A stretch of 64,000 nt of DNA. It comes from Pseudomicrostroma phylloplanum. Its lineage: Eukaryota > Basidiomycota > Exobasidiomycetes > Microstromatales. The stretch lies in NCBI GenBank assembly GCA_039545275.1, contig BCHS01000016.1:248001-312000 (forward strand). Reading direction: 5' to 3'. Below, piece by piece: positions 1-64,000 of this stretch (position 1 is its first letter; each line of letters starts with the position of its first letter). Position numbers and translations under genes: made by a program. The notes beneath the pieces were generated by a model. That model saw only the letters and a list, made by a program, of their open reading frames with translations, was not told where the DNA came from and ran no database searches.

Positions 1-1929
1 GAGGTACTGCTCGATCTCCTCTGCCAGGCGGTCCTTGGCCGTTGCATCATCCAGGGACTGTACACTCGGTACGTGCGAAATGGGGACAATGAGAACGTGC
101 CCGCCTCCTGGTACTGGCGAGGCTTCGGAAGAGGATGGTGGAAGCTGGCCTTTGGGCAGAGCGAGGTAGGACTCTTCGCCGATGGCGACGACGAGGTGCT
201 TTGCGCAGCCTTCGTTGGAGAGACAGAACCAGCAGTCCTTTGGTCCGACCATTTGTACTGGTTCGCGCCGATGCAGCGGTCCCAGCGCCTCCTCTGCGCC
301 CTCTGGGCGGTTGGGTAGACCGAGATTGACGGCACCGCTCTTGTTGCGAGCATCCCTACGCTGCTGCTGCTGTTGTTGCTTGTGAGGGCAAAGCCTGACA
401 TAGTGCTCCTTTGACCCGCACACAACACAGACGTAGCCTTCCGGGGGCGGGGCATCGTCGTCTCGGGGAGCTCCTTCTGCCCGACGCTGCTTCTTTTGTC
501 CGCCCTGCTGCCATCTAAAGTTGACGTTGCTCTGCAGGCCTTCCCCTTCCGAGACCTCCTGATCTACCTTCCTCTTCTTTTCAGCATTGCCATTGGTCAC
601 GCTTGTAGACAGGGCTCGAATGTCGCCTCCAAAAGGACTTTGCGTGATGCCCTTCACTGGCTGAGCGGGAGGTGGGTTTGCGGCAGCGCCTACGGGTAGA
701 TTCAGCGCGACGAACCACCGGACCTTCTTTGCGTTTGCGAAGTTGGCCAGGGAGATGAACCTCGTTGTACGTGTCGCAGTCTTGATAGGAACCGCATTGG
801 ACCCTGAGCCTCCCCTCTGAGCGGGTTGTGCATCTGTGGCAGAGGAGTAGGGCTCTCTCTCCCAAAAGACGCCGGTCTCTTGCCAGGCTGGCGATAGCGC
901 GGTTTCCGAACCATTATCTTTCTCAGAGGTTGTTTGAGCTGCAGCCTTGTCGACCTCTGGCGCAATGGCAAAGCCATACCTAGGCTTCGCCCTCCGCATC
1001 ACTTCTGCCACGGGCGGCAGACCCCACATGCGAGCTTCTTCCGGCGCGCCTGGCGGAGGGAACGCTCTAGAGAAGAGGGAGACTCCCGCCGGCCATGTAG
1101 GCAGAAGCAAGAGATCTATCGAGGGCTCCTTCGATGTTGTTGAGCTCGCACTGCCTGCCTGTTCGGCCTGCAGCTTCGCTCTTGCAGCTGCAAGCGTCTG
1201 CGGCTCCGCCTGTGCCGGCCCTGCTTGAGCTGAAGTCGGTACGAGGGGCTTCGCTTGGAATGCTCGATGTTGGTAAAGCCTCTCCAGACTAGACGGTAGT
1301 AGAAAGTCTGCGTTATCTTCTTGCACTTCAGCCGAAGAGGAAGGGTCCTCTTGTGCGATGCCGTCCACCCCATCGACTCTGCCTTGGATCTCTGCAGCCC
1401 ATTTTGCTGCATCCCATTTCCCACCACAGACGGCCACCCTGAGGCCTATCTGCTCCTCATCAACGATGGTATCCACTCCCGCCTCTCCAGCATCCTCGTC
1501 CTTGCTGACGTCCTTGGATACCCAGCTGACCTGATCTTTGCCGAGCCAGAACAGATTCTCCGCCAGTTTGATCGGCTTTTGGTCCTCCTCCTGCTTCCGC
1601 TTCGCCATGGCACGCTGCACAGAGGCGATCCGGTCCCTGACCTCGGGAGGGGGTCGTCTTCGCGCTTGACATACAAGCGTCCGGATAGGTAGCTTACTCG
1701 TGCCATCCAATAGAGCCTGCTCTTCGGCATTGAGCGCATCCGAGGCTTGGAAGAAGTCGCCTACAACGAAGAGGGCGTCAAAGGGCCCGTGCTTGGACTG
1801 AATCGCCGAGGCTTTTGAGATCAAGCTTGCGACCTGGCCATGCGGAGGTCCGATGGTGAGGATCCTCATCGATGCTGCGGGCGCAGTAGCAGCTGCCGCT
1901 GAGGAGGTAGACGCCGTCGTCGATGCCAT
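1..1929 (-). CDS. DRN1: Drn1 / CWF19-like protein 1 (CwfJ family), C-terminus cut by window edge
   Basis: Open without a stop from an ATG at 1929 to the left edge, about 643 codons, no intron needed. The N-terminal third resembles the metallophosphatase-like domain of CWF19L1/Drn1 (RILTIG near residue 22, VVGDFF near 54). The middle has the family's DLLLLPTWP, KPRYGFA and FWEREPY blocks. A CCHC zinc knuckle (CVVC, GSKEH, VRLC spacing) precedes the CwfJ C-terminal domain, which starts DCWFCLSN and runs into GGHVLIVPISH just before the edge. Known role of the family: Drn1 associates with the spliceosome and modulates lariat debranching by Dbr1, in the nucleus. The Ala/Thr/Ser-rich first 20 residues could be untranslated if the second ATG, just before RILTIG, is used. 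The last part of the CwfJ domain lies outside the window. Confidence 0.9.
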   Translation of the reverse strand, partial: MASTTASTSSAAAATAPAASMRILTIGPPHGQVASLISKASAIQSKHGPFDALFVVGDFFQASDALNAEEQALLDGTSKLPIRTLVCQARRRPPPEVRDRIASVQRAMAKRKQEEDQKPIKLAENLFWLGKDQVSWVSKDVSKDEDAGEAGVDTIVDEEQIGLRVAVCGGKWDAAKWAAEIQGRVDGVDGIAQEDPSSSAEVQEDNADFLLPSSLERLYQHRAFQAKPLVPTSAQAGPAQAEPQTLAAARAKLQAEQAGSASSTTSKEPSIDLLLLPTWPAGVSLFSRAFPPPGAPEEARMWGLPPVAEVMRRAKPRYGFAIAPEVDKAAAQTTSEKDNGSETALSPAWQETGVFWEREPYSSATDAQPAQRGGSGSNAVPIKTATRTTRFISLANFANAKKVRWFVALNLPVGAAANPPPAQPVKGITQSPFGGDIRALSTSVTNGNAEKKRKVDQEVSEGEGLQSNVNFRWQQGGQKKQRRAEGAPRDDDAPPPEGYVCVVCGSKEHYVRLCPHKQQQQQQRRDARNKSGAVNLGLPNRPEGAEEALGPLHRREPVQMVGPKDCWFCLSNEGCAKHLVVAIGEESYLALPKGQLPPSSSEASPVPGGGHVLIVPISHVPSVQSLDDATAKDRLAEEIEQYL

Positions 1930-2135
1930 GACCGTCGACTGGAGAGTAAAGGGAGTGATGGCAGGATGCTAGACTCGTCCATCGGAAGAAGTGTCTTGTG
2001 CCTTGGACATCTCTCCTTCCGTTCCGCGCGCGTGGCTCCGCACAGACGAGGCAATGCATGGCCCTAAGGCTGTCTGTCACTCGCTCTTGGTAACCCCCTC
2101 GCCATCACCATCTTCACAACGTCTTAGTGTTGTTG

Positions 2136-2396
2136 ATGTCCTATTCTCCTCGTCCACCTTCTTCCAATCGTCCAAGTCCAATCGGCTTCATCATCATCGC
2201 TGCCATCTCCTCTGCCGGATTCTACTACGTCGCCAACAAGCGCGATCAAGAGGCAAAGAGAGCTCCACTTTCCGAGAAGCGTAGACCGTTTGAGAATCCA
2301 CTCATTCCGCCTAGGCATCGCGACGAGGAACTGCAGCAGCAGCAGCAACAGCAGTATCAGCAACAACAGTATCAGAAGCAGTACCAGAAGCAATAG
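2136..2396 (+). CDS. Small single-span membrane protein with Gln/Tyr-rich tail
   Basis: An 86-codon frame from ATG at 2136 to TAG at 2396. I do not recognise the family. The N-terminus is Pro/Ser-rich, then a hydrophobic segment at about residues 16-31 (IGFIIIAAISSAGFYYVA) suggests one membrane span. A basic stretch (KRDQEAKRAP, EKRRPF) follows, and the tail is almost all Gln and Tyr (residues 69-86). The size and layout (short N-terminus, one span, basic flank) would fit a small mitochondrial or ER membrane protein, but nothing in the sequence decides which. It lies between the divergent DRN1 gene and the UMP kinase gene, only 24 nt before the latter's start codon, so the two transcripts are probably very close or overlapping. 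Confidence 0.6.
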   Translation: MSYSPRPPSSNRPSPIGFIIIAAISSAGFYYVANKRDQEAKRAPLSEKRRPFENPLIPPRHRDEELQQQQQQQYQQQQYQKQYQKQ

Positions 2397-3199
<803 letters not shown>

Positions 3200-3636
3200 T
3201 TGGCCTCTCTTGCGCCCGATTGTAGACAAGGTGGAGACTGTCAATACGAATGGAGTGACAATCATAGTGAACCGTCCAACCCCATCGCATCTGCCCAAGT
3301 AGTGGCCGATACGGTCTAAAAGCTATCATGGTGCTGGGAGTCGTCACCCGTGCGGAAGTGCTCACGGACGGCAGTGAGTATATCGACTACAGCGTTTCAC
3401 TGATGGTCCATACAAAGGCTGTCTTCTGGCGGCGAGGCTTTCCGTCACTTCCTGCTTTGAACCAAGCTGGGACAGATGGGGTGGGAGGGGTGCAATGCCA
3501 GAGTCATGCGCTTCTGATCGCCGGTCCGAGTCAGGGCTGAGTCTCAGCGTCATCGGTAGCTGTTTCATCGTATGTGATTGGTCAACGAAAGACAGGCATG
3601 TGCCTCCACTATGACCGTCCCTGCACCGCTTGTCCC
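3200..3636. other. Convergent 3' intergenic region
   Basis: Between the stop codons of the UMP kinase gene and the complex I subunit gene, which point towards each other. Only short open frames with no recognisable content are present. It probably holds both 3' untranslated regions. Confidence 0.5.
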
Positions 3637-4334
3637 TCATTCATCATCATACCCTGACAGCTCTTCCCTCGCCCTGTTCGGTACTGTGGGCATCAAAGGC
3701 AACAAAGGACGAAGGTCAGCACTTTCGACACAACGGTGAAAGTGAGCAGCGCCGCCTTGTACTTACCTGGAAAGCTTGTAGGCACCTTCTCTGTGGGCTT
3801 CCATCCCATTGACCTCCTGATGGGGGGGACCGTCACGACCAAGAGTGGACCTGCGAAGTGAAGGTACCAAAGGGAAGAAGGATACAGAGGTCAGAGGTGA
3901 TCTGGTCAGGCGTCACGTAGACTGTATGTATAGATCGCTGAGCTGTGACGTTTGAAGCTGCCCGCAAGTGACTCACCAGTGCAACCGATGAGCAGGGAGA
4001 AGAAGACGACTGGTTGCTCGTGGGCGGACCTTTGCTGAGAGGCGATGAACAGCATCGGGGCGATAGGGGATGGTCAGGGTCCAGCTCTCTCAAGCGCAGA
4101 ATGTAGGTCTTCGTTCTAGAGCAAGAAGGCTTCCCGAGATCTCAGCTGATCTGGTGAGCTTCTTCAGGCCCCCACTGTCCCAAAGAGCAGCACCCGACGT
4201 TGTTCCTTCGTAGCGAACCTCGCCGATCTACAATCACCTGGCATCGCCCTTGAGGTTTCCCGATTCCCCTCCTCGCCTGCTGTACTCACCAGGTACTTGT
4301 AGGTATTCCTGAAAGGACTGAAGATGGCGGCCAT
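3637..4334 (-). CDS. NADH:ubiquinone oxidoreductase 9.5 kDa subunit (complex I accessory subunit)
   Basis: Four exons on the minus strand: 4290-4334, 3977-4034, 3767-3850 and 3637-3683, giving 77 residues. All introns have GTGAGT or GTAAGT donors and CAG acceptors, and the phases agree. The product starts MAAIFSPFRNTYKYL. It has one hydrophobic segment at about residues 23-42 (FFSLLIG, TGPLLVVTVPP) followed by IRRSMGW, and ends SFPVPNRAREELSGYDDE. This matches the layout of the fungal 9.5 kDa complex I subunit as I remember it: an aromatic N-terminus, a PLRY-like block, one span, VPPxRR and a C-terminal PxGYDD. The role would be an accessory subunit of the mitochondrial inner-membrane complex I. 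No exon is longer than 84 nt, so frame scans miss the gene. It is divergent from WBP1. Confidence 0.85.
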
Positions 4335-4662
4335 GCTGGGTATGCTACGATGTATACTGATGGAGATCGAGACAAGACGGCGGAAAGAGCCCTTGCCTGC
4401 CTCTGTACGGATTGTCAATCCCATCACCACTGCCCCTCCCCCCGGCCTCGGGGCCAGAGCAGGCGGACGGGCGGACGAGCGGGGGCGGCGCGCGCAAGGC
4501 CCTGGCTGCCTGTGTGAGCCGTGTGCGTGTGTGGGTGTGCATGTCTGGCGTTGCCAGCCCGTGCGTGGGTCAAAGCGGTTCTTCTCGTCACTGCGACTGG
4601 TCAGACTACTACTCCTGCCGCTGCTACCCATCTACTCACCTCACAGCATTCAGAATCGAGAG
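4335..4662. promoter_or_regulatory. Bidirectional promoter between complex I subunit and WBP1
   Basis: A 328-bp gap between two divergent start codons. It holds a C/G-rich block (about 4437-4505) and a TG-rich block (about 4511-4570). The 24 nt at 4521-4544 recur exactly at 6886-6909 upstream of KRE6. No TATA box was identified. Confidence 0.55.
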
Positions 4663-6268
4663 ATGCTTGCCACACGCTCGCGGAACAGGCGGTCTGCCTC
4701 TGCCCCAATGGCATTCCTTGCCAGCTTTGCCGTTGCTTTCGCGCTCGCTCTACTCACGCCATTGGCTGCCGCCCTCTCGGCGACGGGTCAAAGAGTGCTC
4801 GTCATCCTCCCATCAACATCGCAGAAGTCCACCTACTCCTCTTTCTTGTCCGACCTCTCCAATCGAGGTTTCCAGCTCACCTACAGGGAAGAAAAGGCAG
4901 GAAGTAGCGATGTAGCTCTGACTGCGTTTGACGAGAGGCAGTACGACCACCTAGTCTTTTTCCCCTCGTCTGCCTCTTCCACCCCTTCGGCGGACCTCAC
5001 ACCGCAAGCTCTCGTCTCCTTTGTCAGGAAAGGAGGCAACATTCTCTTTGGCTATGGTTCCGACAGACCAGACTGGCTGCAGGACTTGGCGCGAGAGTTC
5101 TCGCTAGAGCTCGCTGGCAGCGGACAGAAGCTGGTGGATCACTTCCAGTACAGCACTGCTCAGGGGGACCACTCTACACTCGTCCTCGGAGGCGGTGAAG
5201 GAGACGCTGGTGGATTGGTCAGCAACAATGTCGTCTTCTCCGCCGAGACGTTGCAGGCGTCCAGCTCGCAGCCTCTGCTGGTGGGATCAGCCTCGCCGCA
5301 TCGTCTTGGCCCCAACCCGCTCGCTTTCCCCCTCGTAGACACTTCGGCTACTTCGTACACGGCTGTAAAGGAGAATGGAGAGGTCGGCTTTTTGGGTACA
5401 GACGAGGATGCTGCCATTGCGAGCGCTTTCCAGACCAAGGAGAACACGAGGGTGGCCTTTATTGGGTCTCAAGAGCTATTCAGTGACTCGTTGCTGAGCG
5501 CCAAGGACGTGAAGAGCTCTTCCGGCAAGAGGTGAGTACAGGCGAGAGGCGGCGCAGAGGGAAGCCAGAGCCGACTGCTGACATCGCTGTTTCTCATCCT
5601 TTCTCGCTCTCAGCTACTCGTCTACACTTAATGCCGCCTTCTTGCACGACGTCACATCATGGACCTTCCAGGAGCACGGCGTGCTCAAGGTGGAGAAGCG
5701 CAGCCATTTCCGCGCCAGGGAGAGCGCTACGGACATCAGAGAGTCCTACGAGGAGCCCGCAGAGGGTGGCTCGGCGATCATGTACAGGATCAGCGATACC
5801 GTGACCTACTCGCTGGACATTTCGCAGCACACTCCCCGAGGTTGGGAGCCAGCACCGGCGGATCTGGACTTGCAAGTGTCCCTGAGCATGATCGACCCCT
5901 TTATCACCTCGTGGCTGGCTCCAGAGCTGCCCTCCTCTCCCGCCTCGAGCCCATCCTCCTTTGATCTCTCCCCACCCGTGAGCAACGCGACTACGCGCTA
6001 CTCGACGTCCTTTAAGCTTCCGGACCGTCTAGGCGTGTATACCTTCCAGACCTATTGGTCTCGCCCTGGATGGAGCTTCATCAAGACGAGGGACGTAGCT
6101 CCGATTCGAGCTTTTAACCACGATGAGAACCCACGCTTCCTGCCTGCTTCGTGGCCTTATGCCCTGGGCAGCTTCTCGACCATTGCGAGCTTCTTGCTCT
6201 TTGTTGCACTGTGGGTCTTTGCGGGTGAAAAGAGCGGTGCGGGAGTCAAGAAGGAGAAGACGCTATAG
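4663..6268 (+). CDS. W BP1: Oligosaccharyltransferase 48 kDa subunit (WBP1/OST48)
   Basis: Two exons, 4663-5531 and 5614-6268, 507 residues. The intron is GTGAGTAC to CTCTCAG, and splicing joins GKS with YSSTLN. An N-terminal hydrophobic signal (about residues 16-39, FLASFAVAFALALL) is followed by RVLVILPS, HLVFFPS and GGNILFGYGSD, the GIFT-like front half of OST48. The second half has IMYRISDTVTYS, DRLGVYTFQTYWSRPGW and a C-terminal span (YALGSFSTIASFLLFVALWV). The end, KEKTL, has Lys at -3 and -5, a KxKxx ER-retrieval signal. Role: subunit of the ER complex transferring the lipid-linked glycan to Asn. An ATG at 4708 (residue 16) would give a more compact signal peptide and may be the true start. 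Gene symbol is WBP1. Confidence 0.93.
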
Positions 6269-7571
6269 CGGGGGGAGGGGGCAATGAAACAACTTATGTG
6301 TATGTACATAGAGAGAGATTGCAGGGATGTTAGGCCCTTGCACTGGTCGGGTGTTGCTTGCGAGGTCGAGAGTGAAGAGGGGCACCGGCACTAGACGTGA
6401 GGGGTATGAGCACAATGCAAAACTTCCCGATGCTTGACATTCTCCAGTGATCTGGCCTCTCGGGATTGTCGCAAGTAGATTCCATTCTTCCACCAGCCCC
6501 TTCCTCCTCCTCCTCGTGACTGGCCATCGTTGTGAGTAGTACCGACAGCTGCTATCACCCTTCCTTCCTTCATTCCTCCATTGGGCCACTCAACCTCTTG
6601 CCTTCTTCGCTCGAAGACGCGGAACGCAGCGAGCGAGGCAGGTGCATCCACGTGGCTGGACAGAGGCAGAGGGCGAGGGTTCTGGGCTATCCCGGCGTCT
6701 GAGTGCAAAAGGCAGCCGGGTCCCACGTCAGACACGCACCGCACACCCAAGCACACAAGCACATGAACCCTCGGCCGCTCGGCTGCCCTGCCCGCCCCCG
6801 CCGCGCCACGCCCTGGCCCTCCCCCCTTGGGTATTTTTGCCCCCCCCTTTTGAGAAATTGCACTTGCGCGTGTGGGTGTGTGGGTGTGTGCGTGTGTGGG
6901 TGTGCATGTGTGCGGAAGTGCGTGGGCAGGGCGCGGGTGAGTGGCCGGCCGGCGCAAGGGCATCGCATCGCATCGCCTTGGACAGACAGAGATCCTTTCA
7001 GCTGAGGGAGCGTAGCGTACCGCCAAAGGGCAGCAACTATCGGCCACTTTTCCTCTCGTCACGTTTCGACTCTGCCCATTGCAATCTCCATCGACATCGC
7101 CATCGCCATCGCCATCCTCCTCGTCACACATACACCACACCAACATCAACACCTTCCGCCGTGTTCCCCCTCGAACCCCCCTTCCTCTTTGTTTCTTCTT
7201 CAGAACGGTCGCGCATCGCTACGCTGCCGCCCCTTCCCTTGCTTGATAGGGAAAGGAAGGTCTTCCAGTGCAGCGCACTCGCAAACACCCGCTGCCAGCA
7301 CTAGCAGCACCTCACGACCAAACCCTTACTAGACGCTTCTCGACTTTTTTTCCTGTACATATCGGGTGTCTTACCCTCAACCAAGGACCGTCTTCCGTTA
7401 CACGTTTCCCTGCAAGCAAGAAGCGAAGTTCCCGCAAAAGCCGCGCTTACACCCTCATCACACGAGGGCGTATAGGAATCTCTCTGCTTCCCTTGCCAAG
7501 TTCCGCTGCATTCCCTCCAGCCGGCCGCACAGCGTCACATCCTTTCCACTTCCTCGTCCACCCTACATACC
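6269..7571. promoter_or_regulatory. Intergenic and 5' region upstream of KRE6
   Basis: 1.3 kb without a supported gene. A poly-C/GC-rich block (about 6776-6848) and a TG-rich block (about 6870-6935) resemble those upstream of WBP1. The last 300 nt are pyrimidine-rich with short tracts, as expected of a 5' untranslated region. Open frames here are low-complexity and overlap on both strands. Confidence 0.5.
6886..6909 (+). repeat. TG-rich 24-mer, second copy (first at 4521-4544)
   Basis: These 24 nt (GTGTGCGTGTGTGGGTGTGC then ATGT) are identical to 4521-4544. Both copies sit in TG-rich blocks next to C-rich blocks upstream of secretory-pathway or cell-wall genes. A shared factor-binding element is possible, but simple-sequence convergence is not excluded. 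Confidence 0.6.
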
Positions 7572-9818
7572 ATGTCGGGATCTTCCAACGGCTCCGTCAT
7601 CGGGTCCGACACTCACCTCCCTTCCTCGGGAGCTGGGTATCACCCCGCGGATCACTCGGGCTCCTCCTCGGTGTATGGCGCTGAACAACGTCTGCTAAAC
7701 AATGGAGGCAGCACAACGGACAATTCTCAAGACGGGTTTTACTCCCCTTCGACGCCCGGTGGAAGGTTCTCGCTCAGGGTGAGTTCGCAATACGGGGGAT
7801 ACTCGTGGCGGCGGCGGCGGCGGCGGGGCGGATGATCATGTGTGCTCACAATTCCCCCACCGTCTACCGTCCTCTTTCTCTCTCTCTCTCTCCCTCTCTC
7901 CCAGCGTCCGACTCACCGAGTGGCTTCCACCAGTGGCCGATCTACTGGCATCCCGGCCTTGAGCGAGAAGCTCAACCCTCGGGGCAACACGACCAATGGC
8001 ATGCTCGGCCCAGTGGACGGCACAATTGGCAGTACAACCCTGGCTGAGAGTGGAGAGTACAGTGGAAAGAGCAATTATGGCCCAAGCGGAAAGGACCTGT
8101 ATGCCATTGCCGCCAATCCCTTTTCGTGGGACACAAAGGACGGCCAGCCCGAACCGGATGACTTTCTGCATGACCCCAAGGACGAAGGAAGGGGATCGTG
8201 GCTGGCAGGCGGGTTTCCCATTCGAGCCCTGTGCAACATGGGCGTCCTCTTCATCCTCATTGCCGGCATCCTGATGCTCTTTGCAGGCTACCCCATCATC
8301 ACTGCCCTGAGCAACAAGTCCGACACTACCAAGGGCGGCTTCAACCTGGGTGGAAGCAACGCCTCGGGTCAAATTGCAGCATTCACAGGAATGAGGACTG
8401 GCTTGATCGATCCCGACACACCCGCCTCTGCCCTCACAACTACGTCCATGGTCGACGGCAGTACCATGAACCTCGTCTTCTCCGACGAATTCAACACCGA
8501 CGGACGATCCTTTTACCCCGGCGACGACCCCTTTTGGGAGGCAGTAGACCTGCACTACTGGGGAACCAACAACTACGAGTGGTACGACCCTGCCGGCGTC
8601 ACCACTGCCGACGGAGCCCTGCAGATTACGCTCAGCCAGCACGAGGAGCACAATCTCAACTTCCGCGGTGGCATGCTCCAGGGCTGGAACAAGTTCTGCT
8701 TCACCGGCGGCTACCTCGTCGCCTCTGTCAGGCTGCCCGGAGCAGCCGATGTACCAGGTCTATGGCCAGCTTTCTGGACGCTGGGCAACCTCGGACGCGC
8801 GGGTTATGGTTCTACTCTGGAGGGTACGTGGCCCTACTCGTACGACGTGTGCGATGTGGGCACGCTGCAGAACCAGACGTTTGTCAATGGCACGCCCACC
8901 TCGGACCAGATCGGTGGTGCAGTGGGCTTCAACAAGAAGCACAATTACAATTCGCTGTCTTTCCTCGCCGGTCAGAGGCTGTCGGCATGCACTTGCCCCG
9001 ACGACGACCACCCGGGACCTCTGTATTCCAATGGTACTCGCCGGGGTCGCTCTGCTCCCGAAATCGACGTCTTCGAGGCCCAGTCTACCGGTGCAGAAAT
9101 TGAAGTCTCGCAGTCGGCTCAGTGGGCTCCCTTCAACGACCTCTACCAGATCAAGAACACAACGCTCGGCTACGAATTCTACCAAGAGGGACAGTTCAAT
9201 ACCTACACTGGAGAAATCACCCAGCAATCGACGTCGGGTGTGATCGTGGCGAATCAAAGGGCCGTCGAAAAGGGAGGCGACGGGTCGTTTTCCGAGTATG
9301 GCTTCGAGTACGAGCCTGGACCCGAGGGCTACGTCCGCTTCGTCTCTGGCGGCGCGCCGTCTTGGCACATCTACCCCTCCGTCAATGATCCTGACCCGAT
9401 TTCGCAAATCTCCAGGCGGAGCTTCCCAATGGAGCCAATGTACATCATCTTCAACTTGGGAATCTCGCAAAACTTTGGTACCCCCAACTGGGACGACCTC
9501 ACCTGGCCCAACACCATGTCCGTCGACTGGGTGAGAGTCTACCAAAAGCCAGGAGAGGAAAATGTAGGCTGTGACCCCCCGGACTTCCCCACCGCAGACT
9601 ACATTGAGCGTCATGCCGAGGCGTACAACAATGCCAATCTCACCTTGTGGGGTGGTACGGCGGAAGAGGGAGGGTATGGTGGGTACTGGCCGAGGAACAG
9701 TCTCAACCCCAATGGATGCGATGCCGAGCTTAGCATCTACCCCGGAAGCCCAACGGTCGAAAAGGCAAAGGCAGTGTACCGTGCTTCGGGCGTCGCATCC
9801 AATTGGAACAGGGCATGA
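7572..9818 (+). CDS. KRE6: KRE6/SKN1 family beta-1,6-glucan synthesis protein (GH16-like)
   Basis: Two exons, 7572-7778 and 7905-9818, 706 residues. The intron runs GTGAGT to CTCCCAG (phase 0), contains a (GGC)n run near its start, and joins RFSLR to RPTHRV. The N-terminal about 178 residues are Ser/Gly-rich and cytosolic in family members. One membrane span lies near residues 179-201 (NMGVLFILIAGILMLFAGY), giving a type II protein. The lumenal domain is GH16-like: LVFSDEFN, GLWPAFWTLGNLGR, and the catalytic-type motif EIDVFE with acidic residues near 455, 457 and 460. Near the end are the family's GISQNFG and VDWVRVYQ blocks. Known role: Golgi/ER membrane proteins needed for cell-wall beta-1,6-glucan. 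KRE6 and SKN1 cannot be told apart here. Confidence 0.93.
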
Positions 9819-10512
9819 GGAGGGTGAGCAGTCGAAGCGCTCACAAGACCGCGGGAGACACGGCGCCCCGCGCCCAGGCAGGCTGGCCCCCCCACTGCCC
9901 TCTCTCAATTCATTCGGCTCTACACGGCCCCGGACAAGCACAAGCACGTCTTGCACTACACTACCTCCCTTCAAACCCTCACCCTCAATGGAACATTCTC
10001 TACCTCTCCTTCTTCTTTCATGCTTCCTCCTCTCTCCTCATCTCTCCTCTTCTTCTCGCTGTAACCCTCGTAAAGTCTTCTTCCAACCTTTTCATTTGGC
10101 TCTGGCTACTTCTTCCTTCTTCTTTCTGATCTGTCGAGCGAGCGCGCGAAGCTGCATACATACATACATTGATAGGATTCACAGTACAGTGCGTTGATCG
10201 TGTGCGATACGATGTGATGCGAGAGGTGAGGTGCTGTGCCCTGCCCCACTGTGCCCTGGAGTGCTGAGGCGTGGCGTGCTGTGATGAGCTGGAAGTGAGT
10301 GGGGCGGCAATGTCGAGCCGTGCCGCTTTGCTCTGAGAAACGGGTGGGACTATCCCTTTGCCCGTGTGCTGTGCTGTGTGCTGTGTGCTGAGAGCGGACG
10401 TGGCTCGTCTGCCTTCCTTGACGTTCTACGCTGCCCAATACATTCGCCATCGCCCACCAGTACTACTCGGACTCTCCTCCTCGCAGCTCCTCCCACGCTG
10501 TCCTTGACCACT
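9819..10512. other. Intergenic region after KRE6
   Basis: 694 bp. The first half is pyrimidine-rich and probably includes the KRE6 3' untranslated region. Around 10190-10390 there are loosely repeated tgctgtg/gtgctg words. No supported gene. Confidence 0.4.
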
Positions 10513-10870
10513 ATGTCCCCTGCAAGTGATGGTGAGCTACTGATCGTGGTCGACTGGTCTGTAGCTCGCAGCTGCTAACTCCTCTCCCCCTTGACTCCAC
10601 CTCACAGGCGACGGACAGACGAATGCGCAGCACAGTCGAAGCAAGATTGCTCAGCAGATCATACCTCCCTCGATATCAATCTCGACACACAGGAGAAGAG
10701 CAGTCACACTCAATAGAGCGGTACCCATCACAACGACTGCTGAGGATTGTCTCATACAGCACATCAGTGAAGCTCTCAAGCACGCCACCACTCAAGAGCA
10801 AGGTGCAAAACGCATACATCGGTGCTCAGCACTATCGATCAGACAAAGAGCGTACTCAGCTCAGCCTTGA
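10513..10870 (+). CDS. Possible two-exon small gene, unknown function
   Basis: Candidate model only: exons 10513-10531 and 10608-10870, 93 residues starting MSPASDGDGQTNAQHSRSK. It rests on a good-looking intron with donor GTGAGC, a branch-like GCTAACT 29 nt before the acceptor, and acceptor CACCTCACAG. The product is hydrophilic and has no motif I recognise. A longer frame overlaps downstream (10623-11354, no true homology seen). The local base composition is less GC-rich than in neighbouring genes and fits the start of the accessory island. It could be a real orphan gene, the first exons of a longer gene, or chance. Confidence 0.3.
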
Positions 10871-11716
10871 GCAAGAGAGCAAGATTTCCAGCTTCCCTGC
10901 TGCTCTCAATCTACCACTGCACCCTACTACTCGACTTGGGGTAGTACATATAGAGCAGGTGTGGACGAACGCACCTACACATATGCAGCTCGACGAATCC
11001 GACACACTGCGACGCATAGCGAATGTAGATCGACGACTACCTTCGACATGGCATACCTGCATCTGGATCGTCAAAGTCGTCCTACAATCTGACCCACCGA
11101 CAGCCTCTGATCTCGATACACCGCTATGGCACTCAGCAACGCTCTCAAGACCGAGCAACTTGACCAAACGAGAGCCAAGCTGTCACGCAAGCACACCTAG
11201 TGCGTCTGGCTATCGCAGCGAGGATCAACGTCACGGCCAGTACCCAAGTCACAAGGGCATAGTGCTTCAAGACAGAGCAGCAAGACGACAGTCAACGACG
11301 GCTATCTTGTACCCCCAACCTTGTACCCCCACCTTGTCACGAGACAAGCAGTGACCAAGATCTCACTCGACAAGCAAGGCTGAAGAGTCTGTCTACAGGT
11401 TTGAGACTGCTCAACATGCTTCTCGAACTCTGAATCGGTGTCAGGCTCAAGACACGAAGCAAGCTGCGCGATGCACGGCGACACAATATTGCTGCGAAGT
11501 CACATCTTCTAACGAGCACACTCTGGCTTGTTCTTCAGCATCTCAATGAAGTGGGATGATGTCAGACAATCGTGGACAGTGGTGACGGCTACGCTTAAGG
11601 CTCTGGCTTTGCACAAGCATTAGCCTGCGTTGCTGTGAGTATATGAACGCTGTACGCCGGATGAGAAGTCAATGAGGCCACTCACTGACCTATAACAACA
11701 TTCTTCATCGCAACAG
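10871..11716. other. Anonymous segment, possible decayed coding sequence
   Basis: About 850 bp with several medium open frames in conflicting phases. It is rich in CAAG and CTCAAGAC-like words (for example near 11146, 11268 and 11445), which gives a coding-like texture without a stable frame. A GTGAGT donor near 11637 and the acceptor at 11716 could bound an intron leading into the next feature. No terminal repeats or transposase motifs were found by eye. Confidence 0.3.
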
Positions 11717-12388
11717 ATAGACATACTCTCAATCACGATTGACGAGTACATTGACCTCACTGCATCCTCCCCTGCTGCAGAGGCGCCAGGTGCGAGGGAC
11801 TCGTCTACTCTTCAAATTGCCTTGGCCCAACCAGTCTTTCCTGCCCTCGCTGCACCGCTCCCACCACTGTCTGCTCCCCTCGACCTGAGGTGGAATGCCG
11901 AAGCTGGAGTTGGCAAGCGCACATACGCCGCCAAGCATATCGACCCGAAGCATGCCATTGGCAGTGCGAGAATCACCAGCTTTTTTGGTGGTTCTGGGTC
12001 TGGTGATTCTGGGGGTAAAGCTACTCTTCCACTGGCCTCTGGATCTGGCTCGCGCCTCCCTTCCGGCTCTCAACGTAAGCTTCCCTCTGTGGCTCTGCCT
12101 CCTGCCGTTGCTGCTGGGCAGCGTAAGCCGCTTGCCCTGCTCAAGTCGAGGTGGAACGCAGCAGCCGAAAATGCAAGAAGGCAGCCGAAGGAGCTCAAAG
12201 GACCCAAGAACCCCAAGCAAGCATTGTCTCTCGAGAGCTCCTCGAGCAACAGGAGCCTTGAACACTTCTTTGGCCAACCTGCATCTAGGCCCCGCTCTGC
12301 TTGGACTTCTGGCTCTGCGTCTGGCTTGGCTCTGCTCGCAGCACTCTATGCTACTGTGTGGACAGACGAACGTCGTACGCTGGGATGA
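11717..12388 (+). pseudogene. Tandem-family N-terminal module, copy A1 (5' end unclear)
   Basis: Open frame from a splice-acceptor-like site (CATCGCAACAG, ending 11716) to TGA at 12388, with no in-frame ATG near the start. The product parallels the next gene: IDEYIDLTASSPAAEA, then LRWNAEAGVGKRTY, HAIGSARITSFFGG, GSGSRLPSGS, a basic ARRQPKELKG stretch and SLEHFFGQP. IDLT next to acidic residues looks like a SUMO-interaction motif. ARITSFF has the spacing of a PCNA-interacting (PIP) box without the leading Gln. The end differs from copy A2 and looks truncated. The family is unknown to me. Calling it a pseudogene is a judgement: it could be the last exon of a gene starting upstream (GTGAGT near 11637). 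Confidence 0.45.
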
Positions 12389-12470
12389 GCATTGTTGTGC
12401 CTACGGATCTACCATAACCACTCATACTCATTGACACTTACCCCACACACTGAAAGACTTGCCTCGCAAC

Positions 12471-13079
12471 ATGACTGATGAATCGGTCGACCTCACCGCC
12501 TCCTCACCGGCCGCAGAGGCACAGGATGCCAGGGATTCCTCTCCCTTCCCCGAGGTTCTACCTCAACCAGCCTCCCCTAACCCTGCCCCTGCCCCCGTCG
12601 CCCCTCCCGCCCAGCCTGCTCCCCTCAAACTGAGGTGGATTGACGAAGCAGGCGGTGGCAAGCGCACCTACAAGGCGCGCCACATCAAGGCGGAGCACGC
12701 GGTGGGCACGCCCAAGCTCCTGGCATTCCTTGGACGCTCAACAGCGCAGCACGCTGCCTCGCCCGTGGCCTCTGGTTCTGGGTCCCGGCTTCCCTCTCGC
12801 TCGTCGACCAAGTCTCCCTCTCTGGCGTTGCCTCCCTCTGCTGCTGCTGGGAAGCGGCAGCCACTCCTGCCTCTGAAAGCGAGGCTGAATGCCGCCGCTG
12901 AGACTGCGAGAAGGCAGCCGAAGGAGCCCAAGGGGTCCAACCAGAGCAAGCAGTCAGGAGGCCAAAGTCTGCTGCATGACTTCTTCAACAAGCTCAACTC
13001 TGCCTCTGCTTTTGCTTCTGGGTCTGGCTCTGCATCTGGCTCTACGTCTGGCTCTGGCTCCGCTCCTGGAGATGGTTGA
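12471..13079 (+). CDS. Tandem-family disordered protein with SIM-like and PIP-box-like motifs, copy A2
   Basis: 202 codons from ATG at 12471. It starts MTDESVDLTASSPAAEA (SUMO-interaction-like VDLT at residues 6-9), then a Pro/Ala-rich stretch. LRWIDEAGGGKRTY follows at about 54-67, then HAVGTPKLLAFLG, Ser/Arg-rich linkers and a basic ARRQPKEPKG. QSLLHDFF at residues 165-172 exactly fits the PIP-box pattern Q-x-x-L-x-x-F-F. The tail is a (Gly/Ser/Ala) repeat. No catalytic domain is present. The reading frame just after the stop continues the family's next segment (see 13072-13780) shifted by one base. So A2 may be the detached N-terminal half of a longer ancestral protein that carried the GIY-YIG domain. 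Function is unknown; the motif reading is inference. Confidence 0.55.
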   Translation: MTDESVDLTASSPAAEAQDARDSSPFPEVLPQPASPNPAPAPVAPPAQPAPLKLRWIDEAGGGKRTYKARHIKAEHAVGTPKLLAFLGRSTAQHAASPVASGSGSRLPSRSSTKSPSLALPPSAAAGKRQPLLPLKARLNAAAETARRQPKEPKGSNQSKQSGGQSLLHDFFNKLNSASAFASGSGSASGSTSGSGSAPGDG

Positions 13080-13780
13080 GCTTCGTCTTCTCCGAATCAA
13101 CTGGGTCGTCAAGGATGGAAGACTGGTCGGTGGAACCAAGAGGGTTGCCAGGGAGGATGCCGAGGAGGCTCCTGTCCTGAAGAAGGCCAGGCTGGAGGGA
13201 GAAGCGAGGTGAGTTTCTATCGACACTGGCATTGCACTTCGACGGCATCCCTATTGACCTAAACAGCACAACGCCCATCACATTCCTGCTTTTGACCAGC
13301 AGCAAAGGACCTGTCAAGAACACCGAGAGGGAGCGCTGCGTCGCGCAGCTGGCCAAGGCAATCGACTTTGTGCGGAACTTACCTCGCCACAGACTGTGCA
13401 GTGCTGCTCAAAGGCACTGGGGCAGCTGCACCTCGCTCGTCCTTGCCCAGCTGGCTGTCGGGAAAATGTCGGATGAAGCTGTCAAGGCTTTTCTGACTCG
13501 AGGAGCCAGCGTGCTCGAAAACAACCCTAACTCACAAAGCGGCAGCGGCCATCACGGCCCGGGCTTGTATCTTCAGATTGTCGGAGGCCTTGTCCCGCCG
13601 ACGGTATACGTTGGAAAGAGCGATGTAGATGTTCATCGTCGCCTAGTATCCTGGGTCCATACGGTCAAGAAGGTGAAGGAAGGAACGCACAAAGGCTCTC
13701 CGCCCGCCATTGCGAAGGCGCGTGCGGACCGTTCTGCAGGCAGGATCGGCGGCGGGCAAGCGAAGGGATGCCAGGGATGA
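13072..13780 (+). CDS. GIY-YIG nuclease-like protein, truncated copy B1
   Basis: Two exons, 13072-13208 and 13300-13780, 205 residues. The ATG overlaps the end of copy A2 in another frame. Exon 1 encodes a basic, nuclear-signal-like stretch (GGTKRVARED, VLKKARLEGE). Exon 2 has a His/Cys-containing region (residues 76-90), then NPNSQSGSGHHGPGLYLQIV. GLY at 134-136, VYVGKS at 148-153, Arg at 159/160 and His166 match the GIY-(x10-11)-YIG...R...H signature. The usual C-terminal Glu region is lost, because at about 13735 the copy runs into the start of the next one and ends GGGQAKGCQG. It is probably inactive as it stands. No known fungal family could be assigned. Confidence 0.5.
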
Positions 13781-15054
13781 GGCCTCGGAGGCTCCTGCTC
13801 TGGAGAAGACCAAGGTTGGAGAACGAAGTCAGGTGAGTCTCTTTCGACGCTGACACTGCACTTCAACGGCATTCCTACTGACCATATGCCCCCTTTCCAC
13901 CCATCTTTGATCAGTAGAGCAACCAGTGCTGAGAGAGATACCTGCTTCGCGAGTCTGGCCGAGGCCATCCACTTTGTCAGAAATCTGTGCGGCTACTGGC
14001 TGTGTCATGGCGTAAAGGAGCATCGGGGCCGGTGCAGCTCTCGCTCTCTCGCTGCCCTGGCAGTGGCGAGACGAGGGCAAGCAGGCAGTCCTGACCCGAG
14101 TAGCAAGCACGCTCCGAGACAATCCCAACTCGCAAAGCGGGCATGACCACGACGGCCCTGGTTCTATCTACAGGTGGTCGGCAATGCAGCTAGAACAACG
14201 ATGTACGTCGGCAAGAGCGACGTCAGCGTCCGGAAACGCCTTCGCACCTGTCAGAGCACTGTCAATGCGGTCCAGGCCGGAACGTACAAGGGGAATCCGC
14301 CATTGATAGCTCAGGCGCGCCTGTCTGCGACAGCGACGAGCTTCGCTGCCCTCGCGCTCCTTCCTCTGCCCTCAGATGGAGGTCGGTACACAGAGATACA
14401 TCGCGCGCTTCTCAAGATCCCCGAGGACAAAGACGACGAGCGGGGTACGGACCTCTTGAACACCTTCTGCTCTTTGATGGAGGCTGCCTTTATTGCCTTG
14501 TTTGGCACCTGCCAGCAAGCCGAAGATTACATGCGAGCATGGCGGGTAGTCTTCGGCGAGAATATGGCCGAGATTGCCAGAGCCAATGTCCAGACGGGGA
14601 TTCAAGGCAATCACCAAGCGACGCGTCACCTGCGTCACTTCATCCGCGACGAAAAGCTAACGCTCCGACGCCGAGCCTACCTAGAAAGAATCGGGACCGA
14701 CATATGGTACAGAGATGGGCGAGGAGAGTCGGTCCTGGTGGGCCGTCAACAGGCTACCCTGCAAGCCTTCGTGGACCTTCATCTCAAGCGCAGCAAGACC
14801 ATTAATGACGCTGTTGTGAGCTCTTAGATGGACATCGCCATTTGCAGAGGCGATGACAAGAAGGTCGAAGCTCCCATCGTCCTCAGAGTCGAACACATGC
14901 GAGACAAGAGCAGAGACAGCTGGGTTGCCTATTGGCGTAACCCTCACGCCGCTCAAATGCGTATCCCAGAAGCAACGTGCAAGGACTTGGAGATGAAGCT
15001 CGGAAAGTCTTACCGGATGGAGCTCAAATTCGAGTCGGAGTCGCCTGCAAGCAT
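13745..15054 (+). pseudogene. GIY-YIG family, decayed copy B2
   Basis: It parallels B1 from the basic stretch (GKRRDARDEASEAPALEKTK), through an intron starting at 13833 that is strikingly like B1's, into the nuclease-like domain. The frame breaks twice relative to B1: 5 nt lost near 14085 and 1 nt lost at GGCCCTGG/TTC near 14163, with a TGA between them. After that it is open. MYVGKSDVSVRKRL is followed by an unknown domain (FCSLMEAAFIALFGTCQ, FIRDEKLTLRRRAYLERIG, WYRDG) to TAG at 14825. The paralogous codon in copy B3 is CAG. The same frame continues past the TAG with the family's next domain (MRIPEATCKDL, MELKFESES). The 14174-14827 stretch could still be expressed if an internal start is used. 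Confidence 0.5.
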
Positions 15055-16388
15055 GGTCTCGCAAAGTAAAGAAAGTCAGAGAAGGAAACTAGAAGGGTCG
15101 CGCGCCATTGATTGCCCAAACACGCAACCATCCTCTGGCCACAACCTTTGCAGCTGTTTCGCTGCTCGCCCTACCCCAAGAAGACTCCTAATATGTGGAC
15201 ACTCATCGTTGAAGGCCTGCCGAAAAGGGGCAGTTGAGGCAGAGCCGGCCCTTGACCTGAAGAACACACTCTGCTCCCTGCTCGAGGCGGCCTACATCGC
15301 CGCCTTCGGTACCTGCCAAGTCGAGCAGCCAGGATATATCAAGGAATGGGAGGATACATTTGGATCTGAAATGTTCAAAGTATCCGGGGCAAACAAGGAG
15401 ACCGGGATTGGGGGAAATTTCGAATGTACGTATGTACGCGAGTACGTTCGAGACGAGAAGGTGCAGTTGCGCCACCGCGCCTTTGTGGAGAGAATTGGGA
15501 CCGAAGTGTGGTATCAAGACGCTCAAAGCCAGCGCGTTCTGGTAGGTCGCGGCTACGATAATCTCAAACTCTTTTTGCAGAAGCATACCAAAAAGAACAC
15601 GGCCATCAACGAGGCTCTCGTAGCAGCCCAGATTGCGCTCGCCTTCCGACAGGACAAGGGCAAGAGTGCAGAGGCTTCTGCGATCCTCAAGACTGAGGTA
15701 TATCAAACCCGCTATGGCTATTATTTCGTCGCGGCTTGGCCAACGCCATTTCACAGTCGGATGACAATTCCGTCTACGATATGGCAGGAGTTGGGGCTCA
15801 AACCTCAAGGAGGGTCCTTGTTGGAGCTTCAATTCGAGTCGGAGGACAGCTGGTGGCCCTTCCAGCGTATGACCGACTCGGAAGCGAAGCTGGTGGAAGG
15901 GACGGTCGCTCTGCTCCGCGCCGTGGACGCTTCGACAGGAAAAAAAGTCGGAGTGGGTCCGCTTCCGCTCGCTCGCTCCATCCGAAGACTGGACACAGCT
16001 GCATCGAGTAGCTCGACAGCTGCGTGAGAAGTCCAGTGAAGTGTCCGGTACCGGCGCAAAAGCGAAGGACACCAGGGAAGGTCAGCACGATGGGGGGAAG
16101 AAGGGAGAGGATGAAGTCGAGGCTGAGGATGAGGATGAGGATGAGGATGAGGGTGAGGATAAGGAAGAGGGTGGAGACGAATCACAGGACGACGAAGAGG
16201 AAGCAGACGAAGACGAGGATGAGGACAAGCAGCAAGACAGCAAAAGGGCCAAGAGCGATAGAAAGAACAGCGATCGCTCGGAGCCACTGCACCAGGATGT
16301 CTCGCCAAGGCAGTCACTCCCCTTCAGAAGGATTCTCGAGACAATACGGAGGGGCAGCTACTCCACCAAGTTCCTGTTGAGGCAGTAA
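15055..16388 (+). pseudogene. GIY-YIG family, decayed copy B3 with acidic tail
   Basis: It begins inside the nuclease domain, after the GIY and YIG motifs. The first part (KKVREGN, APLIAQTRN, TFAAVSLLALP) carries three stop codons between about 15095 and 15215. From about 15250 the unknown middle domain is intact in one frame (TLCSLLEAAYIAAFGTCQ, YVRDEKVQLRHRAFVERIG, WYQDA, TAINEALVAAQIAL). The C-terminal domain follows (MTIPSTIWQELGL, LELQFESED). At an A7 run (15940-15946) the sensible reading moves to another frame: SEWVRFRSLAPSEDWTQLHRVARQLREKSSEVSG. This leads into a long Asp/Glu tract (about 16110-16230), a basic SKRAKSDRKNSDR stretch and the first third of the D domain. Confidence 0.5.
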
Positions 16389-17869
16389 GACCAGCAGCTC
16401 ACCGTATCGACAATGTAGAAGACTTTTCGGAAAGCGGACGACGGGTAAACTCGATCACTCGCCTGCCCTTCACCGCGCTCCCGGAGGCGGTCCGAGACGG
16501 TCGGGACACCGTCGACTGTCATCGAGTCTTCCTTCATGCAGATGCCACTCGCTTGAAGTTCCTCATCAAGAAAGAGGCAGGCCTTACGGAGCGACCCGAT
16601 CGGGCCCTGTTTAAGCCAGTGACGGCTCGCGGGAAGGGACTCAACAACATTCTGGGTGCTCTCGCTAGGCTGAACGAAGAGGAGCGGCGCCCTGTCCCGG
16701 CCAAGATCACTCTTCTCCAGGCCAAAACGCTGGCCAATTTCAAGCTGCTGCTGGTCAGTGGGCTTGAGAACGATGGCACCCTGCGCATATTCGGCGTCAA
16801 GTGCAAGGCGCCCCGCAGCACAAGGAGATCTGCCAAAGGCATGCGATGGCAATGGCGTTACCAGTGGGAGGAAGAGAAGCTGGAATCGCGAAGGGCCGGC
16901 AGCTCCGCGCGGCAGCTAGAAGACGAGGCTATCGAGGAAGAAGATGCGGCCCACGCCGAACAACCAGAAGGGCAAGAAAGCGACAAAAAGAACAGCGGCA
17001 ACGACAACACACGAAAGCGACTTACGCTAGGGTTCCGACAGGTGTTCGAGACGCTGGGGAGGGGCACGTACTCGGCGCCAATTACTCACAGGGGGACGGC
17101 CATATGGACGACTGTCACTGCCCCCGGCGCAAGGGTCTCCACCGGCAAAAGCCTGAGGCACAACGTCACCATTCCGTCCATTGCTGTGCCTCAAGCAATA
17201 CGAGAGGGTACAGACCCTGCAAGCCTCTACAAGATCTTCTTGTGGGGAAGAGGGACTGAGATGAAATATTACATCAAGAAGGGGCCCGCCCTCACGGAAC
17301 GTCCCGACCGTAATCTCTACCGGACATTGGCGGTTCCTGGTAGGCCCGTCCACAAGATACTGAGCTGCATAGCGCTGCTTGATGGACAGGAGCTCTTCTT
17401 CGCCTCCTCTCGGCCAGATTTATCAAGGGTCGCTCCGAAGACATTGAAGGTCTTGGAGCGACTCCTAGCCGGCGAGATCGAGAATACTGGGACGCTCTCG
17501 GTCTTCTCTACGCACTACACCGTTTCTAAGGGGTCTGCACCAAAGGATTCGAAGTGGCAGTGGTGGTTCGATGCTGCGACGGAGCAGCTCCACTCGCGTA
17601 GGGCTGGGACCTCTCAATGGGAGGTGTGGAACAAAAATGACTCCGTCAGTGTGCTCACCAGCAAGTGCAAGGAGTGGTTGGCAGCGGGAGTGCTGAGTGC
17701 ATCGCAAGGACGGTCGACGGCTGGTGGGGAAGGTAATGGTGGGCAAGCTGAGGGAAGCGGTTCGAGCAAGGGCAAGAAGACGACCAACAACGATGAAAAG
17801 GGAGCAGAGGGGGAGCCGGCACCGGCACCGAAGCCCTCCAGGAAAGGAAAAGCGAGGATGTTGGACTAG
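16223..17869 (+). CDS. Tandem-family C-terminal part with two copies of an unknown domain (D1, D2)
   Basis: Open from 16223 to TAG at 17869 without an ATG until 16841, so the start is uncertain. It is probably the continuation of the preceding copy, joined by a frameshift near 16370. D1 reads LPFTALPEAVRDG, FLIKKEAGLTERPDR, a GKGLNNILGALARL helix, GLENDGTLRIFGVK, WQWRYQWEEEKLESRRAG. D2 (about 17030-17620) repeats the pattern: FRQVFETLGRGTYS, IPSIAVPQAIREG, YYIKKGPALTERPDR, PVHKILSCIALLDG, GEIENTGTLSVFS, WQWWFDAATEQLHSRRAG. An acidic, charged linker separates them. The tail is Gly/Ser/Lys-rich and basic (PSRKGKARML). I do not recognise the domain; its Trp-rich strands suggest a compact beta fold. 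D2 looks intact. Confidence 0.45.
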
Positions 17870-18006
17870 ACTTCTTTCTTCATCTCATGTGGTCTTGTTG
17901 GAAGGGAAAGGAGACGGCTTTGGACTAGATTCCTTGTCCTTGTTACAATGCGTCTTTCACCGAATGTAATTTCCGCTCATGCGAATAGGACAGATAGCAG
18001 AACACG
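17870..18006. other. Short convergent intergenic region
   Basis: 137 bp between the end of the tandem array and the stop codon of the minus-strand transporter gene. No feature seen. Confidence 0.5.
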
Positions 18007-19789
18007 TCACGCATCGAGGGTGCTGACTGCGACGTCGCCTGTACCACTCTTCTTGATCTCACCTACATGGTCTCCGGCACTCTCCTCGTCACCCCACTGT
18101 CCCTGGGCACCACCTGCCGCCCCACCAGCGACAATCCCCTGTCGCAGTCGATCCTCGGCGTCTTTCTGCTTGATAGTTCCCGTCTTGCCGAGCACAAGCC
18201 AAGGTGTCTCCTCAAAGTACATGTCCATCTCCTCTAGCGAACGACCCTTTGTCTCTGGCAAGATGGCCCAGAAGGTCAGTGCGTTGGTGAAGCCACAGAT
18301 TGCGAACAAGAGGTAGAAGCGCCACTGAGAAGTCGCGAGTGCCTTGGGCGTAATTTGCCCTATCATGAAGTTTGAAATCCAGCAAGACATGGCCGCCAGC
18401 GCTGATCCCTTGGCTCGCAGATCAGTGCTGAGAATCTCCACAGGGATGGCGAATGAGAGTGGACCGATGCCAGCGCTGAAGAAGAAGTTGAAGATCCAAG
18501 TCATGGCTACGAACGTCCTTCCGGCACCTACGTTGAAGACACCGGCGTCGGTGGGTGGGAACAAAGCCTGCAGGATGATGACGACGATGAATGTGGATCC
18601 AACAGCCACGTTGCACCAGATAAGCGGCAGACGTCGGCCAAGCTTGTCAACGAAGACGATACAGGTAATCTCGCCGATAATGGCGATGATGGAGTTGATC
18701 GACTGCAGCAGCAGTGTCTGCTCCGTCCCAAAACCAAATCCTTTGAAGATAGCAGGAGCAAAATATTGTATGGCCGAGACACCCGTCATTTGCACGCTGA
18801 ACTGGAGGATGATACCGATCATCACCTTGCGGAAAGCTTGCTTGTCGGTCACGAAGCGGGACCACTTCGCCGTATGCTTTTGCTCCTGCTGGACCGCGGC
18901 TTTGATCTCCGCCAGCTGTGAGACAACGAAGACGTCGGTCTCATCGCCTGAAGCATGCAGACGAGCCAAAGAGCGGCGAGCATCGTCGTCTCTTCCATGA
19001 GCCACAAGCCATCGGGGGGACTCCGGGAAGAGGAATATGAGGACGGCAAGCGGTACCGCAGGCGACAGCTGCAGCGCAAGCGGGAACCGCCACTCAAAAG
19101 TAGTACCAGGGTGGTTGCGAGTGCAGCCATACACTACGAAGGAAGCCAGAAGAGCACCAATGCCCAAGAAGAATTGTTGCAGAGTCGTGAGCCGACCACG
19201 GATGGAGGGATGAGCAATCTCACTCTGATATAGCGGTGCGAGGACTGTGAGGCCACCTATGCCAAGGCCAGCACAGAACCGCCCGGCGAGCCTGGCGGAG
19301 TTTCAACACGGCGGAATCAGCACAACTAAGATGAGGCCTGCTTGCTGCTTCCAACCGCTCGACTGAGAACTCACATCATGCCGCGGTTCATGGCACCAGT
19401 CTGCAAAGATCCTCCAAGGAGGAAGATAATAGCAAAGGTAAGGATGGCCGCCCTCCTTGAGAATTTGTCGGCTACAAGCGCAGCAGGCACTGATCCGCAG
19501 AGGGCTCCGAGAAGCATAGAGGAGACGATGAATCCGGTGTAGTCGGCGGAAGGATTGTCCATGCGGTCCAAGAAGGCCGGTGCGACGATTACACCGGCGA
19601 TGACGCCCAAGTCGTACCCATAGGTGACGGAGCCGAGGCTGCAGTCAAAGGGGGTGTCGTAATGGATCAGCTTTGGACCGATAGACGAGCCATTCCGATC
19701 CGACTTCTCAAACTTTCGCTGACGACTGAGCCTACTCACGCTGCGAAGCAGCCGCACAGAAAGGTGTAGACTTTGGGTGGAAGAGTCAT
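18007..19789 (-). CDS. MFS sugar transporter (sugar porter family)
   Basis: Three exons: 19740-19789, 19375-19638 and 18007-19291, 532 residues. Both introns have GTGAGT donors and CAG acceptors, and phases agree across MTLPPKVYTFLCGCFAALGSVTYGYDLGVIAG. Sugar-porter signatures are all present: GYDLGV in helix 1, DKFSRR after helix 2, RFCAGLGIGG, LYQSEIAHPSIRG, PESPRWLVAHGR, QFSVQMTGVSAIQYFAP, DKLGRRLPL, GPLSFAIPVEILS, and PETKGRSLEEMD at the cytosolic end. Twelve spans are expected at the plasma membrane. The substrate is not readable from sequence; the divergent GH51 arabinofuranosidase 675 bp away suggests pentose or arabino-oligosaccharide uptake. Confidence 0.93.
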
Positions 19790-20464
19790 TGTTCTCGAGG
19801 GGCAGGAAGGGGAGTGTGGCTCTGCCTCTGGTGTCCCTGGTGTGGTGTGCTTGTATTGTTTTGCGAGGGGCAGGCGGCAATGAGGGCGGGACGCTTGCGA
19901 TGCGGTCAAGGGAAGGAACAGGGGGAATGCACTCTTGGCAAGGTACAGACATAGACTCTTTGCGATTGCTACAGCGGCAATGCCACCCTCTTTATACCTC
20001 ACCCTCGACAACGTACGGACAGGTATCTCACTGATGGTCTTGGGCCGGCATTGTCGAACGGAGCCCCGCCTCGCGTAATCGGAATTGGAAATTTGACCGG
20101 CAATCTTCAGGACTGCAGACCCCAGCAGATGCGCCCATGCAGGCACTCACTCCCGTCTTCTCCTTACCCACGGCTCCTGACCCGACCCAAGCGAGGTCTT
20201 ACCACACCGCCATATCCATCACAGAGTTACTGCATTGGGCAGCTGATCACCTCCTCCCACTACAAGATTATCCTGACTACGATAGATTGCCGGTAGAAGC
20301 TTTCGGCGTTCTCGGAGATCAAGCTTTCCGGACTTTGGCTCAGTCCGAGGGTCGGGCAGGCTTGCATGCTCGATGCCGGATTTCCGAACACACTGCCCCT
20401 AATACCTGACCACAAAGGCTACTCTGACGGAACTTCCTCACCTGACCCCATCCTCAACGCCAAT
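19790..20464. promoter_or_regulatory. Shared promoter of sugar transporter and arabinofuranosidase
   Basis: 675 bp between divergent starts. It should carry the control sites of both genes, which is consistent with joint regulation. I found no motif I can name with confidence. The plus-strand frame stays open from an ATG at 20366, upstream of the chosen GH51 start. Confidence 0.5.
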
Positions 20465-22171
20465 ATGGCTGCTGTGAATCCTTATGGCTCGAGCGAGCCT
20501 ATCGCGCCGCGACAACGAGCTTCCCACGCTCACCCAGCACAGCTCACTCCAGGCCGGATCACGCTCGCTCCCAAATCGCTGGTGCATCCTCTGAGCATAG
20601 AGCCCGTCAGCGATCTCCTCTACTCCGGATTCGTCGAGCATCTTGGTCGCAGCATCTACGGCGGCATCGTTGATGATCCAAACAACCCTAGTCCTCCCGA
20701 GCTCCTCGTCCAGCAAGAGGATCCAAAGGATGCTGCCCGCACCGCAGGTCGCTTGGGCTGGCGCAAAGACGTCATGAAGATTCTGGGCAAGGACGGAGAT
20801 CTGGAGATGCCTGTGCTGCGCTGGCCAGGAGGCAACTTCGTCTCCAATTATCACTGGAAAGATGGTGTCGGACCGGTGGCTGAGAGGCCCAAGCGTCTTG
20901 AGCTGGCGTGGCTCTCTACTGAAGGTAATAAGTTCGGTACCGATGAGTTCATCGATTACTGTCGCGGACTGGGCGTTGAGCCCTACTTCTGCCTCAATAT
21001 GGGCACAGGCAGCTATGAGGAAGCTTTAGAGTGGGTGGAATATTGTAATTCGAAGGCTGATACTCACTTGGTGAATCTTCGCAAGAAGAACACCGGCCGA
21101 GAGGAGCCTCACAACGTTCGATTTTGGGGACTCGGGAACGAGGTCTACGGCTCATGGCAGGTGGGAAAGCTTACTGCTTCGGACTATGTCAAGATGGCTT
21201 CTCGCTGGGCCCACGGTCTCAGGCTCGTGGATCCAAGCATCAAGCTCGTATCTTGCGGAGAACTTGGAACGACAGAATGGGACAGGGAAGTCCTGCAGGG
21301 CCTCATCGACGTCGTCGATTACCACTCCATCCACCTGTACACCATGCTCGGTCACGAGCGGTACTCGGCTCCCGGTCTCGACTACGAGAAGAACGTCTTC
21401 GGCCCAGCAGCGGCAGAGAGGTGCATCGACATCTGCACTTCGCTCATCGAACATGCCAAGCTATCCCGATCCAGCTTCGGTGGGGAGCAGTCTTCTTTGG
21501 TAGCCAGGGATGTCAAGATCTGCTACGACGAGTGGAACGTCTGGGACGATGTCAAGGCTCCTGGTTCTGCAGGACTCGAGCAGACGTACGACTACACGGA
21601 TATGCTCGGCGTGGTAGCCTGGCTCAACGTCCTCGTGCGCAAGCACCACGAGGTGGGCATGGCATGCATCGCTCAGTCGGTCAACGTCATCTCTCCTCTG
21701 ATGACATCGAAGGACAGCTTGCTATTCCAGACTACTTACTGGCCACTGCGTCTCTTCTCGCGCTACATGAAGAACGGCCGTCTCTTGAACTTGGCGAGCA
21801 CTAGTACCGATGTGTACACAGGACCAACGTACCCTTACTGGATCCAGCACATTGCACCGCCTGCGTACATAGACATGGTCGGCATCTGTGTGCAGAAGAC
21901 TCCCGAAAGCAAGACAGTCAGCATTCGCCTGTCTATTCTGAATCGTCATCCGACCGTAGACTGGGAGACTCAGGTGGACACGAGCAGCCTGGCATCTGTC
22001 ACAAGCGTCGAGAAGCACGAAATCTATTCGGACGACCCAGCGGCAAAGAATACATTCGAGTCTCCTGACGTGGTCGTCCCCTCGGTCAGTACTTCAGACA
22101 AGCTGCCGCCGAGCCTGACCGTCCGCAAGCACTCCTGGGTATTCCTGATCATCGAGGCCACGGTAGAATGA
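20465..22171 (+). CDS. Intracellular alpha-L-arabinofuranosidase (GH51)
   Basis: One exon, 568 residues from the ATG at 20465. The ATG at 20366 would add 33 residues that are not family-like. There is no signal peptide, which fits the intracellular branch of GH51. The (beta/alpha)8 domain starts after residue 30 (GRITLAPK, LYSGFVEHLGRSIYGGI). The acid/base is Glu226 in WGLGNEVYG and the nucleophile is Glu356 in CYDEWNVW. RWPGGNFVSNYHWKDG and HSIHLYTMLGH are further family blocks. A C-terminal beta domain follows from about residue 430. The enzyme removes terminal alpha-L-arabinofuranosyl residues from arabino-oligosaccharides in the cytosol. It is divergent from the sugar transporter, suggesting import followed by hydrolysis. 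Confidence 0.95.
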   Translation: MAAVNPYGSSEPIAPRQRASHAHPAQLTPGRITLAPKSLVHPLSIEPVSDLLYSGFVEHLGRSIYGGIVDDPNNPSPPELLVQQEDPKDAARTAGRLGWRKDVMKILGKDGDLEMPVLRWPGGNFVSNYHWKDGVGPVAERPKRLELAWLSTEGNKFGTDEFIDYCRGLGVEPYFCLNMGTGSYEEALEWVEYCNSKADTHLVNLRKKNTGREEPHNVRFWGLGNEVYGSWQVGKLTASDYVKMASRWAHGLRLVDPSIKLVSCGELGTTEWDREVLQGLIDVVDYHSIHLYTMLGHERYSAPGLDYEKNVFGPAAAERCIDICTSLIEHAKLSRSSFGGEQSSLVARDVKICYDEWNVWDDVKAPGSAGLEQTYDYTDMLGVVAWLNVLVRKHHEVGMACIAQSVNVISPLMTSKDSLLFQTTYWPLRLFSRYMKNGRLLNLASTSTDVYTGPTYPYWIQHIAPPAYIDMVGICVQKTPESKTVSIRLSILNRHPTVDWETQVDTSSLASVTSVEKHEIYSDDPAAKNTFESPDVVVPSVSTSDKLPPSLTVRKHSWVFLIIEATVE

Positions 22172-22212
22172 TGTTCTGATGATAGAAGATATACCGTGCT
22201 ATGTCATTATCG

Positions 22213-24812
22213 TCACCAATCGAAACATTCCTCTACAAAAGATACTTCGCGGTCGCTCCGCCGTCTCGCTCCTTTGACTTCCCCTCTGACCGCATCGCAC
22301 AGAGCTGCTGGCCCGCATACGCCGACCAGAAGGGTATTGTTGCTGCTTCCGGAGGATTGTGTATCAGCCCTGCCAGGCAAGCGCAAAGACGGTCTTCCAA
22401 TGTGATTTCGCAGGCGCAGCTTTCCATTGGAGAGGCTAGCGAGACGGGCACCGAGCTCGGCCAGGGGACCGTCCCCTTCGATCTCATCGTCCACTCCTTG
22501 GTCTACCTGCCCGGCGCGGAAAAAGCCTGTAGACAGACGCGGAGACCGTTCGGCCATGAAGGTACAGAGAAGAGCCGTCTCCTCGTCTATCTGAGCGTGA
22601 GAATCGTCGTCGTCCTGGATGGCGAGTTCCTTACTACGAGGCGCGGTCAGGTGGACGTCAATGTCAAGCTGTGTGACGTGAGAAGTTCTCGACAAGTCCT
22701 GGCTGAGCTCTTCGAGGTAGTCCTCAACAGCCTCGACGAGCGCTTTACATAATATGGCGAGCGAGCCGAGAGCCGAGTCAGCTTACGATTCGGCGGTCAC
22801 CGACCAATCATTACATGAACACTCACCCAAGTCTCTCACGGACCAGATCAGACGGCAGGCTGTACCCTTTGCCTTTCGCCGCACCAAGCGGCTGATCATC
22901 GGCAGAGAAAAAGTCACGCCGATACCTCCTGCGTATAGTCGGGCTTCTTGGCAGCGGTCAAATGTCCGATCACCGTCTACATGGCCGTACGGTCCCTCGA
23001 GAATGACGCCAACATCGGTGACACGCCGGACCTGCGCGGCCTCTACATCGAGAGGTGTCTTGCTGGCTAGCTCGCTCAGCTCCTTTGTGAACCCTCCTTC
23101 CTGCTTGATCAGCAGCTCCAGAAATCCTTCCTCCTTCACCGCCTCGCTCTCGCGGCCAGTGACGACGATCCCAGGAGTCAAGCGGCCTGTGCTGACCACT
23201 GTGAAGGGATGATCGCTCCACGCCTGCACTTGCGGTATGAGCACCCGTACCGAATGCCCTGCAGCAATCTGCCCGCGCTTCATCTTCTTCTCATCGCCCC
23301 ACACATACACTCTATGCGCAGGAAGAGCTACGCGCAACCGCACAATGCCGCCGGGTAGGTCTTGCAGAGTAGCGCGCAGAAGCAGCGAGGGAGAGCTACC
23401 TGCTGCGGTACGAGAGCGCCAGGCAGCAAGGATGTGACTCAAGCGATTGAGAAGTCGAAAGACACGGTCAAGTGTCCAGAGGAGACCGCTCATCTTGGTG
23501 ACAAGGGCGAAGAGGCGGAACTGAAGAAGCAAGGCACCGGGACAGGTCAGTGCGTGGGCATAGCGTGCTGTACTCCTAGGCTATCTGCTCACCCGTCCAG
23601 TCGAGATGAGCGCAATGTGGTAGTAAGAAGCGATACAGCCGCCTAACGCGAGCGCAACGTGGCCGGCGATAAAGAGCTGGTGTTCAGGCGGGGATGTGAG
23701 GAACGTCAATCTCAACTGTACCCTGGCCGACCACTCAGAACATCAACCTACCTCGTAATTCCGCCGCCGCACTTCGCGGATCGAGAGGAGAGTGAGACCC
23801 CACATCATGGCGATGGCCTGCAGAACATGGAAGGTAACGAAATGGTTCAGGTGGTGGCACTCTCCCTCACACATGTCGCGTCTGCTCCTGTGCTGCAGAC
23901 TCACAAAACATCCCCAGAGCCAGTAGGCCTTCGAAAACATCCTTAACCACCCTCCATCTCTTCCCAGCACGATGAGGGTCCAGGCAAAAGCGTGCGTATT
24001 CACCTGCAGCCAGACCATCCTGGCCGTCCAGCGATGGTAGAGCATGGCGGTCCCGTAGTCGATGGAGGTGAGGAAGAAGGGAAGGGGAAAGGACCGGCCG
24101 GCTGTGAGAATGACGAGAGGAAGCTGGCCAATACACAGCAGGGAACTTCTGTCCCCTATATACCGCAGCATTTGATTTCGGATAGCATGCTCGCCGTGGT
24201 AGCTGATGAGGATGCACCATACCAGGTACTAATCGTCAGGCCTGCAGACCTTGTCTAATATTGACCAAACCTGCTTTGACTCACAAGATACTTCTGTCTC
24301 CCGGAACAGTATGATACGGTCCGATCAACAAACCCGCATTGAATACTACAAGACCTGCAATGACAAGCGTCTGACCTCTCAATGGTAGCCGCACACTCAG
24401 CGGGCGCGTCTGCAGCGGCTCATGGTGCTTCTCGCTGACGAGGGGAGCCTCTAGGAGGTGAGTCTGGCAGAATCTCTTCACCCGAACGGGACCCAGGGGC
24501 TCCCATAGTGTCTTGGTGGCGCAAAGCAGGATGGAGAGGGCGAAGACGATGTAGAGAGATATCCTAGTCAGGGTATGGAGCAACATGAGGTCAGGCCAGG
24601 CATACCGGGAAATCTGGCAGCCGTACTCACACGGCAATACAAGGCACCTGAAACGACGAGAAGTAGAAGGCCTTCACCGACTCCGTCGCATCCTCCACTC
24701 TATCCGGGTACGCCTTCACAAGCCCCTCCAGATCCTCAGCCGCAACGTGCCATGGCTTGTAGGGATAGTCAACGAAGGAGTGCCAGAGTGATGAGAGAGG
24801 CGAGGCTGACAT
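22213..24812 (-). CDS. FRE-type ferric/cupric reductase (first of two)
   Basis: Seven exons on the minus strand: 24631-24812, 24285-24563, 23905-24202, 23752-23817, 23593-23676, 22827-23520 and 22213-22742, totalling 710 residues with consistent phases. Two pairs of haem-binding His 14 residues apart lie in transmembrane helices: LYHRWTARMVWLQVNTH and AGHVALALGGCIASYYH. The FAD motif HPFT is near residues 407-410, GPYGH near 479-483 and the NADPH motif AGGIGVT near 500-506. The C-terminus is VEECFDW. The protein reduces ferric or cupric ions at the cell surface before uptake. The 87-nt intron 3 is in frame without a stop; family alignment (GCF/AIAMMWGLTLLSIREVRRRNYE) shows it should be removed. 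The exon 2-3 acceptor was chosen because the nearer AG gives the wrong phase. Confidence 0.88.
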
Positions 24813-25350
24813 TGATGCGCGGGCATCAAGGGCTAGTGATAGAAATGAGAGCTCCAAGGGCTAGTGGTAAGACTGAGAGCTCCAAGGGCTAGTTGTAAGA
24901 CTGAGAGCTCCAAGGGCTAGTGGTAAGACTGAGAGCTCATGAGTGTCAAAAAGATATGGGAGCAGACGCTCAGTGCCAAGAAGAGGTGACCGACACGGTG
25001 CCCCATCGAGAAAGGGAAGCCCCATTCCGCAACGAGTGAGCCGAGCTTAAAGCCTCTATCGGATAAACTGCGATAGAAAAGTCGGAGCGGAAGATATCCA
25101 AACACGTGGTTACCGGGATCCTCCGGACGTGTCTGATCGACGTGTAGCAAGAAAGGCGAAATGTGATTGACAGGGGCACGGAAAGACCAGTGACATGATG
25201 TGCGGGACGATGGACTATGTAACACGACCGAAAATGAGACGGGTATAGGCGACCGTTGAGACTGCACGACGGCTCGGGCGAGGTGATGAGGAGGGGGCAC
25301 GAGAGGCTGTAGTGGCATGGCGCAGGACTGTTGTGCTCATCCTTGTTGCC
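24813..25350. promoter_or_regulatory. Upstream region of the first FRE gene
   Basis: 538 bp between the FRE start codon and the 3' end of the Whi2-like gene, both on the minus strand. It contains the 28-bp tandem repeats described separately. A 133-codon minus-strand frame (24917-25318) is open but has no family features; I do not call it a gene. Confidence 0.5.
24849..24932. repeat. Three tandem 28-bp repeats in the FRE promoter
   Basis: Unit GAGCTCCAAGGGCTAGTGGT plus AAGACTGA, repeated three times with one mismatch (GTTGT in the middle unit). A degenerate fourth half-unit precedes it (about 24824-24848, sharing CAAGGGCTAGTG). The array begins 37 nt upstream of the FRE start codon. Confidence 0.9.
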
Positions 25351-26799
25351 TCAGATCTGTGACGATACATGGCGACAGAAGATCAGCTTGACTGCTGCGA
25401 GGCGCCACTCTCCCCACCCTGGCATACTCACCAAGCTCAATTCCAGGGTCCAAACTCGCCTAGCCCACACGCGGCAACTGCGTCCTCTCTTGCTCCTCAA
25501 CAGCTCGACCTCTTGGGCAGTCATGCCCGCCGTGGGTGCATTGACGTCCGCCTCTTCCGCTTCCGACGCCATCTCAGCGGCCATTGCTGCACTGCCGTCT
25601 TGCTCTGCTGTACTTGCAGATGTCGAGGTGTGGGGTACCACAATGTCAACGCCGTCCCACCAACACTTGCGCTGTAAGAGTAGCAAGAGGGAGAGCAAAG
25701 GAGTCAGAAGCAGGTCGCACATGAGTGTTCGAGCACCCGGACCCGTTGCTACTCACGGCTGGTTTCCTCCAAAACAGCAGTAGCTTTTGTGCAGTCGCCA
25801 ATTGCGTCTGTTCAGGCGATACTCCTCCGTCGTCCACATCGTCATTGGAGGGCACCTTGCGCTGGCCATCGAAGCGCAGGCCGGTCTTGAGAAGTACAAG
25901 AGCAATGGAGGTGATGCAGCAGCGCGCTGGCTCCAGAGCTCGGAATCCCCAAGAGTCGTCTCGGTCGAAGCCGCTGAGAGGAGCAGCCAGAAAAGCTCAT
26001 AGTCAGACGTCAGTGTCAATGCCCCCTTCCTTGTTCTTATCTCTCGTCTGCTCACCTCATGCAAAGCATATCGATCAGATGCTGCTCCGCCATGTTATTC
26101 TCCTTGTTCACGTTCCTCTGCAAAGCCGTAAAGATCCTCTGCCTTTCCAACAATGCCTGGCCGCTAGCCTGCTTAAGCTGCAGCAGAGCAGGTGTAGCCT
26201 TGCCATCGAGATCCGTCCCCTCTCTGCCGTCTCCCTCGATTCGTGCAGTGGCTTTGGGAGGGATAACAAAGTACTCCAGCTCCTCGCGGAGGACGATGAT
26301 TGCTTGCTTGCTAAAGAGGGGGTTCGTGTTTTGAGCGGCGTAGTTGAAGGAAGGGTGCGTACTGCCGTCTTCGAAGAGGGGAGGTCCCTGGTACTTTCCT
26401 GGCTGCGTTGGTGTTCCGTAGAAGTCGTCTTGAGCTTTCCGAAAAAAGGAAAGGACGTAGGAAAGGCATTGCGGGTCGAACTGTAGATCACAAATGGAGC
26501 AGCAGGGGCTTGTCAGTCGGAGCACCAGCGCACGCCCTTACGTCCTTCGATGCTCCACTCACGTCGACCATGTATACCTCTTCTTCCTCCTCTTCTCCAT
26601 CCTCGCCTGCACTGATGCCCTCGTATCCACCTGCCTGTCTGCTCAGCACCAGCCCATTCGGGAAAAGACAGAGCAACACCGACTCGGGCAGGTTCATCAG
26701 CGTCTCTCGCTCGATGACGAAGCGAGAGCCTCTGAGGTCCAGCTTGAGCTGTGTCATGGCATTGGAATCTGTGTTTGTGCTATCGAGTGAGTCGTCCAT
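25351..26799 (-). CDS. Whi2-like BTB/POZ-domain protein
   Basis: Five exons: 26563-26799, 26056-26480, 25757-25973, 25432-25671 and a final 6-nt exon 25351-25356 (Ile, stop), 374 residues. Family blocks in order: KLDLRGSRFVIERETLMNLP, SVLLCLFPNGLVL, DPQCLSYVLSFFRKAQ, LREELEYFVIPP, SWGFRALEPARCCITSIALV, TAQKLLLFWRKPARKCWWDG, and the end RVWTLELSLI. These fit the Whi2-like BTB proteins of fungi, which act with phosphatase and TORC1 signalling in stress and nutrient responses, in the cytosol. An acidic insert (GEDGEEEEEE) lies in the first part. The 75-nt last intron is in frame, so retention would give a longer tail ending at the same stop. The Gln/Arg-rich frame upstream of the chosen ATG is not family-like. 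Confidence 0.85.
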
Positions 26800-27672
26800 G
26801 TTGGAATACCTTCGCTGTGAGAGACTGTCTTGAAGGTCAGGAGCGGGGGAATGCGGAAGTGGATAAGGGCGATGTCTATTTACTCGACGAGGCTGTTGCT
26901 GATAGTCAAGCAAGCTGTGACGATGTGCACCGTACACTGGTCGGTCTCCCTCGATGTAGTAGTGTTGAAGCCGTCTCGTCGCAGAAGAGTGCTGATGTCG
27001 TCCTCGTAGGTTGGCGGGTATCACGCTTCAGATGAGTGGTGGTGCACAGAGGAAGGGGGTCATGGTGATGATGGCTGGGGTGCATTGTGCGCCCAGAAGC
27101 GAGACAATCAACCTCCGCTTCTCCGCTCGTCGCGCGCAGGACCCTTGGCTCGGCTCGGCTCGGCTCGGCTCGGCTCGCATCGGCTACAGACCACACACAC
27201 GAGCCGGGGTGGTCACTATCAAGGGCTGTACAAGCTACTTGTTGTGAAGCAATGACGATGGGATCGGTGTCGAGATGATACCGTCCACGCTTTACCTCGA
27301 TGGAAAAACAATCGTGGAGTAGCACGACGGCCACACCCTCGTGGTCGACTCGACGGACTTTGGACCTTACAAGGGGCTGTGCGAGGAGGAGAGAACGGTG
27401 CGAAGCCGAGGGGAGTGGAAGAGAAGAGGAGGAGCGTACCGGTGGTCGAGGAGGTGGTGGGACAGATGAAGTTCCGCCTGATGCAGGCTGTGCGGGGGAG
27501 AAAGGTGTGCAATGCTCAGTCAAGCACAATGGTAATCAGTTCCGAGGCAGGGGGTGTAGCGCGAGGCAGTGCTCAGCCTTCCTCTTCATTGCAATGCTAT
27601 GCTGGTTTGATTGAGCTCAGGACTGAGCGTGTCTGGGAAAGAAACATCTGGAACGATGTAGTGGTATGCTGC
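26800..27672. promoter_or_regulatory. Upstream region of the Whi2-like gene
   Basis: 873 bp. It carries an AG-rich block (27380-27460) and a GGCTC tandem repeat at 27147-27177. Open frames on both strands overlap and are low-complexity. No gene supported. Confidence 0.45.
27147..27177 (+). repeat. GGCTC pentanucleotide repeat, about six units
   Basis: Perfect head-to-tail copies of GGCTC (31 bp), about 350 bp upstream of the Whi2-like start codon. Ordinary microsatellite. Confidence 0.9.
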
Positions 27673-29658
27673 TTAGTCTGCGTAATCGAAAGACTCCCAA
27701 CTTATGGGTCTCGGGGCACTGGACCGCTCGACCGTGCCTCGGGTGCTATGAGGACCTGCGACGCTTGCGATCAGGGCCCTCACCGCACCGCCATCTCCCC
27801 CTCCGCCGCCCTGGCCGCCGTCATCTCCCCCCTCTCCTCCTCCCGGAGGCTCGACACCCCCGCTCCCATCTCCCCCTTCCTCATTCTCACCTCCACTCCT
27901 GATCGTATCCACTGCCTTTGCGACAACGAACAACAGTCCGCAAAAGAGCAGCACAGCGCCCACGGCCATCCAGACTTTGCGCCTCTTTTCCCACCTGCGC
28001 TGCAGTTCTCGCTTCCTCCTGCGAGGATTCACGTGCTCTGCGTGGTACGTAGGCAGAAGATCCGGGCCGGCGAGACGACGGTAGCCGTATGGGTCAGAGG
28101 GATCCGGCTCGGAGGTAGTCAGCGAGGAGAGGGAAGGGTTCCGACGGGGCTGCTGAGATGCTACTGGTGCTGTTGCTGCGTAGGGGGCGCCGCGCTGCTG
28201 ATAATCTGACCGAGGGCGAGGAGATGGAGAAGGGACCGCTCCGTAATTCGCAGCGACTCTGGAGGTCCTTGGCGAAGGACCCGACGTCTGAGCCTGCTGT
28301 TGGCCCTGCTGCGAACTGAGAAGACCTCTCCTCTCGCCCTCCTGTTGCTCGTGAAGCCTTGTCGCGGCTGCTGCTGCCTCTCCTCCCTCCTTGTCCTGTC
28401 CGCCTGCACCACTAGCGCCGAAAAGCTTGCTCACCCATGAGAAGCCGAGCAAGTTAGGCAAAGTCCGTCCTTCCTCATCCGTCGTTCCTCTAGGAGTCGT
28501 CGGGTGAGGAAAGGGAAAGGTAGTGAGGACTTTTGAGGAGGGCCGAGGAGGCATGCCTGGTCTCTGGAGATGGGCGGAGGAGGAAGAGGCGGCGCTACTG
28601 CCAAGCATGGCGGCCTGATCATGCCCGCCAGACGAAGCCGAATAGTTGCCCCTCAGTGTAGCTGAAGAGGAGGTGCGGGTAGAGAAGCGCTTATCGATGT
28701 CAAGCAGTGATGAACTGCCAGGTGTGTTTGTATCCGGTCTACCTGACCCTGCCGCTCCGGTAGTACTCGTTAGAGCTAGTCTACTGTGCGGCCTGGTGGG
28801 CCGAGGTGTGATCTCCTGGTCTTCCTCTTCCTCTCCGTACTCTGCTGCTACTCCCTGGCTCGCCGAAGTCGAGTCGTCGAGGTACGAATTGGAGCTGGTC
28901 GTCCTAGATCGGCTAGCTCGAGGCGAAGGGGTCCTCTGCCTCCTCGCAGCGGAAGCATTGGACGCTGTAGGCGAGGCCGAGAGGTGAGCTGGGCCCACAT
29001 CGGCCGCGATGCTGCCTCTTCTTGACCCTGACGCTTCCTTGGGGAATCGCACAGGGGCCGGACCGAGGGAGTATCGGTAATCACCGGCGCCAAGGCGGGG
29101 TCCTCTGTTGGCGGAAGCGGAGGAGCCTCCCGAGGCAGCAGACGCGAGTGAGGTCATCGAGGACGATGACGAGAGCGACTGTTTCCTGGACGAGGGCGTG
29201 GGCGTGAGATGCGGATCATGGCCAGTCAGCCCAGCAGCGTTGCTGCTGCTGCTACTGCCGCCGGCAGCCATGGAGTAAGGTCTCTGCTGGGAAGGGGACG
29301 AGGGGGCGAGCCTATCGTTGGACCTGTTCGCCCCGAGAAAGTTCCGGTAGCTCGAGCTACTCGGCAAGGCAGAGAAAGAAGACCTAGTAGCACGAGGCGA
29401 AGAGTTATTATTAGAGGGCGAGGTGGAAGCCGCTGAATCGGCGGTGCTAAGAATGGAAGAGCTGCGTGGACGCGGAGAAGACATTGGGGTCTGCTGCCTT
29501 TGCTGACTGGGTATAATCATCGACGATGGACGAGATTTGCTGTTGCTGCTACTATTCGAGCTAGAAGGCCGTGCTGTTGATGCTGATGCTGATGTTGATG
29601 TTGCAGGTGTTGAAGCGCCTTGTTGGCGCGATGCCGGAGGAGGGGGTGGAGGTGCCAT
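27673..29658 (-). CDS. Serine-rich single-span membrane protein, unknown
   Basis: One exon, 661 codons from ATG at 29658. I do not recognise it. The first about 540 residues are disordered and rich in Ser, Ala, Pro and Arg with many S/T-P sites. A short ordered block, NLLGFSWVSKLFG, lies near residue 400. A moderately conserved-looking segment follows (EPDPSDPYGYRRLAGPDLLP, HAEHVNPRRRKRELQRRWEK). One span follows at about residues 567-585 (VWMAVGAVLLFCGLLFVVAKAV), then a very Gly-rich tail and a final WESFDYAD. The basic cluster before the span predicts a cytosolic N-terminus and a short lumenal or outer tail. The layout recalls fungal vacuole- or Golgi-associated single-span proteins, but no function is claimed. 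Confidence 0.75.
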   Translation of the reverse strand: MAPPPPPPASRQQGASTPATSTSASASTARPSSSNSSSNSKSRPSSMIIPSQQRQQTPMSSPRPRSSSILSTADSAASTSPSNNNSSPRATRSSFSALPSSSSYRNFLGANRSNDRLAPSSPSQQRPYSMAAGGSSSSSNAAGLTGHDPHLTPTPSSRKQSLSSSSSMTSLASAASGGSSASANRGPRLGAGDYRYSLGPAPVRFPKEASGSRRGSIAADVGPAHLSASPTASNASAARRQRTPSPRASRSRTTSSNSYLDDSTSASQGVAAEYGEEEEDQEITPRPTRPHSRLALTSTTGAAGSGRPDTNTPGSSSLLDIDKRFSTRTSSSATLRGNYSASSGGHDQAAMLGSSAASSSSAHLQRPGMPPRPSSKVLTTFPFPHPTTPRGTTDEEGRTLPNLLGFSWVSKLFGASGAGGQDKEGGEAAAAATRLHEQQEGERRGLLSSQQGQQQAQTSGPSPRTSRVAANYGAVPSPSPRPRSDYQQRGAPYAATAPVASQQPRRNPSLSSLTTSEPDPSDPYGYRRLAGPDLLPTYHAEHVNPRRRKRELQRRWEKRRKVWMAVGAVLLFCGLLFVVAKAVDTIRSGGENEEGGDGSGGVEPPGGGEGGDDGGQGGGGGDGGAVRALIASVAGPHSTRGTVERSSAPRPISWESFDYAD

Positions 29659-30197
29659 GGTTGCTCAATTGGCCGAGAGACAGGCTGCTCACCAAGCAAG
29701 CCCAAGCTTGGCCAAGGACCACGCGCTCAGAGATGATAAGAGAGGGGTGATCAAGGAGGAAGGTGAGGAGAGAAACAAGAGGACGATCGCCTTGTGCGGA
29801 TAGACTATCTCGTCGAACGTGCGGGGCACGGGAAGAGGAGTGGACCATCGGGCCTGGCTAGGTCAGAAGTGTTGCACGCCAGTCGTCGTCATTGCCCGCC
29901 TGCAGCCGCGGGACTCGAGGCCAGGCGCCGTCAGCCACACTCCGTCCGGGGTAGCTCGATCACTTGAGACTCCAAGTTGCTCGCCGACGACTGCTCCCCG
30001 ATGAATGGCTTGCAATGGCGCCAGCCACTCTCGTCATCAGACCTCTGCCAGGAACAGATCCACAGTCTCGTGGCATCTTCCGTAACAGCGCACACGTTTT
30101 GCGGCTCGCCTATAGAGATTGCATGACTATCGAGACGGTGTGGGGGACAGGATAAACAATGCCACCCTCGCACTCCGACTGCCCTGCTTCGTGTCCT
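29659..30197. promoter_or_regulatory. Upstream region of the serine-rich protein gene
   Basis: 539 bp between its start codon and the stop codon of the CTR gene (same strand, upstream). No gene supported and no motif named. Confidence 0.45.
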
Positions 30198-31057
30198 TTA
30201 CCCGCAACAGACAGTAGGTTCGTTCAACGCCCCGCTGGATCCCTTCTCCGCCGAACCCATACCGCCGGCACTACGGCCAGAACCCACCTCGTGCTCCACA
30301 GGCATGTCCATCTCGAATCCATTGATGAGGAAGTGCGCCAGCCCCGACCCAAGGAAGATACAGATGAGCAGGTAGCCATTGTAGTACATGGCTAGCAGCA
30401 TCACAAAGTACGCCAGGGTGAAGATGGCCATGTACAGGATGCTGCGGATCAGTTGCTGCAAGACGGTTGCGCGAAGCTTGATGGAGCCGCCGGTTGCTGC
30501 CAGGGGAGTAGCAGGAGGTTTCTCACAGCATGCAGGCTTAGTGCCCTCCGATTCGACCTTGTCGAGTCCATGCACAGCAGTGGTCAAACCGGCCTGACCG
30601 TCGCTGCTCAGCTCCCTGTGTCGTGCCGCCCTGATGGCAGCAGCCCTGGAGCGGAAGGTGGTGACAATGTGCGCATCAAAGTTCTTGGCCGTCTTGCGGA
30701 GGAACTCCAGCAAGAACATCATCGCCACCACGCCTAGGCAGGAGGCGGCAAAGGCACCTCGGGAGCGGATATGCCAGCTTTCGGAGATGAAGCCTGGGAG
30801 AGGGTCAAGGGAAGATAGCAAGAAAGTCAGCCCGGAGCGAAGTTTTGTCTCTTTCTTCGCGGACTCACATGCGTCCATGACGGTCCAGTTCCACAGCATC
30901 TACGAAGCGAGCAAACGAGTTGAGGAGTTGGCTGAGCATCAGTAGGCAGTCACGGTGAATCGGCCTGATCCTCGACTTCAGTCCATCGTGCAGCACACCC
31001 AAGACTCACAGCTACAACGCAACTCGAGTCCGAATCCGAGTCCATATCCATGTCCAT
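30198..31057 (-). CDS. CTR-family copper transporter
   Basis: Three exons: 31010-31057, 30869-30899 and 30198-30793, 224 residues. The start MDMDMDSDSDSSC is a Met/Asp-rich outer segment. The 31-nt second exon encodes MLWNWTVMDA, and splicing gives MLWNWTVMDACFISESWHI, the CTR signature before helix 1. Helix 1 is AFAASCLGVVAMMFLLEFL. The later spans contain the Met-x3-Met pair (VMLLAM) in helix 2 and a GSG-type packing motif (FLGSGLAHFLING) in helix 3. A cytosolic loop has CCEKP, and the C-terminus ends CCG, with cysteines suited to copper handoff. It imports Cu(I) across the plasma membrane as a trimer. It is divergent from the second FRE gene. Confidence 0.92.
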
Positions 31058-31816
31058 CGTGAGCGAGCTGTGAGAGGATGTACGAGTGGTAAATTGATGC
31101 GTTCTCGCTCCTTGCTTGCGAGCTTGGTTCAAGTCTTGAAGACTACAAGACGTCGTTGAATCGTGCAAAGGCTGATGATGCTCCCAGCTGCAATGGCGTT
31201 GGTGTCGAGGCAGAGTGACCGGGACAAGGAATAAGTCTGCTCGTAGCGGAACAGTGAAGGCAGAAGGCAAGTCGTACCAGCAAGTGAGGATCTGATCTAC
31301 CACAGCGACGGCGAGAGTGGTGTACCAGACAAAGGTCGGAGCGAAGTGCCGATAGATGAGCCCCTTTGCAGGCTCCCTCAAATCGAGGTACCTGCCATGG
31401 CTTGCTTGCCTGCTTGCCCTGCACCTCGGAGCCTTTGACGTGAAAACGCTCCGGCGGCCCGCCCAGCGCCCGCGTCGGCGCCTTTCCTCGGAAAAAAACA
31501 AAAGCGTCCGAAGGGGGAGCGCCCCTCCCGCTCCCTCTCCCAGTCAGTCCCCAGAGGCCGGCGGATAAGCCCCTGAAGCAGGCACCGCACACCACTGTAC
31601 TTGTCCTTGCTTGGCCCAATCATCATACGGCAGCAGTACTCGGACAGTTCTGTGCCTCCGACTTCTGCCGCCGGAGCCTTTCTTTGTCCAGTATGAGACG
31701 GTAGAGAACGCAGCGACGATCCCTTCCTCTCATCCTCTTTCTTCTCTCCCCGTCTTCCTCTCGCACTCGCTACCGCATCTTCGACCCCTCCTCGTACGTC
31801 TCCTGCTACGACCAGC
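31058..31816. promoter_or_regulatory. Bidirectional promoter between copper transporter and second FRE
   Basis: 759 bp between the divergent starts of a CTR copper transporter and a metalloreductase, which in other fungi are induced together under copper or iron shortage. I could not confidently assign a copper- or iron-responsive element by eye. The region includes pyrimidine-rich leader sequence just before the FRE start. Confidence 0.55.
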
Positions 31817-34165
31817 ATGGACGCACTCGCACCGCGCCACATTCAGAACTTCACCGACGGCTCAACGCAGGAAAATTACTGGGGGTACGGCGCGCGAGTC
31901 GTACCATGCACGAGCGATGAGGGCACCTGCGAGTACCTCGATGCCATCTACGACGGGCATGACATTGGCATGCTACACATCGGCATCTTCTGGGCCTCCA
32001 TCGGAGCTCTGATGCTAATTTGGGCCATTGTGAGGCAGGTCAAGGCCAGTAGTCCCACAAGAGGCGTAAGACTCGCGGGCGAATCTGCACAGCTCAGGGC
32101 TAGCGACGATCGAGAGGCCGGGTTCGGCCAGCAACGGCCTCGCATTATCGCCGTCACCACTCGCGCCAGCGCTGCTGTACGAGCCTCGTTCAACCGACAC
32201 CTGCTCAGGAGGAATCCGCTCCCGTCGATCTTCGGCGGCGCTTCGCGCCTTCAAGTCGTCACCCTCCTTGGTTTGGCCGCCTACCTCATTATCCTCACCT
32301 TTTCGGGCATCGTGTACAAGATCTGGCGCACCCCAGTCAAGAAGGACCCTTCGCTCACCAACACCCGCTCCGGCCTGGGTCCCTTCGCCGATCGACTGGG
32401 CACGCTGGCCTTTGGTCTCACACCCTTGTCCATCCTCCTCTCCAGTCGAGAGTCCCTCCTTTCGGTGATCACCGGCATCCCATACGAGTCCTTCAACTTC
32501 CTCCACCGCTGGCTGGGACACATCATCCTCATTCAGAGCATCGCGCACGCGGCCGGATGGTGCATCGTCCTCGCCGCCCTGTACCAACCGCAGCCGTCAG
32601 CCGGTAAGGCCTCATTGACAGAGACGTACGTCATCTGGGGCTACGTGGGTCTTTGCTCCCTCTTCGTGCTCTGGGTGCTGTGTCTGCCCTTTGTGATCCG
32701 CAGGATCCCCTACGAAGTCTGGAGGAAGAGCCACTACCTCCTCGCGCTGCTGTACATTGTCGGTTGTTTCGGCCACTGGAAGATGCTGCAGTGCTTCCTC
32801 ATCCCCTCGGTCCTCATCTGGGGATTGGACCGAGCACTACGATTGCTTCGCACCGCTCTGATGCACTACAATGTCCTGCCCGACTCGCTGGATGGACGCA
32901 TGCAATTCCAGACTGCCAAGGCATCCGTCAAGAGCTTCGCAAGCCCAGCAGGCGAGGGCGACGTAGTTCGTCTAGACTTCACCCATCCAGGAGCAGCATG
33001 GAGCGTGGGGCAACACTTCTTCCTCACCTTTCCCGAATCGACGATCTGGCAGAGTCACCCCTTCACATCGGCCGCAGCGCCCTGTCTGTCACCCAATGCC
33101 TACACCCAGACGCACACCTACCTCTTCCGAGCCCGAGGTGGAGAGACGCGCAAGATTGCCGATCTCGTCGAAGCAAAGGAAGCCGTCGCAAGGCAAGACC
33201 CATCGGCGCTCGCATCCCTAGCTTCGCTGAGTCGCGCAGAGGCCCGATCTCTACGCTCCCCACTCCTGTCAGTCATCCTCAGCGGACCATACGGTCAGCC
33301 GGTTCTAACGCGCGACGCCGACAGCGAGCAAGGCGCCGACGGTGGCGACGTGCTTTGCGTCGCTGGAGGTACCGGCATCACCTATGTCCTCCCCGTGACA
33401 ATGCAGCTGGTAGCCGCCCGCACTAGATCGCGACTGCACCTGGTGTGGATCGTGCGCCATGCCCAGGACGTGCAGTGGGCCGAAAGAGAGCTGGCATGGC
33501 TGCAGAGCACCGCCAAGCAGAGTGGAATGGACTTCGAGCTGAGCATCTTTGTCACTCGTGAGCAGGGCACAAGCAGCAGTAGCAGCAACCGTGCTGCCAC
33601 TGATGTGCACCTCGGGGAGGTGGACGAGGAGAAGTGTGTCGAGCCTCTGGGAACCAGCGCTGCGGTGGGCTGCTCGGCCGAACGCTGTCGTGGCACAGGC
33701 GCAAGCGCAGGAGCAGGCGCAAAGGATCTAGACTCCCGCAGCAACAAGAGTCAAGCTGAGGAAGGCTCCGAGAAGAGCAGCGGGAGCGGGAGCGGCAATA
33801 CCAGCATAGACGGCCACGCAGACGAGATCATCGTCCTCGCCAAGTCGCCCGTGACTTCCTCGCCTGGCCATGCGCTGCTCGAGAAGCCGGAAGGATGCAC
33901 AGCTTCTGCCCGTCTGCACAAGATCGGCCGTCCAGACCTGCATCACCTCCTTGGTGAATTCCTCGAATCGCCAGCGTCACGCTCTGGTTCCACCTCTTCC
34001 TCTTCGGGCGGTCTTTCGACGAGAGTCTTTGCGAGCGGGCCGGGAGAGCTGCTCCGTGATGTGCGCGCGGCAGTGGCCAAGTGCAATGATCCTGTGCTGG
34101 CTTGGAGGGGTGGGCAGGGGAGGGGAGTAGTGGAGTTGATGTGTGATGATCGGGCTGCGTGGTGA
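31817..34165 (+). CDS. FRE-type ferric/cupric reductase (second)
   Basis: One exon, 782 residues. An outer N-terminus with two Cys (VPCTSDEGTC) precedes the first span (IGIFWASIGALMLIWAIV), followed by a basic loop and further spans. Haem His pairs 14 apart: FLHRWLGHIILIQSIAH and SHYLLALLYIVGCFGH. FAD motif HPFT is in QSHPFTSAAA, with SGPYGQPV and the NADPH motif VAGGTGITYVLPV. A disordered Ser/Gly/Glu insert of about 110 residues interrupts the C-terminal nucleotide domain before RLHKIGRPDLHHLL. The Cys-containing FASGPGELLRDVR block has an altered form (no CGP). Role: plasma-membrane reduction of Fe(III) or Cu(II) using NADPH. The intron-free structure contrasts with the seven-exon FRE 7 kb away, so they are not recent duplicates. 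Confidence 0.92.
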   Translation: MDALAPRHIQNFTDGSTQENYWGYGARVVPCTSDEGTCEYLDAIYDGHDIGMLHIGIFWASIGALMLIWAIVRQVKASSPTRGVRLAGESAQLRASDDREAGFGQQRPRIIAVTTRASAAVRASFNRHLLRRNPLPSIFGGASRLQVVTLLGLAAYLIILTFSGIVYKIWRTPVKKDPSLTNTRSGLGPFADRLGTLAFGLTPLSILLSSRESLLSVITGIPYESFNFLHRWLGHIILIQSIAHAAGWCIVLAALYQPQPSAGKASLTETYVIWGYVGLCSLFVLWVLCLPFVIRRIPYEVWRKSHYLLALLYIVGCFGHWKMLQCFLIPSVLIWGLDRALRLLRTALMHYNVLPDSLDGRMQFQTAKASVKSFASPAGEGDVVRLDFTHPGAAWSVGQHFFLTFPESTIWQSHPFTSAAAPCLSPNAYTQTHTYLFRARGGETRKIADLVEAKEAVARQDPSALASLASLSRAEARSLRSPLLSVILSGPYGQPVLTRDADSEQGADGGDVLCVAGGTGITYVLPVTMQLVAARTRSRLHLVWIVRHAQDVQWAERELAWLQSTAKQSGMDFELSIFVTREQGTSSSSSNRAATDVHLGEVDEEKCVEPLGTSAAVGCSAERCRGTGASAGAGAKDLDSRSNKSQAEEGSEKSSGSGSGNTSIDGHADEIIVLAKSPVTSSPGHALLEKPEGCTASARLHKIGRPDLHHLLGEFLESPASRSGSTSSSSGGLSTRVFASGPGELLRDVRAAVAKCNDPVLAWRGGQGRGVVELMCDDRAAW

Positions 34166-34602
34166 AAGACAAAAAGAGAGAGGGGTTTGTCGGGAGGAGA
34201 GAGGGGGCTGAGGACATGGTAATGATGCTCCCTCCTTTTGGAGAGGGAAATGAAGTCTGTCAAGAAGAGATCCGGGTCAGCTCCTTTGTGCATGTCACCG
34301 GCTTGTCGACGGACGTAAATGAAACGCATACAAATACCATAGATGAGGCGCCGCCGGCGACCGCAGAGCTTCCACGTATGAGTCGTGTCGCCAGCCACTC
34401 AGTCAATTAGCCATACGCTTGTGTGGAGAGGTATGTATTTGCGTTTCTGCTGTCATCAAAAGACAAGAGAGCTACGTCCTTGCATCTCAGCCTTGAAGTC
34501 CAAGTATCAATCGACCTCGATCATCCGCCCACAGCTCGTTGCGCAATGCCTGTCCAATCTTTCTATCAATCCATCATCGTAAGCTCAGCTGTCTCTCAAC
34601 GC
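34166..34602. other. Convergent intergenic region
   Basis: 437 bp between the stop codons of the second FRE gene and the next, opposing gene. No feature seen. Confidence 0.5.
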
Positions 34603-35458
34603 TCAAAGCGCAGCAATCAGCCCTGCGGGTACCCTATGCTTGACGAGGAGCGTCTGTCGAGGTGTGTCCGCGGAAGAGGAGCTGAGATGGATGGTCACCC
34701 GCAGGTGCCAGGACCAGTAGGCGTCGTGGAGGAGGGTGCGCTGTACCCGAGCTGTATACGTGGACGCGTATGCGTAGCGAGGGGTGCGCAGCAGAGAGGG
34801 TGGGGGAGCAGGAGGAGAAGGAGAAGGAGTGAAGAGCGTCAGTCAATGGAAATGGGTTGATGCTCTCGGAATGACGTAGAATCGTCGATGTCGTAGACTC
34901 ACCTTGAGCGCCCTGCCTAAGGCTCCTCTTGAGGGAGACCATCAGTCTGTCCAGTCTGACGTCGTCCCACTCGAGCAAGGTGAAGCGGAGGAGATACCCC
35001 GAGGCGATGGAGTGGCATTGCAAGTCGTGTCTACCAATTGCGAGGCGTAATAGGGAGGGCATAAAACAGCAATCAGAGCTGCGGTTCCCACCCCACTCTT
35101 TCTAGGCTTCCGTTCATATCTCCTTGCACACTCACAGATCAAGGCCAATAGCCTCCTCTACATCGAACAATCGGCTATAAGGGACCNCCCCGCCTCGCTG
35201 CCCAGTGAGAACAATGAGCTCCATAGGCTGCCCGACGGTCCACTCCTTGAGGGGTACGGGTGGATGACGATGAGGTGGAGTGAAGCTCTGAAGAGGGCGA
35301 GGGAGGCAGAGAGGGGGATGAGGGGGGAGCTGAGACTTAGCAGCGTACGAGCGAGCTAGAAAGGACTGTAGCGCAGTACTGCACTGAACGCTCACCGTGA
35401 GAGGGCTCTGAGGCCTGGAGGCAAGACGGGTAACAAGCCTGCCGCCACCGAACAGCAT
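34603..35458 (-). CDS. Unknown protein, four exons, one ambiguous base
   Basis: Exons 35396-35458, 35136-35329, 34903-35030 and 34603-34751 give 177 residues with agreeing phases and GTGAGC/GTGAGT donors. Product blocks: MLFGGGRLVTRLASRPQSPL, KEWTVGQPMELIVLTGQ, YSRLFDVEEAIGLDL, HDLQCHSIASGYLLRFTLLE, RLMVSLKRSLRQ, LLHDAYWSWHLRVTIHLSS, RVPAGLIAAL. Regular alternating hydrophobic strands suggest a beta-rich fold, but I cannot name the family. The first intron (63 nt) is in frame, so it might be coding. A single unresolved base (n at 35187) lies in exon 2. The 5' end is unsure: the ATG at 35458 is preceded by CAG-TAC, a possible acceptor, and an upstream frame (35527-35813) looks like a first exon but its phase does not fit. 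Confidence 0.45.
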
Positions 35459-35526
35459 GTACTGGGTCTTGGGTCAGTATCACACTACACCGGCTGCGCT
35501 CCTCTGTCCCTCTTCGTACGACTCAC

Positions 35527-35813
35527 TCCTCGGCAGAAACCCCTCGCTCTCCTCCTCGTGCACTTCTCGCAGCAGGACCCATGGTAGCAGTAGCAGTTGT
35601 AGGCGTGCCTGTCCCAGATGCCAGCCTAGAGACGGACTGAAGGATCTCCTGAATTTCTCCTGCTGCGTGCACGTCTAGGTCGAGATCGAGGTGCTGTCGA
35701 GGCGTAATTGGAGTGCTGCTTCCCGAGCGCAGAGCCGAGAGAGCGGGAGGGGGAAAGAGGAGGTGTGGCTCTAGAGGGAAAGATGAGGCGTGACGGGTAG
35801 CACGGTGGGACAT
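35527..35813 (-). CDS. Possible first exon or small separate ORF
   Basis: 95 codons from ATG at 35813 to a GTGAGT donor (stop TGA directly after it at 35523). It reads MSHRATRHASSFPLEPHLLF, then HLDLDLDVHAAGEIQEILQS near the middle, a helix-like stretch. It lies directly upstream of the four-exon gene and ends at a good donor, so it may be its first exon. However, joining to the acceptor at 35462 shifts the frame. Near the donor a second frame (LLREVHEEESEGFLPRSE) also looks coding. An undetected short exon or intron, or a sequence error, could explain this. Confidence 0.35.
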
Positions 35814-36405
35814 GCTGAGCTTAGTGTGGGACGATGCTTTGATATCTGGGGGTTCTGGTGGTGTTGAGAGATGCTGAGTCGTTTGTCCAGGACGACGATG
35901 ACGACGACGACGACGAATGTAGAGGAGAGAGGACGACGAACAACGTACGGACGACGAACGACGAACGACGAACGAGACTACCTGCAGAGGCAGTCAGGGC
36001 AGGGAGCAGCAGCAGCAAAGGCAGCAGGCACAGCAACGCCCAGCCAGGCACACACACCCACACCAGGTCACGCTCACTCATTCACTCTCCCACCCACGCT
36101 CACGCATTTCCGTACATGGCACGGGCCACAGCACATTCCACCCTCCGCTCGCACGGACGTATCCCCGCAAAGGTGGAGTACGTAGCCTTCCCGCTTTCGT
36201 CGGGACTTGTCAATGTCAATGACCATTAAAGAGGAAGTTCATTCGATCATTACGGAGCCACGTCATCGTATCTACTCAACGACAAGCGCAAAAGGCCAAA
36301 GGGGTTATTCGCGCACCTTCAACGCATGGATGGCCCCACGCAGGTAAGCTGGCTCTCTTTTCGAGCGCGTACCCTGCGCGTAGCCGCCCACCCTGCTCCT
36401 GACCT
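35814..36405. other. Intergenic region with GAC/GAAC microsatellites
   Basis: 592 bp upstream of the preceding minus-strand gene and downstream of beta-tubulin. It has short repeats at 35890-35920 (GAC/GAT triplets) and 35945-35972 (ACGACGA units). No gene supported. Confidence 0.5.
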
Positions 36406-38307
36406 CTACTCCTCCAGCACCTCCTCTCCTTCGTAGATGCCCTCCTCGTCCTCGTCCATAGTCGCCTGCTCGTACTGCTGGTACTCGGCCATCAGGTCCT
36501 GCAAGTTGCTCTCGGCTTCGGTGAATTCCATCTCGTCCTGTGCATTGCGGTGAGGGGGGCGGGACAGTTCAGTGCTCGAGCAGACGGTGACGCGATACTT
36601 TCTAGACCACTCACCATTCCTTCGCCTGATGAAATTACGCAAAGGAGAAATAGCAAGAACGTCAGCGAGGTCATCAGCGCATCTCACCTAACCCCTATCC
36701 CACTACTGACCAGTGTACCAGTGCAAAAAGGCCTTCCTCCTGAACATCGAGTGGAACTGCGTGTGCACCCTCTTGAACACCGCCTGAATCGCAGTCGTGT
36801 TGGCAATGAACGTCGCAGCCATCTTCATGCCCCGCGGTGGCACCTCACAGTGCGCCTGCAGACAATTGTTGGGGATCCACTCGACAAAGTAAGGAGCCTG
36901 CTTCGTCTGGATCAGCTGCATCTGCTCCTCGACTTCCTTCATCGAGACCTTGCCTCGGAAGTACGCTGCAACGGTCAGGTAGCGGCCAGTACGAGGGTCG
37001 CAGTCGGCCATCATGTTCTTCGCATCGAACATCTGTTGGGTCAGCTCGGGCACAGAGACGTTACGGTACTGTTGCGAGCCTCGGGCAGTCAGGGGAGCAA
37101 AGCCCACCATGAAGAAGTGCAGACGAGGGAAGGGGACTGGTTAGAGAGAGGAGGTAAGTATGGCTGTGGGTCTCAGCTCTGCATGCCTTTGCTCCCGGGA
37201 CTCACCCATGTTGACAGCCAACTTCCTTAGATCCGAGTTGAGCTGGCCAGGGAAGCGCAGGCAAGTCGTGACACCTGACATGACCATTGAGACCAGGTGG
37301 TTCAGATCTCCATACTTTGGCGTGTTGATCTTGAGAGTTCGATGGCAAATGGCGTAGAGGGCTTCATTGTCAATGCAGAAGGTCTGGTCGGCATTCTCAA
37401 CCAGCTGGTGGATGGATAGCGTGGCATTGTAGGGTTCTACGACAGTGTCCGAGACCTGAGAGAGCATCACGGAGGGAGATAGTCAGTGTCAGGAACGAGC
37501 TATGACTCTATGTATATGAGCTCTTGTGCAGGCTCTACTCACCTTGGGGGATGGCAGAACAGAGTAGGTGGACATCATCCGATCAGGATACTCCTCCCTG
37601 ATCTTGGAGATGAGCAAGGTACCCATGCCCGATCCGGTACCACCACCAAGGGAGTGGGTGATCTGGAAGCCCTGGAGTAGTTCACAGTTCTCGGCCTCCT
37701 TGCGTACAACTTCCAAGACCTGGTCGACGAGCTCGGCACCTGGGAAAGGACAAGAGGAGAGAGTCAGAATTGCTTAACCTCTCTTCTTCTTTCTCGCCTG
37801 GCCTGCCTACCCACCCTCAGTGTAGTGTCCTTTTGCCCAATTGTTTCCCGCTCCACTCTGACCGAACACAAAATTGTCAGGCCTGAAGAGTCCTCCATGT
37901 CCGCTAGCCTTGATGGTGTCCATTGTGCCAGGCTCCAAGTCGACCAGTACAGCGCGAGGGACGTACTTGCGCTCAGCGGCTTCATTGTAGTAGACGTTGA
38001 TGCGGTCTAGCTGAACATCGGCGTTGCTGCCTTGGTAGGCGCCGGTGCCGTCGAGACCGTGCTCGTCCGAGAGCGTCTCCCAGAATTTGGAGCCTGATCA
38101 GACGGGTAGGGGTAGACGATTTGAGCAAGAGAAATTGGCGTGAAGAGCAGAAGGAGGAACTCACCGACTTGGTTACCGCACTGTCCGGTCTGGAGGTGAA
38201 CTGTAGAGCAGCAACGGCGTCCGAAGTGGAGTCAGTACTGAGTTACGATGAAAGGCTTCTCTTGCGTAGCTCCATTGCTCTTGCACAAACTCACCAATTT
38301 CTCTCAT
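36406..38307 (-). CDS. TUB2: Beta-tubulin
   Basis: Eight exons: 38295-38307, 38165-38200, 37815-38093, 37543-37739, 37206-37455, 36711-37136, 36615-36625 and 36406-36537, 447 residues. MREI (the autoregulatory tetrapeptide) is the 13-nt first exon. Diagnostic blocks: GQCGNQVG, the GTP loop [51 protein letters not shown] and an acidic tail ending [13 protein letters not shown]. An 11-nt microexon encodes part of GEGM. It polymerises with alpha-tubulin into microtubules. One residue is inserted near position 56 relative to common beta-tubulins, so canonical residue 198 is residue 199 here. It is Gln ([10 protein letters not shown]), not the usual Glu. Several positions ([22 protein letters not shown]) are less conserved than in typical basidiomycete copies. 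Confidence 0.95.
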
Positions 38308-38772
38308 GGTCAAAGGTCTGTGTCGAGCAGCTCAAGGGAAGGAACAAAACCAAGAATCTAAGATCTAGGGTCTAGCGGTCGAGGGAGCCACGTAGGCAGA
38401 TGATGGTGGTGCCGACGCTGGGAGAGAAGCTGTAGGGGAGCAGGGCAACCGCAGGAGGTGGGGAGGATACGAGGAGGCAAGGACGAATTAGGGGTCAAAT
38501 GAGTGTGATCAGTCTGTGATGCGAGGCGAGTGTGAGTGTGCCTTTGTGTGTTTCAGACTCCGGTCTCCCCCGCGTCAGTCTGAGTCCAACACCGCGTCGG
38601 ACCCTCTAGGCGGCAGTCAGACGCTAGACTACGCCGGGCAGGCGAGGCAGAAGGAGCTTGCCAGTAAGGACGCCGTAGTCACACTTGACGGAAGTGATTG
38701 ATGCAATAATGTAAACGTATGACTGTAGCTGGACGGAAGGCCATCTGTTCTGATTTCCCTCGCTCGCTTTCC
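38308..38772. promoter_or_regulatory. Upstream region of beta-tubulin
   Basis: 465 bp between the beta-tubulin start codon and the 3' end of the F-box-like gene, both on the minus strand. No motif named. Confidence 0.45.
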
Positions 38773-40678
38773 TCATCCATCGTCCCAGAGGCCGCACCGC
38801 TTCCAGATGCCCTCCCCGAGCCCGAGAGACCTCTCGATGAAGTCTTCCCGACGGTCCTTCATCTTGCCTGCACCGCCTTGATTACCCTGCAGCACCCTGA
38901 CCCGCAGCAGAGGTGGTTCCTCTGGCAGATGATCACCGTATTCCTCCCCATTTCCATAGGAAGGCGCGGAGTGATCTGAGCCAGAGGCGACCAGGGGCGC
39001 ATCAAGGGACAGGCTCGTCGACAGAACATCGGCTAGCACTTCCCCCGCACTGCTACACCATTGCTGTACAGATCCAAGCGCACTTGTCGCCCCCTCGCGC
39101 ACGAACATCTCCGGGTCTACATCCTGACTCTTGAGAGCTACGTCATGAAGGACCTTCTCCAACCTCTGAGGCCGGTCGTAGTGCCTTCCGGTGAACTCCC
39201 ACAGCAGAGCTTGTCGGATAGTCTCTGACTCGAGGAAGAGCCGGAGCGAAGTGGCCAGGTTGATGGGCCGTTTCCGCTCTTCTCCAAAGCGATCCTCTTG
39301 CTCCGGATCCTCAAGGCAGTGCTGTGAGAGAAGCCCCGATCCTTCCTTGCCGTCGTCTTGAGCGTGCATGACTGCTCGAGCTCGAGATCTTCTCCGTCTT
39401 CTTCGCTCCTCCCTGTCCGCCCGCCTCCTCTTTGCTTCCCCCGCCTGATCAAAGGGACCGACACTCATACACAGCGAAAAGTGATTGGTGGTAATCTTGA
39501 TCCTCCGGAGGGGGCTACGATGCAGATGGCTCAGCAGCCACAGCAACTTGGGCGCGTGGGCGGGTACTGGCATATAGACGTCCAGTTCCTCGCAGCGGGA
39601 GAAGACGACCATTGAGGCGAAGAGAGCTGGCTCTTGATTCTCGAAGAGAGGGAGGGAGAGGACGATGGAGAGGGATGTGGGTCTGCAGCCTTTGAGGAGA
39701 CGTCGATCCCGATTGAGGCGCAGGCGCCGCTCGGCGACCAGATGGGACTCCAGTAGGTCGGGTCCACCTGATACCGAAGAGGTAGAGTCCGAAGGATCGC
39801 CTAGGGGTTGCAGATGCGCTCGATGTCTTCTTGCCACCTCACCAGCAGATGAGGATGAGGTGAGCTCAGCCTGCAGCCAGTTCGGGAGACGTTGTCGAGC
39901 TCTCTCCCTCATCGCTGCCACTTCTTCTGGACTTCGTATCACCTCAGACCCGCCTTTCCCGCCATCTCTTGGCCTCACTCCCTCAACATCGTCCTCTGAA
40001 TCCTCGTCAAAGTCGAGCTCCTCGTCTTCGCCCCAAGCCCAGGCTGGATCACTTCCTCGTAGATTTCTCTTGCTGCGAATCTGGCCCGCATCTCGCAGCA
40101 ATGTGCGAGACTCTGAATGCCAGAGGGACAGGTGTCCGATGCTCGGACCGAGGATGTGAAGGGTACGCAGGAAGGCGGTCTCCCAGCCAGCTGAAGTATG
40201 CGTCAATCGAGAGACCTGTACGTTAGTTGTGCGCAGGTCAGTATTCGAAATCTTTGAACCGCCTCTGCCGACATCCGCTCCTACTCACATCGTCCAAGGC
40301 GCAAAACAGTCCTCTCGTCCTTCCCGCTCCGATCCAACCCCGATCCCTCTCTGTATCATAGTACTTGCGAAACTCCCTCACCCTCCTCGGCAAGATCAAG
40401 ATCTCATAGAGCTGCTGCCTCGCGCAGTCCCTCGCCAAGTGACAAGTGGCGAGGAGAGCCCGGAGGGTAGAGTAGGTCTGTGGTGTGGGAGAGAGGACAG
40501 GGGAGAGGGCGTCGGAGAGGAAGATCTGCAGGAGGAGCTCTGTAGGCAGCCGTGGGGGAGTGAAGTCGGGAGCTGGTAGTTTCGAGGTTGAGGCGACGGG
40601 AGAGGAGGAGGAGAATGAGGTGCTTGTGCGGGGAGGAGAGTCCTCGATGTCGCTCCTAAGAGGCGACGAGGAGCTCAT
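38773..40678 (-). CDS. F-box-like protein
   Basis: Two exons, 40289-40678 and 38773-40215, 610 residues. The intron is GTGAGTAG to CGTACAG, phase 0. After a Ser-rich start, residues about 43-96 (LPTELLLQIFLSD, TLRALLATCHLARDCARQQL, YEILIL) match the usual fungal F-box pattern, which binds Skp1 in SCF ubiquitin ligases. The rest is long and weakly structured, with leucine-containing segments (LSLWHSESR, TSLSIVLSLPLFENQEP, RCEELDVYMP, LLWLLSHLH) that could be divergent leucine-rich repeats. Acidic (DEELDFDEDSEDD) and basic (REERRRRRRSR) inserts interrupt it. The substrate is unknown. The F-box call is made by pattern alone. Confidence 0.65.
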
Positions 40679-41094
40679 TCACACGCTGCGCAATCAAATC
40701 GGGGTAGAAGAGCAGCAGCAAGCCGCAAGTCACCCCTCAAATGGACCCCAGGACTGTGACGAGCAGCGGCAAGAGGTAGGTATAAGGGTCAGAGGATCGT
40801 GAACTAGGAGCGAAGGCAAGGCGGAGGTCGTAGTGTGGTGCGAGCCGGCAGCGGGAAGAGCGGAAACAAGGAAGGCGGCAGCACGCAGAAGTCATGTGGA
40901 GTTGCCACACTTCCGAGAACATGGTAGACGCGGTATGATTGGGGTTCAATGTGAGACGAGACGGACACGACGAAGATGGTACAGGAATTTGGGGCCAGCG
41001 CCGATTCTGGAGATAGCCAAGCAGAGGAATCCTCGGCAGACCGTATGACAGCGTCTCTGCTCAGACATTTTTTGGTCTGGATGCTACCCTACCA
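40679..41094. promoter_or_regulatory. Upstream region of the F-box-like gene
   Basis: 416 bp between its start codon and the stop codon of the epsin gene, both minus strand. No gene supported. Confidence 0.45.
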
Positions 41095-42870
41095 CTACTG
41101 CCTGAAGAAAGGATTGCTTCCCGTTGGCTGACTGCCCAAGGGCGCTCCTGTCCTCTGCCCAACGAGGGCTCCTCCTCGTCCTGCATGACCCAGCCTGGCG
41201 TCTCCGACGTTTCCGAATGTATCCACACCATCGCCCATAGCCAAGAGACGGTTGAGCTCGGCATGACGAGGGTCATCTGTCACCTTGGTCCGCAATGGCT
41301 GCTGCTGCTGCTGAGGCTGAGGCGGAGGGACTTCCGCCTTTGGCGTGCTGCCTCCTCCTAGAAGATCACCGATCGGTACCGACGATTCCGCAGGCTGCTG
41401 AGGCTGGAACATTGGCTGCGCAGTATGTTGAGGCTGCTGTGGCTGGGAGAAAGCGAAGGGGTTATTGCTTCCGAAAGCAGTCGGCTGGGGCTGGATTGGC
41501 TGGAATTGTTGCATCTGCTGCTGTTGGTTCATCATCTGCTGATACTGCTGCGCCGCATTCTGTAGCTCCATCTGCCTCTGGTATTCTGCCTCTTGCTGGG
41601 CCTGCATCTGCTGCTGCTGGAAGAAGTAAGGGTTGTAGCTAGTGTACTGCTGCTGCATGTACATCGCATTCGGATCTCCCCATCCAGTCTGTTGAGGCTG
41701 AGCATACTGGTTCGGCGCATTGGAGATGAGGTTCCAGTCGTCGTCGAAGAGTGCGTTTTGATTCTTAGCTTCGAGCTCCTTGATCCGCTTCTCCTCTTCT
41801 TCGCGGGACAGGGCGAGAGCTCGCTGCAGGTCGTCCTCGCTACGGGAAGAATCAATTCAACCGTCAGTCCTGTCGTCTGCTTTTGAGCTTGATTGCCGTC
41901 GCAGTCTCATGACTCACTTTGTAGACTCTGCTCGAATTCGATCCTGCTCCTCTCTTGCCATACGCTTGCTCTCCTCAATCGCCTTCCGCAACTCGTCGTC
42001 TTCATTGTCTTTCCTAGCCCGCCTCTTTTCTTGCTCCATCCTCCTTCGCCTCTTTCCCTCTTCATCCTCAAAGTCATTGCCGGGAGGCGCCGAGGTCCCA
42101 GACATGCGATCTCTCATGTTGGTTCTGCCTCGTCTTTCATCCCGAAGCCTGGAGTCATCTTGCAAGAGATTCGTAATGTCCTTGGCCTTTTGACGCACTG
42201 CAGAAGCAGGAGACGTCCGCAACATCAGCAGGCTTTCCTTTGGTGTGTTTGAACCTCGAACGAAGCGCATCTGGCTCACTCACCATTAGCTCCTTGATCC
42301 TTGCCGCCCTCGTCAATGTACTGGAACTCCCGCAGAGTCTTGACCACGTACATGTTGTCTCTGAAGTAGATGACTACGTTCTCACTACCTGCATGCAGCA
42401 AGTAGTCCAGGACGGTAAGAGTCTTGAACACGTGCCTCCAGTTCTTGCCCTTATCGTTCAATCGCTTATCCATGATCTCCATCATTTCGATGAAATCATT
42501 CCTGCAAGCGGGGAAGGTACATTCAGAAAGGAGATTCTGTCAGATCGTGACCGCATACTGTATCGTGACCGGCGCAGACTGACTGATTGTAGCTGAGCTG
42601 GGCAAGCTCGTTCATCTGAGTCCCACTTGGTCCCCAGGGGTCGTTACTAGTGGCATCTCGGACCTTGACCTGCGTGTCGGTACTGAACATAGATAGCAGA
42701 AGAAATGACTAGATCAGCTGAATTGTCACATGCACTCGATCTGTTCATACATGACTCACTATCCCTTGATGTCTGCATGAACCACCGTTCGTGAGTGCAA
42801 GTAGTGATCGAGGGACTGGTCAGCAGCTGATCACCTTGAACGATGTCTGAATGCCTCTTTGCACATCCAT
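41095..42870 (-). CDS. ENT1: Epsin (ENTH domain, ubiquitin-interacting motifs, NPF motifs)
   Basis: Six exons: 42835-42870, a 5-nt exon 42760-42764, 42584-42682, 42284-42501, 41918-42197 and 41095-41839, 460 residues. The 5-nt exon (GGATA) is needed to give FKGYTDTQVKVRDATSNDPW, which matches the start of the ENTH domain in yeast Ent1/Ent2. The domain continues LSYNQNDFIEMMEIMDKRLN, VFKTLTVLDYLLHAGSENVV, REFQYIDEGGKDQGANVRQK. Two ubiquitin-interacting motifs follow (DDELRKAIEESKRMA and EDDLQRALALSREEEE). A Gln-rich tail carries NPFAF and NPFFRQ at the very end, which bind EH-domain proteins. The clathrin-box-like segment (LLGGGS) is weak. Role: links PIP2 membranes, ubiquitinated cargo and coat proteins in endocytosis. 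Confidence 0.9.
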
Positions 42871-43368
42871 CGTCTTGAGCTCTTTCCTGCGTTCTACGTA
42901 CAATTCTTTCCCACCCGCACCGCAGACTTTGACATGTTCTGGATCGACATATTTGCAGCTAAATGATCTTCGACTGCTTGCCCCGTGAGCGAGCGAACTA
43001 GGCAAGTGTGTGGAGCTAGCTTCGCGGCGTGTTCGGGCTAGTAGGACCGGCCTTAGAGCAATGATCGCCCTACCTCCAACGATCGTGGCCTTGGGACTTG
43101 TACAGGTGAGGGTATGGTCTCTGCAAAGGGCGAAGGTGGCGGACGGTATGGCGGTGATGGATGGGCAGAGGAGAGAGAGACGATGGCCAAGTCTGGGTCC
43201 GAGGCCAGCGGCGATTGTGATTGGCGGCGACAGGCACAAGCCCCGCCCGCCCTTCCGCTCCGACATGCTCCACCCCGCACTTGGCTCACTCACACAGCCA
43301 AGGCAGGGCGGCACTTCACCACCGCCCCCCGTACCACACACAGCCCGCTCGGATACAGAAGGGCGGCC
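42871..43368. promoter_or_regulatory. Bidirectional promoter between epsin and FHA-domain gene
   Basis: 498 bp between divergent start codons. Open frames here overlap on both strands. No motif named. Confidence 0.5.
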
Positions 43369-45273
43369 ATGGCAGACCAGCACAGCAGTCAGTCAAGGTC
43401 CACAAAGAGACAGATGGTAAGACTTGGCAGGCCACAGTGATGTCTGCCAAGGTCCAAGCACTGAGACGTATTCCCTCTCCTCTACCCATCAGGGCCTGGA
43501 CGATGAGCCAGCACAACCCAGTGGCTCCTCTTGGCGTGTAAGCTAGACGATGGCGGAAGGCATATGCCTGCATCCCAGTCCTACACCACTCACTACACGA
43601 CGAGTGGGACAGACAAGATGCAGGCGCAAGCTCCAGATGTGCAAGCAGGCAGCATTGTCTGACTCGTACACTCCTCTTGCCCTTCTCCTCCTGGCGTGAC
43701 CGTTCGCGCTACTTCCAAGTCAAATCATGTGGAGCGAGGCTATCCGGCTCACGGCTGGAACGCGACAGGAAGTACGGCTCATGGGGAGCAGCAGGACCGG
43801 AGCAACCGTGATTGGCTGCCACCACCCCCTAGCACCTATGATGATTACGAAGCATATACCTCACGTCAGAGAAGAAGCCCATTCGCAGATCCCCAGGGGC
43901 AATGGCATGATCAGACCAGGGACAGCCAACAAGGCGACGCACCGAACGGCAGGAGTCAGCTGCGGCTTGTCAAAAGATCCTCGGACGTGTTAGCTCAGAC
44001 GGAGACCGTTGCTGTCCTCGATACACAAGGCCAGGGAACCTCCATAGTAGGTAGAGGCAGTAGCAAGCGCATATCATAGGTCTCGCAAGGCTAATGCATT
44101 CGACTTCCTCTTGCCAATCCACAGGGTCGAGACAAGGTGTACTCTCCACGCATCCGTCTGCCCGTGATGGAGATCTCGAAGCATCACTGCAACCTTTTCG
44201 AGATGACCGAACAGGATGGATCTCAGTCCTTCTTTGTTTCAGACACAGGGTCAACGTATGGTACCTTTGTACTAGCCGCCGCCGCCGCCGTCAGCTCGGG
44301 CGCGTCGCACATCCCAACTTCTTCTTTTGATCGCCTGTCTGATGCCAAGAAGGCCTCCACACCACGCAGGCTCTCCCATGGCGACCTTCTACGAGTGGCC
44401 AAGACTACCTTCCAAGTCCACATCCATACAGCGCCGTACCTCTCATGCGATCGATGTTCGCTGAACGAGGCGGCGTCGAACGAGATTAAGCTGGTCGCCA
44501 ACGACGGTATCAAAGCCAAGACCCCTGTCGCGAGTAGCTCGTTTTCCTCGAAGGCAATGGCAACTCCTGATGGCGCGCGATACGCGTCTGGCGGCCTAAG
44601 GGGCAAAGGAGACCGCCGTCTAGATGCAGAAGCCGAGCGACGACGTCAGATGGCCGAATTGCAGTCTTCCTACCTGTCTGCGAGCCATACCAAAGGTGAC
44701 AAGTCAGCTTCTGCGGGACCCAGGTCAGCCGATGCTCTACCCTCCTTGCCGGGGTCAGATGACGTGGCTACTAGACCCGCCTACAAAGACCGTGCTGCTC
44801 AACGAAGAGCTTTGCATGTGGGAGACCGGGAAGAAGCCGGTGGATACCGTCAAGGGCCGTCTCGGCAGAAGGGCAATCTTACAGGTTCAGCCCCTGCACC
44901 GCCGAGGGTGCCTCTGACGAGTGACAGCGAGGTGAAGGCAAGACTACTACCTCAAGCAGTCCAACCCTTGAGCGACGACAATCGCGGGTATCAGCTTTAT
45001 CAGCAATTATACTCGTCTGCGCAGTCGAGCTCCGAGGACGGTCCAACGCGGGAAGGCAATCTGGTCCTCCCAGCAGTGATGGAAGGGCGAGCAGGCATTG
45101 GCAGTCGGCCCCTCATCGACCCGCACGAGCAGCAGCGTCAGCAGCGGGATAGCCGCGGGCCACAACATCGTGGCCAAGCATCCGATTGGAAAGCGAGAAT
45201 GGATCAAAGTAAGAGAAAGCGATGGGAGGAGGCCCAGGAGCCAGCAGGCAATGAGGACAAGACGCAGACTTGA
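43369..45273 (+). CDS. FHA-domain protein with AGGF1-like features
   Basis: Four exons: 43369-43416, 43493-43537, 43720-44046 and 44125-45273, 522 residues. The third intron uses donor GTAGGT, restoring TSIGRDKVYSPRIRL. FHA domain at about residues 110-215: LRLVKRSSDVL, IGRDKV, VMEISKHHCNLFE, FVSDTGSTYGTFVL (interrupted by an Ala run) and GDLLRVAKTTFQVH. Cys-x2-Cys (LSCDRC) follows. Further on are an Arg-rich helix (EAERRRQMAELQ) and YKDRAAQRRALHVGD, which resembles the segment before the G-patch of AGGF1-type proteins, then GYQLYQQLYSS in the G-patch position but lacking its glycines. FHA domains bind phosphothreonine. A role in mRNA processing is inferred only from the AGGF1 likeness. Confidence 0.78.
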
Positions 45274-48200
45274 GGAGTCCCAAGCAGTGGTTTCGTAGTA
45301 GGTTGTGGGAGGTCTCAGTGCAACGCAAGTAATGCACACCACGTGCGGCCACTGGCATAGCCTGATGGCAGTGCCGGTCATTGGGTCTTCGGACCAATTG
45401 CGGACCACTCTATGGTGCGATGCCCAGGCACGCAGAAACCCACAGCAGGTCCGCGTGACAGCGCCCCAACGCAGTTGCACTTCCACTGCCATTTCCAGAT
45501 GATTTGTTGGGACAGGAAGGTCAATACATCCGCCCTTGCATACGAACTTTCCTCTTCGCGCTCAAAGTGAATCGAACTGTCGCGATCGGGCGATCGTACT
45601 GGGTAAGGTTCGTCGCGCCCGGGCTAATGAGCCGGCGACCGCCGGTTGAGGCAGGCAGTTCGGACCGTCGCATACGAGACCACTCTTACGCTCCACGTGG
45701 CGATTGTAAGGGCCGGATCGGTCCTCGCTCGATGTCGGTTGCCACGAGGTATTCCGCCCGCGGTTAACAGGAATGACCATACCCACCCTTGCCCTTAGAC
45801 GCTCGCCTTACCTTTGCAAACTTACCGTTCCCAGGTCAGCTACCAGAGACTCTATCCTCACGATGGATGCGAGACTCTGCAACAGGGTTACCCGGTTGCG
45901 GACCTTCGGACCAGCGCTTCTTGTATCGGAGACACGCGTCCCCAGGATGTCCACTGGAAATTCGAGACAGAGTCCGTGAAGGTGTCAATGGCTCGGCCCA
46001 TTTCGAATTTGTCTCGTACACCTTCGGCTACCCGTCACATAAGGCTTCCCGCTCGGGAGTCGGATACATAACCTTGTAGCCCTCGTACAGGTCGCATTCC
46101 TGCCACAAACAATAGGCCGGTAAAGGCCGCGGAGACATTGCAGGTCACGCCCGATGTCTCTGCAGAGCGGGGTGCTGAGGAGACGCCATCGATGCTATGC
46201 TTCATGCTTTCTTCTGGGCTGTGCAGGGAGGTCGTAAAGGGCCTCAGATCCGAGCGGATGGTGGTCACTTTCGGTCCCTGGATCGGGTGTCTCAGAGCTG
46301 CACACGACTGACGCATGCCCCACGCGGCACCGGGGGATTGATCGCGAGCTCAAAGTCATGGGAGCATCCTGTTAGGCTTCCCGCTGTCGTGTGGGGCGGG
46401 GGTAAGGAGGCTCATTCTGCGGGCCATTGATCAGAATATCAGTCCCGCAGGCGCTGCGACGCTACCAACTGTCAATGCTTCCGCTGCACAATGAGGTCCG
46501 CCTCAATCCTTTTTGCTGCGTCTTCCCCAGACACTCGTGGGTCTCCTTCAAGAGAAGCGGGAAGGGTCTTGCCAGGCAAACATTCCTAAGGCCCTGCTGA
46601 GGCGAACGAGACTTTCAAAAGTGAGGATCTTCTGATGGACCCCCACGGGCAGGGTCCTTCTACGTCGCATCATGACAGAGTGAGAAATCTCACAGTGGCG
46701 TGGGAACGGGCCTATCTTTGTCCTTGGCAGGGGTGTCGGGCGACAGGAGGTGGGGGGAGCGCCAGGGTGCATGGCGAAATTCCCATCGAGGTAAGCCGGA
46801 AGGCGCCACATGTCTGCCGGAGCCGACGGCTATTTCCCCGTTTTTTCGGGCAAACTTCATCCCGACTCAAATACTGGCGGAGAGTCCGAAGACGGATGGA
46901 GGCGCTTCGTAGCACCTTGGGCGAAGTGGCGCGGTACTTCCAGCCGCCGTGGTACTTTCCACTGGCACGGCACTTCCATGGGCGCTGGAATTATAAATTG
47001 GTGGGGTGGCCGGGTGAATACCGGTGCTCCGTGCTGTTTGCTCCTGCTTCTAGGCCCGACGTCTGCCACCTTGGATGTGGCGGCGTACGACTGAGCGATA
47101 TTTTGCCGGGGCGGGGAGGTTCCGAGGCTCCTGTTGCCAGAAGGCCATAGCACACTAGCCACGACGAGGTGTGCAGCGATGGGCGGAGTGCACTAAGGCA
47201 GTCACTTACGCCCAGGTGCGGGCAAATCGTCAGGATCGCCCTTCGATGGCGTGTCTGGGCCCCTCAGGGAGTCGATCCTCGCTCGAGTGCACACATCTGC
47301 TCTTGGATTCAGGGTGCGGAAAGGAGGGTTGCACCGCGGTCAAGGACGCCTACGCAGTAGAGCGGAGTGTTCTTGCTCGCTTGCCCCGTCGCCTCTACAC
47401 TGAGGAGCGAGCTATCGAGCACCCGGCGGACTCTGGCAGCGCTGCGCCAGCTTTGAGAGTTCTGGAAGGCCGCTGGGAGACCGTTACTCGGCTACTGACG
47501 CTACTGAGCACCTCAGGCTGGTGCTATTCTTGGTCGCTTGTCGCTGCGCCTTACCGCCAAGGTTAGGGATCATAACAGGACACACCCAGCCTTCGCCCCC
47601 CCTCTACTCCCTGCCCCGCTGCCTGCCTGGTCCTGTCAGGCTGGATCTTTTGGTCTCCGCTGCAGACGGTGGAGCAGGGCTGGACGGCGTGGGAAGATGT
47701 GGCTGCATCCTGAAGCGCATAGGAAAAGGGGGGATCTCAAGCGGAAGGGCAGACGGGCCAAAAGACCCGGACAGCATGCGGGCTGCCATTGACAACGACC
47801 TCTTCGTCCACCGCAACTCAGCTACCAAAAGCCAATGCTCGAGGTGCATAACTTCCAAGGGTCACTGCATACGAAAACCGCCAGACTGACAGTTCAAGTT
47901 GGCTACAGGAGACACAGCTTGCACGGGAGATCTCGAGAGCTCGTGGTGTGGTCAGCGTCTTTCAGAGCACCACAAGGCGCGAAGTCGTCTGCCTATCATC
48001 GTCTTAGTCAACCGATGAGTAATCTCATGAGTAATCTGGCTTACGCGCAAATACCGAGGTAGCCCCATCTCGCCTGCGCAGGCAATGCCCGATGGCGGGG
48101 TCGGACCGTGGGAGCCATACGAGCCTGGATGCAGTGCAGCAGCAGGGGAGCAGAGGAGTGTGAATATGGCCGAGACCCAATTCACGTAGCTGTACCTCTG

Positions 48201-49449
48201 TCATACGTCGCCTCTATTCAGCGACGCGAGCGCTGGCGGAGTATTGTTGTTGCCTCAAGCGAGAGGCGTATGTACTCCACCTCGGCCCGCTGAAGGGTGT
48301 TGAGCTTTCTCTGTCCTCGGCCCAGCCCCCACCCCCTCCGCGACTGTTTCGCTTAGAGGATGTCTCTACTGGGGCTGCCAGTCTTGCCACTACCCCGCCG
48401 AATCTTCTCACGCTGACAGATGGAAGCCATGTTAATGTCAGTCTCGTACGAGGTCAATAGGGCCCGATTACGCGAGCGCAAGCGGCAGCAGCAGCGGACG
48501 AGAGGAGCTGTGGAGAAGACACGCGGAAGCGGGGATGCGTGCAAGGCACAAGAGGTGAGCGAGCCCATACCCCTCCGGATACTGCGACCATGGTTCCTCA
48601 GCGGCAGATTATCAGTCCCGCGAGCCAAGCAGTGGCCGGCTGGTCCGGCGAACCTGTGCCTGTTTGTGCCTGATGATGCTGCACAGGGGAGACGTCGATG
48701 GAGGCAGCGAGTGAGAAATGTCGAGGTCAATGGGCCCTAAATGGGCCGCGTCCCCTTCGGCTACTTTGCTTCCCGATGCTCCTACCCTCCTGATCCGCTG
48801 CACTCCCATCCTTATACCCCGCCTGACGTGCCTGATGGCCCCCACTTCCTCGACCTCTTGAGATGCCCAGGCCTGCGACATCACCAGTATCATCATCATC
48901 ATCGGCAGCAGCAGCAGCAGGCACAACAATCTCACATCTCCTGTGCCCATCTACAGCCTTACCCGCCGGCGGCGCCTATCCTGAGCACAAGGCGCAAAAC
49001 ACGCATTGCCCTCGGATAAGGGAGCCCCCACTCAGGTCCTGGCGAGCATCATATAGATCCTCTGCGCTCTTCCTATCTACCCGCCCGCCCCTCTCTTGCG
49101 ACTTTCCCTCTCTCTTTCTCTTCGGGCCTTCTTTCTCTGCCTAACCCAAGCGCGGACCGCTCTCCTCACTACAAGTCCCGTCCTCACACCTCGACGTCGA
49201 GCTCATCCACCTCTCATCGAGGCTAGCTTAGCGGCAGCATCACTTCATCCCTGCGCTTCAGACCGTATCTGCCTTCTGTTCAGTCGCGATCACAAAGTCC
49301 TGCGTGCAGCGCCCTTTCCTTTGGCCTCCGTGCAGCAGCGGCCAAGGCGGGTTGCTAGCGAGCAAAGACTCCTTCAGGTTCCGTTGACCTGAGTGTCTCT
49401 GTCTCTTGTGTCTTGATCGGCTGCCGCATCTCCTTTGCCATTGTTCAAG
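45274..49449. promoter_or_regulatory. 4.2-kb gene-free stretch upstream of the WOPR regulator
   Basis: No gene could be supported in 4.2 kb, the largest gap in the window. Open frames reach only about 170 codons (46635-47150), overlap in several phases and show no motif. No long terminal repeats, inverted repeats or transposase/reverse-transcriptase motifs were found by eye. The last about 450 bp are pyrimidine-rich, like a 5' leader. It may be a large control region or long untranslated leader of the WOPR gene, an old decayed element, or hold a non-coding RNA. The sequence alone does not choose. Confidence 0.4.
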
Positions 49450-52280
49450 ATGCCTCAGATGATCACAGAGCCCACCTTTACCGGATATATGTGAGTCTCG
49501 CTACTGCATGCACTTACGGGGGCTTTCCGTTGACTTTTTCTATTCTTGGCCCCCCCGAAATGCCTGCCATCCATCCATCTGCCCTCCCAGATCCAGCACA
49601 CATGACGCTCTCCTCGTATTCGAATGCGTTCGCAGAGGGATCATGCCCAAGGTCAATCGCAGACTACGGGATGATGAGCGAAGACTCATCAGGAGCGGCG
49701 CCGTCTTCGTCTTCGATGAGCGGGAAAGCGGAATCAAGAGGTGGACTGATGGCCTGCTATGGAGTCCGAGCAGAATATTGTGGAACTTCCTCGTGAGTGA
49801 TCGAATGTGTTTGTGCCTTTGCAAACCTCGTCGTTACTCTTCAGCCGGCTGACTGACCATAACCGCGCCCATCTCACACCCACCAGGTCTATCGGCAGAT
49901 CGAGAAGAAGGGAGGCAAGGGCGCAACAAACACATCCTCCTCTGCAGAGGCCTCTGCCTCTGCCAGCTCCTCGCAGCTTGCAGTATCCTCAGCAGATTAT
50001 GGCTTCGACCCTCTGGCTCAGGGGGTGAGCTCGTACTCACCTCATTACTTGGCACAGCCCCAGTCCAACAGTCGGCCAGGCTCCGCTTTGGACTCCCCCA
50101 ACAGCCCTTACCTATCGGACATGCCTCTTGTTGGTGGTAGCGACCTCGCTCGTGCTCCAAGTGCGTCACAGGTGCAGTCTAGGCTCCACGCAGCTGGTCG
50201 GCTCCGCTCCGTCAGCAGCGCCTCGGACACGGCTGCTGCCCATCAGCGCAGAAAGCCGTACCCGCTCAGTGACCCTCGCACCGGTGCCGGTGGACAGCCA
50301 CAGCTGCTATCCAGCTCGCTTACCGAGGACAGCTCTCCGCTCGCCCGAGGCGCACATCGTTCTACATCTGGTGGCGCAAACAGAGAAAGTGAAATCGAGC
50401 GAGCTTTGGTGGGCAGCTTGAAGAGTAGCTACCCTTTCGCAAAGGACGGGCTTTGCAAGAAGACCATCTCGATCCAAGTCCATGGCTCGACACAACATCT
50501 CATCTCGTACTACAAGGTAGAGGATGTAAGGTCGGGTCGCCTGCGTACACCGCTGTCCCTTCCGGAGATTTCCGGCCTCGACATCTCTCCCATGATACTG
50601 CAAAAGTCTAACTTCCGCAACCCACCGGACATTGAGGTTTTACCCGACGGGACGTTGAGATATCGTGGTGATGGGAGCGAGTCGTCTCGTAGGGCAGGCG
50701 GCACGGGATCAGGCAGTGAGGGTACTTCGGGGAGTGAAGGGGTCAGTGGTCAACACTTCTACAATGCCGCCACTCAGATATCTCCCACGGGGATGCACGA
50801 TGTTTTTGGGCAGGCCAATCCCTTTGACGGTCGACCTTCGCTTCATGACGATAACGGCCGTACAGCGGACAGACGGGCTTCAGACCCCTTCTACGTCAAC
50901 ATGATGAATCCTACTGGGGCGGGCAAGGCAGGCCACGGAGCTCGGGGCGATCCCTACAGGTCGAATCTTGCCTCCTATTCTGGCAATGGTCCGGCAGGAG
51001 GAGTCTCTGCCCTCGGTCTCGACAACATGAACGGCCACAGGCCCTTCGAAGCATCGTCCGTTGGGGGTCTTCCTGGTGGTGCTCACGGGGTCAGGGGAAG
51101 AGCAGACGTCAGCAATCTCTCTGCTGCTCCGTACTGGCAGCAACAGCAAGTTGGCACCCCGATAATTCCTCGATCTTCCGCTTCGCCTCATCTCACAGTA
51201 GATACTAGTCTCGGTGGCCGGAACGGTGTCAGCAAATTGCAACGTCTCAACGGTGGCAAATATGACGGTGGCGTTACTGGGGAGCAAGAGGCTCTGGGCT
51301 TACAGCCCCAGCAGGCGGTGTACCTGCAACAGCCGATGAGCTGGCCCAAGGCTGAGCCGCCATCGTCTCGCACTTGGGCTCCTTCGGGTGGAGTTGCTGT
51401 GTCTGGCGCAATGGGAAGCAGTGACAGCCTCGGCCACATCAAGAGTGACGAAGCAGGCTGGCACCAGCAGCACCAGCACGCTCCTGGCGCTTCTTTCGCC
51501 CTCGCACAGGAGGCCCCTGGCAGTATTCGCTACCTGGACAGCAGTGACACGAGTGCCGATCTGTCACATTCGCCTCATGGACATTTTGACAATGGAGCTT
51601 ACCACCATCAGCAGCAACATCAACTCGCCCCAGGACAGGACTACCCTGCTGAGTCACCGTTGGTGCGAGCCATGCAACAGCAGGCTCTTCATGACCCCAG
51701 CACGGTGCCGTTCGACATGGGAACCGTACGGGCCGGAGCTATGAGTCGAGGCGAGGATGCCAGCGGCAGTCAGGCCGGCAGCTGGCAACCCGAGTCCGTC
51801 CTGAGTCAGCAGCTTCACCACTCCCTTCCAGGTGTACCAGGGTCTAGTGCTCGTCACAACGGGGGTGATGTAGGTGCACACTCAGCTTCCGCCGCCGCTT
51901 TCGAAGTCGGCATTCCTCATCAACGACACTGGCAAGAGGGGGCGGGCAACCATGCGAACTCTGCCGCCGTGGGCGACTTCGGATCCTTTGATTTTGAGAG
52001 CAGTGATGCACAGCAAGAGCAGCAGCAGCAAGCTGGCCGAGGGAATTACCAACATCAGCAGCGGAACGATCAGCGTCAACTCGGCCACACTACTGCCTCG
52101 TGGGCCCAACAGCAGGAGTTGGAGCGACAGCAGGAGCGTATCCGCCAACAACACCATCAGCAGCAGCAAAGCTCGGACCTCTACCGTCAAAGGTTGTTCC
52201 CTTCTGCCGCGGAAACCGGCATGGCTCCCATGCTGGGCCTGGGACCTTCTGAGAGCCGAAGTGGGTCTGGCTACCGTTGA
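49450..52280 (+). CDS. WOPR-domain transcription factor (Gti1/Pac2/Wor1 family)
   Basis: Three exons: 49450-49490, 49591-49792 and 49887-52280, 878 residues. WOPR box a: MITEPTFTGYISSTHDALLV, FECVRRGIMPKVNRRL, RLIRSGAVFVFDERESGIKR, WTDGLLWSPSRILWNFLVYR. A variable Ser/Ala-rich linker of about 150 residues follows. WOPR box b: SSYPFAKDGLCKKTISIQVH, HLISYYKVEDVRSGRLRTP and MILQKSNFRNPPDIEV. The remaining about 550 residues are Gln/His/Ser/Gly-rich and disordered, a likely activation region. The family contains master switches: Wor1 in Candida switching, Ryp1 in dimorphism, Sge1 in Fusarium, and Ros1 in Ustilago maydis spore formation. It is nuclear and binds DNA through the paired boxes. Which member this corresponds to is not decidable here. 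Confidence 0.95.
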
Positions 52281-54197
52281 ACAGTCATTACGCACACGGC
52301 CTTCACATTGGCCTGAACATCATTGCTTCTTTGTGGTCACTGTCATCATCATCATCATCATCATCAGCATCGGATCTCTCATCATACGTCACGCCTTTGT
52401 CACGAAATCACAAGCGGCAGTCCTACCTACCTACCTTGTCCTTCACCTCGGCTATACATTACACACCTGCTTATCCTTCTCTCTCTCTCCTTTCCCTGGG
52501 CCACATTCGCCTTCTCTCTCACGACTTTTCCTGGTTCCCTCGTTCCTTCGTTTTTCGTTTCTTCGTTTCTTCGTTTTATGATACCATACACGTTTCGAAA
52601 TCTCGTGCCACCGTCTTTGATCGATCCTCTCTCAAATTAAGTGTGGCCTACGGAAAGCCTTATCACGGCCACAGTCGAGCTATTGAGAGCGGCACATTCA
52701 AGTGCTCGTAGCTAGCAAGGCGCGGGAAAGCGGTCGCAACTGGTTGAAACGTCGGCCGATGGGTCGGCCAATTCACACCTCGGATCGTGCCGGTAATCAG
52801 CCGATCATTCCGCTACTCCGAACTACACACACACGGGACAAATACCAGAACAGCTGCCGAGTAGTGAGTGATTGATTGACTGACATACAGCCGATACGGG
52901 CACTCGATGACTACAAGCTGAAAAGGAAGTGGCTGCAACCCCGCTCGTCATTGATAAGGGGGTCCTTGGTCCCCCGATCAAGCGATGACCAGGGAGGGCG
53001 GCGACCTCTACGAGTGTGGCCCGTGTCCCGATTCATCACCGGGCTTCACTTCTTGCACAAGCATTTGCAGACTGACCAATTGCACCGCCTTGCCAATGTT
53101 CAGCTGCTAAGCAGATCAGGGCGGAGCGCGGAGCGGGGGGGCAGAGGCCAAAGCGGTGCACGGATAGAATCTGCCCACACGCAGACAAGACCCGTTCGGG
53201 CAGGGAGCGCCAGCGTCCAATTTGGCCATTGGCAGGCAGACGCAGCAGTGAGGCCTGGGTGTACTGTAGCGCCTTGGCCTAGCCTAGGCTGTGCGTGTAT
53301 GTTGTCTATGACAACCGTGCGCCATCTGCCCAATTACCTCTTGCCCTGTGGTCCTTCGTCTTGCCATGCTTCCTTCGCCTTGTCCTGTCCTGCCTGGCTT
53401 AGCATTCATTGATCATCGCCCTTACGATCTCATGACGACGGTGGGGCCAAATAAAGATCCAAGGGCGGTGGAGCGACGCAGCCATGGCGTGGCGGGGGAA
53501 GGGCGGTGAAGCGATGACGCATCGAAGCTGCAGGGCTGCATCGACGTCCACGTCGGGCGGTGCACCTGCCGCGCCCCAGATGCATCTAAGCTGTGTACCT
53601 CCTGCGCTCGAGTGCGGGGAAGGGCAGCAAAAAATGGTAGCCGATCCCAAGCGACGCGAGACGAGGCGATGCAATGCGATGTCCTCGGGCGTCAGAGCAA
53701 AGGCAGACAGACAGACCCACCGACGGAAAGGGCAAGGCGAAAATGCTATGCGATGCAGGCAAAAAAAGTAGATGGAAGTCAAATGAGGCAAAAGATTTCT
53801 ACGACAGGACAGGAGGGAGGGAGGAGACACTCAGACAGAGTACGGCAGCCCAGTGGAGGAAGGAGAGGCCTTCACCGCCTTCAAGGCCTGGCTGGCCCTG
53901 CACAAGCGTCATCGTCATCGATCAGCCCGCCCACCTGCGCCCCTCCGCCCCGCCCCGCCTCTGATGCACCAGAGACCCTGCGTGCCTGCTTCTCTGGGCG
54001 CCGAGCCGGCACAGCACCAAGAAAAGATTAAACCCTACCGAGTCAAGATTGGGACTGGGGCTGGGGATGGCGTCACGGCAGGGCAGGGCAGATCTTGTAC
54101 ATAAAGAGGCTGTCCCATTGTCATTTGTCCCGAAGATCTTTCCTTTCTTCCAAACAATCATCTCACCAATACCTCTCCCTACTTTCAATAAACGAAA
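52281..54197. other. 1.9-kb intergenic region
   Basis: Between the WOPR gene and the small lipid-anchor-type gene. It has an ATC triplet run at 52346-52371 and pyrimidine-rich sequence to about 52570, probably the WOPR 3' untranslated region. The rest, including a purine-rich stretch at 53690-53870, shows no supported gene. Confidence 0.45.
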
Positions 54198-54451
54198 ATG
54201 GGTGGTGAGTAGACAGCCCATCCGGCAGCCATTGCAGTCAATACAGCAGCGTACTAACCTCCCTCCCCTCTTCCCCCTCCTTGCTCACAGTCGTCGCTTC
54301 CTGCCTACACAGCATCGTAAACGCCATTGCGAGCGTATTCAGCGCCATCATCGGTGGAATCGCATCCATCTGCAACGCTACCATTTCGTGCATCACCTGC
54401 AATGGATGTGGTGGTGGAAAGAGGGGAGGTGCTAGAGCGGGGCGGATATAG
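54198..54451 (+). CDS. Small conserved-type fungal protein with N-myristoylation/palmitoylation-like start
   Basis: Two exons, 54198-54204 (7 nt: Met, Gly, one base) and 54291-54451, 55 residues. The intron has donor GTGAGT, a textbook branch site GTACTAAC and acceptor CTCACAG. The product starts MGVVASC, with Gly2 and Cys7 suited to myristoylation and palmitoylation. It continues as an amphipathic or hydrophobic helix (SIVNAIASVFSAIIGGIASI) and ends with a Cys cluster (Cys30, 36, 39, 42) and a basic Gly/Arg tail. I recall similar tiny MG...SC...CxxC proteins across fungi, usually annotated as hypothetical. It probably sits on the cytosolic face of a membrane. Function unknown. It is too short for normal gene-length cut-offs. 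Confidence 0.7.
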
Positions 54452-55505
54452 CCGGATGATAGACTAGAAAGCAAGCAAGCCTAGGAGGGGTAGGCTTTAA
54501 GCGCAAGTGACGGTGTGGAGTAGACGTGGAGAGTGTGAGGCACCCCGTCATCACCACCATCAATACCAGCAACCTCATTACGCAGGCTGGGCCATCAACA
54601 TCCGAAACAACAATACCACAACACAACCCCAACTACCTACGCTCCCGCATCTTGCGGACCGGACCGCAAACGGATCTGGTTCTACCACATCCGTCCATGC
54701 CACCAACCCATGTCTCCCCATTCCCTTCTCCTTTCCAATGTTCGCATCTTCGCAATTGGCTCATGTTGCAATACACACCTTGATACCCTCTCTATCTCGC
54801 GCTACGTGCCTACCTGCCTGCTTGCCTGATCGCATGCCCGTCTGCTCGTCTGACCGAAGGGCCACTGCCTATACCGCCTGACGAGCTTTGCTGATAGCTT
54901 TACCCGCGGCTCTCTTCCGACGCGTAGTTTTCACATAGCATCAGATCAGATCAGATCAGATCAGATCAGAACAGAGTTGTCCCATTCTCGTCTCAGATTC
55001 ATTGTAGATTGCAGGGATGATCGCGACCGCGGCGACGAGTAGGAGAAGGGTAGGCAGAGGTAGATAGGGCGGGGGTACAAGACTACAGGATTTGGATGCG
55101 AGAGTGCGAGCACGAACACGGCTTTGGGTTGAGTTCAGGGCAGACGTGAGTGGTGAGGCGTTTAAGGCGAAGCGAGGCGTGAGTGCGAGAAGAGAGGGAC
55201 AGGGCATGGCGGGGCAGAGCAGGGCAAGGTAGGATTGAGACAGGGTTCCCACGGAAGAGGATACGACCCTGCTTCAATGCGATTCGACTGGCCAGTAGCG
55301 CGAGGGTGGATCCAAGGAAGGCTTGGTCGACAAGTACTTCTAGGTGAAGTTCATGCTAGACCGCCACCTGCCATGGCCGAGAGGGCGGCGCCTTGCTCGG
55401 GGAAGTCTGCGAGTTGGTAGTAGGAGAAGAGCACAATTGCTTGTCGGTCAGATGTGCTACCAACACATTCCCACCTCTACCGGAGCCTGTCTCAACTGTC
55501 CTCGA
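54452..55505. other. Intergenic region with ATCAG repeat
   Basis: About 1 kb between the small gene and the 3' end of TOM70. It contains a perfect ATCAG run at 54940-54970. No gene supported. Confidence 0.5.
54940..54970 (+). repeat. ATCAG pentanucleotide repeat, six units
   Basis: About six head-to-tail ATCAG units, in intergenic DNA. Ordinary microsatellite. Confidence 0.9.
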
Positions 55506-57529
55506 CTACTCACTCTTGATGAACTGCAGCTGCGCCAGAGAAGCATTCTCATACGTGATTGCATTGTTCAGTTCCGGCTCCGTCCTGGCAATCTGTGCGC
55601 TCCTCCTGAACCACTCAATCGCCTCTGGCAGCTTACCCTGCTGCAGGCTAAGCTGAGCAAGCGTGGCCACCGCAACATCGCAGTCCTCATCGGTGTTGAG
55701 AGCTTCTCTGCAGAGCCTCTCGGCAGCGGCCATGTCCTGCTTCCACTGGAAGAGGGCGAGAGCCTTGTTGATCATTGGCAAGACGTTGCGCGAGCGCTCC
55801 TTGGCCGCCTCGATCTCAATGGCTCGGTCAAAGTTCCGCATGGCATCCTCGAACTTTTGCTGGTCGAGCAGAAGCTCACCGTAGTAGTTGAAGGCCTCCG
55901 ACGAGTCGCCAAAGCGCTGCAGGAGACTCCTGAAGGCGCTGGTGGACTGCGTAATGTTTCCGAGCTTGTACTGTGCAACGGCGTGCTGCACTTGCGAGAA
56001 GATGAAGCTGCCGTCGAGGCTCGTCGACTTGTCGTAGTCGGCCATTGCGTCAGTGTATTGACCGAGGATGAAGTGGACCTGGCCTCGGTGGTAGAAGATG
56101 TCAGGGTCTTCCGGGTTGGCCTTGACAGCCTTGTCAAAGTCTGCGAAAGCCTCATCCTTGTCTCCGAGCTCCATGTGGACCGAAGCCTTCTTCACCCAGC
56201 TCTGTACGTAGTTGGGCTGCAGATCAGTGGCGTTGTTCAAGTCCTCGAGGGCCTCGGTAGCCTGGCCGATGATGAAGCGGAAGGTACCGCGCATGTTGTA
56301 TGCGAGCGATTTGAGCTCGTCGGTGCTGGGTCCCTGCTCCACTGCCTCGTTGAACAACGACGAGGCGTGAGGGTAGTTGCGAGCTTCCAGAGCCTCGTAG
56401 GCGAGCAGGAGCGTCTGGTCTGCTTGCGAAGCATTCTCGGGCAGAGTGGGCGCTGGCTTCCTGCGGAAGGCTTCCAGATAAGCCGTCACAAAAGTAGGCG
56501 ATGGCAGCTTTGGCTCCCTTGTCCTCAGCACTTCTCGTGCCTTGACAGCAGCCAGCTTCTTCAACACCCTTTCCACGCTCTCTGTTGCTCCCGTGTCCGA
56601 GAACCCACCCAGGATAGCTACAGCGGTGAAGTCACACAGACTTTGATACAGCAGGTCCTTCTTCTCGTCGAGCTCCTTGCCAGGCTTGTCGCCATCGGCA
56701 TCCTGGCCAATCTGCTCCTGCGCATTGGCCCTACGATTCAATGCCTTGACATAGGCTGGGTCGGTTTCAAGAGCAGAGTTGCAGTCGGAGATGACGTCGC
56801 GGTGCTTTCCGAGGTTGGAGTAGCAGGCAGCTCGATTCGAGAAGAAGACAGCTAGCGGTTGAGCGGCGATGGCCTTGGTGTAGAGGGTAATGGCTTCTTG
56901 GAAGCTACGAGAGGAGTATGCCTTGTTGCCCTGAGCCTTGAGAGCTTGGGCGAGCAGCACACGGCGCTGGCAGAGACAAAGGGCAAGATTGAAGCATCAG
57001 CATCGACTCGTTCTGCCCGTCAAAGGCGACTGCCTGTCCCTCCACTTACCTCCTGTGGCAGCTTTGCGATCTCTTCCGGTGACAGGGCGAAGAGGGACTC
57101 ATCCGATGCCTCTTCCAACAGCGGGCCGTCTTTACTCTTGAAGCCCTCGTCTATCGAAGGTCCGCCGCTGGTCGTCTTCTTGCCCTTCTTCTTCTTCTTG
57201 CTCTTTGCAGCACTGGCAGCAGCGGCAGAAGTCCCAGACTCGGCCTCCTTTGTGTCCTCGCCCACCGACTTCTTCTCCGCATCATCGCCTGCCCTGGAAG
57301 AGGGCGGCGACTTTGGTCTCCTGCTGGACTTGCTGCTCTGTGCGCCAAAGTAGTAGTAGGCTCCACCTCCTGCAGCTACCACTGTTCCGATTCCGAGTGC
57401 GACGGCGAGGTTCTTGTTGTCCTCCACCCACCGCGAGAGGCGCGATGCAGCGGTGTTGGCCTGCGACGAAGCTGCATTGGCTGCGTGGGCGGCCTTGTCA
57501 GCAGCGTGGGATGCTGCTGCGGGAGCCAT
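55506..57529 (-). CDS. TOM70: Mitochondrial import receptor TOM70
   Basis: Two exons, 57050-57529 and 55506-56966, 646 residues. The intron is GTAAGTGG to TGCCAG, phase 0, giving KLPQERRVLLAQALKAQGNK. The N-terminal membrane anchor is at about residues 41-62 (LAVALGIGTVVAAGGGAYYY), followed by a charged, Lys-rich linker (KSKKKKKGKK). The rest is tetratricopeptide repeats: the N-terminal clamp (GNKAYSSRSFQEAITLYTKA, FFSNRAACYSNLGKHRDVIS, KALNRRANAQEQIG) and the C-terminal set (YNMRGTFRFIIG, YHRGQVHFILGQYTDAMADY). Order and length match Tom70. It sits in the mitochondrial outer membrane, receives precursors such as metabolite carriers from Hsp70/Hsp90 via the clamp domain, and passes them to the TOM core. 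Confidence 0.95.
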
Positions 57530-58008
57530 GAGGGGTGATGGTATATATGCGGGTGCGGGTGAGGATGTAGTAGATGTGAGTGTATGCTAACAAAGAAAGC
57601 TTACGAATGTTGCGGGGGATGGACAGATGACTAGACTTAGCCGTTCTTGGTCTCGTCGTTGTCTCGCCCGCCTTCCACGGTCTGGCCGCCATTTCTTTCT
57701 TCGCGGGTGGAGCAGCTCCAGACGCCGCGCATTGACGATGCAGCCACGCCCACGCCCACACGCTCACGCTCACGCTCACGCTCACCCTCGCCACGCTCAC
57801 TCAGATTGCCCTCCCGCCGCCCTTTCCGCTTCGCCGCCTTCCCCACTTTCACCTTTGGCCCTCACCCACTCACACCAACCATCAACAACATCGCCACCTC
57901 ACTCGCGCAACTCAGCAAGCAAGCACATACGCTTCTGATACAGACAAACACCGCTAGCAATCCTCTTCAACCACTTCCGCTCCCTCACACACCACTTCTC
58001 GAACCACC
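57530..58008. promoter_or_regulatory. Bidirectional promoter between TOM70 and SUMO
   Basis: 479 bp between divergent start codons. It contains a CTCACG hexanucleotide microsatellite at about 57760-57786 and a C/T-rich leader directly before the SUMO start. Confidence 0.55.
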
Positions 58009-58405
58009 ATGTCGGACGCAGAAGAGCAAGTCCCAAAGGCTGAGCCCGAGCAGCTCAACATCAAGGTCAAGGACGCAGATGGAAACGAGGTCTTCTTCAA
58101 GGTCAAGAAGCACACTAAGCTCTCAAAGCTCCAGAGAGCTTACGCAGAGAGGATGGGAAAGCCAGCCACATCGATTCGATTCCTATTCGATGGTACGAGG
58201 ATCAATGATGATGATACGGCAGACACAATGGGCATGGAGGATGGAGACGAGATTGATGCCATGGTCGAGCAGCTGGTGAGTTAATAGAGGAAGGGAGACG
58301 TACAGTACTCCTCGCGGCGTGGTTGCCGTTTTGTCCACCCGAGCACATCACTGACTCCTGTTCACGTCTGATGGCATTCTACCACTTCAGGGAGGCTCCC
58401 TCTAA
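58009..58405 (+). CDS. SMT3: SUMO (small ubiquitin-like modifier)
   Basis: Two exons, 58009-58275 and 58391-58405, 93 residues. The beta-grasp core is typical: LNIKVKDADGNEVFFKVKKH, YAERMGKPATSIRFLFDGTR, INDDDTADTMGMEDGDEIDA. The second exon, only 15 nt, encodes Gly-Gly-Ser-Leu and the stop, so splicing is required to make the QLGG end that is exposed by a Ulp protease and joined to lysines. Without splicing the protein ends QLVS and lacks the diglycine. The N-terminal tail (MSDAEEQVPKAEPEQ) has VPKAEP, close to a psi-K-x-E site. Role: nuclear and cytosolic protein modification. Confidence 0.96.
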
Positions 58406-59427
58406 ACAAGATATCCGATGGGACTAGACCGAGATCGTCGCTCTCACGACAAGCTCTTCGTGATGATCTGAGCATGACGGCCGTTCCTGAGTACCCTTCC
58501 TTTTGCTGAGCTATCGTATTGATGCTCGCCAGCCCTCGGCTCAGCCACAACCGACTGCTACGCTCGGCCATTCTCTAGATGGGCAGGGGGCCACTGGATC
58601 GCGCCTTCGTTCAGCAGCCTTGTATCTTCTTGTCGAGCCCTCTCCGTCAATCTCTCTTACAGCATGATCTCACATCTGTCTGCCTCTGCATGTCTCAATC
58701 AAGCTGCCGAGCTCGTACAAGGCTGACCACTGTCCTCTGCTTTTGTCCTGGCTGGCGGCTTGTAGCTCTCTGCAGCTCAGCAGATTGCTCTCGGTGAGGG
58801 CTTGGCGCTGTGGGAGACTAGTGGGGGTCCAACCCCTCGTATGTGGTATTAGTAACGCACCGGGTAAAGGGACGAGGAGGGGGCGGCGGCATAGGATGGC
58901 TCTGTGTGCAGCTCGCAGAATCACTCAGGTGCCTCGTCGTTGCTCTGTCGACGCGCTGCGAGGGGAAGCAAGGGGCGGCGTCGCGAGAGCAAAGGGAGCA
59001 GATATATTGATTGGACTAAGTCCGGAGGGGGGGACCACGAACGAACACCGGTGCCTTGCAGCAAGACCAATGAGTTTTCCATAGCAACGACCTCCTGGCT
59101 CACTTGCGTGGCCTCCGTTGGCAATCCACCACCCTCGCCGCCCCGCGGGACCAGGAAGAAACCTAAACCCGGGCCGACGACCGACGGACGCCCTTTGGCT
59201 TCAATGGTCGTCCTGCGGATCTCCTCGTCCCTCGTTCGCTCTTGGCGTCCTCGTGATCAAGGAGGTCAGCAATCAGGCGCAGTCTATCGTTCATTGTATG
59301 CAACCCTCCACAACCCTTCGACCACCGCTCTCATCCCCCCTTTCTCGCATACACAGTCCACCAGCTGTACTCGCCCCACTCCTACCAACATCGACAAGAT
59401 CATCCTCCCCTCTGCCCCTTCCTCGCC
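58406..59427. other. 1-kb intergenic region
   Basis: Between SUMO and the FGGY-kinase-like gene. Several short open frames overlap in conflicting phases. The last 150 bp are pyrimidine-rich, like a leader. No gene supported. Confidence 0.45.
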
Positions 59428-62400
59428 ATGGCGGCATCGCGCCCGCACCTCCTCCTCTCCATCGAGATCTGTCCAGACAGACTACACATTGCTCTACTCG
59501 ATACCCTTCACCGACTCGCCGTCATCAGCTCCACTACCATACTTCTGCGGTGTGAGCACACCCAAGACCCGCGACGCGACCCAACACACGAGTACGTACG
59601 CTCAGTCATGACTCTTTGGGTATCTACCAGACTGACCATCCTTGCAGCCTCTGTCTCTCACAGTAGCAGCGCTGCGTATGATCCTAGCCTGCCCCGCAAG
59701 TCGACGGCAGGCTCCCGTGCTGCTCCCTTTGCCGTTCGAGACTACCTGGAAGCCCTGGATGACGCCCTCGACTGGCTGTGCACAGCATCATCGACTTCTT
59801 TGTCTAGCAGCTATGCAAATGAAGGCGCATTTCTCGCATCCAAGATTGTAGCCATCTCAATTGCTTCAGCTGTGAGTAGCATTCACTGAGCAGGTAGTAG
59901 AGGCTCCTTTGCTGATCTTGTCTAACGATCTCCCTGCCTCCTCGTCACGCAGCCGGACCTGCGTGCCATGACTTCGCGCTCAGCGAGCTCGACCCTTCAT
60001 GCTCTCTCCCCCGACAAGCCTCTGCACAGCCAGCTCGACCATTCAGCCTTCCTGGCCCACCCACTCTTGCTTCACGACCTCGTCACGCCCCAGCTCAGCG
60101 ATCTCTCGCACTTAGAGAATCGCCTCGCAGAGCGCGCCGGCCTGCACATCATCGATGGCGGAGGCGAACGACTTCGACGCAACCCGAACCTGCCCGCTGA
60201 GAGGCTTGTCTCAAGAGAGAGCTTTCGACGGAACTTGGCTCGACGATTGGGCGGACCACTGGCCGTTGATAGCTTGCCTGTCCAATTGGCAGCTGCGCTG
60301 TCCTCATCTGGTCGCAGTGTGACGCAGAATCGGGGACAGCTGGATGCTGCAGCGTCTCTGACTCACACGGATGGCATTGTTGAGATGGGCACGCTCTTTG
60401 CTAGCATTCTCACAGGCGGCATGATTGGGTGAGTCTAATGGTGGTGACCAGAGGGGAAGCGATGAGTATCTGAGCTGACGCCCGTATCGACAGACCTTCG
60501 CCTATCGAAGCCAGCATGACCGGCTTCCTCAATGTCGACACCCAGCAATGGGATGAAGAGCTCATTGCTGTTGTTGCCGACTCCAGCAACACTCGTCAAG
60601 ATGGCTTCTCTGCGAACGATCTCAAAGCAGCTCTTGGCACACCACGACAATGCACAGCTTCGGTAGGGCGAGTCTCGCCCTGGCTTTCCAAGCGTTTCCA
60701 CTTCGACCCATCGTGCGTCGTGATGTCCCCTTTGCCCTCTCATCTGGCTAGCTACTTCTCGCATTTACCTCAACAGGGAGACATTGGGCTTCAGCTTGGC
60801 AGTGATGACTACCTCATTGTCCCGACGACCACACCGGTCTTCGTCTCTGGAGCCAGAACTCTTCCCCATCCACTGGCAAGCCAATCATTCACGAACGCAC
60901 CTCGTCTCGAGAGCCCATGCCAAGCGCCCATGCCGACTCATCTGGTCGTCGCAAAAGCGACAGGAGCGGGACGTGCACGCAAGACCATCAGAGACGTCTA
61001 CACCAATGCCAACTGGGATGCCTTCCAGAAGTTGATGAGCGCAGTCTGTGCAGGCGGAAGTATAGGCATGGACAACAAGGTATGTGACGGGGCGACATGA
61101 TTACAACATCAGCTGTACAGAGCGGCTGACGGTCTCGTTCTCTCTTCTGTAGTTCTATTCTGCATGCAGATCATTCGAGACGAGCCAAGACCTCTGTCGA
61201 TACGAGATGGGTATACGAGTCGAAGAATTCAGCGACCTCAGAGCCAATGCTCGATGTCTGGTTGAGGGTCAAGCCCTGTCCGTGCGCTCGACCATCGGCC
61301 GCATCTGGAGTGGAGATCGAGAAAGCTCCCTTTTCTTCGACGAAGCTAGACATTCCGCTTTGGCGCCGGTGACGAGCAATGTAGACTTTGCCTGCGGCTA
61401 TCAGGGCGTGGGAGGCGCTCTCGGCTTTGACCCTTATGACGCGTCTTTGTGCCCAGTCAGAGTCCTTGCTTGGGGCAAAGCAGCTCACAATCGAGGTATG
61501 GCGGAGTGCTATGCGAACATCCTCGGAGGCACATGGACTACACATAGGGAGCAGGACAGCCGCGTAGAGCGTCGTCAAGGTAGGGTCGCACACACCAGCA
61601 ACAAAGCAGGCCCCCCTCGAGCAGTCATTGGTGCTGCGTACCTGGCTTTTGCTATCCTCGAGGCGCAGTCCGCAGAGCAACATGGCGGGTCTTTCGCAGG
61701 CTTCCATACCGTCGTCCTCGACAGGCTCTGTGGACGTGAGTCACTAGTGGCTCCTCCGCCTTCTGAGGCAATAGCTTCCGCGCTCATCCGCAAGACGTCC
61801 CACACCGTCGATACATCTCGAGACACGGAGCTCACCACGTCATCTTTGGCGCCAACAAGACCCGCCAAGCTAGCAATTGGAGGCCGCGCTAGGTCCAGCT
61901 CTTCTCCGATCACTGCTTTTGGGGGCTCGTCCACCTCGAGTCGAGCGTCGACGCTCTCCTCGGGCTCTTCCTCGCCCTTTGCAATGGACACAGTCAGCCT
62001 CATCCTCTCGCCCTCATCGAGCTCTTACTTCTCGTCGCCGCTGAACAACGGGCTGAGGTCAGCCAGTGCCTGGTCGGCGGCAGCAGCGTCGGCCGACTCA
62101 GCTGGCAAGCATCAAAAGGGTGCTGGTCCACGACCCCGCACCTCGTCAAACCTGCCTGCGCCTCTTCATCCGACCTTGCTGAGTGTCCTCGATGAGGGTG
62201 AGGAAGACTTGACGACACCTCGCAACGTACAAGACTTGGCGAGCCACCAGATGACCTCCAACACTCGCCCGACGCTGATGGCAGACAATCTCGAGCGTCC
62301 AGTCTCCGTGCTAGGTCGTATGACGTCGGCACCCAACTTCAGCTCCTCCCTCGCAATGACCAATGCATTCCAGCCAGTAGGCACGGCCGCTGCAGGACGA

Positions 62401-63453
62401 AGTCGTGCTTCATCGAGCTCTACATCATCTTGGGGTGATGCTCCGCGTCGAGACGGCGTAGACGGTGTCGGCACCGCTTCGATCGCCCCGAAGGTCCAAT
62501 GGTCGAGCTCTGTAGGCCCAAGCAGGAGCAACTCCTTCTCCTCCACCTTCTCCCCTGACGCCAAGCCCTTCATCAGCAAGCCGAGCGCACCCGAGTCGGA
62601 CAATCCCGCAGCAACGACGGCCGGCCGACCAAGATCGACGACGCTGCACACGATTGGCACCACGAGTCGATGGCCATGGACGCAAATCAACCCGGCGGCG
62701 AATGCGACGCGCATGCTGCGCTCTTCCTCCTCGAGCTTGTCGACGACGGATCTCCGCCAGAGGTCGAGCTCTGCTGCCTCCTCGGGGGCGGCCATCAACG
62801 AACCTGGGGCTTCACATGCAGTCGGAAGCGCTAGTATTGAGGAAGGGCTTGAGGAGGACTTCGCTCTGGGAACGACATTGGGGGTCAGCAAGGCAGAAGC
62901 AAGGAGCACACTTCCTCAAACCCACACGCACAGCAAAGCCAGTCGCGAGCTCCCCGCCGAGTCCAAGCAGGAAAAAGCCATGCGAGCGTGGCTACAGGGC
63001 CAGTCCCTCTCCCCACCAGTGCTTTCGGACACTGCTCGCGCTACTTCTGTACAGCACCTCCAGGGCGGACCAGGTCCATGTTCTTCCCAGCTGAAACAAC
63101 GCGAGGGCCAGCTACAGACTACAGAGGACGGCCGCGATGGCGTACCCCTGCACACCGCCTCCTCGGGACCACTCGACGACCTCTCCCTCTCCTACTTTGA
63201 CCCTCTGTGCAGGAACGACTCCCAGCACCAGCCGCACGGATCCTCACAGATGCAAACTCAGCAGCGACAAGAGCAGCAGACCCAACAAGAGCAGCAGCGC
63301 CATCTCTGGGAGGCCCGTCTGCGCGCGCTCGATGCGCAGCGTCGCGAGGCTGAGAAGCTCCTGGGCCTCGAGAGGGGCCCGACGGCGGATTTGGACGTGT
63401 GGGCCGTATATGGCGCGCTACTTGAGGAGTATGTCAGGTTGCGTGGAGATTAG
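59428..63453 (+). CDS. Divergent FGGY-family carbohydrate kinase (xylulokinase-like) with large disordered insertion
   Basis: Five exons: 59428-59591, 59664-59871, 59953-60428, 60494-61079 and 61153-63453, 1244 residues with agreeing phases. Xylulokinase-like landmarks: LLSIEICPDRLHIALLD at the N-terminus, YLEALDDALDWL, SSTLHALSPDKPLHSQLDHS, ERAGLHIIDGGGERLRRNP, LFASILTGGMIGP, CVVMSPLPSHLASY, GDIGLQLGSDDYLIVPTTTP. Near the C-terminal domain: GLGF-like GVGGALGFDP, then GAAYLAFAILEA. After about residue 840 comes a Ser-rich disordered stretch of about 380 residues, then a coiled-coil-like LWEARLRALDAQRREAEKL and DLDVWAVYGALLEEYVRL, which resembles the usual xylulokinase C-terminus. The segment expected to hold the catalytic Asp reads IEASMTGFLNV, with no Asp before the [ST]G pair. 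It may be a pseudokinase or have altered substrate use. Confidence 0.72.
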
Positions 63454-63776
63454 GGAGAGGCAGAGACTGAGTGGAGGAGAGGAGAGGAGGGAAGCAGTAT
63501 CCTGCGCTCTCGTTGACCCGTGCAGGCCCACTAGCTAGAGACAGACGGCAGACACACAGAGACGTCAGAGACTGTAGAGACGACAGCGCTGGTCGCAAGT
63601 GTTGACGAAATTTGTCGAGAGACCCTGTTCATTGAAAATCGAATCGAATCAAGATAGAGAAAAAGAATAAAGAAAAGCTTCGCGACGCGCTGGTATCGAT
63701 GTTCCTCGTCGTCTGCACCGTGCAACCCCATCCACATCCAGAGAAAGAGACACATACAGCGCCCCTCTTCCCTCAT
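63454..63776. other. Convergent intergenic region
   Basis: 323 bp between the stop codons of the FGGY-like gene and the TPR gene. Includes short A/G-rich and GAATC words. No feature seen. Confidence 0.5.
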
Positions 63777-64000
63777 CTAAAGTCCCACGCCACTCAGCTC
63801 CCTAACCCCCCTCCTCTCCTCCAACCTAAGCGCATACCTCAAACACTCCCTCGCCCTCTCCCTCCTACCCGTCTTCCCATACACCTGTCCCAAGAACAGC
63901 CACGCCTCGGGACTAGACCCACCTGCTCCCGGTGTAGAAGTGGTGGTGAGGAGAAGTCCCTCGGCGAGGGAGAGGGTGGCGACGCTCTTTGCCCCTGCAG
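63777..64000 (-). CDS. C-terminal end of a TPR protein, cut by window edge
   Basis: Open from the right edge to TAG at 63777-63779, 74 codons in the visible frame. SLAEGLLLTTT, then PEAWLFLGQVYGKTGRRERA and RECLRYALRLEERRGVRELS have the spacing of a tetratricopeptide repeat (W-L-G-Y-A-A-P pattern) at a protein's end. The rest lies outside the window, so the family cannot be named. Confidence 0.6.
   Translation of the reverse strand, partial: AGAKSVATLSLAEGLLLTTTSTPGAGGSSPEAWLFLGQVYGKTGRRERARECLRYALRLEERRGVRELSGVGL

Follow-up and report, generated by a model that had tools for sequence, protein, structure and literature searches.

GIY-YIG proteins are defined by the GIY and YIG motifs, a central Arg and a C-terminal Glu, and the available part of PMC1564403 lists families in which this domain is fused to others, including Slx1, where it is followed by a C-terminal RING. 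None of the families in that part has the architecture described here. The closest parallel in kind is provided by the plant EFFECTOR OF TRANSCRIPTION (ET) factors, which, according to the accessible text of PMC6585611, are lineage-specific nuclear proteins that combine GIY-YIG with DNA-binding repeats of their own and include a truncated tandem pseudogene, ET3. We claim no relation to them, and the ET repeats are Cys-rich and zinc-binding in the same text, whereas the fungal modules are, by eye, not Cys-rich. Among the titles listed in our literature search none refers to a comparable nuclear GIY-YIG family in fungi; what is available of PMC4469406 concerns mitochondrial introns.

We analysed a 64,000-nt stretch (hereafter the window) of Pseudomicrostroma phylloplanum (GCA_039545275.1, BCHS01000016.1:248,001-312,000; labeled C16 in searches of the same genome). 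The contig is 456 kb long and carries ordinary nuclear-type genes, which places the locus in the nuclear genome, as stated in an earlier note on this DNA. Judged from alignments and reading frames, a GIY-YIG family that is real and uncatalogued has a decaying array in the window (Table 1). An array had been placed at 13072..16388 by the earlier note; the array is real, but this extent was too small, and the locus covers about 11.7-17.9 kb, with tblastn locating two N-terminal exon copies upstream of the earlier limits and, downstream of them, two C-terminal modules that are each present twice. It is flanked by a SKN1/KRE6 gene (ORF 7842-9818) on one side and, on the other, by a minus-strand sugar transporter gene (18007-19302). 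Farther out in the window, similar GT-rich tracts (GTGTGTGGGTGTGCATGT) were seen by eye at 4520-4550 and 6870-6910, upstream of OST48-like and KRE6-like genes.

Table 1 Features of the array, in window positions
Feature	Position	Strand	Evidence
N-terminal exon copy 1 (SIM-like IDLT, two LxxFF boxes)	11738..12223	+	tblastn with copy 2, 54.5% identity, E 4e-36; motif counts
N-terminal exon copy 2 (SIM-like VDLT; PCNA-box-like QSLLHDFF)	12474..13079	+	open frame 12435-13079
Basic NLS-like piece KR-x12-KKAR, ahead of intron-like gap	13135..13208	+	translation, by eye
Intron-like GTGAGT...CAG, linking NLS-like piece to B1 in frame	13209..13299	+	sequence by eye
B1 helical module, ahead of GIY-YIG	13300..13501	+	tblastn to the helical modules of C1a, C17 and C2c (E 3e-10 to 4e-6)
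B1 GIY-YIG ending before Glu; only the N-terminal half (GLY, YVGKS, Arg) present	13502..13738	+	alignment, tblastn, pattern search
Upstream part of B2, with a second NLS-like piece, an intron-like gap (13833-13914) and a frame-broken helical module	13739..14155	+	blastn between loci; translation
B2 GIY-YIG with Tyr, YVGKS, Arg and Glu, Cys in place of His, and the Gly of GIY absent from this reading frame	14156..14566	+	tblastn to C1a GIY 49%, E 1e-35; alignment
B2 accessory module 1, stop at 14825-14827, end cut off	14573..15040	+	tblastn
B3 GIY-YIG middle-part remnant, other frame, stops; GIY and YIG lost	15012..15239	+	tblastn; translation
B3 Glu half of GIY-YIG	15242..15376	+	tblastn, 64% to C1a; alignment
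B3 accessory module 1	15380..15901	+	tblastn, E 1e-22
Acidic linker	16080..16280	+	translation
Accessory modules 2 and 3, first copy	16322..16906	+	tblastn
Accessory modules 2 and 3, second copy	16982..17761	+	open frame 16262-17869, common with first copy; tblastn

On the plus strand the array runs from two N-terminal exons through B1, B2, B3 and the acidic linker to two successive copies of accessory modules 2+3. B1 comprises a helical module and the first GIY-YIG half, B2 a helical module, GIY-YIG and accessory module 1, and B3 the second GIY-YIG half with accessory module 1. In translation, B1 passes from mid-domain directly into the upstream part of B2, while accessory module 1 of B2 carries an in-frame stop and is cut off and joined to the GIY-YIG middle part of B3, which lies in another frame and has stops of its own. 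The mid-domain run-on, the frame-shifted join and the stop bear out the three head-to-tail copies with nested truncations described previously. No window unit holds the complete catalytic set in one clean frame (alignment, translation).

By motif set and predicted fold, the family is a member of the GIY-YIG superfamily. Tyr, Tyr and Arg are present in all ten aligned domains and Glu in eight (B1 and C1c are truncated). In B1, GLY-x11-VYVGKS followed by Arg was correctly recognized in the open frame 13181-13780, but the His claimed for it is a Trp; this conserved position (Arg+4) holds Cys in B2 and retains His in 5/10 aligned copies. The YVGKS and Arg noted for B2 are likewise there, together with a Glu helix (LMEAAFIA; frame 14147-14827). 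The pattern GxY-x(9-14)-Y[IV]GK-x(5-7)-R, which was picked after viewing the alignment, matched once in the six frames of the window (B1) and seven more times in ten other stretches, with no match in 50 shuffles of all translations (15.4 million residues). The predicted structure and the motif set agree with the GIY-YIG fold proposed earlier, and I-TevI, T4 EndoII and UvrC share both the fold and the Tyr-Tyr-Arg-Glu set, although identity in structural alignments is only 14-23%. Unlike these enzymes, the fungal proteins have a helical module before the domain and three unmatched modules after it, and are nuclear-encoded and multi-copy. Profile scores for the Pfam model PF01541 straddled its gathering score of 22.6 bits in the C2c paralogue (23.8 bits in the genome scan, 22.2 for the isolated domain and 19.9 for the whole protein), and a Pfam scan of the window units gave no match to it. 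Sequence searches of the PDB returned nothing for C1a under E 0.7 and nothing for P0001 or the larger alignment A5 at E up to 10. Matches to PHROGs came from single members and were set aside as evidence (best phrog_9869, unnamed, E 1.8e-4, in 1/12 members; an endonuclease family at E 0.25 and a homing endonuclease family at E 0.29).

The family is uncatalogued and, by sequence comparison, set apart from the Slx1 and MUG113/T5orf172 genes of the same genome, in agreement with the earlier note. Slx1 is also a nuclear fungal GIY-YIG protein, but a separate gene for it lies on C20 (E 1e-20 to 7e-18 to PDB SLX1 chains), and neither C1a nor profile A3 matched the SLX1 chains at E up to 10. C2c, C17 and C3 gave no SLX1_C/RING match at E up to 10, a test that is insensitive because the genome's real Slx1 itself scores below the SLX1_C cut-off (15.4 bits, E 0.024). 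MUG113 and T5orf172 are GIY-YIG-related families that are likewise present in this genome, but the gene exceeding the PF10544 and PF13455 cut-offs, at C17:244 kb, is a different one: neither model matched the members at E up to 1, and the PF10544 genome scan found only C17:244 kb. In this separate protein (C17:242972-246064), which matches T5orf172 and MUG113, the N-terminus is long and of low complexity. Penelope-like and homing GIY-YIG enzymes have the catalytic motif set in common with the family, but Pfam scans of the members matched no reverse transcriptase or NUMOD.

The recurring module order is helical module, GIY-YIG, accessory 1, accessory 2 and accessory 3, with the N-terminal exon added in the C1/C16 clade. 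The accessory modules, which the earlier note could not match, have no counterpart among Pfam families at or over cut-off, and the matches below it are weak (lowest E outside GIY-YIG, 0.0096, to Msg2_C); NCBIfam gave no match at E up to 0.1 for 7/7 proteins. The AlphaFold model of P0002 (556 aa) had a mean pLDDT of 53.7 and good confidence only at about residues 271-415, corresponding to accessory module 1, and Foldseek and VIA-align found no usable match for it.

Members or fragments occur on six contigs of the 17.1-Mb genome: C1 (several at 2.03-2.06 Mb), C2 (12 kb, 1.363-1.370 Mb and 1.87 Mb), C3, C15 (37 kb), C16 (the window) and C17. Three are single open frames from stop to stop, namely C2:12100-14094 (665 aa), C3 (787 aa) and C17 (786 aa); a match on C11 (63 residues, E 1.5e-4) was dropped as a doubtful member. 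Three protein-database searches yielded at least 12 relatives (8 'lgn', 3 'jgi' and 1 from Microstroma glucosiphilum), and more may exist, because each search scored only the approximately 7990 candidates sharing most words with the query. A scan of viral contigs with P0004 found no relative. The relative from M. glucosiphilum (Microstromatales), P0007, is a fragment fused to unrelated repeats and reaches 77% at best against the P. phylloplanum genome; the predicted protein combines SGLDANEQARTLGTATVRGSAEQ repeats with a fused piece of accessory module 1, and its first part resembles C8:33.5 kb. In a tree of 17 rows (partial row C1e dropped; C1c, B1, C2b, P0004, P0006, P0007, P0009, P0010 and the C15 fragment absent), B2 and B3 of the window grouped with P0011 and P0012 (100/99; B2 with P0012, 94/92), C17 with P0001 (100/99), and C2a and C2c with P0002, P0003, P0005 and P0008 (100/99). 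Because window, C2 and C17 rows each group with their own relatives, the split from the 'lgn' and 'jgi' sources seems to postdate the main clades.

SIM-like motifs are associated with SUMO binding, LxxFF or PCNA boxes with PCNA and basic NLS-like pieces with nuclear location. The search of the same genome listed the N-terminal exon at five places, two of them in the window; a match on C10 (E 0.003) was dropped as doubtful. A SIM-like (V/I)DLT lies near the start of four N-terminal exon segments (two from the window, two from C1), and three of the four have an LxxFF box, with the canonical PCNA-box Gln only in window copy 2. Shuffles attained these motif counts in 0.1-6% of cases, for patterns chosen after viewing the sequences, and the strict basic KR-x12-KKAR-type pattern was found in one of the four segments. 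For the C1/C16 clade only, the motifs suggest a nuclear location and possible tethering to PCNA and SUMO.

Synonymous exceeded non-synonymous divergence in all 14 paralogue pairs (pS 0.53-0.84, pN 0.13-0.48), including the pair of truncated half-domains, and dS was above 1.8 or infinite in 13 of them. As pS exceeds pN throughout, the protein has been under selection during most of its history, and the evolution of the family is amino-acid-conserving by this measure. Amino-acid identity was 33-77% across the pairs, which indicates that the copies are old.

We consider it fairly probable that what remains at the locus is three decaying head-to-tail copies of a gene for a nuclear GIY-YIG endonuclease-like protein. 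Active members would nick or cut DNA through the Tyr-Tyr-Arg-Glu centre, with the accessory modules placing the nuclease on DNA or chromatin and, in the C1/C16 clade, the N-terminal exon targeting the protein to the nucleus and possibly also to PCNA and SUMO. Copies would originate through tandem duplication and then be truncated by unequal recombination or deletion within arrays. From the active-site set and the nuclear features we infer that the function may be DNA cleavage directed by lineage-specific modules. It is very unlikely that the family is catalytically dead and retains the GIY-YIG fold as a DNA-binding or protein-binding scaffold: the His position is lost in 5/10 copies, the Glu half is missing in 2/10 and the Gly of YxGK is lost in 1/10, but Tyr, Tyr, Arg and Glu are all retained in paralogues of divergent clades, with seven full-pattern matches. 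Nor do we give much credence to the window array being one working multi-exon gene with internal duplications rather than a pseudogene array. The piece that follows N-terminal exon 2 is joined in frame with B1 through an intron-like segment, and the C1 array is ordered similarly, a full GIY-YIG there following a half one; against this stand the frame breaks and in-frame stop of B2, the stops in the middle of B3 and the fusion of B1 mid-domain into the next unit. Moreover, the C1 half unit is nearer to its own neighbor (60%) than to B1 (48%), so the order common to both arrays looks recurrent.

The earlier note had also raised a selfish element, a defence factor and conflict-driven decay, none of which is supported by the flanking ORFs or the amino-acid-conserving substitutions. 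GIY-YIG domains are common in homing endonucleases, according to the available part of PMC1564403, and the nuclease could do the cutting for a homing or transposon-like element by which the gene is spread and arrays are left behind, in line with members or fragments on six contigs, one at about 12 kb and one at about 37 kb from a contig start. We judge this quite unlikely, given the age of the copies and the lack of a transposase or reverse transcriptase among 10 ORFs flanking the fetched loci (one of which, C11, is a doubtful member) and four ORFs flanking the array in the window. Eight of these 10 ORFs belong to ordinary Pfam families (transporters, peptidase, ELP1, tubulin, GH127, phosphatase and oxidoreductase) and two to none. 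Similarity between loci in blastn runs chiefly along the coding modules, with the upstream blocks of two C2 loci and local C1 repeats in addition, as expected of gene duplication, and neither NUMOD nor terminal repeats were seen in Pfam scans of the members, these blastn comparisons or the flanking ORFs. A role as the effector in genome defence, allorecognition or drive, with the nuclease diversifying and decaying because of conflict, would fit the strong divergence, the many degenerate copies, the unmatched accessory modules and the few relatives found; we regard it as unlikely, with no antidote or partner gene and with pN below pS in every pair, so that at this depth nothing points to positive selection.

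With this family the fungal genome has a third nuclear GIY-YIG lineage besides Slx1 and a MUG113-like gene, and one whose accessory modules are matched over cut-off by no Pfam or NCBIfam model. A more far-reaching proposal is doubtful: that Microstromatales have lineage-specific PCNA- and SUMO-tethered nuclear GIY-YIG nucleases with new DNA-targeting modules, cutting DNA in a genome-conflict or defence role, which, if true, would explain their repeated duplication, diversification and breakage in tandem arrays. The open-frame paralogues (C2:12 kb, C3 and C17) make tests of activity, localization and knock-out practical, and the C1, C2 and C16 arrays offer a natural series on how nuclease genes duplicate and die. 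On C2, upstream blocks that are 69-81% alike precede two members (C2:1362231-1363136 and C2:9779-11868), possibly a shared first exon or promoter. An internally repeated stretch of ~1.3 kb (65-77% between copies) lies beside the C1 nuclease cluster at C1:2048031-2049332, and the cluster itself includes an imperfect palindrome (80%) of ~120 bases at C1:2052827-2052947.
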